Below, piece by piece: positions 1 through 38,461 of a stretch of DNA of 38,461 nucleotides; position 1 is the first letter of the stretch, and each line of letters begins with the position of its first letter. The notes under the pieces were generated by a model, which made no database searches, had not been told where the DNA came from, and saw nothing but the letters and a program-made list of their open reading frames with translations. A program made the position numbers and the translations under genes. The stretch spans positions 1 to 38,461 of IMG/VR virus record IMGVR_UViG_3300021511_000019, one strand, 5' to 3'. Source of the DNA: a virus.

Positions 1-156
1 GATGGCTATGGTGATGGCTCTGGTGATGGCTCTGGCTCTGGTGATGGCTATGGTGATGGCTATGGCTCTGGCTATGGTGATGGCTATGGTGATGGCTATG
101 GTGATGGCTATGGTGATGGCTCTGGTGATGGCTCTGGTGATGGCTCTGGTGATGGC
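1..156 (+). repeat. 12-bp tandem repeat (GATGGCTATGGT / GATGGCTCTGGT)
   Basis: The unit GATGGC-TMT-GGT repeats through the whole stretch, with a few 6-bp half units that give SGSG or YGSGYG. Only the A/C in the third codon changes (Tyr or Ser). Such an array is prone to length change by slippage while staying in frame, because the units are multiples of three. Confidence 0.9.
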
Positions 157-159
157 TAA
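1..159 (+). CDS. C-terminal end of a DG/YG/SG-repeat protein (partial)
   Basis: The gene enters the window from the left and ends at TAA 157-159. All 52 visible residues are X-Gly pairs in which X is Asp, Tyr or Ser, mostly as DGYG or DGSG tetrapeptides. There is no hydrophobic core, Cys or Lys. Function is unknown. Such acidic glycine repeats can be flexible surface or calcium-binding segments, but the spacing does not fit the RTX consensus GGxGxD. It is the only rightward gene at this end, it converges on the late operon and it is followed by a good rho-independent terminator. The start and any folded domain lie outside the window. Confidence 0.7.
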   Translation, partial: DGYGDGSGDGSGSGDGYGDGYGSGYGDGYGDGYGDGYGDGSGDGSGDGSGDG

Positions 160-221
160 ATAAAACGTTATTAAAGACAATTCTTTTTACCATTAATAAC
201 AGCCTGCGGATTTACACAACT

Positions 222-255
222 AGCACAATTGATTAATTTCTTTTGTGCTTTTTTT
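222..255 (+). terminator. Rho-independent terminator of the rightward repeat gene
   Basis: A 7-bp stem, AGCACAA at 222-228 with TTGTGCT at 243-249, has a 14-nt loop and runs into a T tract (249-255). It lies about 60 bp after the rightward stop codon. A second inverted repeat, GTTATTAA 167-174 with TTAATAAC 193-200, lies just before it but has no T tract. Confidence 0.6.
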
Positions 256-257
256 AT

Positions 258-307
258 AAAAAAAGGGGTCCGTAGATCTTTAAACCAGTGGCAGAAAAAC
301 AGACCCC
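258..307 (-). terminator. Rho-independent terminator of the leftward late operon
   Basis: Read on the minus strand, GGGGTC (307-302) pairs with GACCCC (270-265) across a 31-nt loop and is followed directly by seven T residues (264-258). It is the first such structure after the last leftward gene (stop at 343). Together with the 222-255 hairpin it forms a convergent terminator pair. Confidence 0.6.
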
Positions 308-342
308 AAGAGGTAAAAACAGTCAGAACAAAACCGACCGAA

Positions 343-642
343 TTATTTATTATTAGCTATAGCCTTATCGGGAATATCTTTACTTATGTAATTGTCAAAT
401 TTATCCTCAAGGCTTGTCATCCTTTTATCGAAGTTTTTTTCAAAATCTTTAAAAGTTTTGTCAAGCTCATTTACTGCTTTAGTAACCTTAATTGCTGATT
501 TAGTATTTTTATCTATAGAGTTATTAACGCGTTCACTATACGCTCCAAGTTTGTAAATGCCTAACATACCTGAACTTAAAAAGGTTACAATGGTAATTCC
601 TGACAATATTCTTTTTAATAAAGTATCAACTTTTTTTGACAT
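343..642 (-). CDS. Small single-pass membrane protein with coiled coil
   Basis: 99 residues. Residues about 11-32 form one hydrophobic membrane segment (LSGITIVTFLSSGMLGIYKL). The rest is a Lys/Asp/Glu-rich helix with heptad-like spacing, probably a coiled coil. It is the last gene of the late operon, 9 bp after the tail fibre gene, with GGAG before its ATG. The position fits a lysis helper (holin or spanin-like inner-membrane part) or a membrane anchor used late in infection. I see no family signature, so the role is inference. A minus-strand terminator follows. Confidence 0.6.
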   Translation of the reverse strand: MSKKVDTLLKRILSGITIVTFLSSGMLGIYKLGAYSERVNNSIDKNTKSAIKVTKAVNELDKTFKDFEKNFDKRMTSLEDKFDNYISKDIPDKAIANNK

Positions 643-651
643 ATCTTACTC

Positions 652-2103
652 CTACGGTATAAATGTACTTGCTGTGTTATGTGCCGTAGTTCCGTCTGTA
701 AAAGTATTTCCATTATGCCGGAACTCTGAACCCTCTAAAATGTATACTGAATTAGAAGAGCCTCTAATTGTACTTGTTAACATATAAACAAACGATCTGT
801 AGCAATAAACACCATTTGTATTGTTTGTATTAGGGACTGATAAATCAATGCAATAAACGTTTGGGCAATGTCTAAACATAAAGCCCCATCGACTCCCTGC
901 GGCTCCATTTGTAACAGTCATTTCGTTTAAATAAACAAGCCCTGTATTATCCCAACATTGTACAGAACTTCCATTAGAAGCATCTGTCAAATGCACCTCA
1001 TTTATATAGACTCTACAAGCGTTGCCTCTAATATCAACAACTGCTCCACCTGTAAATACAGTTCCACCACCATTTTGACCTCTAATTTCAACCTCTCCAC
1101 CACCATTTTGACCTCTAATTTCAACCTCTCCACCGCCCCAAAAACCATGTATTTTTAAAATATTGTTATCAATTGTGCTTGAATAAGCTGGAAGATTAAT
1201 TGTTAATTTGCTATTTGGTGGAACATACTGGCCTATCGCTTGGATATGACTGTTTATATAAGGCATGTCAGCAGCAACTAAAGTCACTGTTTTATCTGTA
1301 TCGTGATTTCCATTTATTCCAAAAACACCTGAGTATTCACCACCGTCTTGGCATGTCATAAAATCTGTGTGACTAGTGTAAATTCTGCCATCATCTATTG
1401 TCGCTACTTTACTATTGCTGTCTATTACATAAACATAACTAGTTAAGGCATTGTTTTGTGTGCCAGTTCCAACCGTAAATTTTGAATTTACTAGTGCTCT
1501 TCCAAATGTATCATTATCTGAATCAATAATCCATCCGCTAACTTGAATATCGGATCTTGTTGAATCAATGCAGTATACGCATTCTGTAAAAGAACAATTA
1601 ATCAAAGAAACATTAGAACATTGTGTAACTTCTAAACCGTTTCTTGTCGTATCTCCGTCAAAACTAGTATCAATAAACGACAAAGGCAACTTAATATTAG
1701 TTGCCGTTATTTTTCCAATCGCCGCCACGCCACCGCCATCTATTTCAATAGAGCCATCGCCATAATGATTTGACAAAGACAAAGTATTTGTTGCATATCC
1801 AGTTCCACCAAGAGCCAAAACAATAGTGTGATTTATTTGAGTTGGCAAAGAGTCAAGATAAGCTTGTGCATCTGCGTAGCTTGTTGATGTGTAAGAGTCA
1901 TTTTGTGTTGTTGTTTCAACTGCTTTTTGGTCATTTAAATAGTTCTGCCAATCAGAAACAAGTTTCCAAAACCAGTTAAACCAATCCATCGGGGGTCTAA
2001 AGTCTTGATAAAACCCTGTTGTTTTTTCCGCTCCGCTTGGCTCAATCCCTGCTTTTGTCCACTCTGCCAAATCTGTCGGTTTATCAAAATTTTTAAAAGC
2101 CAT
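652..2103 (-). CDS. Tail fibre/tailspike with parallel beta-helix
   Basis: 483 residues. The first about 60 residues are rich in Trp, Phe and Pro (PPMDWFNWFWKLVSDW) and resemble the attachment regions of phage tail fibres that follow the gpI-type gene. From about residue 90 the sequence turns into repeating short beta strands with Gly, Asn, Asp and Thr turns, as in right-handed parallel beta-helix proteins. Family knowledge: such proteins bind or cleave host surface polysaccharide. It lies directly downstream of the DUF2612-type baseplate gene, the normal fibre position. Residues around 320-345 contain a recent tandem duplication. I see no clear catalytic residues, so binding versus enzymatic action is open. 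Confidence 0.7.
   Translation of the reverse strand: MAFKNFDKPTDLAEWTKAGIEPSGAEKTTGFYQDFRPPMDWFNWFWKLVSDWQNYLNDQKAVETTTQNDSYTSTSYADAQAYLDSLPTQINHTIVLALGGTGYATNTLSLSNHYGDGSIEIDGGGVAAIGKITATNIKLPLSFIDTSFDGDTTRNGLEVTQCSNVSLINCSFTECVYCIDSTRSDIQVSGWIIDSDNDTFGRALVNSKFTVGTGTQNNALTSYVYVIDSNSKVATIDDGRIYTSHTDFMTCQDGGEYSGVFGINGNHDTDKTVTLVAADMPYINSHIQAIGQYVPPNSKLTINLPAYSSTIDNNILKIHGFWGGGEVEIRGQNGGGEVEIRGQNGGGTVFTGGAVVDIRGNACRVYINEVHLTDASNGSSVQCWDNTGLVYLNEMTVTNGAAGSRWGFMFRHCPNVYCIDLSVPNTNNTNGVYCYRSFVYMLTSTIRGSSNSVYILEGSEFRHNGNTFTDGTTAHNTASTFIP
1064..1129 (-). repeat. Perfect 33-bp tandem duplication inside the tail fibre gene
   Basis: Two identical 33-bp units (1064-1096 and 1097-1129) encode the 11-residue motif GGGEVEIRGQN twice. 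A third partial copy of the GGG turn follows on each side. The length matches roughly half a beta-helix coil, so copy changes would keep the reading frame and the beta-strand register. Confidence 0.9.
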
Positions 2104-2117
2104 TTTTATCTCCTATA

Positions 2118-2633
2118 TTAAATTAATGCTGATAATTTCCCGCCACTTGTTGGGACTGCTAAAGAGCTAAAGCCTTTATAATCGCCGGGGCCATCAAAAG
2201 CAAAAGAGTCAGAGCCGTTTTCCCTTATAATCTCGTCTAATTTTACACCAGCGAGTAGCGAATCGTCAATAAAATTCTTTATATAATTTTCCATTCCTGT
2301 AGGCAAATCTTGCAAAATATATATGAGAATAGACGCTGGAAAAATTTCAACTATTTCACAATTAAAACCAGCTAGATAATAAAAAATACCATAAATAGCC
2401 TTTGCGCCTCCTTGACTCACATTTTGAGCAATCTTAGCTTTTATATAGCTTTTATAATCTACATCAGACAGGCCTATTCTATCTTGTCCAATAATAGTAC
2501 CTAAATTATCAAGTTGATCTCCTTCACAAGAATCTACATCCAGTCTATCGTAGAAATCCCATAGTTTGTCTTCTTCATCTTGAATTTCATCTAAAAAAAA
2601 GGCTTCCATTATTTTTTCAAAATTAGTTGCCAT
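2118..2633 (-). CDS. Baseplate wedge protein, DUF2612-like (gpI equivalent)
   Basis: 171 residues. The stretch GDQLDNLGTIIGQDR followed by YKSYIKAKIAQNVSQGG is the pattern of the DUF2612 phage family, which takes the place of P2 gpI in many contractile-tail phages. Family knowledge: it joins the baseplate wedge to the tail fibre. The next gene downstream is the fibre, as expected. The C-terminal about 25 residues (FAFDGPGDYKGFSSL) are Gly/Ser rich and typical of the family end. Start ATG is preceded by AGGAGGGG. Confidence 0.75.
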   Translation of the reverse strand: MATNFEKIMEAFFLDEIQDEEDKLWDFYDRLDVDSCEGDQLDNLGTIIGQDRIGLSDVDYKSYIKAKIAQNVSQGGAKAIYGIFYYLAGFNCEIVEIFPASILIYILQDLPTGMENYIKNFIDDSLLAGVKLDEIIRENGSDSFAFDGPGDYKGFSSLAVPTSGGKLSALI

Positions 2634-2646
2634 TTTTTACCCCTCC

Positions 2647-4794
2647 TTAAACTGCTTTAGTAAGTGTGTCATACCACCAACTTGTACCATTTGACATAAC
2701 TCTATAAACATTAGAGTCAGCATTATTGTCATCAATGTATATTTCAAAGTTTTTTCCAACTGCTGCCGGACTTGTAAAAAGTGTATCTAATTCTGCATCT
2801 GTTGGAGGATTTGAAACATTATCTACAGCAATTCTTTTTACACTGTCCCAATTATTACGCCAAAAAGCTACTTGAGAACCCGATATAACAATATCGCCTT
2901 TAATGTATTCTGTTATTAATAATGCACCTGCAGTATTCATTGTTACCGTTGCACCGTCATCAAATTTGCAATATCTTGCTGTCACTGTTGAACTTGCATC
3001 TAATGTCCAAGAAATCGCAGGCAAATCACAAAAATTAAAATTATAAACATATCCCATGTTTATTGTATCTCCTGCTAAGAGTTTTGTATTATTAAACTCT
3101 CCGCCATTGTATACTGCTGTTGAAAGCCCTGAACTTTCACAATGATTAAACTGAGAATTAGCATCATAAGTTCCACCTTGACATATAGAATAGTAAGCAA
3201 AAAAAGTTGTTAGCCCTGTAAAATTTCCGCCATTTAATTCACAATATCGAGCGGCTACAATTCCCCCTGTAATAGATTGTGCTGAAAGATCAAGAATACA
3301 TTTTTCAAATTGCAAAAATTGGCCTGCTGATAGTGTTAATTGCTCAACTGTACAATCGCTTATATATCTTAAATTTGCTGGATTAGTAACAGTACTTGTT
3401 AAATTTCCCGTTAATCTTGTTGATTTATTTACACCTTCTATTGATACATTATCTTTAAATACAATTGCCTCTGAATTAGTTCCAAAAATTTTTATTGTCC
3501 AAGGTGTTGAAGTTGTTGGCGTTTGACCTGCAACATATGCATCAGCCGCCACCCATGTAGAATATACTTTTCCCGGCACTGTTGTCAATCCCGTTCCTAC
3601 AATAACGGTTCTAGGGCCAGACAAACCATTTAAAGCTGTGTCAATTGCTGCTTGCGTTTCTACTGCTGCAACTCCATTTGAAGTATTATCATAAATTAAT
3701 CCCTTGTTTACCCAAGTTGTATCTGTTAATGTTGGCTCAGGGCCAAAAGAAGCATAAGAATTGAATGTTGCAGTTCCACCGTTTCCATCAATTGTTATTG
3801 CTGTTTTAACTGTAGAACTATATAGCTCTACGCTTGATCCATTGCCTGTTGCACTTATTGTATCAACATAACCGTTTCTTACTTTTATATCTCCTGTACC
3901 TGTAGCAACTGTCAAAGTTTTGTTTGCATAAACATCATCTAAATAAATATGTCCATTAACAACACTAATATTATCATTTAGATAACTATTGCTTATATCA
4001 ATACTATTAGAGCCTGTTAGTGTAATTGTTCCAGCGGAGTCATTTATAAAAGGGCAGTTTTTAAACAAATGTGTTGTATCTCCAAAAGTAACACCATCAA
4101 ATTGTGTTGTTCTTGCATCAATTGAAAATACAGAGCCTCCCCAAACTTTACAATCTTGAAATACCATACCTCCACCTACAGTGTTAGTATCTCCATAGGT
4201 TCCTGAGTTTATTGTGCAATCGAAAAAAGACCCATATGAATTTACAGTGGTTATTGAAATTGTAGACAACTCACACTCTTCAAATTTAAAATCGCCCTGT
4301 GTAGAAGTTCCACCGGAAACAATACAATTTTTACACCATACATATGTTCCTGCTGTATTTGAAATAGTTGTAATTTCACAATCTATAAATGCTGCATAAT
4401 AGTTTGTACATGTACTCGTAATTGTTCCTGTTAGCCTTGTGCTTCCTTTTGCTCCTTGTATATAAGTATAATCTTTTAAAATTATATTTTCTGCATTTGT
4501 ACCATAAATTATAATTATCCATGGTGTTGCTGCGGCTGGTGTCTGACTTTGAACATATGTGTCTGCTGCTGTCCAAGTATTATAAACTTTGCCAGTTACA
4601 GCCGTTAATGTAGAGTCAACAATAACGGTCCTTTGTCCAATGCCATCCGTTCCACCAACGACATCTCCGTAATCGAACAAGACTACTTTGTTACTATCAC
4701 TTGAATCTAGCCCCATAAAACTATCACCTGATGCTGGTGTAACCGTTGTTTTATCTTCTGCTCTTTCGCCCGGATAGGTCTTTGTACCACTCAT
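2647..4794 (-). CDS. Large tail spike with two duplicated beta-helix modules
   Basis: 715 residues of short beta strands rich in Thr, Asn and Gly, a right-handed beta-helix pattern. Residues 55-131 and 395-471 are copies of one module: RTVIV, a YxTWxAAD segment, an IxIxGTNxExIxxKD segment and STRLTG are shared. Each copy is followed by its own run of irregular coils with FxxCxx-like cysteines, so the chain looks like two head-to-tail helices. The last about 60 residues (TDAELDTLF, SPAAVGKNFEIYIDD, GTSWWYDTL) resemble a C-terminal cap found on other phage surface proteins. It sits between an Ig-like gene and the gpI-type gene, so it is probably a second receptor-binding spike. Confidence 0.65.
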   Translation of the reverse strand: MSGTKTYPGERAEDKTTVTPASGDSFMGLDSSDSNKVVLFDYGDVVGGTDGIGQRTVIVDSTLTAVTGKVYNTWTAADTYVQSQTPAAATPWIIIIYGTNAENIILKDYTYIQGAKGSTRLTGTITSTCTNYYAAFIDCEITTISNTAGTYVWCKNCIVSGGTSTQGDFKFEECELSTISITTVNSYGSFFDCTINSGTYGDTNTVGGGMVFQDCKVWGGSVFSIDARTTQFDGVTFGDTTHLFKNCPFINDSAGTITLTGSNSIDISNSYLNDNISVVNGHIYLDDVYANKTLTVATGTGDIKVRNGYVDTISATGNGSSVELYSSTVKTAITIDGNGGTATFNSYASFGPEPTLTDTTWVNKGLIYDNTSNGVAAVETQAAIDTALNGLSGPRTVIVGTGLTTVPGKVYSTWVAADAYVAGQTPTTSTPWTIKIFGTNSEAIVFKDNVSIEGVNKSTRLTGNLTSTVTNPANLRYISDCTVEQLTLSAGQFLQFEKCILDLSAQSITGGIVAARYCELNGGNFTGLTTFFAYYSICQGGTYDANSQFNHCESSGLSTAVYNGGEFNNTKLLAGDTINMGYVYNFNFCDLPAISWTLDASSTVTARYCKFDDGATVTMNTAGALLITEYIKGDIVISGSQVAFWRNNWDSVKRIAVDNVSNPPTDAELDTLFTSPAAVGKNFEIYIDDNNADSNVYRVMSNGTSWWYDTLTKAV

Positions 4795-4806
4795 TTCATT
4801 CTCCTA

Positions 4807-5277
4807 TTATGTTGTTTCCTCTTGCCAAATTACACGGTCTTTTTCATCTAGCAAAGGCATTCCAAAAGAATCAAGAATGGCTAGATTTATATTTACATTT
4901 TCAAACTGTTTTAAATTTTTATAAATACCATCAACTTTGTGATTGTAAATTCTTTCTATCTTCTTTTTTATTCCTTCGCCTGTCAAAGTGATGGAAGTAT
5001 CACCAACATCATCTGTAAAGGTCATTGTATCAGAATAGCTTTCAATTCTTGTTGGATAAAAAGCAATCCAAAATTTTTCAAAATCATTTGCTGGTATAAC
5101 TAAAGAGCCGCTTTCTTGATCTGTGTCGTTTAGCCACCAAAAAAAACCAACTGGAACATCAATTGTTAGTGTAATGTCAGAAGCAGTTTCATTTTGAACA
5201 ATTATCGGCTTTACAATGTACCTTTCTAAATAAGTAGAGCCAAAATCAATTGCTGTTTTGGGATATGTCAAAGCCAT
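4807..5277 (-). CDS. Baseplate-region protein with an ASH/Ig-like domain
   Basis: 156 residues. Residues about 8-107 follow the pattern of ASPM-SPD2-Hydin type Ig-like domains: an early DFG, then VQNETASDITLTI, a WIAFYPTR segment and a closing TSITLTGEGIK. The last about 45 residues are charged and include DSFGMPLLDEKDRVIW. Family knowledge: these folds mediate protein-protein contacts. It lies 12 bp after the gpJ-type gene and just before the large tail spike, so an adaptor between baseplate and spike is a reasonable inference. Its SD is AGGAGG. Confidence 0.55.
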   Translation of the reverse strand: MALTYPKTAIDFGSTYLERYIVKPIIVQNETASDITLTIDVPVGFFWWLNDTDQESGSLVIPANDFEKFWIAFYPTRIESYSDTMTFTDDVGDTSITLTGEGIKKKIERIYNHKVDGIYKNLKQFENVNINLAILDSFGMPLLDEKDRVIWQEETT

Positions 5278-5289
5278 TACAACCTCCTT

Positions 5290-6519
5290 TTATGCTGGTG
5301 TTGAACTAACTGTAATTCTTGCAGTCGCCCATGTCGATATCTCAACATCTCCACTTGTTCCATCATCAATATCATAATATGTTGTAGCGACACAAGGTGT
5401 AACATCATCTATTTTTAAAATGCTAATATTAACTACACCAGCAATGTCATTTATAGCATCTACAATTCCATTTGTTCCATTTAACAAGGCATCTACACCA
5501 GCACCTAACGCGTTCCCCCATTCAACAACGGCCGCTTTAATTTGGTCGTCGCCATCTGTAGGATAGTCAGAACCATATGTCAATGTTATTTCTGCATAAA
5601 GTGGCACTTCTGTCCCTCTACTAAAATTAACTGTGCGTGATATTCCTTGATCGTCAACAACATTTGAGTTTGCAACATCACCATGCGTTTGAATCCCTAC
5701 ACCTTTTGCATCCCAAATCGCCTGTGCTGCATCGTCATCTAAAGCACTCCCGCCACCTTGTTCAATAACATATGTCTCAAAGCTGTGCGGTGGTCGTCCG
5801 GTCGCATCTGTTGTATCTCCATCGTTTTCAACAACAAAACAATCTGTAATTGTACCAAGTGCTGCTGTTACTGGATCGTCATTTAATTCAAGAACTGCCC
5901 CTCTAATGGCTTGTGGTGTTCCTCTTTTACTAATTGTGTTATTTGTTTTAATCCTTTGTCGATAAACTGCATCTGATTCAATTGCGCGCCCTTCAACACC
6001 TGTGCTTGCTTTTGTAGCTACTGTGTCAAGTCCTGAAATAGCATTTACAATTACTGTGACTGAATCGGTTGGGGTTGCCCCTGTACTTACTGCACGACAA
6101 TTTATATCTGCTGTTCCTCCTGCAATAGTTGCTAGTGATAAGGTTTCATAAACATCATCTTCTGAATCTGTTCTGGCAAACAAAGTTCCAGCGGGTATAT
6201 TAGTGCCATTTGTTCCTGTGACTGTGACTGTAACTGTTGATTTAGTTGCCGCTAATCTAAAAGTTAAAACTAACGCGCCTACATTGTCAAGGCTTGCCCC
6301 TTCTGCGGTGTCAGGATATTGACTATTATAAACATCTTCCATTAGCTCCCATATGTCAGTGTGCTTATCTGAAAAAATTCCATTCAATACACCAAAAATA
6401 TTAGGCGCATCAAGTCTCGCGTTAGGCCATTCAGCCAAAATTGCGTTTTCAACTTCTTCTTTTATTACAGCTAAAGTTTTTGCAACAAAACCTTCGTCAG
6501 TTATTCCATATGTCGTCAT
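5290..6519 (-). CDS. Baseplate J-like protein
   Basis: 409 residues. The N-terminal part (EGFVAKTLAVIKEEVENAIL, then GVLNGIFSDKHTDIWELME) and the segment YPDTAEGASLDNVGAL match baseplate J-like proteins (P2 gpJ, T4 gp6 relatives). So does the middle block with YRQRIKTNNTISKRGTPQAI. The family forms the wedge ring that holds the baseplate together and rearranges on contraction. It follows the gpW/gp25 gene with a 4-bp ATGA overlap, which is the standard order. Length is normal. Confidence 0.85.
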   Translation of the reverse strand: MTTYGITDEGFVAKTLAVIKEEVENAILAEWPNARLDAPNIFGVLNGIFSDKHTDIWELMEDVYNSQYPDTAEGASLDNVGALVLTFRLAATKSTVTVTVTGTNGTNIPAGTLFARTDSEDDVYETLSLATIAGGTADINCRAVSTGATPTDSVTVIVNAISGLDTVATKASTGVEGRAIESDAVYRQRIKTNNTISKRGTPQAIRGAVLELNDDPVTAALGTITDCFVVENDGDTTDATGRPPHSFETYVIEQGGGSALDDDAAQAIWDAKGVGIQTHGDVANSNVVDDQGISRTVNFSRGTEVPLYAEITLTYGSDYPTDGDDQIKAAVVEWGNALGAGVDALLNGTNGIVDAINDIAGVVNISILKIDDVTPCVATTYYDIDDGTSGDVEISTWATARITVSSTPA

Positions 6520-6875
6520 GGCGTTAAATCCTCATTATATGTTATTATTCCATCAATTGTATTAGCTTTAAAAGTTAACGTCATAGCTCTTGTTGATGTG
6601 TCAATCTCTATTGAAAATTGAATTATCTCTTTTACTCCGGGTTCTTTCATTATTTCAGTTCTTATTATTCCATCCATCAAAACAGGATCAGGATTTTTGA
6701 CAAGAAAATATTCATAATATGGAACGCCTATTTTAGTATTTAAAAACCACTCTTGATAAAAAGTTCTTAGCCTAAGTCTTAAGCCTTGTAAAACACCATC
6801 TTTTCCTGATATTGTTTGAATATCGCCATCAGAAACATCTATGTCATTTGTTGTTGTATCTATTTTAATATCCAT
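6516..6875 (-). CDS. GPW/gp25-like baseplate wedge protein
   Basis: 119 residues. DVSDGDIQTISGKDGVLQGL followed by LRTFYQEWFLNTKIGVPYYE is the core pattern of the GPW/gp25 family (P2 gpW, T4 gp25). This protein seeds sheath assembly on the baseplate and shares the sheath fold. Its stop overlaps the start of the J-like gene by 4 bp, so the two are translationally coupled. Length agrees with the family. Confidence 0.85.
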   Translation of the reverse strand: MDIKIDTTTNDIDVSDGDIQTISGKDGVLQGLRLRLRTFYQEWFLNTKIGVPYYEYFLVKNPDPVLMDGIIRTEIMKEPGVKEIIQFSIEIDTSTRAMTLTFKANTIDGIITYNEDLTP

Positions 6876-6885
6876 AGTATTATCC

Positions 6886-7101
6886 TTATAGTATTGTTCC
6901 TGTGCCTGTCACTGGTCCGCCTCCTGCTGGTGCTGTCAATGGTGGTGGTCCTCCTGCTGGATTTACAACGCCATTTATTGTAAACTCTGAAACTATTGCA
7001 CCCGCTATTGCTTGCCATACTGCCTCTGTATCTGATTTGTCACCAACTCCATCAATTGCTGCCTTTATTGCTGTTCCTAGTCTATCCCCATTTAAAGCCA
7101 T
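6886..7101 (-). CDS. Small baseplate-module protein with Pro/Gly-rich tail
   Basis: 71 residues. The N-terminal half (MALNGDRLGTAIKAAIDGVG) is a short helical domain often seen next to spike and gpW genes of contractile-tail phages. The C-terminal half is Pro, Gly, Ala and Thr (GGPPPLTAPAGGGPVTGTG) and must be flexible. Function is not established; the place between the spike and gpW genes suggests a minor baseplate part or a spike-tip accessory. Base composition is richer in GC than its neighbours because of the Pro/Gly codons. Confidence 0.6.
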   Translation of the reverse strand: MALNGDRLGTAIKAAIDGVGDKSDTEAVWQAIAGAIVSEFTINGVVNPAGGPPPLTAPAGGGPVTGTGTIL

Positions 7102-7105
7102 TTTA

Positions 7106-7867
7106 TTACCCCTTTAATGTATCAAAGTTCGTTTTATCTGTTGTTAATAAAATTTCATCTGCTGTAATTGCTGCTAAATCTGTAGCTAATAGTGCTAAAG
7201 TTGCTGCTGTAAAAGGGGACGCTCCAAGTGCTGTTACAACTGTTGCACTATTTAAGTTAGTTGTCAAAGTTTTCAGGTGTGTTGTCAAATCTTTGACATG
7301 CCCCATAAATCCAGATAATACAGCCATCATTTCCTGAGTTGTTCCTTGAAATGTCATTGTTCCATCAGGCTTTATTGTTATTGTCATAGAATCCGCAACA
7401 CCATCACTATTTTTTATAGTTATGTTTTCGTCACTTACACCAGAAATAGCATTACCCCAAGGATTTACACCAGCTAAAAAATATCCATCAGAAATATCAT
7501 GCAATCTTGTATCATTTGGCAAGTTGGTGTTTTCACCATCACCAGATAAATAAACATCCAATGATCTATCACAAAAAACTACCATTCCTAAATCGCCAAC
7601 AGCAACAGGCACATGGACAAAACTTTTACCACCCCTGCCAGACATATACTTTATAGGTAAATTTTCAATTATAGCCCTCTCTGTGCCCTCTGTTGTGCCA
7701 TTTATTTTATATTTCTTTTTAAGCATTGGTAAAAGACTGACTTTTTGCAAAGAGTTATCAACAGCTGTAACTTTTGCGGGCATAGATACATGTAAATCCA
7801 TTTCGCTTGTTCTTATTGCATCAAGTAGCACTTGTTCGAATGTTGGGGTTTGTTTGTTAGTTTCCAT
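7106..7867 (-). CDS. Baseplate spike/central puncturing protein (Gp138 N-terminal type)
   Basis: 253 residues. Residues about 25-140 fit the Gp138-type N-terminal OB domain of phage spikes: HVSMPAKVTAVD, then HVPVAVGDLGMVVFCDRSLD and DISDGYFLAGVNPW. The middle has the short beta repeats expected of a trimeric spike (ITIKNSDG, MTITIKPDGTM). The last about 80 residues are helical and Thr/Leu rich. Family knowledge: the trimer caps the tube and pierces the outer membrane. It overlaps the hub gene by one base (TAATG). Confidence 0.75.
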   Translation of the reverse strand: METNKQTPTFEQVLLDAIRTSEMDLHVSMPAKVTAVDNSLQKVSLLPMLKKKYKINGTTEGTERAIIENLPIKYMSGRGGKSFVHVPVAVGDLGMVVFCDRSLDVYLSGDGENTNLPNDTRLHDISDGYFLAGVNPWGNAISGVSDENITIKNSDGVADSMTITIKPDGTMTFQGTTQEMMAVLSGFMGHVKDLTTHLKTLTTNLNSATVVTALGASPFTAATLALLATDLAAITADEILLTTDKTNFDTLKG

Positions 7868-8703
7868 TAAACTGCCTCAATCCTTGCATTCCATACATTA
7901 TCATGAGTATCACCCATATAATTTATTTTTCTAACTTGAAAAAAATCATTAAAACTTTTGGATTCAACTTTTATTTTCATTCCCGGTGATATATTTGGCT
8001 GAATTAAACACGTTAACTCTATGCCTTTGTCTTTGTGTTTCGGTGAACCTATTAATCCAGTTTGTGGACTAATTACGGGCGCTGTAGACTGCAACGGCGT
8101 GTCTGGATCTTTTATAATCAATGTATTGTTTTGAATACTCCATTCAAGTCCTTTTTGCTGACAAAGTTTATCTATAATTTTTTTGCAACTTCCTGAAAGA
8201 GTTAATCCATTGTTTGACTTGCCAGAAATAAATGCAGAAATTTCACCGACAACAATATTGCCAGCGGTTTTCATCGCATCAAGTGTGTCATTTAAAGCTT
8301 TTTTTATATCAATTCCGGGTGCATAAGAACGGTCTATTCTTGCTTGCTGCAAAGCTTTCCCACCGTCTCTACATTCAATTGTCACAATGCTTGTTGCTCC
8401 GTTTTGTTCTCTGTTTGCTTTTGAAACATTTCCCACAAAGAGATTTTCTTTTAAATTAACATAGCCAGCATTCAGAATTACAAATAAATCCTCTTCAGTT
8501 TCAAATAAAGACCAAGTCTCAACGCCCATGTTGTAAACTTTTATTGTTGCCTTATTTGCGCTTGACTCTGTTGTCTTTTCAATGTTAAAAGCAATTCGCA
8601 GCCCTTTTATTTCTTTTCCAGAATATTCACCACCTTGTCTACTAATAGTCAAAGTCGCGTCTCTATCGAATAAAAGTTCATAGTCTAAATTTGTAATTGT
8701 CAT
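7867..8703 (-). CDS. Baseplate hub protein (gpD/gp27-like)
   Basis: 278 residues. The start (LLFDRDATLTISRQGG), the segment RIAFNIEKTTESSANKATIK and VESKSFNDFFQVRKINYMGD near the end match hub proteins related to P2 gpD and T4 gp27, which link the tube to the spike. It is directly upstream of the spike gene (TAATG overlap) and directly downstream of the plug gene (4-bp overlap). That order is standard. No catalytic domain is visible. Confidence 0.7.
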   Translation of the reverse strand: MTITNLDYELLFDRDATLTISRQGGEYSGKEIKGLRIAFNIEKTTESSANKATIKVYNMGVETWSLFETEEDLFVILNAGYVNLKENLFVGNVSKANREQNGATSIVTIECRDGGKALQQARIDRSYAPGIDIKKALNDTLDAMKTAGNIVVGEISAFISGKSNNGLTLSGSCKKIIDKLCQQKGLEWSIQNNTLIIKDPDTPLQSTAPVISPQTGLIGSPKHKDKGIELTCLIQPNISPGMKIKVESKSFNDFFQVRKINYMGDTHDNVWNARIEAV

Positions 8704-9074
8704 ACGTAAATACTCGCGTCACCTGCTGAGGTCTGATAGACAACTATTAAACCTTCTCCTAAATCATCCCGCTCACCTTCGTCAGTATCACTATTTAAAT
8801 TGATCGCTGTCAAGGTTCCTTGTGGCAATCTCTCATCTTTAAAACGTTCTAATAGGTCAACCCCCGTTAATAAAGGTAGTCCCATAACAATGTTTTCGTT
8901 ATCATCTGTTTTTATGCTCAATACCCAACGTGCCATGCGGGTATTATATCGAACCCAAAAAATATAAGTTGTATCTTCAAGGTCAATTCTTTCTTCAAAA
9001 TTTGCATCTAAATTATCAAAAGGCAATGTAAATAATACTTGTTCTGTTTGTGTTAGTGTAACTTCTGCAACCAT
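8700..9074 (-). CDS. Baseplate plug-like protein (DUF6983 type)
   Basis: 124 residues. A compact beta protein with ARWVLSIKTDDNENIVMGLP and TGVDLLERFKDERLPQG, as in the phage baseplate plug family. It lies between the Dit-like and hub genes, where this family is normally found, and overlaps the hub start by 4 bp (ATGA). Family knowledge: it closes the tube at the baseplate. The assignment is by pattern and place. Confidence 0.65.
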   Translation of the reverse strand: MVAEVTLTQTEQVLFTLPFDNLDANFEERIDLEDTTYIFWVRYNTRMARWVLSIKTDDNENIVMGLPLLTGVDLLERFKDERLPQGTLTAINLNSDTDEGERDDLGEGLIVVYQTSAGDASIYV

Positions 9075-9080
9075 AGTTTA

Positions 9081-9692
9081 TTACCCCAAAGTATCATATA
9101 ATATAGAAGATTTTTGACCGTTTATTTTGCTTTGTGTTCCAGCCTTCGTTTCTGTAGCTCCTTTTTTACCTTTATCTTTTACACTTGTTGCCTTATCTTT
9201 TGTAGCATCGTCAGGAATTTCAACTGTTTCTGTTGAAGCAAAAAGAGCTTGTTTGAATTCTGCTGTAAATCTCAATGCGTGTGCTGTGCTAGTATCCCTC
9301 GGACAAGTAAAGTTTGTCATTATCATATCTGAATATTCATCAAGAGAGGTAACAATACTTAAGAGTTGCCTTTCTTCATATGCTGTCATTAAGATATCAA
9401 ATGCAGTTTTTGAAGGTCTTCCAGAATTTGCAACCATATCCGCAACTCTACTAACACCACTAACTAGTTCAATCGGGTCATCTGAAATAATTCCAGTTAT
9501 AGACAAACGACGGCCTTTTTTTATTACATAGTCACTAACGCTTTCACCGTCTTCAATAGGAAATTCAGTCAATTGAGCCTGCGCGCTATGATTTTCGTTT
9601 GTAGTAGCATCAATTTTTAAGATATCACCGTCTTCATTTGTAATAACAACTCTTTTTACTATTCCAAGAGCTTCAAATATATCAACACCCAT
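9081..9692 (-). CDS. Dit-like tail protein
   Basis: 203 residues. Residues about 10-155 resemble the N-terminal domain of Dit-like proteins of contractile tails: LTEFPIEDGESVSDYVIKKG, then LSITGIISDDPIEL and FDILMTAYEERQLLSIVT. The last about 45 residues are Lys/Asp/Thr rich and low in complexity. Its start shares one base with the stop of the tape measure gene. Family knowledge: Dit forms the ring at the tube end that begins the baseplate. Confidence 0.7.
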   Translation of the reverse strand: MGVDIFEALGIVKRVVITNEDGDILKIDATTNENHSAQAQLTEFPIEDGESVSDYVIKKGRRLSITGIISDDPIELVSGVSRVADMVANSGRPSKTAFDILMTAYEERQLLSIVTSLDEYSDMIMTNFTCPRDTSTAHALRFTAEFKQALFASTETVEIPDDATKDKATSVKDKGKKGATETKAGTQSKINGQKSSILYDTLG

Positions 9693-11437
9693 TATTCAGC
9701 CTCCGCGCCTGTTGTCGCATATGATGCATTATTTAATTGATTATCAAAATATTTAGAAATTGCATTTTCTGTGTAACTTTGCATTTCATCTGGACTAGTA
9801 CCATTAGGAACATTATTAAAAGTCATTGGTGCTGTAATGTTTACACTTGAACTCGTAGAGTTAGTTGTAACATTTGATCGCATTGGCGTAGTCATTGGTG
9901 TACCCATTCCTTTTGCAATATCCAACATTCGCCCACTAATACCACCCTGTAGAAATTTCTTAGCCCAAGAAGGTAACATGTTTTCAATTTTTGTTGAAAA
10001 ATCTGCAATAAAATTCCCTACACTTTGCCAAAGCCCTTTTACAAACTGAACAAAGTTAAATAAAACATTACTCCAAAACTTTCCAATTCTTTCTGCATTC
10101 ATTCCAAATAACTTTAGAATATTTTCACCAAGTTCTTTAAAACCTTCAAGCAAAAGATTCATGTCTTGATCTACAATGCCAGCAAAAACACCTGCAACTA
10201 TTTTCCCAAGACTGCCAAGAATATCCATTAAATCTTTGACAACTTTATTTGTTTCTGCAAATTTCCCTATTAGCGATTTGCCGCCAGTAAAATAAGTGTA
10301 AATATCTTCAATAATTAAACCAAGAGCAACAAAAGCTGCACCAACTAAAATAGGGAATGCTAGAGCTTTTATTTGTGCTATAGCTGCCGCAATGCCTGTC
10401 ATTGTAAAGGCTGACGCTACAGCGCTTAAAATAGCTGGTAATGCAATAAGCATTGAACCTAAAGCCCCCAACATTTGCATACCTACTAAAGCCCCAACAG
10501 CAATTAAAACACCTTTCAAGACTCTTTCAAATCCACCAAATGCATCAACTACTTTTTTTACTGTGTTAAAAACAACTTTTGTAATTTTCCAAAAATATTT
10601 TAATGCTAAAATAAACTTTTTTATATAATCCAAAATTTTAAGTTTAAGCATTTTTTTATTAACATTATACCACTCAAGAAACATGCCAACAATTTTTTTA
10701 GCTGTTGGTAAAAGCTCGTTGCCAATTTCAATTGCTAAGTTTGTAATATTATCTTGAACATTAGATATCATGCCTTGTAAAGATTTTGATTGTTTTTCCA
10801 TTAAACCGGCATAAAGACCAATACCTGTGCCCATACTTCGCATAGCTTCATCAAAAGACTTAAAAGTAATTTTGCCAGCAGAAATCATTTTAAAAAGCTG
10901 CTCTTTATTAACGTTATATTTTTTTGCTAGTTCATCAAGGATAGGCATACCAGCGTCCATAAGCATGTTTAATGCTTCAAGATCTGCCTTTCCTTTTGCG
11001 CGAACTTTTGAAAAAGCTTTTATTACTGTGGGCAATTTGTCTTTACCTAAACCAGCGGCGATATTTCCAAGATATTCCATTTTTTTAATAACTTCATCAG
11101 ATGCGACGCCCACAGCCAACAATTGCTTCGAGGCTCCAATCAATCCAGTTAATTGAAAAGGAGTTTTTGCAGCAAACTTTGTAATATCCTGTAATAATGC
11201 TTTTGCTTTTTCACCACTTTTTAGCATAGTTTCAAAAGCTATTTGCACTTGCTCAATATCGCCCGCCTGTTTAAGCATGTACCCTATGCCGGTAGAAAAA
11301 ACAGCGCCAACAACTGCTGCCCCTTTTGCAACAACAGAAAGTGTGCTTGATAAATTATTTAAAGCATTGTCAAATTGCTTTACTTCTTTTAAATCAGTTT
11401 TTACACCAATTCTAACAAACAAATCACGTAATTTCAT
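9692..11437 (-). CDS. Tail tape measure protein
   Basis: 581 residues. Residues about 60-250 match the tape measure domain: VQIAFETMLKSGEKAKALL, TKFAAKTPFQLTGLI and SKVRAKGKADLEALNMLMDA. Residues about 300-375 contain several hydrophobic stretches (GVLIAVGALVGMQMLGALG) that could cross the host membrane after ejection. At the usual about 1.5 angstrom per residue the length predicts a short tail of roughly 85-90 nm. It starts 11 bp after the stop of the frameshifted tail chaperone, the classical arrangement. The SD AGAGG lies across that stop codon. Confidence 0.85.
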   Translation of the reverse strand: MKLRDLFVRIGVKTDLKEVKQFDNALNNLSSTLSVVAKGAAVVGAVFSTGIGYMLKQAGDIEQVQIAFETMLKSGEKAKALLQDITKFAAKTPFQLTGLIGASKQLLAVGVASDEVIKKMEYLGNIAAGLGKDKLPTVIKAFSKVRAKGKADLEALNMLMDAGMPILDELAKKYNVNKEQLFKMISAGKITFKSFDEAMRSMGTGIGLYAGLMEKQSKSLQGMISNVQDNITNLAIEIGNELLPTAKKIVGMFLEWYNVNKKMLKLKILDYIKKFILALKYFWKITKVVFNTVKKVVDAFGGFERVLKGVLIAVGALVGMQMLGALGSMLIALPAILSAVASAFTMTGIAAAIAQIKALAFPILVGAAFVALGLIIEDIYTYFTGGKSLIGKFAETNKVVKDLMDILGSLGKIVAGVFAGIVDQDMNLLLEGFKELGENILKLFGMNAERIGKFWSNVLFNFVQFVKGLWQSVGNFIADFSTKIENMLPSWAKKFLQGGISGRMLDIAKGMGTPMTTPMRSNVTTNSTSSSVNITAPMTFNNVPNGTSPDEMQSYTENAISKYFDNQLNNASYATTGAEAE

Positions 11438-11448
11438 TTGCGCCTCTT

Positions 11449-12065
11449 ATTCGCTCTGTTTTTTTCGGCTTCTCTCTTTTCCCATTCGCTATAATCTTGT
11501 TTAATCTGTAAAAACTCTTTCGCATCCTCTAAATCACACAAGGACCAATGACGGTCAATTTCTTCAAGACCTGATGCAAGTCTAGCGTCAATGACCGTCC
11601 ACACGTCCAATTCAATATTTATTTTTCCGGGATCAAATCTTTGTTTTTGAGGATACTTAATAGATCTGATCCCCCTGCGAAAAAATCATCAAAATAGTAC
11701 ATTATGGCTTTTGCCAATACTTTGTACATAAAAAACAATTTCATCTTGAAACATTTTTCAAAATTACTTTCTTGCCCTAAATAACCACAACCTTTATGAA
11801 AACACTGAGAAAACATTACATCAATAATGTAATCTAAATCGTTATCGTTTAAATCTTCACAAAATTTAGTAATCATTGGTTCCAAATCAGCATCTTCAAT
11901 TTTGGTTGCTTCTCCTAATCCGGCGGCAAGTGGTTTTCCAATTACTTTTACTAGTCTTACCAAGACTTTGTTTAGTTTCCTTACACTAATGTGGCGGAAC
12001 TCAAACTCTTGACTATCAATTGTTATTGTTTCCACTGCTGCTGCTTCTACTCTCTTTTCATTCAT
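11449..12065 (-). CDS. Tail assembly chaperone, -1 frameshift fusion
   Basis: The first 129 residues are those of the unshifted form. After slipping on T TTT TTC (11685-11679) the -1 frame stays open for 76 codons to TAA 11451-11449, giving 205 residues. The added part contains ELDVWTVIDARLASGLEEID and HWSLCDLEDAKEFL, a Trp-containing helical pattern common in chaperone extensions. The -1 frame has a TGA just upstream of the site, so it can only be entered by the shift. Without the shift the 170 bp before the tape measure gene would be empty in this otherwise packed operon. Confidence 0.8.
11619..12065 (-). CDS. Tail assembly chaperone, unshifted form
   Basis: 148 residues ending at TAA 11619-11621. 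A helical protein with an N-terminal beta part (TITIDSQEFEFRHISVRKLN) and a Cys-containing middle. It has the place of lambda gpG or P2 gpE between tube and tape measure. Family knowledge: a minority of ribosomes shift -1 near the end to make a longer form, and both forms bind the tape measure during tail assembly. The zero-frame end after the slippery site is 19 residues long. See the separate entry for the fusion. Confidence 0.75.
   Translation of the reverse strand: MNEKRVEAAAVETITIDSQEFEFRHISVRKLNKVLVRLVKVIGKPLAAGLGEATKIEDADLEPMITKFCEDLNDNDLDYIIDVMFSQCFHKGCGYLGQESNFEKCFKMKLFFMYKVLAKAIMYYFDDFFAGGSDLLSILKNKDLIPEK
11679..11685 (-). other. Programmed -1 ribosomal slippery site (U UUU UUC)
   Basis: In the chaperone frame the codons are GAT TTT TTC, so the heptamer is X XXY YYZ with X=U, Y=U and Z=C. 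P2 uses the close relative U UUU UUG. A second weaker candidate, G GAA AAA, lies just before the zero-frame stop. Confidence 0.75.
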
Positions 12066-12067
12066 TT

Positions 12068-12460
12068 CTAGTTACCTCCAACTACAGGTAAAGCAACATC
12101 ACCCTTGATAACCCATTCAATCTCACCTGATTCATTTGCATAACTAACATTAGGACTACGAACAATTGTTGCCTGTGGCATAACATGCTTGCTTGTCCCG
12201 CTTGTATCTGTTATTACTGCCTCAACAGTAGAACCCGCAGTTTCAATAATTGTTAGTTTTGCATTGTCTTCTGAAGTTTGTGGAACTCTAAGAGTAAATG
12301 TGCAAAGCCTGTTTGCGTTTTTTGATCTTGTGCTTTCGCCTGTTGTCCCTGTGCTGAAGTTGAAAAAGTCTTCTTCAAACTCTATGTCAACTTCATTCCA
12401 TGACTCAACAATGGCTGTCCCAATGACGATAGCAACCTGACTTGGATCATAAGTTTTCAT
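12068..12460 (-). CDS. Tail tube protein (DUF3277-like)
   Basis: 130 residues of mostly beta structure. The start (MKTYDPSQVAIVIGTAIVES), the FEEDFFNFSTGTTGE segment and the end (GEIEWVIKGD) match the small structural family placed next to DUF3383 sheaths, taken to be the tube. Order sheath, tube, chaperone, tape measure is standard. SD is GGAGG, 5 bp before the ATG. Confidence 0.75.
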   Translation of the reverse strand: MKTYDPSQVAIVIGTAIVESWNEVDIEFEEDFFNFSTGTTGESTRSKNANRLCTFTLRVPQTSEDNAKLTIIETAGSTVEAVITDTSGTSKHVMPQATIVRSPNVSYANESGEIEWVIKGDVALPVVGGN

Positions 12461-12470
12461 ATCGTCCTCC

Positions 12471-14171
12471 TTATACTACCAGTTTTCCGGTAATTGTTAT
12501 TGTATTAATAGCACCCTGCATTGTTGCACTAAATGTAACATTGTTCAACCAGCGTGCTGCCTTTTCACTTGATGGAATTGCAGATAATTCTGGGGCACTA
12601 ACAACAATAGAATCCTCTGTAATTATGCCGTAATTTACACCATATGTGATTAATGTGGATTCAATAATGTTTTTTACTTTTGCAATTCCCTGAACTGTAA
12701 AAGGAATTTTGTTAGCATTAACTAATGCAGCAAAAACAGCTTCGCCGATTCTTGCCGTTAACAAGTCAATTCCTCTTGTCACGTCTCTATATTCTCCACT
12801 AGCTGCAATACCATGTGATGAAATAATATTAACGCCGCCAACTTCTTCAAAATAATTATAAGCTTTTTGATCTAAGTAGCCTAGTTGCGCTGTTGTTAAA
12901 GAATCTGCTGTAACCCCAGAAAGTGACTGATAAGCCCAATTAACTGAACCCGGTTTCTCTGGCAAACAACGACCGTCCCACGCAGCATTTAACCAGTACG
13001 TTGTATCTCCTGAATAAACACAAGCTGTCCTGTCATAATCTAATGCCTCAAGTGCATAACCAATGTCACTTGTTGCAGATGTTAAAGCATTAGAGTCAGC
13101 AGTAATTAAACACATTTGTTTTGTGTCTGCTTCAACTATAGCTGCAAGTGCTGTAAATTCTGATACTGAAGCTGTTACAACTCTTTCGATTGGTATAAAA
13201 TCATACCAAGTATTATCAGCCGCTTTTATTGCTGCATAAGCAGTAGCCCATGTTTCAATAGCAATTGTTTCTGTGTTTATGTAATCATAACTTGTTGTTG
13301 GTCCTGTCAAGCCTGATTCGTCACAAGTTGTTGCAAAGTCAGTACCCACATCACCGTCAAAAGTAACTGTAAACCCTTCTTGATCTCCGGCTTGTGTAGC
13401 TCCTGAATTAAGCGCAACTGTAACAGTAGTTATGTTTGTTAACAACTCAATAGCAGATTTCACGACACCAACTGCCGCATCATATGCAATCCCAGCAGTG
13501 GTTTCACCACCACAAGTCAACGTAAATGTTCCTGCTGTGGCATCTGCGTCAAAACTAATGCTAACTTGGTTTGGAACAGCAGTGGTTGCGTGTGTCGCTT
13601 CATCAACTTCAGTAATGGTTGCTGTTGTTGGTCCTGTTAAGCCTGAAATAGTCGCTGTTACTGTTAATTTTATTGAATCAGCAAAAGCAATTGTAAAACC
13701 TTCTGCGTCGCCTGCTTGTGTAGCACCAGTGTTTAATGCTACTGTAACACCTGAAACATTGGAAAGTGCATTGATTGCTGTTTGAACATCAGAAGCACTA
13801 TCATCATAATCAATGTTGCCAGTAGTATTTCCACCAATTGTCAAGGTAAAAGTTCCCGCTGTTGCATCTGCATCAAATACAATACTAGTTTGCTGGTTTT
13901 CTGTTTCTTTTTTTCTTCCGATCAAAAAGCTTTCAACTGAAACATCTTGAGCCATAAGATTGATCGCAGCAATGTACAAATCATCACTTGTCGCATATGG
14001 CCCGCCGTTAGTTGTAAGCATATCCGCAGGATCACTATAAGAAACTGCTCTAGATAATTGTTTCCCGGCTGTATCACCTACAAGTATAGGTGTCCCAAAT
14101 CCGGTCTGCATTACTCGAGCGCTTTCTTTTGTGATACTAACAGACACAATATTGCTTATCTGTGTACCCAT
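12471..14171 (-). CDS. Tail sheath protein (DUF3383-like) with two inserted repeats
   Basis: 566 residues. The N-terminal part (SNIVSVSITKESARVMQTGF, then GTPILVGD) and the part after residue 300 (ETWATAYAAIKAADNTWYDF, LPEKPGSVNWAYQSL, IPFTVQGIAKVKNIIESTLI) match DUF3383 sheaths of contractile tails. Residues about 94-190 and about 201-297 are two copies of an inserted beta domain (FDADATAGTFTLT, GATQAGDxEGFT, SGLTGPTT). They sit in the middle of the sheath, probably on its outer face. The same domain is in the gene just upstream. Without the inserts the sheath would be about 370 residues. Confidence 0.8.
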   Translation of the reverse strand: MGTQISNIVSVSITKESARVMQTGFGTPILVGDTAGKQLSRAVSYSDPADMLTTNGGPYATSDDLYIAAINLMAQDVSVESFLIGRKKETENQQTSIVFDADATAGTFTLTIGGNTTGNIDYDDSASDVQTAINALSNVSGVTVALNTGATQAGDAEGFTIAFADSIKLTVTATISGLTGPTTATITEVDEATHATTAVPNQVSISFDADATAGTFTLTCGGETTAGIAYDAAVGVVKSAIELLTNITTVTVALNSGATQAGDQEGFTVTFDGDVGTDFATTCDESGLTGPTTSYDYINTETIAIETWATAYAAIKAADNTWYDFIPIERVVTASVSEFTALAAIVEADTKQMCLITADSNALTSATSDIGYALEALDYDRTACVYSGDTTYWLNAAWDGRCLPEKPGSVNWAYQSLSGVTADSLTTAQLGYLDQKAYNYFEEVGGVNIISSHGIAASGEYRDVTRGIDLLTARIGEAVFAALVNANKIPFTVQGIAKVKNIIESTLITYGVNYGIITEDSIVVSAPELSAIPSSEKAARWLNNVTFSATMQGAINTITITGKLVV

Positions 14172-14180
14172 TTTATCCTC

Positions 14181-15023
14181 CTAAGAATTTATATCTTGTT
14201 CAATCACTTCAACAATAGTATTGCCCTGATCGCTGGTCATGGTTCCATCTGCTGTGACTTTGTGAATTTCTCCAACAAGTTCGTCAACATCTTCGCCATA
14301 TGCCATAGAAAAATCAATTTCAGCCCGGTTTTCCCATTTAGTGTCAAGAAGCTCTGACAAATCTCTTGACGGTGAGATACTACGAATAGCCACCCCCTCA
14401 TCATAAAGATAATTGTAAGCTTTTAGGTTGTTCGGGATTCTTTCAATACTTTCCATGTATTCCATATATTTATCTTCAGCAATTATTGTTGCTGTCAAGG
14501 TGAATGAAGTTTTTGTGTGTGTTGTGTAAATATCTTCCTCTTTGTAGCTTTTAGCTGGGTCGTTTTCTTTTCTAACACTAAAAACGTTTAAAACACATAG
14601 TGGCAAATCAGGTCTTTCATATTCTGAAAAGCCCCAATCAATGCTGATGTTATCACTTCCTGTTATTAATTTTGTAACTGTTGCACTAGTAACTCCTGTC
14701 AAAGCTGATACGTCAACAATGACATTGGTAAATGTTGTACTGGCGTCAGCCCCGGTAAACTCAATGCATATATTTAAGGATGGCATATTTGCAGATACAG
14801 AAACCTCATTAATTCCTGCCAAAAGTTCTAAAGCTGTCTTTATTTGAGCGGCTGTCGCATCATATGCAATTGCAGCGGTTGTCTCAGCATCTAATTGTAT
14901 TGTAAAAGTTCCTGCTGTGGCTCTAGCGTCAAAACTAATCTTTTGTACTTCATTTGGATTTAAAAGGCTGTTAAATGCATCGTAAATAGCATCTTCTTTA
15001 GCTGAGCTTAATCTATGAGCCAT
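14181..15023 (-). CDS. Neck/tail terminator-like protein with one inserted repeat
   Basis: 280 residues. Residues about 25-121 are a third copy of the beta domain seen twice in the sheath (SFDARATAGTFTIQL, ETTAAIAYDATAAQIKTALE). The rest, about 180 residues, has the size and place (just before a DUF3383 sheath) of the phage neck terminator family of such phages. It includes SIDWGFSEYERPDLPLCVLN and DLSELLDTKWENRAEIDFSM. Family knowledge: this protein caps the tube top and joins the neck. The call rests on place more than on motif. Confidence 0.55.
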   Translation of the reverse strand: MAHRLSSAKEDAIYDAFNSLLNPNEVQKISFDARATAGTFTIQLDAETTAAIAYDATAAQIKTALELLAGINEVSVSANMPSLNICIEFTGADASTTFTNVIVDVSALTGVTSATVTKLITGSDNISIDWGFSEYERPDLPLCVLNVFSVRKENDPAKSYKEEDIYTTHTKTSFTLTATIIAEDKYMEYMESIERIPNNLKAYNYLYDEGVAIRSISPSRDLSELLDTKWENRAEIDFSMAYGEDVDELVGEIHKVTADGTMTSDQGNTIVEVIEQDINS

Positions 15024-15349
15024 TATTGATTCTCCACCCTTCCAATATAAACTTTATAATGGTTTAAAAACCCCAGAGTTGTCCAGTTAAAAACTTTTAC
15101 AACTTCATAAAGGTCTGAATTATATGTTAGCTGATCTTTTAACATTAATTGAGTTTCAGAATAAGCTTTTTCCACATCCCTTTCTCTTAGGTTTGTAGGT
15201 AAATTATCATATTCTTTCCCAGTTAGTGGTTGAATAGATATGGCAACATCACTAATCGTTGTCGGTGCTGAAGGGGTATATTTGCCCTTTACCTTTGTCG
15301 GTGCATTTGGTCTAGTTATGTCATATAGATTAGTACCTAGTAATGCCAT
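15023..15349 (-). CDS. Small head-tail joining protein
   Basis: 108 residues. A compact mixed protein with IQPLTGKEYDNLPTNLRERD and a C-terminal KVFNWTTLGFLNHYKVYIGR. The place between the gp10-like and terminator-like genes and the size fit a head-closure or connector protein. It shares one base (TAATG) with the genes on both sides. No strong family motif is visible to me, so only the general role is proposed. Confidence 0.5.
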   Translation of the reverse strand: MALLGTNLYDITRPNAPTKVKGKYTPSAPTTISDVAISIQPLTGKEYDNLPTNLRERDVEKAYSETQLMLKDQLTYNSDLYEVVKVFNWTTLGFLNHYKVYIGRVENQ

Positions 15350-15819
15350 TATCCTATCCTATCAATTATAAATGTAATACTTTGTTGAAGATGCCCTGTG
15401 TCATACAGAGGCTTACTTGATCCTTTTAGCTTTTTAGTCAAATCGCTGTTTTCTGCAAAATTAGAACTATCGTTCATATATTTAACAACAGCGGCCTCCA
15501 TCATTACACCCAATTTGTTAAAATATTGCTGGGGACTCATTTTACCAACAAACAAAGCCTCTTTGTGTTTATCCATAAACTTAAGTATTTCTTTTCTTGA
15601 ATTATCAATTGCTGGTCTAATAAATGGACGTGCCGGAATAGGGGCTTTTGCTTTTCCGTAAAACCTGTTTTTAGGATTTCCAAATTCATGCACAGCTGCA
15701 ATAATAACCATCTCAGCGTCTTCTTTTCCAAAAACACCAACATCAACATAGTGATTTTTAAGCTTTTTTATTTTATCAAAACCTAAATCTTTATCAGTAA
15801 ACTTGACATCAAGTTTCAT
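15349..15819 (-). CDS. HK97 gp10-like neck/tail completion protein
   Basis: 156 residues. YVDVGVFGKEDAEMVIIAAV, HEFGNPKN, then IPARPFIRPAID and SKPLYDTGHLQQSITF form the typical order of the gp10/virion morphogenesis family: a VGV strand, HEFG, a PxRPF motif and a C-terminal DTGxLxxSI. Family knowledge: it completes the head-tail connector or tail end. It overlaps the upstream gene by 4 bp. Confidence 0.75.
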   Translation of the reverse strand: MKLDVKFTDKDLGFDKIKKLKNHYVDVGVFGKEDAEMVIIAAVHEFGNPKNRFYGKAKAPIPARPFIRPAIDNSRKEILKFMDKHKEALFVGKMSPQQYFNKLGVMMEAAVVKYMNDSSNFAENSDLTKKLKGSSKPLYDTGHLQQSITFIIDRIG

Positions 15820-16148
15820 GTAAACCTCACAACCCTTATGCTTTTAAACATTCTGCCATATTTAGTCCTATCAAGCAAAGACCCACTTGTTGAGCTTGCA
15901 ACATCATATTTCTTCATAATATCGCCTACTTTTTCTTCAGTAACAGCACCAGAACCACTACCAGAAGTAGCTACTTCTGTTAATAGATGTGCTGCTAAAA
16001 AAGTTTGTGCCATCTGTTGCTTAAGACCATAATCATTTTTTGTTATAACTAGATTTACAAAATCTATTATCATGTTAAATTGTGGATCTGTTAGGGTTGA
16101 TAGCTCAGAAGCTAAATCAAGAATCAAGGTTTTTGTTGTGCTTGCCAT
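15816..16148 (-). CDS. Head-tail connector protein (DUF4054-like)
   Basis: 110 residues from the ATG at 16148. An in-frame ATG at 16163 would add five residues, but that ATG is part of the sequence ATGGAGG whose GGAGG is the ribosome-binding site, so the inner start is preferred. The helical pattern with MAQTFLAAHLLTEVATSG, TEEKVGDIMKKYDVASS and LLDRTKYGRMFKSI matches DUF4054, a gp6-like connector family. A good promoter lies just upstream, so this is probably the first gene of a transcript that runs into the tail genes. Confidence 0.75.
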   Translation of the reverse strand: MASTTKTLILDLASELSTLTDPQFNMIIDFVNLVITKNDYGLKQQMAQTFLAAHLLTEVATSGSGSGAVTEEKVGDIMKKYDVASSTSGSLLDRTKYGRMFKSIRVVRFT

Positions 16149-16173
16149 TTTAACTACCTCCATTATTCATATA

Positions 16174-16202
16174 ATAATAACACTTTTTATTCAAAAATGC
16201 AA
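16174..16202 (-). promoter_or_regulatory. Internal late promoter before the neck/tail genes
   Basis: On the minus strand TTGCAT (16202-16197) and TATTAT (16179-16174) are separated by exactly 17 bp. The predicted start is about 20 nt before the connector gene. It lies in a 112-bp intergenic stretch that holds no other gene and that also carries the shared 28-bp element at 16232-16259. Confidence 0.5.
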
Positions 16203-16231
16203 CTAAAGTATTGAAATCATTAGACGTCTGT

Positions 16232-16259
16232 AAATTTAGTTTAAAGAATCTTTTATGTG
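16232..16259 (-). promoter_or_regulatory. Shared 28-bp upstream element, copy 1
   Basis: Minus-strand sequence with core AAAAGATTCTTTAAACTA. It matches the 26073-26100 element at 22 of 28 positions. It begins 57 bp upstream of the -35 box of the 16174 promoter. It may be an activator site for late transcription; this is inference from the duplication. Confidence 0.4.
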
Positions 16260-16260
16260 G

Positions 16261-17040
16261 CTAGTCTGTGACAGGCTCTTCCAAATCAAAAAAACTAACA
16301 GCGGAACCAGCCGGAACCAGCCTATTATATCTTCTGTTTCTGATAGAAAAAGTATAGTAGATTTCTTGTGAAGTATCATCTGGATAAGTCATGTTATCTG
16401 TTTCAACAAGTTCTAGTTCAAAATAACCATTTGCATCAGGATCAACAGTTTGTGCTGTTCCATCAATCATAGTTGCATCTTTGTATTGGACGTTATTAAC
16501 ATTTAGCTGCACTGTTACAGGTGAAGTTTTGACAGAGCCTAAAACACCCGCTACATATCCATAGACAGTTCTTGTTGTGACAGTCTCTTCTTGTGCTTTG
16601 TAATTATATTCAATTGTCATTGTATCAATTGACGGAGTTGTACTTCCATCATCAGAGTGCAAGTAGACAACTGGTCTTATTGCTTGCCCTGTTGCCGCAA
16701 TTGTCAAATCATCAATGTTGGTGTTTATGTCTGACGCAGTGTTTGTTTGTGCGACTGTGCCATCACTAGCTGCCCATGCTGCACCTGTCCAATACATTTC
16801 AGTTCCAGCTAACTCTAAAGTAAAAGTCACTGTGTCGCTTCCTGCTTCTGTAACTGTTGCAGAAAAAGAAACTAAATCATCCGTATAGATTGTTGCTACA
16901 GGTGTTATTGTTCCATCTGAAGTGTCATAAGGTCCGGGCGCACCAGCACATTGAGCAACGCCACCAGTTACTTCAACCTCGCTTACATTATAGGTATAAT
17001 TTGTTGATTCTGTAAAAGGATATATCGCGGATAATGCCAT
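16261..17040 (-). CDS. Virion surface protein of unknown function
   Basis: 259 residues, almost entirely beta strand and turn (Thr, Asp and Val rich). It begins MALSAIYPFTESTNYTYN. One internal segment (LAGTEMYWTGAAW) and a C-terminal Ig- or transthyretin-like region (NGYFELELVETDN, then YYTFSIRNRRYNR) suggest two beta sandwiches. It sits between the long fibre and the neck genes, so a head or neck decoration is likely. I do not recognise the family. SD is GGAGG. Confidence 0.55.
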   Translation of the reverse strand: MALSAIYPFTESTNYTYNVSEVEVTGGVAQCAGAPGPYDTSDGTITPVATIYTDDLVSFSATVTEAGSDTVTFTLELAGTEMYWTGAAWAASDGTVAQTNTASDINTNIDDLTIAATGQAIRPVVYLHSDDGSTTPSIDTMTIEYNYKAQEETVTTRTVYGYVAGVLGSVKTSPVTVQLNVNNVQYKDATMIDGTAQTVDPDANGYFELELVETDNMTYPDDTSQEIYYTFSIRNRRYNRLVPAGSAVSFFDLEEPVTD

Positions 17041-17050
17041 AATTCCCTCC

Positions 17051-20000
17051 TTATTTGATTAAGTATAGATCTGCGTCTTCATTCGCATTTTTTATAAAAA
17101 TCCAATCTGGATTTATTGGGCTACCTTTTTTAATATAAACTTGTCCAACTAAACCAACTATATTCCATTCTGGCCTATCTTCTCTGTTTATATATTCTTG
17201 CTCTGGGTTATATTCTGGATTGATTTTTGGATAACCATCTTTATCGTAAAAAACTGCACCAAAATTATCTTTTAAATACCTATCTTTCCAGCCTAACCCT
17301 TTGTTTCCAATAAAACATGCAGTGGCAGAAACAACACCAAAAGGCTTTTCTCCTTCTTTTGCTTCTCTTATTTTGCCATCTTTATCAAAAACAACAGGTG
17401 TTCCATTAGCAATTGATTCCCCATTATAGGATTCAAAATATTCTGCAAAGTCATAACTATTACTTGTCACAGTTCCATCCGCTTCGACGTCGCCATCACC
17501 TTTAAAAATAACTCTACAATTAGAACCATTTGAAATAGTATAAAGGTTTCCATTTGCTGCTACTGCTGAAACTGTGTCAGCGCCATCATGCTGGTTTGCT
17601 TCTGCTCTAATAACACCAATGGCAGCCGTTGATGTTGCTGTGCTTGCAGTTCCTTGTTGGAACGCACGCCAATTAAAAGTATAGCCACTTTGTGATCCAT
17701 CTTGATACGCTCTAATTGTCAAGCCACCATTGTCAGCAAATGACTTAATGAAAGAACAATAAGTGTCTGTCTCGTCTTGAGTAACTAAGCCGTGTGCAAT
17801 ATCAGAGGATTTGAAAGTCAAAATATCAGCATCTGCCGAACCTTGATTTAAACAAATGCCCCCTAAACTTACGTCAGGACTTATTTCACCTCCTGTTGCA
17901 AACTTGCCATCGTTAGTTATATTTAATCTTCTAGTGTTGTTTGTATAAATATCAAAATCAGTATCTTCATAATTTAAGATAAAAGCATTAGAGCTAGAAT
18001 CAACTCCAATAGCTGTTCCATCCGTTGCTGTATGTCCTGTGTTAGACGTTGTAAATGCTTGTACACTAGTTGTTGTATTTGGTCCTAGATGTAACAATCT
18101 TGTTGGGTCTGATTGGTTGCCTATACCTACATTTCCATTTGTATCAATAGATATAGCAGGATCGCTACCATCATCATAAAAAAGATCTACTGTATCTGCT
18201 GATTCTCTATAAAACAAACCACCTTTAAAATCACCCTCATTATATAGTTCATATCCGGGAGCATTAGTTCCAGCAACACCCGTGTGATTTGTCCTAATTC
18301 TTGCTGCATTTTGAGTTGAACCTTCAACTAAAAGTTTTACACTGCTTCCAGATTCACCATCCATCAAAATAGCTCCGTCTTGATCGATAGTCATTCTTAG
18401 ATCTTGTGTTGTCGTGGCGTCATCTATTGTATAAAATAATATTTGTGAGCCATGTGATGTTCCATTCCAATTCTCTGTTGCTTTAAAATCTATTTCAGCA
18501 CTATTACCAAAAGCCGAGCCGTCATACCCCTGCCCCCTGATTGCTCCTGTATAATCTCCGCTGTTTATTGCGGCTGGCACAGCTTCTGTTCCTCTTGCTT
18601 TTCTTAATCTTATTAAAGAAGATCCAGTTGCATTTTCATATCTTGTTAGTGCTAAAGTTGAATTGTTAACATCTTCTCCTGAAACCTCTAACTTATAATT
18701 AGAAGACGTAGTACCTATTCCGACATAGCCATCCTTTGTAATTCTCATTGCTTCTTGTAGGGACGCTGTATCTGTTGAGATCTGAAAATATATATCAGTG
18801 GGGACCTTTGTTCCTGACGTGCCATTTTGAACAACACCTATTGCTGCACCCACATCACGAAGATTACCACTATCTCCTCCCCACCATGAAATTCTACCTA
18901 AATTTTCACCATCTGCTGTTTCTGCTGCTGTTCCAATTGTAGCTGAAGATGATTTAGAAAATTGTAATTCTGGCTGATGTGAATCTGTCGTACTATATGA
19001 ATTAATACTTAATTCAGAATCAGAAGCACTTTTAGATAAATCGAAATCAGTAATTGGATTACTTGCTCCAACACCAATATAGCCGTTAGATGTTATTCTA
19101 ATTCTTTCATCAACAGAACCATTTAAAGCTGTTTTAAATACTAAATACCCATCTTGTGTTGATGCAGTAGTTGTCCAGACCTCCTCTTTACCTGCTACTA
19201 TTGTCGCTATTGATGCTCTAGCATCTGCGCTGGTTCCACCCTCAAAATTAATCACTGACAAGCCAGCATCATCCTCGTGCCGCTGATTTCTTATATTTAC
19301 TTTTAAGGAGCCGTTAACATCATCAAAAACTTCAAACTTTTCAGTCGGTGAATCAGTACCAATACCCACATTTCCACCGTTAAAATATGTGATACTATCA
19401 GTGGAAATAAGAACTTGCACAATACCACTATTAGATAATTGCATTTTAGTATCATTTCCAGTGTCGGAATAAACATTAAACATTTCATCTGTACCCTGAT
19501 TCCACAATATTCCGTTATTAGTAGTAGCATTGGCGGTATTAATCATAATACCATCTCCAGTAGAAGTATTATTTACTTTTAAAGCATAATTTGTGCCATC
19601 TCCATCTATATCTAGTCGTGCATTTGGAGTTGTTTTTCCTATTCCAATATTACCGTCATTTCCTTGTATAAAAAAAGCATGTGTATCTGTATCACTTTCA
19701 ATCCTAAAATCAATATCACTACCAGTTTCATTTATAACAACCTCTGTATTACTTTCTAGGGTAATCATCTCTGTTGCATTATTTCCTATAATAACTTTTG
19801 TATTAGTAGGATTGTATAGCATAAATTCACCAGAAGCATTAAGTGCAATAAATGGAGCAACGAAGAAACCTTGTCCGCTCACTGAATTACTAAATTGCAA
19901 ACTTGCAAAATTAGCGCCTGTGTGATGTATTTCTGCACCATGAGCACCAACAACAGCAGTTTCCATGTAAAAAGCTTTACCAGTTCCAGTATTATAAACC

Positions 20001-20959
20001 TCAAAAGCTGTAGGATTGTTTGTCACATCATTTTGATTGATTATAAGAGCTGATGTGTTGCCTGTATCTGCAACAGTAATTGTTGGTGTTCCCTCTCCTG
20101 TTGTAGCACTTATGGTGTTGCCACCTTCATAAGCGTCTTGAAAAGTTACGCCAGAGGACAAAGCTAAATCAGTAAAAGTTATCCCTGTGCTTGATCCACT
20201 TCCAGTTTCCCAGACTCCATCTGTTCCAGCTCTTATAACGTCAACAGTCACTTTTGTTATTGCTCCTGCAACTGTTGTGTCAGTAACAAGCTGATTTTGG
20301 GTGAAATCTTCTACTGTAGCAGTCAGACCAATACCCCTAACTATCAAAACATTTGCAGCGTGAGACAAAACCTCATAAAGTCCATTATTTTCGTCATTAT
20401 TTGCACCACTGACTTGAATTATATCACTAAGAGCAAATGTAGTCGCCCCTGTTGTTGCAATCGTTGGATTTGAAACAGCTGCAACACCAGCGGTAAAACC
20501 ACCAGCCGCTACAGTGTCAATAGTTGCAGTAGGTAAACGATTGACTACAAGACCACCAGTTTGTGCAACTGCAACAGTATATCCATCATTCATATATAGG
20601 TGATTGTCCCCCACACGAATTGTTTCTGACTCTATAGAAGAAGAGTCACCCTGAACAATTAAGTTGCCTTTTATTGTTACGTCTCCATTTGGGCCAACAA
20701 CAAATTCGTCTGAATTGATAGCAAGACTATCACCTGTTCCAGTATTTGTGACAACCAAAGCTTCTGGGTTGTTGGTAACATCGTTTTGAACAACTGTTAA
20801 TCCGACTACGTTACCAGTATCTGCAACACTAAATGTCAATGCTCCTTCTGCAGTAACACCAGCGATTGTATTTCCTCCTTCATAGGCACCCTGCAAGTCA
20901 GAAACAGCACTCGCACCAGACGAAGCGGCTTTTCGCCATCCGAAATCTTTAGTATTCAT
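17051..20959 (-). CDS. 1302-residue fibre with C-terminal self-cleaving (Peptidase G2-like) domain
   Basis: Residues 21-80 and 272-330 are copies of one block (AYEGGNTI, TVADTGN, NDVTNNP, NTGTG). From about residue 410 to 1150 the chain carries irregular repeats ending in GxVGIGTxxPxxKLEV-like motifs, as in fibre shafts. The last about 139 residues begin SNSYDFAEYFES and contain FGVVSATACFIGN, GWKDRYLKDNFG, INPEYNPEQEYINR and RPEWNIVGLVGQVYI. This matches the Peptidase G2 autoproteolytic domain known from phi29-type neck appendages, where it helps trimers fold and is then cut off. The gene lies in the head module, not with the tail fibres. Confidence 0.7.
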   Translation of the reverse strand: MNTKDFGWRKAASSGASAVSDLQGAYEGGNTIAGVTAEGALTFSVADTGNVVGLTVVQNDVTNNPEALVVTNTGTGDSLAINSDEFVVGPNGDVTIKGNLIVQGDSSSIESETIRVGDNHLYMNDGYTVAVAQTGGLVVNRLPTATIDTVAAGGFTAGVAAVSNPTIATTGATTFALSDIIQVSGANNDENNGLYEVLSHAANVLIVRGIGLTATVEDFTQNQLVTDTTVAGAITKVTVDVIRAGTDGVWETGSGSSTGITFTDLALSSGVTFQDAYEGGNTISATTGEGTPTITVADTGNTSALIINQNDVTNNPTAFEVYNTGTGKAFYMETAVVGAHGAEIHHTGANFASLQFSNSVSGQGFFVAPFIALNASGEFMLYNPTNTKVIIGNNATEMITLESNTEVVINETGSDIDFRIESDTDTHAFFIQGNDGNIGIGKTTPNARLDIDGDGTNYALKVNNTSTGDGIMINTANATTNNGILWNQGTDEMFNVYSDTGNDTKMQLSNSGIVQVLISTDSITYFNGGNVGIGTDSPTEKFEVFDDVNGSLKVNIRNQRHEDDAGLSVINFEGGTSADARASIATIVAGKEEVWTTTASTQDGYLVFKTALNGSVDERIRITSNGYIGVGASNPITDFDLSKSASDSELSINSYSTTDSHQPELQFSKSSSATIGTAAETADGENLGRISWWGGDSGNLRDVGAAIGVVQNGTSGTKVPTDIYFQISTDTASLQEAMRITKDGYVGIGTTSSNYKLEVSGEDVNNSTLALTRYENATGSSLIRLRKARGTEAVPAAINSGDYTGAIRGQGYDGSAFGNSAEIDFKATENWNGTSHGSQILFYTIDDATTTQDLRMTIDQDGAILMDGESGSSVKLLVEGSTQNAARIRTNHTGVAGTNAPGYELYNEGDFKGGLFYRESADTVDLFYDDGSDPAISIDTNGNVGIGNQSDPTRLLHLGPNTTTSVQAFTTSNTGHTATDGTAIGVDSSSNAFILNYEDTDFDIYTNNTRRLNITNDGKFATGGEISPDVSLGGICLNQGSADADILTFKSSDIAHGLVTQDETDTYCSFIKSFADNGGLTIRAYQDGSQSGYTFNWRAFQQGTASTATSTAAIGVIRAEANQHDGADTVSAVAANGNLYTISNGSNCRVIFKGDGDVEADGTVTSNSYDFAEYFESYNGESIANGTPVVFDKDGKIREAKEGEKPFGVVSATACFIGNKGLGWKDRYLKDNFGAVFYDKDGYPKINPEYNPEQEYINREDRPEWNIVGLVGQVYIKKGSPINPDWIFIKNANEDADLYLIK

Positions 20960-21213
20960 TATTGCCTCCTTGTCACTACAAAGGAAAAAGTATCTGTTGC
21001 TATTACATCTATTGAGGTAAAATCATCAAAAGAGCCAGTAAATACATCCCCTGCTGGAATTGGTATTGAGATACTATTTATTTCTAAAGTGGCACTTGCA
21101 GCGCCTGTGTTATAAAAACTGATACTTTTACCTGTAAATTCTAAATTAACAGTTTCGTTTGAACTTCCCGAATGAGAGTAAGTAACTATTTCAGGTTTAA
21201 TATTTACGGCCAT
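20959..21213 (-). CDS. Small beta protein paired with the long fibre
   Basis: 84 residues. The segments NLEFTGKSISFYNTGAASAT, LEINSISIPIPAGDVFTG and a closing IDVIATDTFSFVVT indicate a small beta sandwich. Its stop shares one base with the fibre start (TAATG), so the two are coupled. The coupling suggests it is an attachment or cap protein for the fibre. I do not recognise a family. Confidence 0.55.
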   Translation of the reverse strand: MAVNIKPEIVTYSHSGSSNETVNLEFTGKSISFYNTGAASATLEINSISIPIPAGDVFTGSFDDFTSIDVIATDTFSFVVTRRQ

Positions 21214-21226
21214 AATAACCTCCTAA

Positions 21227-21556
21227 CTATTTATTTTCTTTTTCTAAAATTTCCTTGATTTCCTTAATCAATCCTTTCTTAGTTGTAGGAACTTTTTTTA
21301 CTTGTAAATTTTTAGCCATTTCTCTTAATTCTTTTATACCTAAATCATCTAAATAAGCAAAGTCAGCACTGTTTATGCTTTCTTCTTTTTTTATCTCTTC
21401 TGGTTCTTCGACTTTTTTAGGCATTTTGACTAAATCTTCTCTTTTAATTCCTTTTGGTTCTTCTTTTTTTGGTAAATCCTTACATCTTTTCATATGCATT
21501 TTTAAAACAGGCTCAGAAAAAACCCTGTTACAATATGGACATTTATTTGTAATCAT
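21227..21556 (-). CDS. Zinc-finger plus HeH/Rho-N-like protein after the coat gene
   Basis: 109 residues from ATG 21556. A longer in-frame start would run into the coat gene and lacks an SD, while AGAGG precedes this ATG. Residues 6-25 form a C2HC finger (C6, C9, H21, C25; CPYCNRVFSEPVLKMHMKRC). The middle is a Lys/Glu/Pro-rich linker. Residues about 68-105 (LDDLGIKELREMAKNLQVKK, then TKKGLIKEIKEIL) match the HeH/SAP/Rho-N type helix-extended loop-helix fold that often closes proteins encoded after phage coat genes. It could bind nucleic acid or a virion protein. Confidence 0.6.
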   Translation of the reverse strand: MITNKCPYCNRVFSEPVLKMHMKRCKDLPKKEEPKGIKREDLVKMPKKVEEPEEIKKEESINSADFAYLDDLGIKELREMAKNLQVKKVPTTKKGLIKEIKEILEKENK

Positions 21557-21575
21557 AACATACCTCTTTAAAAGT

Positions 21576-21594
21576 GGGGGGGAAAAATCCCCCC
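21576..21594 (-). promoter_or_regulatory. G/C hairpin after the coat gene
   Basis: On the minus strand a perfect GGGGGG-ATTTTT-CCCCCC hairpin starts 9 bp after the coat stop codon. The following bases are CACTTTTAAAG, only partly U rich. It could be a leaky terminator or an RNA 3' end protector that keeps coat mRNA more abundant than downstream mRNA. Confidence 0.5.
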
Positions 21595-21602
21595 TAATAA
21601 AA

Positions 21603-22751
21603 TTAACCAAGTATACGACAAGCCAGTTCAGGATAGAGCGTTTTAACTCCGAATAGACAGTCAAAAGAAATAAGATTTTTTTTAGAATCGTTGTCATATC
21701 CCATAACTACACGCATGCTTAGACCGTTTGGAAGTTGTGCTGTGTATGCACTAGCATTTGTTGCTCCTAATGGAACTGCAAGCGGTGCAGAAACTAAAGC
21801 AAACGCATTTCTGTGAAATGCAAGTGAAGGGATATGTGCGCCTGCTGTTTCATCAGCAAAAGCAACAGTATCTGTATCAGCAGTTGCGCCTCTTAATGCT
21901 GGATAAATTGAAACTGTAACAGCACCAGCAACAGCCGCGGCAGAATCAGCAGTAACAACATATTGTCCAGCGGCAGACCCTGTTTCAATTGTAAAAATAT
22001 CACCTTCTAATACTGTATCTGTAGAAGTTCCTGCAGCAGATTCAATATTAAAAGTTGTTGCACCAACTGCCTGAATTCCATTTGAAGTCAAATCTGTAAG
22101 CGCTGTATAATCACCAGCTGTATGAGTTGTGACATTCTGATCCATATAAGTATCAAAACCCATTACACGGCCCATATTAGCATTTCTTAGTCCCTGATTC
22201 CATCCAGATTTATCAACTTCTACAAGTGAATCAAGTTGAAGTAATTCAGCTTGTGAAATTGGATCAAATACAATACGTCTTTGAGCCATCGGGACCTTAG
22301 CAATATTAAGAACTTTCATTGGGTCTGTAATGTCGCTTAGTGCGCTTGGAGTTGTACCGGATGCACCAGTAAAAGCAAAAACATCTTTATATAATGCACA
22401 TAGTTTTTGATCTACAAGCTCATTGATCGCAATTACAGCACCATCGATTACCTGTGCGCCAAAATCAACAATATCAAGACTAAGTTCTTTTGTTGTGATT
22501 TCAACTGAAACATCAGCATGAATATCAAGTGTTACAGAAACACTTGCCTCAGTAACGTTTTGTGCTGAAATTGTTGTTGAAAATTCATCTGCGGTAAATA
22601 CAGCAGGTTTTCTAACTGTAATAGTATCGCCAACCTGTTTAAATTCTTTTGAATACTCTGTGTGTACAAGTCCACCCATAACTTGTGTTGATTCTAGGCG
22701 TACAAGTGCCTCTCTTGCAATTATTGTTGGGGTTAATAGTGTATTAGCCAT
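21603..22751 (-). CDS. Major capsid protein (P22 coat-like)
   Basis: 382 residues. The start MANTLLTPTIIAREALVRLE, then VHTEYSKEFKQVGDTITVRK, VTEASVSVTLDIHADVSVEI and LSLDIVDFGAQVID are the typical opening of P22 gp5-like coats with the HK97 fold. Residues about 210-300 are a Thr/Ala-rich beta insertion that corresponds in place to the P22 I-domain. The end (MRVVMGYDNDSKKNLISFDC, LFGVKTLYPELA) is also typical. Upstream are scaffold and MuF genes as expected. Confidence 0.85.
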   Translation of the reverse strand: MANTLLTPTIIAREALVRLESTQVMGGLVHTEYSKEFKQVGDTITVRKPAVFTADEFSTTISAQNVTEASVSVTLDIHADVSVEITTKELSLDIVDFGAQVIDGAVIAINELVDQKLCALYKDVFAFTGASGTTPSALSDITDPMKVLNIAKVPMAQRRIVFDPISQAELLQLDSLVEVDKSGWNQGLRNANMGRVMGFDTYMDQNVTTHTAGDYTALTDLTSNGIQAVGATTFNIESAAGTSTDTVLEGDIFTIETGSAAGQYVVTADSAAAVAGAVTVSIYPALRGATADTDTVAFADETAGAHIPSLAFHRNAFALVSAPLAVPLGATNASAYTAQLPNGLSMRVVMGYDNDSKKNLISFDCLFGVKTLYPELACRILG

Positions 22752-22777
22752 TTTTTAATCCTCTCTTATCTTCTGTT

Positions 22778-23440
22778 TTACAAATTACCTTTTTTTCGTC
22801 TTTCCGCGTACCATTCAGCATCACTTTTTTCAATCCCTGCTTGTGGATCTCCCAAGGCATTTGGTTGATTGTCTGGAATATCTCTAGAGTTAGTTTTAAG
22901 AATCTCAGCAACCTTCACCTTGACACTATTTTCAATTGCATCTTGAATTCTTTTAACTTTTCCTTTGATTTTTTCCTCATCACCAATTTTTACCAAATCT
23001 CTTAAAAGCTCCTTTTTAATAGGATCTGGAATTTTGCTTTCTGCCATAACGTCAGCGGTATAAACAAGCAAATCTTTTTCCCTGTTTCCGGCTTCTAATT
23101 TTCTGACTCTTTCTTCTGATTCTCTGAGTCTTTTTTCAACTTCTGTTTCTTCTGGGTTTAGCTCTTGCCTTAAAGCGGTTTCTCTGCGCTCAATTATGGC
23201 TTCAAGATTTCCCTCTTCGTTGGCATACCGTCCCATAAATTTCTTTAAGCGAGCATCAAGTGCCATGTCTCTTTCGGATTGCAACCGTTTTTGATAATCT
23301 TCATTGCTTTCGATGAACTTATCAACACCATCAGAAGTGTATTCGGGCTTTGGTGCCACCTCTCCCAACAATGATTTAACTTCGTCGCTTTCTTTGTTTT
23401 CGCTTAAGTAGTTTTTAATGTCATCAACTGAAATAGTCAT
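22778..23440 (-). CDS. Capsid scaffolding protein
   Basis: 220 residues from ATG 23440. The ATG at 23452 overlaps the GGAG used by the inner start, so the shorter form is preferred. The protein is highly charged and helical with a central coiled coil (EEVEKRL-like heptads around residues 100-125) and a C-terminal NQPNALGDPQAG segment with basic end. This pattern and the place just before the coat gene fit the gp20/DUF4355-like scaffold group. It should be lost or expelled during head maturation. Confidence 0.7.
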   Translation of the reverse strand: MTISVDDIKNYLSENKESDEVKSLLGEVAPKPEYTSDGVDKFIESNEDYQKRLQSERDMALDARLKKFMGRYANEEGNLEAIIERRETALRQELNPEETEVEKRLRESEERVRKLEAGNREKDLLVYTADVMAESKIPDPIKKELLRDLVKIGDEEKIKGKVKRIQDAIENSVKVKVAEILKTNSRDIPDNQPNALGDPQAGIEKSDAEWYAERRKKGNL

Positions 23441-23475
23441 TCTCTTCTCCATGTGTACCCAACGAGCGAACCCCC

Positions 23476-23505
23476 TAGATACTTTCTAAATTAATAAACC
23501 GTAAA
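23476..23505 (-). promoter_or_regulatory. Weak possible promoter before the scaffold and coat genes
   Basis: TTTACG (23505-23500) and TATCTA (23481-23476) are 18 bp apart in the 74-bp gap after the MuF gene. Both boxes deviate from consensus. It is listed because the gap is otherwise empty and coat genes often have their own promoter. Confidence 0.2.
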
Positions 23506-23514
23506 CAAAATTAT

Positions 23515-24435
23515 TTAATCTTTAAAATAACCTATTGTGTCACATCTGCAATTAGGTCGCATGGGTGGAAAGTTAACACCCGGCTGAGCGTCCTTTAATA
23601 AAAAGATCTTGCCATTTAATTCGTCGTAATCATCACTCGATCTTTCATCATCTATTGCAACATATTCATATTTTTTTAAGCCAGCCTTTTCAAATCCAAT
23701 CTTTTTGGCTTGCTGTACTGTAAAAGTTGTTTCTGTCCTAATTAACCTATAAGTATTATAATAATTACTATCCATTCTTTTCTGCAAAGCTTTTGTCATT
23801 GTTGAATAACTATCACCCTGTACAATACCCTGCATTACTGTCCTTTGTGTTGCTTTTGCTAAAAAATCTCTATTATTCCAAATTGTTGCAGAATAATTTT
23901 GTCCGTTATAAAAAGGATAGTCTAGTATTGCTTTAACTGCGTTATCTGACAAAGAGCTAAATGTTGTTGTAATCTTTGTTTGTGTCTGTGCTGTATCAAA
24001 CGCAAATTTGGCTGCATCATCTGCTGTATCTATTATGTAGTCAGTCAGCTTCATTTGTTCATATTGTCCTAGTTGACTAACCTTTGTTTCAAGATCCATG
24101 TATAAAGCTTCAAGCCGTTGTATCTTGGATCTCGATTGCATTGCATTCATTTTTCTAACAAGTTCCGGGTTATTCGTTAATTTTATTTGTTTTTTTAATG
24201 CTGTTATCCTTTCATGAAAATCACTTAATTCAGTTTTATTTAAAAGTTTTTTAGCATTTTTTAGGGTTAACCCCTCTTGTGTCGCGTATTCCTGATAAAA
24301 TGAAGCAATGTCTTTTTTTACTTCAGACATTACACTATTGTATTTTCTTTTTACACTACGAGCCAATTTATTTTCTACAGCATCAACCTGTTTTTCTAAA
24401 ATTTTATTGCGGTTTAGCCAATAAGCTCGACTCAT
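23515..24435 (-). CDS. MuF-like minor head protein (SPP1 gp7 type)
   Basis: 306 residues. The N-terminal two thirds are long helices. The C-terminal block (RLIRTETTFTVQQAKKIGFE, KKYEYVAIDDERSSDDYDEL, FPPMRPNCRCDTIGYF) is the phage Mu F/SPP1 gp7 head morphogenesis domain, complete with the RTE and CRC motifs. Family knowledge: it binds the portal inside the head and travels with DNA in some phages. No toxin domain is attached. It follows the portal gene after about 100 bp that are filled by a small overlapping gene. Confidence 0.8.
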   Translation of the reverse strand: MSRAYWLNRNKILEKQVDAVENKLARSVKRKYNSVMSEVKKDIASFYQEYATQEGLTLKNAKKLLNKTELSDFHERITALKKQIKLTNNPELVRKMNAMQSRSKIQRLEALYMDLETKVSQLGQYEQMKLTDYIIDTADDAAKFAFDTAQTQTKITTTFSSLSDNAVKAILDYPFYNGQNYSATIWNNRDFLAKATQRTVMQGIVQGDSYSTMTKALQKRMDSNYYNTYRLIRTETTFTVQQAKKIGFEKAGLKKYEYVAIDDERSSDDYDELNGKIFLLKDAQPGVNFPPMRPNCRCDTIGYFKD

Positions 24436-24565
24436 ATTTTTTAAACTCCAAACATTGCATATTTAAACACATGCGTCCATACTGATCTTGAAAAAGTTCC
24501 CATCCACAATATGAACACCTTTTTATTTTCCATTTATTTTTCTTCTTCCTCTTCTCTATTTTCAT
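24404..24565 (-). CDS. 53-residue Com-like zinc ribbon overlapping portal and MuF genes
   Basis: This small gene starts at ATG 24565 inside the portal C-terminus and ends at TAA 24406-24404 inside the MuF N-terminus, in a different frame from both. A perfect GGAGG lies 9 bp before its ATG. The basic N-terminus is followed by RCSYCGWELFQDQYGRMCLN: C17 and C20, then C33 and C38, a short zinc ribbon of the shape seen in Mu Com and similar small phage proteins. Com proteins bind RNA or DNA; here the role is unknown. The gap between portal stop and MuF start lies entirely inside this gene. Confidence 0.7.
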   Translation of the reverse strand: MKIEKRKKKNKWKIKRCSYCGWELFQDQYGRMCLNMQCLEFKKYESSLLAKPQ

Positions 24566-25991
24566 TGTCTTTCGCCTCCGTTAGATTATAACTATCTAAT
24601 TCGGCGTTTTGTTCTTCTATCGCTTTTTCAAACTCTGCGTCAGGATCATCTATAAAAGATGTCTGAGCAAAAGAGGTTGTCTTTGACACTCCTGCCTCAA
24701 TATGCTTCTTAAGCGTGTCAGCTTCTTCAACAGTGTTTACAGGAACGTTCCTAGTAAATGTATATTTCATTTTTAGATAATCTAAAGATATTCCGTTTAA
24801 ATCCCAATAATTTGAAATTATTTCCCAACGATTTCTTAAAAATGATGTGTATTTTCGTTCAAACACTGAGCATTTACTTTCCAGCAACCTTAGTTTATAT
24901 GATATTGCCATTTTTGTTAAATTTCCATATAAGTCTTTATCTGTAAAATCAACACTGCCAGAAAAACGAATTATTAATTTTTCCAGCCTGTCCATTACTT
25001 CGCGAACACCTTCAACATTGACATCTTTTATTAACCACTCAATTTTCCCGTCACTATCAACTTGCAAAGCTCCAGTTTGTTTTAGTCTTGTAAAAACCTC
25101 TTCATCTAATACAGCGCCATATATTAATAAGTAAGCAAGCCTTGTTTGCTCCATTTCGCTAGATAAATCAGAAATAGCCCGATCAAAAGCATCAATATAG
25201 CTTTCTGCCAGTTCTGTATCTCCAATCTCTTCTTTGTTGTTAATTGCTTTGTTTATAGGTACTTTACCCATCATGTGAGGAAGCTCATAGACTCCCTTAA
25301 CTTCATATGGGTAATAAGTTCCGTTTACATCTCTATAGTAATAAACATTTGTAGAATCATAATACTCTACTGTTGTAACTTCTTTATTTAAATCTTGGTG
25401 AAATTCCTTATTATATCTAATTGCTTCAACAAGATCTTGGTTTTTATTATAAATCGGTATGACTTCCCAAGGCCATAGTTGAAGAACTTTGGCAACGGCT
25501 TTACCTTGATGAACTCCATTATACCATAATTCATATGAAACGCCTGTAATTGCCGCCATCTTCCAATGTTCTGGGTCAAGATCTTCAACGTTGTTCATTG
25601 TCATTAAATCACTTTTCAAATTATTCAACTGGTCTACATTTCCTGCACCTTCTAAAAATTCAACAGTAATAGGAATTCCACACCCATACGCCGCTTTAAC
25701 ATCAGGCACCTCACGTTCAAATCCAGAAATCAATTTATTATTAACCTTTGCTGTTGATTCTGCTGGCCTAGTACAAATAGGTTTTTTGCCTTTATATCTA
25801 AAATAACGTGTCTTTAGATTTTCAGCTTTTGTTTTATGATCTGAAATCAATTTCTTTATAGTCTCAGCTTTTTTGTCTGGCAAATCTGACTTGCTGACAC
25901 TATCGTCAATTGCCCCTGTTGCATTAGGATTGAGCTTGTCTTGATCTGGGGTATTCTGTATTACTGTGTTTTCCGCGGTTTTAGTAGCCAT
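24534..25991 (-). CDS. Portal protein (SPP1 gp6-like)
   Basis: 485 residues from ATG 25991. Upstream in-frame ATGs at 26021 and 26006 exist, but the second belongs to ATGGAG, whose GGAG is the likely SD of the chosen start. The segments YGCGIPITVEF, HWKMAAITGVSYELWYNGVH, YYDSTNVYYYRDVNGTYYPY, SSEMEQTRLAYLLIYGAVLD and SGSVDFTDKDLYGNLTKMAI follow SPP1-type portals. Family knowledge: twelve copies form the DNA channel at one capsid vertex. The C-terminus is an acidic tail (NREEEEEK). A promoter is predicted just upstream. Confidence 0.8.
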   Translation of the reverse strand: MATKTAENTVIQNTPDQDKLNPNATGAIDDSVSKSDLPDKKAETIKKLISDHKTKAENLKTRYFRYKGKKPICTRPAESTAKVNNKLISGFEREVPDVKAAYGCGIPITVEFLEGAGNVDQLNNLKSDLMTMNNVEDLDPEHWKMAAITGVSYELWYNGVHQGKAVAKVLQLWPWEVIPIYNKNQDLVEAIRYNKEFHQDLNKEVTTVEYYDSTNVYYYRDVNGTYYPYEVKGVYELPHMMGKVPINKAINNKEEIGDTELAESYIDAFDRAISDLSSEMEQTRLAYLLIYGAVLDEEVFTRLKQTGALQVDSDGKIEWLIKDVNVEGVREVMDRLEKLIIRFSGSVDFTDKDLYGNLTKMAISYKLRLLESKCSVFERKYTSFLRNRWEIISNYWDLNGISLDYLKMKYTFTRNVPVNTVEEADTLKKHIEAGVSKTTSFAQTSFIDDPDAEFEKAIEEQNAELDSYNLTEAKDNENREEEEEK

Positions 25992-26024
25992 TTTTTTTAT
26001 CTCCATCCAAAAACCATTCACTAT

Positions 26025-26053
26025 AGAATATCATAATCATTAAGTAAATTCAA
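26025..26053 (-). promoter_or_regulatory. Internal late promoter before the portal gene
   Basis: TTGAAT (26053-26048) and TATTCT (26030-26025) are 17 bp apart on the minus strand, with a predicted start about 28 nt before the portal ATG. The 143-bp gap between portal and terminase holds no gene; it also carries the shared 28-bp element and a small hairpin. Confidence 0.4.
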
Positions 26054-26072
26054 GTAAGTCCTTGTTTTTGTT

Positions 26073-26100
26073 AAAGATAGTTTAAGGATTCTTTTACATG
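26073..26100 (-). promoter_or_regulatory. Shared 28-bp upstream element, copy 2
   Basis: Minus-strand sequence with core AAAAGAATCCTTAAACTA. It matches 16232-16259 at 22 of 28 positions and begins 47 bp upstream of its -35 box, against 57 bp for copy 1: exactly one helical turn of difference. AAGAATCCTT within it is a near palindrome. Confidence 0.4.
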
Positions 26101-26108
26101 ATTAACTC

Positions 26109-26124
26109 GGCTGAATTTCCAGCC
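26109..26124 (-). other. Small hairpin after the terminase gene
   Basis: GGCTG-GAAATT-CAGCC on the minus strand, 10 bp after the terminase stop codon. There is no T tract, so it is more likely an mRNA 3' end structure than a terminator. Confidence 0.35.
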
Positions 26125-26134
26125 CAGCTATTTA

Positions 26135-27673
26135 CTAAAGTCCGGCCGGCCTCTCGATCGCTTTGATTTTTATTTTTCCTGTAGTACTTTCACAAATACC
26201 CGCCAATACATCGGGTCCATCATCGTTAGCGTTTTTGCCCTCTTTTGAATAACCTAATACATCAATACAAAATTGCTGCCATTTGTCAGACCAATTAACT
26301 GGAAATAAGATATTCTCTTGACACCATGGTGATGTTGAATAAATACGTGTTTCTTTGTTGCCTGTCTGCTTAAAATACTTAACTCCTGAAGCGTGACGAC
26401 GACAACCCTTTGCTTTTAACATCCTTTTAACATTTCTGGCAAAATAAATACCACCATTATTCCCTTCTATTTCTGCCTGACTAACATCGTGTTTAATTAT
26501 TTGTTCCATAACTTTCTTTTCTGTTATGGCAGCATCTTCATTACTGTAAACAACATCAACAACATAAATTAACCCCATTATTTCATAATAAACAATAGAG
26601 CAAAGATAGTCACCCCCTCCTTCGGCGGTATCACAATAAAGCTTTTTAATAATCTTTGCGCCTTCTGGCATTTTCTCATAAGTTCCAAATCCAGAATAAA
26701 GGCGACCCATAACATCAATAGTTCTTTGATGGTAATTAGCCCAAAATATCATTGCTGTCAGCTTGTTTCTTAATGACATTGCTTTTAGATCTTCATAAGC
26801 ATCACGATTAAACAAAGCAGGGCAAAGCATTCCTTGCTCTTCTGTCCAGACTTCTCGTTTGTGAACATACCACTTATGAGCATCAGGAGAGTCAAGAATA
26901 ATTCCACACGGATCTTTACTAGACCAACGAGTGAAACACATTATCTCTTTAGCTTCTCCTTCTTCAGCACTTACACGACTGCCAAATGTTCCCACATACC
27001 AAAGCCATATCTTTTGTAAATGAGTTTCGTTTAGCGCCTCTGCTATTCCCTTGACCAAATCATCTGTGATTTTTATTGTCGCTCCTTTTCCTGTCACAGA
27101 ACCACCAAGTCCTGTTGTAAGAAAACTAAAAAATTGACCTTCTAAGGCCCACTTTTTAAAAGAAGAATTTCCATGTTTGACCTTAGACTTAAAAATATCA
27201 CTAAAAACTATTTGATCTTCAAGGTTTTTTTCTTCTGAAATGCCGTCTCTTACATAACGACCAAAATCACTTGCAACGTCATCATTATATGCTCCTGTGA
27301 TAATCCTTTCTTGTTCGTTTTTTCCAAAAAGATACTGAGAAAAATTTACAAGTGTCCTGCTTTTCCCATGCTGTGGCGGCATATTAATCATTAATTTTAA
27401 GCATGTAATGTGTGGAACTGTTGGGATTTTATCTACAATTATCCAGTCAGCAGTTTTGTGTGACGCGCTACCCTTTGGACCATACTTAATAATTCGTTTT
27501 TCATTAAAGGCATCAAGCAAGTTACAAAGCTCCCATAAATGCGGAGTCTCTTTTTTAGATTTATAGAAATCAGGTGCAAGGGCTTTGCAGTAATGCCAGA
27601 AAGATTTTCTAGCCTTTCTTACTTTATTTTCTCTTAAGACAATTTTGTAAAGCTCCAGATTTTTAGCTTTCAT
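26135..27673 (-). CDS. terL: Terminase large subunit
   Basis: 512 residues. Walker A is PPQHGKS (99-105), Walker B is TIKITDD (199-205). The C-terminal nuclease has the acidic residues in LYCDTAEGGGD (D348), AEIEGNNGG (E403) and NDDGPDVLAG (D484/D485/D488). These are the ATPase and RNase H-fold nuclease halves of a packaging motor. It is followed by the portal, as usual, but the putative small subunit gene is about 2 kb upstream with eight small genes between. The start overlaps the upstream gene by 11 bp. Confidence 0.88.
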   Translation of the reverse strand: MKAKNLELYKIVLRENKVRKARKSFWHYCKALAPDFYKSKKETPHLWELCNLLDAFNEKRIIKYGPKGSASHKTADWIIVDKIPTVPHITCLKLMINMPPQHGKSRTLVNFSQYLFGKNEQERIITGAYNDDVASDFGRYVRDGISEEKNLEDQIVFSDIFKSKVKHGNSSFKKWALEGQFFSFLTTGLGGSVTGKGATIKITDDLVKGIAEALNETHLQKIWLWYVGTFGSRVSAEEGEAKEIMCFTRWSSKDPCGIILDSPDAHKWYVHKREVWTEEQGMLCPALFNRDAYEDLKAMSLRNKLTAMIFWANYHQRTIDVMGRLYSGFGTYEKMPEGAKIIKKLYCDTAEGGGDYLCSIVYYEIMGLIYVVDVVYSNEDAAITEKKVMEQIIKHDVSQAEIEGNNGGIYFARNVKRMLKAKGCRRHASGVKYFKQTGNKETRIYSTSPWCQENILFPVNWSDKWQQFCIDVLGYSKEGKNANDDGPDVLAGICESTTGKIKIKAIERPAGL

Positions 27674-28064
27674 GTTTAGAGTAATCTTCCTCTAGCATTT
27701 GAAAAGAATATTTTGATAAAGGAAAAACAGCTTTAAATATTTGTTTTTCACCATACATATCAAAAAAGCATATGTTACCTTGATGTATTCCTGAACATTC
27801 AGCCTTTATTGTTGTACATTTCTGCATATCTTGATCGTATACAGTATATGTGTTTTTAACTTTAATTTTTTCATAGGCACTTAGTTTTTTCCTGAGCATT
27901 TCACATTCCTTCTCTGCTCGTTCTTTTAAAATCCTTAAATCGTTTTTTTTTGTCTTTACTTCTTCTAGTTCTTTTTGCTTAATTCCATTTTCTTTTAATA
28001 AATTGTCAACCTTTGCTTCAAAGGTTTTAAGTTCTTTTTGATAATCTCTTGTTTCTTCAGTCAT
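27663..28064 (-). CDS. Coiled-coil protein before the large terminase
   Basis: 133 residues. The first about 75 residues are a strong coiled coil (Lys/Glu/Leu heptads). The last about 55 form a small beta-type region with two Cys (QKCTTIKAECSGIHQGNICF) and end FPLSKYSFQMLEEDY. It overlaps the terminase start by 11 bp and the broken gene upstream by 4 bp, so it is firmly inside the packaging operon. I do not recognise the family. The coupling suggests a packaging or terminase partner. Confidence 0.6.
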   Translation of the reverse strand: MTEETRDYQKELKTFEAKVDNLLKENGIKQKELEEVKTKKNDLRILKERAEKECEMLRKKLSAYEKIKVKNTYTVYDQDMQKCTTIKAECSGIHQGNICFFDMYGEKQIFKAVFPLSKYSFQMLEEDYSKHES

Positions 28065-28396
28065 CTTTTTTCTCCATTTTTTTCATAAAGTCCTAATAAT
28101 TGCTTGTTTATTAAATCTATTACTTTGGTGTACTTCATAACTCGTTCGTTATACTCTTTTCCCAACTTCTTTTCATTTCTTCCTGTTGGCTTTGCAATAG
28201 ATAAAACAGATTCCTCAAAAACTATTGCTTATTCTTCTGTTAACTCCCTGCTTTGGTCTTCCATATAAAACCCACATTTTTCACAATCTCGCCAAGATGT
28301 TATAGTAATGTTTTTATGAGGATAGCCACATGAATGACGTTGCATAAAATCTCTAACATATTTACATGTTGTTATCTTCCTTTGTTTGTCAGTCAT
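28061..28396 (-). pseudogene. Small Cys-rich gene interrupted by an in-frame TAA
   Basis: A frame of 112 codons starts at ATG 28396 behind GGGAG and runs to TGA 28063-28061, which overlaps the next gene as ATGA. It is broken by a single TAA at 28231-28229 after residue 55. The first half has C11, C23, C38 and C41 (DCEKCGFYM, a possible zinc site). The second half, 55 residues, contains FEESVLSIAKPTGRNEKKLG and is helical. One base change, TAA to CAA (Gln), would restore the whole. It may be a nonsense mutation, a sequencing error or a stop that is read through. Function unknown. Confidence 0.6.
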
Positions 28397-28720
28397 TTAA
28401 CTCTCCCTTATCATACTTTTCACTAAATCATAAACACCAGTCGTCAATTGACTGACTATTTTTTCCTCTTGATCTTCTGGAATATCAACAGCATATTGTG
28501 CAATAATTGCGTGTAGACTTTCGTGGATAAATGTTTTGTTTTGGGCAGTTTCATTCATATCACTACATATATGTATTTCTGCATTTTTGCCGTCTGAACG
28601 CCCCATTGCTCTATCTTCAACGCAATTACTGTTAAAATACATCACAGAGTAATCCACACCACCTATGTTTATTCTTCTTGGTATAATCATCCCTTTAAAG
28701 CCTGCATCTTTTAATTCCAT
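28397..28720 (-). CDS. Small HExxH metallopeptidase-like protein
   Basis: 107 residues. FIHESLHAI gives the zinc site H66-E67-x-x-H70. The N-terminus has short strands (MIIPRRINIGGVDYSVMYFN), then RSDGKNAEIHIC and a C-terminal helix with QEEKIVSQL, whose Glu may be the third ligand. The layout resembles small phage metallopeptidases of the SprT/ImmA-like kind. Substrate is unknown; it could process a virion protein or act on a host factor. It is followed directly by the interrupted gene. Confidence 0.65.
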   Translation of the reverse strand: MELKDAGFKGMIIPRRINIGGVDYSVMYFNSNCVEDRAMGRSDGKNAEIHICSDMNETAQNKTFIHESLHAIIAQYAVDIPEDQEEKIVSQLTTGVYDLVKSMIRES

Positions 28721-28948
28721 TTACTTCTCCTTATGTTTTTTTATTTCATCAACAAGATCGAATCCGGATATCTTATAATATTGAATAAAATCATCATCAA
28801 CAGGAAGAACGGCTTTTACAAAAGTGTTCATTAAGAAAAATTCATTGCAACAAGTGCATTTTAATAGGTATTCGTAATTCCCAACAGATCCAATTTTTTT
28901 ACATACCTTGTATTTATGCCCTAAAATCCAACATAATGCTTTAATCAT
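28721..28948 (-). CDS. Small CxxC protein (DUF1660-like)
   Basis: 75 residues. The opening MIKALCWILGHKYKV with a Gly-His pair and a later LKCTCCNEFF fits the small phage zinc proteins grouped as DUF1660, although the match is loose. It overlaps the upstream gene by 4 bp and abuts the metallopeptidase gene. Role unknown. Confidence 0.5.
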   Translation of the reverse strand: MIKALCWILGHKYKVCKKIGSVGNYEYLLKCTCCNEFFLMNTFVKAVLPVDDDFIQYYKISGFDLVDEIKKHKEK

Positions 28949-29286
28949 TTTAAAGTCCTCTCTAACATTTTAAAAGCTCTTGTAAACGCGGCTGTCTCTG
29001 CTTCAGTTCTAGTTTTTATTTTTTTCCATGCTTCGCCTGAAATATTTATGATATCATTAGGACTCTTAATAAACCAGTAAAAGTAGTTTTGATAGTAGTC
29101 TATTAAAATAACTAATCCTTGTTTATCAAAAAAATCAAATAACTTTCTTATATTAAGGCTAAATTTATAGATATCTTTTTCAATTGCTTGAAATTCATCC
29201 ATATTAAAAACAACATCTGTCTGCAACCATTTTTCGAACGCCTCCCATGCTTTGGGGAGTTTTTTTTCTATTTCTTTCCAATTCAT
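28945..29286 (-). CDS. Hypothetical helical protein
   Basis: 113 residues, all helical, with many aromatic residues (KAWEAFEKWLQTDVVFNMDE, LIDYYQNYFYWFIK). SD GGAGG lies 10 bp before the ATG. It overlaps the next gene by ATGA. No motif or family recognised. Confidence 0.55.
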   Translation of the reverse strand: MNWKEIEKKLPKAWEAFEKWLQTDVVFNMDEFQAIEKDIYKFSLNIRKLFDFFDKQGLVILIDYYQNYFYWFIKSPNDIINISGEAWKKIKTRTEAETAAFTRAFKMLERTLK

Positions 29287-29332
29287 TTCAATTTTTCCTC
29301 CAAGACATCAAAGGCACTCATAAATGCAAGTT

Positions 29333-29533
29333 TTATTTTAACTCTTTATATCTATTAGCTGGATATTTTTTTCTAAATTTTTCGGTATAATCGCATTTGT
29401 TGCAAGTGTGCGGATATTCTGGGTTTTCTGGACAATATGAATAATTCCTATGCACAACCATTTCGCCCTCTCCGCATTTATCGCAAATGTAGCTAACTTT
29501 AAAAACTTTCAATTCTGTTGCTTTTTCTGCCAT
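29333..29533 (-). CDS. Small zinc-ribbon protein
   Basis: 66 residues with ICDKCGEGEM (C17, C20) and HTCNKCDYTEKF (C44, C47), two CxxC knuckles of a zinc ribbon, plus C34 between them. Such proteins bind nucleic acid or proteins; no specific role can be given. Its ATG follows directly after the stop of the tiny membrane gene, with GGAGG inside that gene's end. Confidence 0.6.
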   Translation of the reverse strand: MAEKATELKVFKVSYICDKCGEGEMVVHRNYSYCPENPEYPHTCNKCDYTEKFRKKYPANRYKELK

Positions 29534-29644
29534 TTAATCCTCCAACAATATTCTAAAATATTTCACAACTATAGAAACTACAGCCAAAATTAATATAACC
29601 GGAACCATATAAAGAGGAACTTTGGGATAAACATTTAATCTCAT
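29534..29644 (-). CDS. 36-residue membrane peptide
   Basis: Starts at ATG 29644, which overlaps the stop of the putative small terminase gene (ATGA), with GGAG 10 bp upstream. It ends at TAA directly before the next ATG. The peptide has one hydrophobic segment, YMVPVILILAVVSIVV, flanked by basic residues. The tight coupling on both sides argues that it is a real gene. Role unknown; a small holin-like or inhibitor peptide is possible. Confidence 0.55.
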   Translation of the reverse strand: MRLNVYPKVPLYMVPVILILAVVSIVVKYFRILLED

Positions 29645-30216
29645 TTTTCATTCTCTCCTAATACCTCGCTTATCAGCTCAGCCTTAAGTTGTTCGAAATC
29701 TTCCTCACTCATTTCAGCGATTTCTTTTGCTCTGCTATCCTCTACTTTAACAGTCCTTTTTTCCTCAATACCCAAAAGCCTGAGCTTAGTATCAACACTG
29801 CTTTTCAACAACGTGATAGCGTCTCTAGCAGACATCTTTTTATCTTTGTATGCCTGGGCTATAATAGATGCCGCAATCTTGCTCATACTATCACTTTGCT
29901 TGTACATTTCTGCAACTTGTTCTTGTATCTTGTTTATTAATTTTTCCTCTTGTGTTGCTTCTTTACTTCTGCTTTTTGCAACCTCTATCATTTTTGACTT
30001 ACTTCTTAATTCTTCCCACCCTTCTTGATCTCTCCAAAACCTAATCATTCTCTCGGTCATATCTAGGGAAAACAGCTCTGACAATTTACTGACAATGCGA
30101 ACATTAGTCATATAATTACCATTTCCGTTAGGAGTTATAAAAAGTTCCTTGCATTTCTCCTTTATTTCCTGATACTTAGGATGTTTCTTTGTAAGCTTCT
30201 TTAATTTCTTAGCCAT
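29641..30216 (-). CDS. Probable terminase small subunit
   Basis: 191 residues. The N-terminal half is basic with a helix-turn-helix-like segment (VRIVSKLSELFSLDMTERMI followed by RFWRDQEGWEELR), as in many small terminase subunits. The C-terminal half is helical and Lys/Glu rich with IITLL-type contacts and ends in an acidic tail (EEDFEQLKAELISEVLGENE). It is the only DNA-binding-like gene of the right size upstream of the large subunit in this operon. The distance to the large subunit (about 2 kb) lowers certainty. Confidence 0.55.
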   Translation of the reverse strand: MAKKLKKLTKKHPKYQEIKEKCKELFITPNGNGNYMTNVRIVSKLSELFSLDMTERMIRFWRDQEGWEELRSKSKMIEVAKSRSKEATQEEKLINKIQEQVAEMYKQSDSMSKIAASIIAQAYKDKKMSARDAITLLKSSVDTKLRLLGIEEKRTVKVEDSRAKEIAEMSEEDFEQLKAELISEVLGENEK

Positions 30217-30493
30217 CTTTTTTGTCTCCCAGAAACTCTCTTTTTGGTATACCTTGTATACTTACATAGTCTCTTAATAAAATGTCATCACTATGTGGTC
30301 CCATTACAATAATGTCATATCTATTAAAAAACCCTGCTTTTTTATCACAAATTCTTGTAGTTTCTTTCCATGTTCTTTTCGGACTATCCATGGATAAACC
30401 ATCATTTTTGTCATTTCCATGACTATGTAAATAAATCTTTGTCGTTTTTCCAAACCATTTAAAAAAAAGATTCTTTATTTTTCCAATATTCAT
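30209..30493 (-). CDS. 94-residue orphan beta-helix start fragment
   Basis: After a basic helix the sequence runs KIYLHSHGNDKNDGLSMDSP, KRTWKET and IIVMGPHSDDILLRDYVSIQ. This is the N-terminal layout of pectate-lyase-like beta-helix proteins (a GNDxNDGLSxxxP opening, then the first coil). The coil DDILLRDYVSIQG resembles ENIILKDYTYIQG and EAIVFKDNVSIEG in the two modules of the large tail spike. The gene stops where further coils would begin. It overlaps the small terminase start by 8 bp. Either a fragment kept by coupling or a domesticated small protein; function unknown. Confidence 0.5.
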   Translation of the reverse strand: MNIGKIKNLFFKWFGKTTKIYLHSHGNDKNDGLSMDSPKRTWKETTRICDKKAGFFNRYDIIVMGPHSDDILLRDYVSIQGIPKREFLGDKKDG

Positions 30494-30777
30494 TTATTTC
30501 CCCATTCCATCATTACTTCTTTTAATTGCTCTAGTGCAAATTTATACTTAATTGCTTTACACCTTAATACTTCGTAATCTTTTTCAGAATCCTCTAATTT
30601 TTCAACTTTTATTGCTAAAACACTAATATCTTTTATTAAATTGCTGTTTGCTTTTTCCTCTTTTTCTAATCGTTTCTTTAGCTCTTCAATTGTGTTTTTC
30701 AAAGCTTTGTTTTCTTCTTCAAGTTTTTTTATCTCCTCTTCTTTCGGTTTTAATCTTATTTTTACTTTATTACACAT
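30490..30777 (-). CDS. Coiled-coil protein
   Basis: 95 residues, nearly all one coiled coil (EEEIKKLEEENKALKNTIEE, then further heptads to about residue 80). It overlaps the next gene by 4 bp and starts directly after the ParB-like stop. No family recognised. Confidence 0.55.
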   Translation of the reverse strand: MCNKVKIRLKPKEEEIKKLEEENKALKNTIEELKKRLEKEEKANSNLIKDISVLAIKVEKLEDSEKDYEVLRCKAIKYKFALEQLKEVMMEWGNK

Positions 30778-31281
30778 TTAAATCTCCTTTCCACAATGTG
30801 GACAAGTCTTGCTGTCTTTTTCTTTCTTATCGTCTATATCTTCAGGTATGTCATCTGCTAAAACAGGTGGCTTCAGTAAGCTTTCAAGTTCTTTTTCGTC
30901 GAACCCCAACGCATCGAGGTCAACTCCTCCAAGTTCCTGTAATTCATCAAGATCAATTTTTAATAAATTCCTGTCAAAACCTGTATTTAGAGTCAATTGA
31001 TTATCCGCGATAATATAGGCTTTCTTTTGTGCCCCGTCTAAATGCTTTGCCTCTATGCAGGGAACTTCTTTTATTTTTAACAACTGTGATGCCTGTAGTC
31101 GCCCATGTCCGGCTAATATAAGATTTCCTTCATCAATTAATATCGGATTCATAAACCCAAACTCTTTAATCGAAGCAGCTATTTGTTGAACTTGTCTATC
31201 TGTGTGTGTTTTTGCATTTGAAATATAAGGGATTAATTCTTTCGTTTCCCTGAAAACTATTTGCATTTTTCTATCAATCAT
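30778..31281 (-). CDS. Stand-alone ParB-like domain protein
   Basis: 167 residues. ELIPYISNAKTHTDRQVQQI, AASIKEFGFMNPILID and ILAGHGRLQAS (GHGR 58-61) are the ParB/sulfiredoxin-fold core. QKKAYIIADNQLTLNTGFD is the helix that usually follows it in phage methyltransferase fusions. The methyltransferase part is absent: the chain ends at a short CPHCGKEI motif (C160, C163). Family knowledge: ParB folds bind DNA and nucleotides, and stand-alone copies next to terminase genes are common in phages. It may help in packaging or partition. M1 is preferred because AGAGG precedes it. Confidence 0.7.
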   Translation of the reverse strand: MIDRKMQIVFRETKELIPYISNAKTHTDRQVQQIAASIKEFGFMNPILIDEGNLILAGHGRLQASQLLKIKEVPCIEAKHLDGAQKKAYIIADNQLTLNTGFDRNLLKIDLDELQELGGVDLDALGFDEKELESLLKPPVLADDIPEDIDDKKEKDSKTCPHCGKEI

Positions 31282-31481
31282 TACCTTTCCTCTTCCTGCT
31301 GTTTCTTCAATTTATCATTCTCAACTAAAATCTTATTTGATGCCTTAAACAATTTTCTCTGTGCCTCAACCATGCTGTTTCCTATTTCAAAGAAAAACTC
31401 TGGCTTCTGCTCCATCATTTTATCAATATGCTCTATCTGTAGCCCTTTTAATAATGCTCTTAACTGTTTCTTAGCACTCAT
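31281..31481 (-). CDS. Hypothetical helical protein
   Basis: 66 residues, helical and basic (LRALLKGLQIEHIDKMMEQ) with a C-terminal Lys/Glu/Gln tail. It shares one base with the ParB-like start (TAATG) and follows a 40-residue gene without a gap. No family recognised. Confidence 0.5.
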   Translation of the reverse strand: MSAKKQLRALLKGLQIEHIDKMMEQKPEFFFEIGNSMVEAQRKLFKASNKILVENDKLKKQQEEER

Positions 31482-31604
31482 TTATTCCTCCGCCTTTTTC
31501 CATTCATTACAATAAGTGTTTTCAAAAAACAAAACTCCGATCATATTTACAGTTGGATAGAATTTTTTGAATTCAGGCAATATTTTAATTTCGATTAACT
31601 CCAT
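31482..31604 (-). CDS. 40-residue hypothetical protein
   Basis: Starts at ATG 31604 directly after the TGA of the preceding gene, with GGAGG 5 bp upstream, and ends at TAA directly before the next ATG. The peptide begins MELIEIKILPEFKKFYPTV. Position and SD argue that it is translated. Role unknown. Confidence 0.5.
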   Translation of the reverse strand: MELIEIKILPEFKKFYPTVNMIGVLFFENTYCNEWKKAEE

Positions 31605-31799
31605 TCAATCCTCCAAAATCAACAAACCTTTATTCCACCATGTATCCCTTTTCCCGGGGATGTCAAGCTGATAATATCCAAGCTTTTCATTTCCGGCTAG
31701 CACCTTAAAAGTTAGACCTGCGACAAGAAAAGGAAAAAAACATGAAGGAAGAGGATCAAATTTTATTAAATCTTCCTTTGACTTAAATGTTGCTTTCAT
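31605..31799 (-). CDS. Hypothetical protein
   Basis: 64 residues, with FKSKEDLIKFDPLPSCFFPF and a C-terminal LGYYQLDIPGKRDTWWNKGL. The sequence looks like a small regulatory beta protein of the kind encoded in phage early operons. It abuts both neighbours. AGGGG precedes the ATG. No family recognised. Confidence 0.5.
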   Translation of the reverse strand: MKATFKSKEDLIKFDPLPSCFFPFLVAGLTFKVLAGNEKLGYYQLDIPGKRDTWWNKGLLILED

Positions 31800-32081
31800 C
31801 TAATCCCCTCTCCTCTTCTTTATGTTCCTTATTGTTTTTCTATACCAAACACACAAGGCAACTATGTACACCAAAAGGATTAATGCCGCTATTGCTATTT
31901 TTATTTCTTCAAAATTCCATCTAATCTTCCGTAAAAAGTGATGCAGGGGAAATGTTTTAACATTCAATGGATTCTCGGAGGTCAACCCGACTGGCATTTT
32001 AATTAATAGTGTCTGTCCCCCAGCCTTGACCAAAGACTCTTTAGCGACATAACCAACTATCAATCTAAAGCATTTTTTCAA
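31800..32081 (-). CDS. Membrane protein, start uncertain
   Basis: The longest frame begins with TTG at 32081 (93 residues) and has no good SD. An inner ATG at 31997 (M29) would give 65 residues. Both keep the single membrane segment near the C-terminus (IKIAIAALILLVYIVALCVW), followed by a basic tail (RKTIRNIKKRRGD). It is the first gene after the tRNA. Role unknown. Confidence 0.4.
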   Translation of the reverse strand: MKKCFRLIVGYVAKESLVKAGGQTLLIKMPVGLTSENPLNVKTFPLHHFLRKIRWNFEEIKIAIAALILLVYIVALCVWYRKTIRNIKKRRGD

Positions 32082-32170
32082 AAAGAGATCAGCTTTTATC
32101 TGAAAACATTTTAGTTATTTCCATACCGCCGCGAGAGTGCATTTTTTCTGCCACCCCTGCATAATAAAAA

Positions 32171-32244
32171 TGGTGGGAAGTAAGGGAGTCGAACCCCTAC
32201 CGTCCGGTTATGAGCCGGGCACGCTACCATTACGCTAACCTCCC
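32171..32244 (-). tRNA. tRNA-Met (CAU anticodon), or tRNA-Ile2
   Basis: Acceptor GGGAGGT pairs with ACTTCCC (one G-U). The anticodon loop is CTCATAA with CAT in the middle, the T arm is AGGGG-TTCGACT-CCCTT, and the 3' end ACCA is encoded. The first pair is G-C, so it is not a normal initiator tRNA. CAU can also belong to an Ile tRNA whose C34 becomes lysidine. The anticodon stem has one C-A mismatch. The flanks 32082-32170 and 32245-32294 hold nothing else I can name. Confidence 0.85.
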
Positions 32245-32294
32245 ACATAATCAATCTTCACTTAGTTTATGTAAAAGAACGATGTAACTGAAGT

Positions 32295-32334
32295 AAAAAG
32301 GGGCGACTGAGGTGAAACTTAGGGAGGCCGCCCC
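32295..32334 (-). terminator. Terminator after the lipoprotein gene
   Basis: On the minus strand GGGGCG (334-329) pairs with CGCCCC (305-300), with an inner CTAAG/CTCAG stem, and is followed by TTTTTACTT (from 299 down). It lies about 118 bp after the lipoprotein stop and about 50 bp before the tRNA. The stretch 32335-32451 shows no gene. Confidence 0.6.
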
Positions 32335-32451
32335 AAAAGGAAATCCAACGATCACAAAATTAATATACCACAAAAACAAATCTAAGTCAAATTATGTTCA
32401 AAAATAGTCAATGTTAGCCAAAAAGAGGGTTTTTGCAACGTTTCCAAGACA

Positions 32452-33213
32452 TTATTCAACTGCGCATTCTGCATAAAAATCATGTTCATCACTTGTTAAG
32501 ATTTTATTAACTCCCATAGAATAAAGAGTGTTTTTCTTTATATTGATATAAAACCTTGCTTTACTCAAAGATCTTTCTATGACTTCAACTTTAATTGCCT
32601 GATAAGCTTCTGACCCTTCAATAACATTAGGGTTTACAAATCTAATTGTTGATTTAAAAACCTTAATTTCACTGCTTTTATCTACATAAGATGGTGACGA
32701 ATAAAAATCTATTTGTAAATCTTCACTTTCGTTGTCTGTTTTAAATAAAATGTAGTTCTCGTTTCTATCCAAAACACATTCAGTATCTATAAATTCAAAG
32801 GTTTTTTCTGGATATGGCTCCATATTAGTTTCTACAAATAAATACCATGGAGGATTAAAGTTAGTTTCATGTATTTCGTCTAATCCTTCGCTGTCATTGT
32901 TATTTGTGTCGGGAATTTCATCGCCCTCGTTGTCCACGGTATTAACTCTGTCTGTGTCTCCAACATTTTCAAGATCTCCTGAGATATCCGCATCGCGATA
33001 TAGTTCCGCATCCAAATCATTTGTGATTTCTGCTTCTGCTTCTGGCCTCTCTGTATCATTGTCAGACCACTCATCATCTTGTAAAACTTCTTGCTTTTCA
33101 AAATCCGCATCTGTAAAAACCTCCTTTTCAAATTGAATGTCATTTAAATAAACTTTTTTTTCTTCTGCACAACTTATTAAGAATACAATTAAAATTAAAG
33201 ATAAATACCTCAT
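32452..33213 (-). CDS. Acidic outer-membrane-type lipoprotein
   Basis: 253 residues from ATG 33213; a GTG-started longer frame would put residues before the signal peptide and lacks an SD. MRYLSLILIVFLISC is a lipoprotein signal with lipobox LISC (Cys15); the next residue is Ala, not Asp, so outer-membrane sorting is expected in a Gram-negative host. Residues about 16-125 are very rich in Asp, Glu and Asn, a flexible acidic spacer. From about 126 a folded beta domain follows (PPWYLFVETNMEPYPEKTF, ITRFVN-like strands). It is bracketed by hairpins, as accessory (moron) genes often are. A surface change on lysogens or superinfection block is possible. Confidence 0.7.
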   Translation of the reverse strand: MRYLSLILIVFLISCAEEKKVYLNDIQFEKEVFTDADFEKQEVLQDDEWSDNDTERPEAEAEITNDLDAELYRDADISGDLENVGDTDRVNTVDNEGDEIPDTNNNDSEGLDEIHETNFNPPWYLFVETNMEPYPEKTFEFIDTECVLDRNENYILFKTDNESEDLQIDFYSSPSYVDKSSEIKVFKSTIRFVNPNVIEGSEAYQAIKVEVIERSLSKARFYINIKKNTLYSMGVNKILTSDEHDFYAECAVE

Positions 33214-33224
33214 TTTCCTCTCCC

Positions 33225-33257
33225 TAAAGAAAAGGAGGACAGCAAAAGCCACCCTCC
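33225..33257 (-). terminator. Possible weak terminator before the lipoprotein gene
   Basis: On the minus strand GGAGG (257-253) pairs with CCTCC (238-234) across a 14-nt loop, followed by TTTTCTTTA. It lies after the stop of the 33268 gene and overlaps the lipoprotein leader. It could also mask or expose the lipoprotein SD. Confidence 0.35.
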
Positions 33258-33267
33258 CATAATTAAA

Positions 33268-33495
33268 TTATTTCTTTTCTGGCTCTACGTTTTCAAAAGT
33301 TACAGGCAAAGGTTTCACGCTTAATGACGCCATTATTAAATTGATTTCTGGCGTAATATCTTTATGGGACTCTTTCCATTTGTTCAAAACACCTAAAACA
33401 TTGTTGATTACATTAACTGAATAAGTACACGCATAAGATTGTTTTTGCTCTCCGCCTGTTTCTTTTTTTTCTACATTTTCATTTTTGTTCTTCAT
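33268..33495 (-). CDS. Hypothetical small protein
   Basis: 75 residues from ATG 33495. An in-frame ATG at 33507 is part of ATGGAG, whose GGAG serves the inner ATG. The N-terminus is Lys/Glu/Asn rich (KNKNENVEKKETGGEQKQ); the rest contains YSVNVINNVLGVLNKWKES and a final LSVKPLPVTFENVEPEKK. No family recognised. Confidence 0.45.
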   Translation of the reverse strand: MKNKNENVEKKETGGEQKQSYACTYSVNVINNVLGVLNKWKESHKDITPEINLIMASLSVKPLPVTFENVEPEKK

Positions 33496-33512
33496 TTTGT
33501 TCTCCATTCTAA

Positions 33513-33822
33513 TTATAGTTTGTTTAAATCATCTTCTTCAGGGTTTTTATAAAGATGACATCTTTCAAAATCAAAGCCAAATCTTCCTTTACAATTTTTA
33601 TCTTTATCTATTATATCAACAAGTTCTTTAAATAGACACCATTCAACATCTCTTATTTTTATTGTATAGTGCGTATGGTCTTCTTTTATTACATTAAAAA
33701 CCTTTCCAGAAAAATAAAATATTTCCGGGGAAATTGTCCCGTCTATTTTTTCCAACTCTTCTTTGCTCTTAATTCTTAAGCATCCCCCATTCTTGTATTG
33801 TTAATTTTTTTTTATCGTTCAT
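33513..33822 (-). pseudogene. Small gene with a frameshift near its start
   Basis: ATG 33822 overlaps the antirepressor stop (ATGA) and has GGAGG 8 bp upstream, but its frame ends after 17 codons (MNDKKKLTIQEWGMLKN). The +1 frame is open through the same region and continues as CLRIKSKEELEKIDGT, IFYFSGKVFNVIKEDHTHYT and on to TAA at 33513 (about 100 residues in all if joined). A single base lost from the G5 run (or a change in the A9 run) would join them as LTIQEWGCLRIKSKEELE. LTIQEWG resembles LTIQDWG at the start of the 37803-38180 protein. Function unknown. Confidence 0.5.
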
Positions 33823-34580
33823 CCTCTTTCCTCCCACAATTTTTTGATAAACATCAATCCTTTTTGAGTGACAACAGGTTTAAGGTTAATCCCTATTTTC
33901 ATTTTGCCGTCAGAATCTTTTCTGGAGTACTCTTGTTCTAAAAGCTCAAAGCGTCCCCGGTCAATTTGTTCTTGGAAGGGTTGATTTCTGCTTTCACCCT
34001 GAACCATCAATATTTTTTCTTTTCTGAGGAATTCAAATAATTTATTCTGTCCTATTTTTTTGCATTCATCAAATTGACTGATCAATTTAGCTGCTTGACC
34101 GATGGAAACAGTGTCGCGGCTTTCCATTAAAGCATCAAAGGCTTTTGCTTTTGGTTTCTGGTCTTCTATTATTTCATTTTGTTTTTTATTCTCTAATCTT
34201 AAAGATTCATTTTTTTCAAACTCTAAAGCCCATGCTCGTGCCGCTTCTGCTGGATTTGTAAAATCAGGCAACAAAGCAACTTCTTTTAATTTCTTTTCAC
34301 ATTGGATAAAATATCGCCTTGCTTGTCTTCCTTTTTCATTTCTTTCTAACATGGATAATTCTTTTGCCATATCGAGAGAAATGTAAAAATCAAATTGTGT
34401 TGCTTTACGGATAACTATTTTGTTAATCGTAAAATCTTGATTTTCTATAAATCCAAATTTTTCAATACGATTTTTTATCCAAATAGAAAAATGTCTCTTG
34501 ACTTCTAAAAACGCATGTAAATCTCTTGCATTGACTGTTTGTTTTCCTTTTGTTGTCGAAATTTTGATTAATTCATTCAT
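33819..34580 (-). CDS. Phage antirepressor, AntA plus KilAC domains
   Basis: 253 residues. The N-terminal about 100 residues (TVNARDLHAFLEVKRHFSIW, DFYISLDMAKELSMLERNEK, GRQARRYFIQCEKKL) are the AntA/AntB domain. After a helical linker the C-terminal about 110 residues (VSIGQAAKLI, LFEFLRKEKILM, VVTQKGLMFIKKLWEE) are the KilAC DNA-binding domain. Family knowledge: such proteins relieve repression and push the phage to lytic growth. It is the first leftward gene, behind a TAGACT-17-TATAAT promoter whose leader carries tandem repeats. Its stop overlaps the next start. Confidence 0.85.
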   Translation of the reverse strand: MNELIKISTTKGKQTVNARDLHAFLEVKRHFSIWIKNRIEKFGFIENQDFTINKIVIRKATQFDFYISLDMAKELSMLERNEKGRQARRYFIQCEKKLKEVALLPDFTNPAEAARAWALEFEKNESLRLENKKQNEIIEDQKPKAKAFDALMESRDTVSIGQAAKLISQFDECKKIGQNKLFEFLRKEKILMVQGESRNQPFQEQIDRGRFELLEQEYSRKDSDGKMKIGINLKPVVTQKGLMFIKKLWEERG

Positions 34581-34584
34581 GAAC

Positions 34585-34678
34585 GGTTGCTCCTACTCTC
34601 AGTTAACATTCTTCATTATTAACCATTCTCAGCTAACATTCTTGATTGCTAACCACTCTGCGCAGAGCAAGAGCAACC
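34585..34678. repeat. Operator-like repeats in the antirepressor leader
   Basis: Two 30-bp direct repeats, 34597-34626 and 34627-34656, match at 25 positions (consensus begins TCTCAG, then TAACATTCTT). Copy 1 also contains the inverted pair GTTAA...TTAAC. A perfect 12-bp palindrome CTCTGCGCAGAG follows (34656-34667). All are enclosed by an 8-bp inverted repeat GGTTGCTC (34585-34592) / GAGCAACC (34671-34678). TTGATTGCTAA in copy 2 recurs as TTGATTGTTAA at 34846-34856, just after the rightward promoter. Protein operators or a structured leader RNA are both possible. Confidence 0.6.
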
Positions 34679-34689
34679 AAAGATATTTA

Positions 34690-34718
34690 ATTATATTTTA
34701 TTTTTTGAATAAAGTCTA
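34690..34718 (-). promoter_or_regulatory. Leftward promoter of the antirepressor operon
   Basis: TAGACT (34718-34713), 17-bp spacer, perfect TATAAT (34695-34690) on the minus strand. The predicted start near 34683 places the whole repeat cluster in the leader. The antirepressor SD GGAG lies 10 bp before its ATG. Confidence 0.6.
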
Positions 34719-34801
34719 GTTTTAATAAATATAAAAATTCCTATATTTTAAACTTTTTTGTAACTACCTGATTTCAAAGGTGATTTTTTTTATCCTCTAC
34801 C

Positions 34802-34829
34802 TTGACAAGATAGAATAAATAAGTATAAT
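34802..34829 (+). promoter_or_regulatory. Strong rightward promoter
   Basis: Perfect TTGACA (34802-34807), 16-bp spacer and perfect TATAAT (34824-34829). The predicted start near 34836 is about 40 nt before the first rightward gene. It is the best consensus promoter in the window and faces away from the antirepressor promoter. Bases 34719-34801 between the two promoters are AT rich and hold no gene. Confidence 0.75.
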
Positions 34830-34876
34830 ATTAATAGATAGTTCGTTGATTGTTAATTTTTTTAATGGAGAGTAAA

Positions 34877-35104
34877 ATGAAAAAAAGAGAATTGGTAAGA
34901 TTAATAAAAAGAATTATGACGGGCGCAGATGCTCATACAAACATCATTTTTGGAAAGAAGGATGGTGTTTGGATTTGTCAGACTGGAACAAATTCATTTA
35001 ATGAAAGAGATTTTAGAGATTGGAACGATGTTGACCAAGCTCATCATTGTTGTAATAGTATAAGTTTGACTGAAATTAATAATTTATTTTTTGAGGGAGA
35101 GTAA
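34877..35104 (+). CDS. First rightward gene, hypothetical
   Basis: 75 residues from ATG 34877. The ATG at 34865 belongs to ATGGAG and overlaps the SD, so the inner start is used. The protein starts with a basic helix (MKKRELVRLIKRIMTGADAH), then a beta part with GKKDGVWICQTGTN and a HHCCN motif. Being first behind the strongest promoter, it is probably made early. I do not recognise a family. Confidence 0.6.
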   Translation: MKKRELVRLIKRIMTGADAHTNIIFGKKDGVWICQTGTNSFNERDFRDWNDVDQAHHCCNSISLTEINNLFFEGE

Positions 35105-35105
35105 A

Positions 35106-35576
35106 ATGAAAGAATTAAGTCCAACATTAAAAAAATGGAAAGATATATTTTCTAGAAATAGAAATATATCTGAAATAGATAATATCCCAGAAGAATTTAT
35201 ATGTGACTGGGGTTTTGATACCTCGGTCACATATACTCAGCCTATTGATATAGGTTTTTTTGTAATTCAGGAGGATTGTAAATATCCTGATGATGAAATA
35301 TGTAAAAAAGATTATTGTTCTTGTGAAAAAATTTCTATTGATTTAGTAACAGATCGAGCAAAAGAATTAGTAAATTGGCTCGATTATAAAGATAATTTCT
35401 CTCAGACTGGCTATTGCCAGTTAAGACATCAGGCCGCCGAGGAAATCGGAGATCCTTGGTGTGGGCAGGGTGTTGCGTTCCAAGAACACATAGAAAGAGA
35501 AACTGATAAATTTATGGTTCAGAATGGTTGTCGTGGAGAATGCGACGAATGCGAATTCTGGATAATAGAAGATTAA
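35106..35576 (+). CDS. Cysteine-rich hypothetical protein
   Basis: 156 residues from ATG 35106, one base after the preceding stop, with GGGAGAG as SD. Acidic, with about eleven Cys in clusters (EICKKDYCSCEK and GCRGECDECEFW), which suggests metal binding. The middle contains DLVTDRAKELVNWLDYKDNF and QLRHQAAEEIGDPWCGQG. No family recognised. After its stop, 35577-35644 holds nothing convincing. Confidence 0.55.
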   Translation: MKELSPTLKKWKDIFSRNRNISEIDNIPEEFICDWGFDTSVTYTQPIDIGFFVIQEDCKYPDDEICKKDYCSCEKISIDLVTDRAKELVNWLDYKDNFSQTGYCQLRHQAAEEIGDPWCGQGVAFQEHIERETDKFMVQNGCRGECDECEFWIIED

Positions 35577-35644
35577 TTCTGAAAGCGATCATGGAAGCAG
35601 TGAAGAAGCAGCAGAAAGAGTTCATTATTTAAATGGAGGAAACA

Positions 35645-35935
35645 ATGAAAGCAAGAGTTAAAAGTAGAAAATTTTTTGAAACATGGTTGAAAGATGCAAG
35701 TATCAAGTTCTATTTGCGTACTACATTTTTTAAGAAAAAAAACACTATACCACTCAACAATAAGATGATAGCTTTATGTAGTAAAGAAATAACAGTTGAT
35801 GAACATGGTGAAGTAGATGAAGATGGAGCAAAGCTTTACATTACAGATGACGGCTGGATTTGGAGGGAAGATTGGCTTGAATTTATTGAAGAGGAAAAAC
35901 AAACGAATGGATTTATCAAATTAACTTTTCATTAA
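35645..35935 (+). CDS. Hypothetical protein
   Basis: 96 residues from ATG 35645, preceded by GGAGG that itself overlaps an ATG at 35633. The N-terminal half is basic (KARVKSRKFFETWLKDASIK), the second half acidic and aromatic (ITDDGWIWREDWLEFIEEEK). This looks like a small adaptor or inhibitor type phage protein, but no family can be named. Confidence 0.5.
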   Translation: MKARVKSRKFFETWLKDASIKFYLRTTFFKKKNTIPLNNKMIALCSKEITVDEHGEVDEDGAKLYITDDGWIWREDWLEFIEEEKQTNGFIKLTFH

Positions 35936-35992
35936 ATAAATACGCAGAAAGGTGTTATGATAAAGTTTATTAATTTAATTATGGAGAGTGAA

Positions 35993-36181
35993 ATGATTCG
36001 TAAAAAAATAAAAAATAAACAAGAAAATGAAATAATAAATTTAATAAAAAAAATTTCATTTTATTGCAATTCTATTGATAATTGCGATAAATGTTTTTTG
36101 CAAATTGATTCAAAATGCTTACTAACAGATTACCCTCCAGAACAATGGTCTGTTGTTTTGGATAAAAGATTTTTCAATTAA
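35993..36181 (+). CDS. Hypothetical small Cys-containing protein
   Basis: 62 residues from ATG 35993 behind GGAG; an in-frame ATG at 35957 also has an AAAGG upstream, so a 74-residue form is possible. The sequence is Lys/Asn rich with YCNSIDNCDKCFLQID and KCLLTDYPPEQW, four Cys that could bind zinc. Ends with WSVVLDKRFFN. No family recognised. Confidence 0.45.
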   Translation: MIRKKIKNKQENEIINLIKKISFYCNSIDNCDKCFLQIDSKCLLTDYPPEQWSVVLDKRFFN

Positions 36182-36193
36182 ATGGAGACAAAA

Positions 36194-36391
36194 ATGTTCA
36201 GATTAGAAATCTACTATAGAAAAGCATTAAACAGGTTTAAAAGTGCCTGTTTATATCAAAGCATAAAAATTCACTTTATCCACAAAATAAAAGATAAAAA
36301 TTATTGGATCGCCGAGGTTGAAAAATTACCTCGTTTGGATTATGATAACATATATGTTAGTAAAATAATAGATATGACTATCAAATATTAA
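36194..36391 (+). CDS. Hypothetical small basic protein
   Basis: 65 residues from ATG 36194 behind GGAG (the ATG at 36182 overlaps this SD). Basic and aromatic (FRLEIYYRKALNRFKSACLY). Its stop TAA overlaps the stop of the convergent gene in TTAA. No clear terminator separates them. Confidence 0.45.
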   Translation: MFRLEIYYRKALNRFKSACLYQSIKIHFIHKIKDKNYWIAEVEKLPRLDYDNIYVSKIIDMTIKY

Positions 36392-36627
36392 TTAATGATA
36401 TTATCAATTTTTTCTTTATAAACAATCGCTGGCTTTATAAATATCAATTCTTTGTTTTTTAATCTTACAGTATAGTTTTCAGGACATAATAAATTAAATT
36501 CTTCAACTGCTAAAGATAAAGAAACATCCGGTGCAGTATGCCTAACAAAATTATGGTATATTTTAGAAAAAATTTGTGTGAGCATATTTATTTGTTCAAG
36601 CTTTTCTCTTCTGTTTATTTGCTCCAT
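36388..36627 (-). CDS. Hypothetical protein, convergent with the rightward operon
   Basis: 79 residues. Helical N-terminus (EQINRREKLEQINMLTQIFS), then APDVSLSLAVEEFNLLCPEN and a beta end (YTVRLKNKELIFIKPAIVYK). AGGGG precedes the ATG. It overlaps the last rightward gene by 4 bp at the stop codons. No family recognised. Confidence 0.5.
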   Translation of the reverse strand: MEQINRREKLEQINMLTQIFSKIYHNFVRHTAPDVSLSLAVEEFNLLCPENYTVRLKNKELIFIKPAIVYKEKIDNIIN

Positions 36628-36671
36628 TGATAAGCCCCTGTTTTTTGGTGTGAATAAATCTTGTTTAATTT

Positions 36672-36779
36672 CTATACTTGCTTGACTCCTTCTGCCTCTA
36701 ATTCTAAACCATAATCTGATCTGATTTCAGGAATTTCAAGACAACAACTAAACATTAACAACATAATGATATCTAACAT
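36672..36779 (-). CDS. Possible 35-residue lipoprotein
   Basis: A short frame from ATG 36779 to TAG 36674-36672. It starts MLDIIMLLMFSCCLEIPEIR: a hydrophobic run ending in a lipobox-like FSC, then an acidic tail. Only a weak AGG lies upstream. It fills most of an otherwise empty 183-bp gap. In a lysis region it could be an outer-membrane spanin lipoprotein, but it is shorter than most. Confidence 0.35.
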   Translation of the reverse strand: MLDIIMLLMFSCCLEIPEIRSDYGLELEAEGVKQV

Positions 36780-36810
36780 AATATTACCTACTTTTTTTAA
36801 CTTGTCTGTT

Positions 36811-37089
36811 TTATTGCTCTTTCCATGGTTTTTTGCGAGTTAATAACCAGTGACCTCCTCGTAAAAAAGGCAATAATTTATGCCACCATTTTTCTTTATG
36901 TGGAATCCAGACAGCATATCTGAACTCTAATGTTTTATTCATTGTTTCTCTAGTACAATGAGGACAAACCCATGGTGTAACATTATCTTTTTCAAAGATA
37001 GCATTACAATATTTGCAAACATAAACTTTTTGTTGTGTACGTGATGCCTTTTCTTCATTTCTAGGTGCTATATGTTTATATTTTGTCAT
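36811..37089 (-). CDS. Zinc-ribbon protein
   Basis: 92 residues. YVCKYCNAIF (C25, C28) and WVCPHCTRET (C42, C45) form a rubredoxin-like zinc ribbon. The C-terminus is Trp/Lys rich (KWWHKLLPFLRGGHWLLTRK) and amphipathic. SD is GGAG. Function unknown. Confidence 0.55.
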   Translation of the reverse strand: MTKYKHIAPRNEEKASRTQQKVYVCKYCNAIFEKDNVTPWVCPHCTRETMNKTLEFRYAVWIPHKEKWWHKLLPFLRGGHWLLTRKKPWKEQ

Positions 37090-37103
37090 TTTTTAATCTC
37101 CTT

Positions 37104-37337
37104 TCATTTTATTCTCATATCCATAATTTTAAGTTTTTCATAATATAACTCTCTTATCTGCTTTGGAAATCTCTTGTTTTTAACAATTTCCTGCATGGTT
37201 TCTTTGCTCTCCAAAACTAATACAGCTTTGTTAATTAGATCATTAACACTTATTCCAAAATTATCCGCTGCTTTCTGCATAGCTTTTTTTTCTTCCTCTG
37301 AGGAATAAGTATTATGTCTATACGGTCTCTTCTTCAT
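37104..37337 (-). CDS. RHH-like small DNA-binding protein
   Basis: 77 residues. A basic start (KKRPYRHNTYSSEEEKKAMQ) then KAADNFGISVNDLINKAVLV has the pattern of ribbon-helix-helix proteins of the MobC/NikA/Arc kind: a short strand, helix, turn with GISV, helix. It has its own promoter with a near-palindromic site over the -10 box, as expected for an autoregulated RHH repressor. SD AAGGAG lies before the ATG. Confidence 0.55.
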   Translation of the reverse strand: MKKRPYRHNTYSSEEEKKAMQKAADNFGISVNDLINKAVLVLESKETMQEIVKNKRFPKQIRELYYEKLKIMDMRIK

Positions 37338-37366
37338 TTCACACTCCTTTGTTAACCCTAACTTAC

Positions 37367-37402
37367 ATAGCGCACTATATCACATTGTTTATGGCATTGC
37401 AA
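37367..37402 (-). promoter_or_regulatory. Promoter and operator of the RHH-like gene
   Basis: TTGCAA (37402-37397), 17-bp spacer, TATAGT (37379-37374) on the minus strand. The inverted repeat ATAG-TGCG-CTAT (37378-37367) overlaps the -10 box and the predicted start. The whole lies in the 72-bp gap before the RHH-like gene. Confidence 0.5.
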
Positions 37403-37409
37403 GTTTTAT

Positions 37410-37802
37410 TTACCATCTTGCTTTTTTATTTCTCGTATCTAAATGTGTAAAAGTTTCGTATTTACCTAACCCATATTTATCGGGATATTTATTGTTTATA
37501 AAATCATAAACTTCTTTTGGTGGAACTTGTCTTATTTTATTTTTATTAAAATATCTCCAGACTTTAAAATCTGAAGCCCTTCCACGTAAATGTTGTGAAT
37601 TTTGAGAACCACCAATTTTTTTATTATGCTTTTCACATCTACAAGCGGAAGTTATCTCTATAAATACTTTACGATATAAAAAATTAAACTCCTCTCTTAT
37701 TTCCTCCAATAGACATAATAATTCATAGTCTACAGTATCAAATCCACAATTACATCCACATTCAAACTCTTTTCTTTTAAAATTTTTACTTAATTGTTTC
37801 AT
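37410..37802 (-). CDS. M15-type peptidoglycan hydrolase (probable endolysin)
   Basis: 130 residues. IEITSACRCEKHNKKIGGSQ, then SQHLRGRASDF (H71, D78) and a C-terminal FTHLDTR (H120, D122) give the zinc ligands and general layout of the Peptidase M15 D-Ala-D-Ala carboxypeptidase/endolysin family. The N-terminal FKRKEFECGCNCGFDTVDYE is the usual start. There is no signal peptide, so export would need a holin. Family role: cleaves peptide cross-links or stem peptides of the wall. The nearest membrane candidates are not adjacent. Confidence 0.75.
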   Translation of the reverse strand: MKQLSKNFKRKEFECGCNCGFDTVDYELLCLLEEIREEFNFLYRKVFIEITSACRCEKHNKKIGGSQNSQHLRGRASDFKVWRYFNKNKIRQVPPKEVYDFINNKYPDKYGLGKYETFTHLDTRNKKARW

Positions 37803-38180
37803 TTAGTCCTCCTGTTTAATTGCTAAATTTTGATTTATCCAGTTAAAGACATCGAACCCATTCTGTATAAGCCATTTTATTTTTTCTGGTGAATCTTTAA
37901 GATTAAAAAAGCTTAAACAATAAAAACGTCTTGTATCTTTAAATTTAGCTATTTTATTAAATTCTTGAAATTCTTTCTCCGTCATTTGGTCGACAGTGCG
38001 CATGATTGGTTTGCATGAATCTAAATCAAATTCATAATCATAATCAATCCACAGTGATGGTGTTCTATGGATATCTTTTGTTATTCCTGTTAAAAATCCT
38101 ATTCCTTTTTCTCCAGTATATTCTATAAATTGAACTTTTTTACCTATCATCATCCCCCAATCTTGAATAGTTAGTTCCAT
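37803..38180 (-). CDS. Hypothetical protein with LTIQDWG start
   Basis: 125 residues from ATG 38180; a GTG at 38192 overlaps the GGAG used by this start. The opening MELTIQDWGMMIGKKVQFIE and the later LTGITKDIHRTPSLWIDYDY suggest a small SH3-like beta barrel, followed by a helical part (MTEKEFQEFNKIAKFKDTRR). Its first residues resemble those of the frameshifted gene at 33822. It abuts the endolysin gene. Role unknown. Confidence 0.5.
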   Translation of the reverse strand: MELTIQDWGMMIGKKVQFIEYTGEKGIGFLTGITKDIHRTPSLWIDYDYEFDLDSCKPIMRTVDQMTEKEFQEFNKIAKFKDTRRFYCLSFFNLKDSPEKIKWLIQNGFDVFNWINQNLAIKQED

Positions 38181-38181
38181 T

Positions 38182-38406
38182 TCACACTCCACATTTATAT
38201 TTTAAATCTTCAGAAACAATTCCGTTTATTACAACACTGTATGAGTTGTCTTTGTTAATAATCAATGCAGATGGTGCGTAATATTTTGATTGATTAAATA
38301 CAAACGCACATTTTTTAAAAGAAGTTGAATTTATTACAACATTCCATAAATTTATATCCTTAACAATAAAATTTAAACTTCTTCTCTGAATCGCTTTTAT
38401 TTTCAT
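38182..38406 (-). CDS. Hypothetical small beta protein
   Basis: 74 residues with alternating hydrophobic strands (LNFIVKDINLWNVVINSTSF, YAPSALIINKDNSYSVVING). GGAGG lies before the ATG. It ends one base before the next start. The last 55 bp of the window upstream of it are AT rich and show no gene. No family recognised. Confidence 0.5.
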   Translation of the reverse strand: MKIKAIQRRSLNFIVKDINLWNVVINSTSFKKCAFVFNQSKYYAPSALIINKDNSYSVVINGIVSEDLKYKCGV

Positions 38407-38461
38407 TTAATCCTCCTTTAATTAAAACACTATCTCTATTACATCAGCATAATTATATTTT

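Follow-up and report, generated by a model that had tools for sequence, protein, structure and literature searches.

The phage record IMGVR_UViG_3300021511_000019, analysed here as one window of 38,461 nucleotides, carries a domain of ~96 residues three times: two tandem copies in the tail sheath protein and one in the tail terminator protein encoded beside it. All three are copies of a mobile phage virion domain that is already known. The explanation that best covers the findings as a whole, and that we hold to be rather probable, is that these copies sit in tandem in the sheath slot and as an insertion in the terminator, face outward, and most likely make weak contacts with the host surface. 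Public data already hold precedents for the domain, for its mobility and, in Gordonia phage Skog, for its occurrence on a sheath. A literature search did not find a description of a tandem pair in one sheath slot combined with a further copy in the neighbouring terminator, and this doubled, two-gene arrangement appears to be previously undescribed.

The sheath and terminator proteins and their domain copies

The two genes, their core regions and the domain copies are located as follows.

12471..14171, minus strand: tail sheath protein, DUF3383 / phrog_205, 566 aa (PF11863, 7.4e-18; phrog_205, 7.4e-74)
13902..14171, minus strand: N-terminal sheath core, residues 1-90, aligned with DUF3383 sheaths and ending at the IGRK edge of the slot
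13605..13892, minus strand: sheath copy 1 (c1), residues 94-189 (profile i-E 4e-27)
13275..13568, minus strand: sheath copy 2 (c2), residues 202-299 (profile i-E 1e-28)
12474..13262, minus strand: C-terminal sheath core, residues 304-566, beginning shortly ahead of the slot's DNTWY edge
14181..15023, minus strand: neck / tail terminator protein, 280 aa (PF23961, 1.1e-11; phrog_7975, 2e-9)
14661..14948, minus strand: terminator copy 3 (c3), residues 26-121 (profile i-E 4.4e-30)

The identities given to both genes in the initial annotation, a sheath and a neck or terminator protein, are upheld by profile scores above the respective cut-offs (sheath against PF11863, 65.1 bits, cut-off 34.9; terminator against PF23961, 45.1 bits, cut-off 27) and by fold matches. 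The N- and C-terminal parts of the sheath together form a sheath core fold: the sheath model matched the Sf14 sheath (9c3b) with a Z score of 34.7 over 382 aligned residues, and the Pam3 sheath, which is without such a domain, with a Z score of 27.1 (307 residues, 3.1 A). The C-terminal core is ~31-37% identical to Otagovirus sheaths and 59% identical to the sheath of a related viral contig, L062. The terminator model matched the Sf14 neck chain 9c39_F with a Z score of 15.8. The sheath gene comes after that of the terminator and is followed by those for a tube-like protein (KPP10_Orf10 / phrog_280), a tail assembly chaperone and a tape measure; hub and wedge genes are also among the neighbours, and the module around both genes fits a contractile tail.

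The three copies were aligned in pairs, and the significance of each alignment was measured against composition-matched shuffles. BLOSUM62 scores were 255 for c1/c2 (54/89 identical, 26 SD over shuffles), 158 for c2/c3 (41/84, 18 SD) and 150 for c1/c3 (36/91, 15 SD). No similarity was found between the sheath and the terminator once the copies were removed (score 38; shuffles averaged 34, with an SD of 5.5), and a profile search of the whole record found no domain copies beyond these three. The initial proposal of three copies of one domain in two neighbouring tail genes thus stands at 15-26 SD over shuffles, and the residue ranges first given (94-190, 201-297 and 25-121) lie within 1-2 residues of the profile boundaries. 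The nucleotide span 12760-15023 does contain the copies, but these occupy 13275-13892 and 14661-14948, and position 12760 falls in sheath core. Similarly, the motif SGLTGPTT is exact in both sheath copies but reads SALTGVTS in the terminator copy. The copies are not an assembly repeat, because they differ widely in DNA. The segments are rich in Thr and Ala, and a chance or low-complexity resemblance might be suspected from such a composition; this is extremely improbable, as it is refuted by the shuffle scores of 15-26 SD and by a 1.8 A match of the terminator copy to an experimental structure, that of Bxb1 gp23.

AlphaFold models of the terminator and the sheath had pLDDT values of 87.7 and 83.8, respectively; two rows from annotated records were left out of the input alignment of the sheath model. 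All three copies were modelled as separate domains outside the sheath and terminator cores. In the sheath model, c1 comprises strands at 93-99, 105-112 and 116-121, a helix at 126-134 and strands across 142-188, with pLDDT of about 60-95 and weaker confidence (about 60-78) across much of the copy. The second copy is an independent domain, and the linker between c1 and c2 is of very low confidence. The models have one helix flanked by strands in each copy, at residues 58-66 of the terminator and at 126-134 and 234-242 of the sheath, which a plain Ig sandwich would not have; no Ig family was among the matches listed, though the domain may still be Ig-like. The strands of the "beta domain" originally described are therefore present, but with one helix between them the predicted domain is alpha/beta and not pure beta, and the models present it as a self-folding unit. 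No copy was placed inside either core by these single-chain models, which agrees with the external position first claimed for them, and the sheath core by itself matches sheaths lacking the domain.

Occurrence of the domain in other virion proteins

No model for the domain, here named TAGTFTL, was found in Pfam or NCBIfam, and weak matches to Flagellin_IN, ParD and LacI were taken as chance. PHROG profiles of major tail proteins match it in their C-terminal parts, and the sheath profile phrog_2839 matches it at about positions 62-154. The closest structural counterpart discussed here is in mycobacteriophage Bxb1, for which the term "CTE-like" is used in passages of PMC13252515. The domain matched Bxb1 gp23 in sequence with E 4.7e-21, the capsid with 2.5e-5 and the tail tube with 1.9e-4. 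In a fold comparison made from the terminator copy (residues 23-122 of the model), Bxb1 gp23 (9d93_Ma) aligned over 100 residues with a Z score of 14.7, an rmsd of 1.8 A and 31% identity. In Bxb1 the same domain is present in several copies in gp23, at the capsid C-terminus and at the tail-tube C-terminus (PDB 9d93, 9d9w, 9d94; Z 14.7, 12.6, 10.1), so that, as in the present phage, one domain is reused across several virion proteins. Bxb1 differs in being a siphophage, with the domain on its tail-tip protein, capsid and tube and not on a sheath or terminator.

Public viral contigs carry the domain in a head decoration protein (L012), at the C-termini of a P22-type capsid and a major tail protein (L009/L014), in a baseplate hub (L017) and in fibre-like proteins (L010, L015). 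Four tandem copies are present in a structural protein of 1217 aa at 1472-5122 of L076, a contig of 103.6 kb. Because it is present in unrelated virion proteins, TAGTFTL is a mobile virion domain. The same domain occupies residues 64-154 of the contractile tail sheath of Gordonia phage Skog (phrog_2839). That sheath belongs to another family (weak Phage_sheath_1 match, phrog_279-like) and has a single copy, and the domain was not found in the three genes directly upstream of it. No matches to c1, c3 or the whole terminator were found by tblastn against cultured phages, and a single-sequence scan of viral contigs with this sheath found no relative; the relatives described below came from alignment-based searches, with hand-composed consensus-like queries used as search probes only.

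Proteins of the Courthouse gp33 type (L097 1634-3619) in Mycobacterium phages Courthouse, Ariel, MiaZeal, Optimus, Minerva, Wanda and Baka are labelled "tail sheath" in RefSeq and mostly minor tail protein in GenBank. The profile matches of Courthouse gp33 are to families of minor tail proteins (phrog_106, 6.6e-81). The RefSeq label is probably a domain-driven error, because gp33 meets the sheath profile phrog_2839 only across the shared mobile domain. The domain would thus account for one way in which public records come to carry mistaken "tail sheath" labels.

The sheath slot and the neck insertions

Alignment of related sheaths revealed a modular slot between an IGR(K/R) motif and a D.xWY motif. 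Nearly every DUF3383 sheath examined carries one accessory domain of ~80-100 residues in this slot. The sheaths of Otagovirus, Sf14, Bas63 and PhiTE share the DUF3383 core with the sheath described here, and those of Otagovirus, like other DUF3383 sheaths, also carry one extra domain of 80-100 residues in the same slot; they differ in that the domain is single and of another sequence type. Sixteen contigs (L046/47, L048-L062) have one TAGTFTL-type domain in the slot, and in L067 the slot is reduced to a 26-residue linker in a sheath of only 342 aa. Among the sheaths examined, only that of this phage has two slot domains in tandem. Because the slot holds one domain in nearly all DUF3383 sheaths examined, the sheath copies are not foreign inserts in a bare core. 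As judged from the alignment, the pair is a lineage-specific doubling in an existing slot, unusual in the type of domain and in its doubling.

Whether the sheath copies and the usual DUF3383 slot domain belong to one family, the copies being a divergent and duplicated native domain, is close to evenly balanced, and we lean slightly against it. Both occupants share the slot and the order strand-strand-helix-strand, their profiles match collinearly (P 0.0005-0.0036 for a single comparison), and the sheath model aligns over 382 residues with the Sf14 sheath, which has a slot domain, as against about 310 with those of Pam3 and PhiTE. Against this, HHalign gave a low probability of 9-31%, and a profile of the native domain barely detects the copies of this phage. 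The two types of slot occupant are probably remote relatives. A shared family would be a statement on origin and is compatible with the outward-facing mobile domain that we prefer.

In the terminator, the domain follows the first helix and precedes the first strand of the core. Most relatives have a terminator of 164-180 aa without an insert, no insert of the TAGTFTL type was found in the two Otagovirus terminators examined, and the terminator of L062 has the same domain at the same site. Comparison with these relatives marks the terminator domain as a true insertion; the description of all copies as inserts in the initial annotation therefore applies to the terminator, but not to the sheath copies, which fill a slot that is occupied in nearly all DUF3383 sheaths examined. 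Between this phage and L062 the terminator inserts are 63% identical and the terminator cores 34%, which points to either strong constraint on the insert or its later exchange.

Other neck proteins have also gained domains. L066 encodes a 295-aa terminator (2611-3495) with a domain of the other type in its mid-region (residues about 65-165), which is identical at 34/72 positions to the domain in its own sheath slot (12 SD); this is a second, independent terminator insertion. In most of L046-L060, a phrog_939 neck protein (in L046, at 2379-3011) contains, as an insertion, a domain of the type seen in Otagovirus sheaths (E about 1e-4 to 1e-10), and the phrog_939 homologue of the present phage (15023-15349, 108 aa) is without one. 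As a tentative generalisation, which we put below even chances, the exterior of the contractile tail from the neck down may be a modular display surface, in which the sheath slot and several neck-ring sites take interchangeable domains of two types, so that sheath and neck would display matching adhesive modules, with number and type varying among relatives. Neck proteins would then have acquired domains on three or more occasions, each at a different site: at the terminator N-terminus in the window and L062, in the terminator mid-region in L066, and in phrog_939 in L046-L060.

Copying history and probable role of the domains

The domain had initially been thought to spread by copying between the adjacent genes. 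This claim is weakened for recent events; a transfer long ago, out of the sheath gene into that of the terminator, fits the data. If copying or gene conversion between the genes had been recent, excess identity at synonymous positions would be expected. The c2 and c3 copies do share a 91-base stretch of about 80% DNA identity, and their identical codons at identical residues slightly exceed the codon-usage expectation (26 against 19.7, p 0.024, uncorrected). For c1/c2 and c1/c3, however, codon identity is as expected (p 0.09 and 0.36), and the codon test speaks against recent gene conversion as the main explanation. In the tree, the terminator copies of this phage and L062 pair with support of 100/98, the two sheath copies of this phage pair at 81/78, and the sheath and terminator copies of the phage group split from copies in other proteins at 91/94, on an unstarred branch. 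A tree with c1, c2 and c3 as a single clade was 15 log units worse (p-AU 0.06, short of formal rejection), so that derivation of c3 from the sheath copies of this very phage is disfavoured. Taken together, these results make recent copying quite improbable. Any copying predates the split of the window and L062, because their terminator copies pair, and, with codon identity near the codon-usage expectation, the copying is old. It is plausible that c3 descends from one of the sheath copies of the phage group, which fits the tree, although the tree does not settle the branch order within the group.

Accessory domains are already known from other sheaths. Judging from the single-chain models and related sheaths, the domains of this phage would stand out from the outer face of the sheath and from that of the terminator ring, at the end of the tail next to the head. 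At 0.15 nm of tail per tape-measure residue and 3.9 nm per sheath ring, and if the tape measure of 581 aa sets the tail length, the tail is estimated at ~87 nm, with ~22 hexameric rings and 134 sheath subunits, and two copies on each subunit would give about 270 domain copies per virion. Most likely, many weak, reversible contacts with host-surface glycans would keep the virion close to the cell until the baseplate takes hold. Passages of a survey of sheaths (PMC9230969) describe extra domains as generally away from the tail tube, and propose for them a possible role in adhesion to cells or in cementing the tail. The type 2 and type 3 sheaths described there, which have additional Ig-like domains, resemble the present one in having accessory domains on a conserved core and away from the tube; they differ in that those passages give no domain shared with a terminator. 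Ig-like domains on the capsid and tail tube of phage Douge have been shown to bind glycans of mycobacteria (PMC13033339), and many copies of a small domain cover the virion surface as proposed here. The Douge domains are described as Ig-like, whereas the present model has a helix, and they were not among the matches of a sequence search with the TAGTFTL domain. With no sequence relationship detected between the two, the glycan evidence is an analogy.

Added tail stability is the main alternative to adhesion, and the two may coexist. Neighbouring sheath copies might touch, with the terminator copy carrying this lattice on to the capping ring, and the uncontracted sheath would thereby be stiffer. 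This would account for the same domain type on the sheath and on its capping ring, cementing by extra sheath domains has been proposed, as in phage 812 (in the passages of PMC9230969 noted above), and the greater conservation of the terminator insert than of the terminator core would agree with it. However, the slot is empty in L067 and Pam3, indicating that a slot domain is not needed for a working sheath, and non-contractile tails, capsids and hubs carry the domain as well. We consider it unlikely that stabilisation is the main role, and adhesion is the favoured putative function. Sheaths on the same core form a natural series, running from an empty slot through a single type A or a single type B domain to a type B pair, with the same domain also on the capping ring, and this makes adhesion and stability testable by comparison.

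Several other features of the window were noted. A fibre-like protein of 1302 aa (17051-20959), with a C-terminal self-cleaving Peptidase_G2 domain (3.6e-35), is encoded between the capsid and neck genes and could be a neck fibre or whisker. No convincing family match was found for the 259-aa protein (16261-17040) between the fibre gene and the neck genes. Residues 216-300 of the major capsid protein (21603-22751, phrog_283) also match the distal tail protein profile phrog_1302 (7.9e-8) and are perhaps another shared accessory domain. A tRNA-Met gene with anticodon CAT is present at 32171-32244.

Follow-up and report, generated by a model that had tools for sequence, protein, structure and literature searches.

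A putative four-cysteine small protein encoded across the portal/MuF junction of a viral head operon

Introduction

Com of bacteriophage Mu is a small phage protein with which the present locus can be compared. As described for Com in PMC6483171, the protein consists of 62 residues, carries an N-terminal CCCC finger and acts, by RNA binding, as a translational activator of the downstream gene; its proposed target is a hairpin upstream of the mom start, and its four N-terminal cysteines presumably bind zinc. A second point of comparison is the portal-MuF gene pair. According to a survey in PMC5576092, muf genes are found immediately downstream of portal genes, at position +1 in >60%. In Mu itself, the portal and gp30 genes overlap directly.

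We analyzed a single viral record of 38,461 bases with a G+C content of 34.8% (hereafter the window), in which a gap between the portal and MuF genes is covered by a short frame with four cysteines (hereafter the zinc frame). A sequence-only reading of this DNA had proposed that the zinc frame encodes a zinc ribbon of the kind seen in Mu Com. Here we describe the frame, compare it with the junctions of related phages and weigh the explanations for its presence.

Results

The portal/MuF junction and the zinc frame

The minus strand carries, in order, the genes for the terminase large subunit, a portal protein of the SPP1 gp6 type and a MuF protein of the SPP1 gp7 type, and later the major capsid gene. 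The features of the junction are summarized in Table 1.

Table 1. Features at the portal/MuF junction of the window
Feature	Position	Strand	Remarks
Portal protein, SPP1 gp6-like	24534..26021	-	PF05133 6.5e-75; phrog_64 3.8e-102; TIGR01538 1.6e-56; start codon uncertain
GGAGG ribosome-binding site of the zinc frame	24575..24579	-	9-nt spacer before ATG; inside portal coding sequence
Zinc frame, 53-codon ORF, putative four-cysteine zinc-binding small protein	24404..24565	-	Cx2C-x12-Cx4C
Gap between portal stop and MuF start, 98 nt	24436..24533	-	Covered by the zinc frame
30-codon portal-frame ORF, rival reading of the gap	24441..24533	-	ATG directly after portal stop (TAA-ATG)
Predicted RNA hairpin inside the gap	24475..24516	-	Dot-bracket read by hand; not exceptional
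MuF ribosome site GGAG	24446-24449	-	10 nt before MuF ATG
MuF minor head protein, SPP1 gp7-like	23515..24435	-	PF04233 4e-21; phrog_115 5.3e-81; TIGR01641 3.6e-27

The translation and the coordinates agreed with the earlier description of a 53-codon frame that begins in the portal gene, ends in the MuF gene and is out of frame with both, the overlap being 32 nt on either side. The translation of 24404-24565 on the minus strand is MKIEKRKKKNKWKIKRCSYCGWELFQDQYGRMCLNMQCLEFKKYESSLLAKPQ, ending at a stop codon. The CxxC...Cx4C cysteines of that description were recovered, and all four fall within the 32 whole codons of the 98-nt gap. The GGAGG reported 9 bp ahead of the ATG was likewise present. 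The frame had also been said to fill the sole gap between the two genes; it does cover all 98 nt, but the portal frame is open across the gap too, as an ORF of 30 codons that ends 5 nt before the MuF ATG. To call the frame hidden was an overstatement, since it overlaps each neighbor by just 32 nt. A current gene caller would probably call a frame with overlaps of this length.

The late genes of the window are tightly packed: in a hand-picked list of 28 late genes, 19 of the 27 gaps were ≤14 nt, which argues for a real gene in the portal/MuF gap. However, the same list contains other gaps of 62, 97 and 113 nt, and an unfilled gap of 98 nt would therefore be nothing strange.

Chance expectation of the motif, the ribosome-binding site and bridging frames

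We searched 500 dinucleotide shuffles of the window, each with ~175 ORFs of ≥40 aa, for the pattern CxxC-x8-20-Cx2-4C. The pattern occurred 243 times, or ~0.5 times per shuffled window, so that by itself it is not rare, and GGAGG preceded 244 ORFs of ≥40 aa across the 500 shuffles. When a G was required behind the first knuckle, the pattern was obtained once, and the pattern together with GGAGG was never obtained. In the real window, two ORFs of ≥40 aa carry the pattern (24404-24565 and 36811-37089), and GGAGG is present only at the former. Large genes of the related loci contained 785 nested out-of-frame ORFs, one of which had the cysteine pattern.

The distinct portal/MuF junctions of relatives (128; see below) were examined for out-of-frame ORFs of ≥40 aa, with ATG, GTG or TTG accepted as start codons. 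Such an ORF bridges the junction in 12 of the 128, and a bridging frame is thus unremarkable per se. None of the 12 is preceded by GGAGG, and none carries even a loose four-cysteine pattern.

These frequencies bear on an alternative that we consider possible yet rather doubtful, namely that the frame is fortuitous, in which case the 98-nt spacer is not translated, is open by chance and contains a chance zinc-like motif. On this account, GGAGG simply belongs to the Thr-Glu-Ala codons of the portal gene, and the lysines at the start of the frame result from reading the glutamate-rich portal tail with a shift of one base. The alternative draws on the frequency of the motif alone and of bridging frames. 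It also draws on the openness of out-of-frame DNA, as 25/261 and 5/261 of the out-of-frame 32-codon stretches in the genes of this phage were open in the two alternative frames and the portal frame is open across the gap as well. It is opposed by the joint occurrence of the motif with G after the knuckle (once) or with the ribosome site (never) in 500 shuffles, and by the 12 bridging frames of relatives, which have neither GGAGG nor the loose four-cysteine pattern. These last observations, together with the intact ATG frame and the GGAGG at a distance of 9 nt, favor a real gene.

Codon usage of the zinc frame

Codon scores were calculated with 28 late ORFs, picked by hand, as the reference. 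In whole-codon composition, the zinc frame had a log-odds of -0.338 per codon, whereas the lowest of the 154 gene windows was at -0.241. Of 170 out-of-frame ORFs, 54% had a higher score than the zinc frame. This low score may stem in part from the atypical amino acids of a very small basic finger and from the constraint that the overlaps place on its codons. For the 32 codons not shared with a neighbor, the synonymous score was 0.14, which corresponds to the 56th percentile of 259 gene windows and was reached by 12% of 259 out-of-frame windows. The contrast in G+C between codon positions 3 and 1 was weak; it was as flat in 4% of the gene windows and in 49% of the out-of-frame windows. The codon evidence is thus mixed: synonymous choice fits the late genes of the phage and speaks for a real gene and against a fortuitous frame, whereas the full composition does not fit and, with the flat G+C contrast, points the other way.

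Across the gap, the synonymous score of the zinc frame was the best of the three frames; that of the portal frame was -0.113, and the third frame has two stops. The reading in which the gap is instead used by the 30-codon portal-frame ORF, as a short hydrophobic peptide or a mere portal-MuF coupler, is suggested by its position, one base past the portal stop and just ahead of the MuF ATG. Its synonymous score is below that of the zinc frame, and ~30 open codons are unsurprising given the open out-of-frame stretches counted above; we regard this reading as extremely improbable. A frameshift fusion of portal and zinc frame was also considered and rejected on inspection by eye: slippage of +1 or -2 would be required, and no classical slippery site was seen at the portal stop.

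Homologues and the closest relatives

At E≤10, the 53-residue protein had no homologue among 50,697 phage and 72,556 plasmid records. None was obtained either in a pattern search of viral contigs or in 14 related records, the last searched without a positive control; all of these searches have little power with such a short protein. The bacterial genome contigs searched yielded no portal relatives. The absence of homologues in these searches counts against a real gene and is what a fortuitous frame would lead one to expect.

The closest examined relative with a complete junction is locus L200, whose portal and MuF proteins are 48% and 33% identical to those of the window. Its portal gene ends at 2488 and its MuF gene starts at 2492; these are 3 nt apart, which leaves no room for a gene between them. 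An out-of-frame ATG frame of 48 codons (2418-2564) bridges this junction, with one cysteine and no GGAGG. It shares a lysine-rich start with the zinc frame, because in both cases a glutamate-rich portal tail is read in the same shifted frame. That L200 is among the 12 bridged junctions weighs on the side of a fortuitous frame. A further relative, L179 (portal 44% identical), could be read only to a point within the portal gene, where the record ends.

Survey of portal/MuF junctions

We collected 210 loci: portal relatives (best 80 of 184), MuF relatives (best 80 of 574), 12 further MuF relatives (one already counted), 2 capsid relatives, 21 terminase relatives, 2 portal relatives nearer the window (one already counted) and 15 named phage records. 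Both genes were present in 187 loci, six of which were set aside (L060, L061, L063, L065, L070 and L173). The remaining 181 loci represent 120 distinct junctions (120 or 128, depending on the string compared). With the most upstream possible MuF start taken in each case, the two genes overlap or touch in 90 of the 120, and the gap is 1-30 nt in 15, 31-90 nt in 3 and >90 nt in 12.

The junctions of related phages were searched for the cysteine pattern, as the sequence-only reading had suggested. A loose four-cysteine scan of the 128 distinct junctions, in which the frame of the window was recovered as the positive control, returned a single frame (L174). This frame starts with TTG, lies between portal and MuF genes that are 1.4 kb apart, is not one of the 12 bridging frames and shows no likeness to the zinc frame by eye; it is probably due to chance. 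No such frame was flagged in separate scans of the best 80 of 184 portal loci and the best 80 of 574 MuF loci. On the basis of these surveys, we rejected a zinc finger conserved at portal/MuF junctions. Loss of the cysteines in relatives, which had been named in advance as evidence against the proposal, was thus observed both in L200 and in the wider survey. It counts against a conserved role in head assembly, not against a gene in this phage. The zinc frame was not conserved in any relative examined, and those readable at the junction had portal identities of at most 48%.

Small genes do occur at this junction. Enterococcus phage phiFL2A has an annotated small gene, gp37 (58 aa, phrog_8955), between portal and MuF, and L167 carries the same frame; small ORFs, as ORFs only, are present at the junction in L045, L135, L155, L168 and L181. 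The junction seems to take up small genes now and then, and the cases of phiFL2A, L045, L155 and L181 lend support to a real gene in the window. In the titles and abstract openings searched, a zinc finger between portal and MuF was not described. In Clostridioides phage CD1801 (L005:1-2000), the portal gene is split; its C-terminal piece (phrog_64) is annotated as hypothetical, with ~0.8 kb between the pieces.

Predicted fold and profile matches

AlphaFold2, run on the single sequence, gave strands at residues 23-27 and 30-33 and a helix at 36-48 (mean pLDDT 69, pTM 0.35). The pLDDT was 81 over residues 21-30, and the hairpin and helix are placed behind the first knuckle. This modeled order of hairpin then helix may be that of a treble-clef finger, within the limits of a single-sequence model with a mean pLDDT of 69. 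The only Pfam signals of the zinc frame were likewise treble-clef fingers, with E values of 0.058 and 0.061, below the cut-off. Model and weak matches both argue for a real gene, and the predicted product may reasonably be guessed to form a C4 or treble-clef finger. On the other side, no PDB match reached E≤0.001 with Foldseek; the top one, at E 0.52, was to one chain of a complex of RNA polymerase and topoisomerase I. A sequence search of solved structures gave one match (E 5.9), to an unrelated-looking construct.

RNA structure and the translation of MuF

The RNA of the 98-nt gap had a z of -2.37; 22 of 1000 shuffles and 104 of 558 windows of the late region were as stable. We therefore rejected an RNA element in the gap, since its stability, although mildly above that of shuffles, is usual for this part of the window. 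A short hairpin is predicted to contain the MuF start codon, and the MuF GGAG is predicted to be largely unpaired (0.80-0.93). The final two bases of the GGAGG of the zinc frame are predicted to be paired, which counts against a real gene. Counted from the A of the MuF start codon, the stop codon of the zinc frame begins 29 nt downstream. The predicted pairing at the MuF start allows coupling via ribosomes that cross the zinc frame; Com-like control does not follow from it.

By analogy with Com and mom, the product might turn on MuF translation by binding a hairpin in the RNA near the MuF start codon. The layouts are alike in outline, com overlapping the start of mom and the zinc frame that of MuF, and the predicted hairpin at the MuF start codon would suit such a regulator. 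However, the MuF GGAG is not hidden by the predicted structure, L200 has a MuF gene without such a frame, the profile of Com was not matched, the second knuckle is different and no Mom was found (see the last section). We judge this regulator improbable. The more specific idea that the finger in the gap is a cis-placed translational switch for MuF, the Com/mom arrangement having been reinvented independently in a head operon, we judge very improbable.

Other features of the window and its relatives

In the window (21227-21556, minus strand), in L200 (5397-5765) and in L177 (1027-1203), the major capsid gene is directly followed by a gene for a CxxC...H...C zinc-finger protein. Its Cys, Cys, His and Cys are invariant in the window and in these two relatives, the ones read there (L178 not included), and it is better conserved than the zinc frame. 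The form in the window has weak matches to zf-C2HC_2 (E 0.00012) and Rho_N (E 0.028), both below the cut-off. The gene before the tape measure gene (11619-12065, minus strand), which by its position we take to encode the tail assembly chaperone, is overlapped at its end by an 83-codon stop-to-stop frame (11434-11685, minus strand) close to TTTTTTC and GGGGGA runs; this overlap is probably a programmed -1 frameshift. A 71-codon frame (6886-7101, minus strand) occupies most of a 230-nt gap that separates two tail genes in the hand-picked list, and an ORF at 32452-33252 (minus strand) is lipoprotein-like, with a long acidic low-complexity stretch by eye. PADLOC returned nothing.

In L179, the relative with the highest terminase identity (54%), a small RING-like four-cysteine ORF (1527-1700; zf-C3HC4_3, E 0.00033, below the cut-off) lies just upstream of the terminase ORF and overlaps it. 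L188 has a 50-aa Cx2C...Cx2C ORF (8895-9047), the second behind a 410-aa gene that follows the terminase in the portal position; no MuF match was found behind this ORF.

Discussion

We consider it rather probable that the zinc frame is a real, lineage-specific accessory gene of the head operon that encodes a small zinc-binding protein. Translation would start independently at the GGAGG in the portal tail. In the 53-residue product, a very basic N-terminal tail would be followed by a small finger, C4 or treble-clef-like, in which the four cysteines hold a single zinc ion. Ribosomes finishing the zinc frame would open the predicted short hairpin that contains the MuF start codon, and MuF translation would thereby be kept coupled to portal translation. 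The protein would most likely bind nucleic acid or a partner protein, as dispensable cargo and not as a conserved assembly factor. The frame, its ribosome site, the cysteine spacing, the overlaps and the absence of the frame in the relatives examined are observations; translation, zinc binding, coupling and function are what we infer from them.

If the frame is translated, phage head operons have one more small zinc-finger gene, and the portal/MuF junction is a site at which small cargo genes come and go. The present evidence opens no new mechanism. It does hold a lesson of method, as a motif combined with a ribosome site can convince even where relatives show no conservation and chance often produces bridging frames.

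Comparison with known systems

The zinc ribbon had been likened to that of Mu Com, and we rejected this kinship on the basis of profile, cysteine spacing and neighbors, none of which supports it. PF10122 (Zn_ribbon_Com) had no matches in the window at E≤10 and was absent among the Pfam matches of the 53-residue protein at E≤10; in the control for this search, it matched in 10 of 14 control genomes and exceeded the cut-off in one. BLASTP aligned 18 residues of the zinc frame with Mu Com (E 0.14 in a single comparison). The N-terminal cysteines of Com are arranged as Cx2C-x16-Cx2C and those of the zinc frame as Cx2C-x12-Cx4C, so that the second knuckle differs. The com gene lies at the right end of Mu, far from the head genes, and shares 80 nt with mom, whereas the zinc frame adjoins MuF, and a search with Mu Mom at E≤1, run without a positive control, found no Mom relative in the window. 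What the two share is that both encode small phage proteins with four cysteines near the N-terminus and that each gene overlaps the start of the next.

In regards to the treble-clef fingers, the weak matches to zf-Tbcl_FmdE (PF23475) and zf-tcix (PF14952) cover residues 8-34 and 8-44 of the zinc frame, respectively. Both score 13.3 bits, which is too weak for membership given the respective cut-offs of 23.2 and 31.2. The gp37 of phiFL2A is a small gene at the same junction, but its product has one cysteine, no zinc motif and no likeness to the zinc frame by eye. The SPP1-type portal-MuF module has the same flanking genes in the same order as the window; its portal and MuF genes overlap or lie ≤30 nt apart in 105 of the 120 distinct junctions of relatives, whereas in the window they are separated by the 98 nt that the zinc frame covers.
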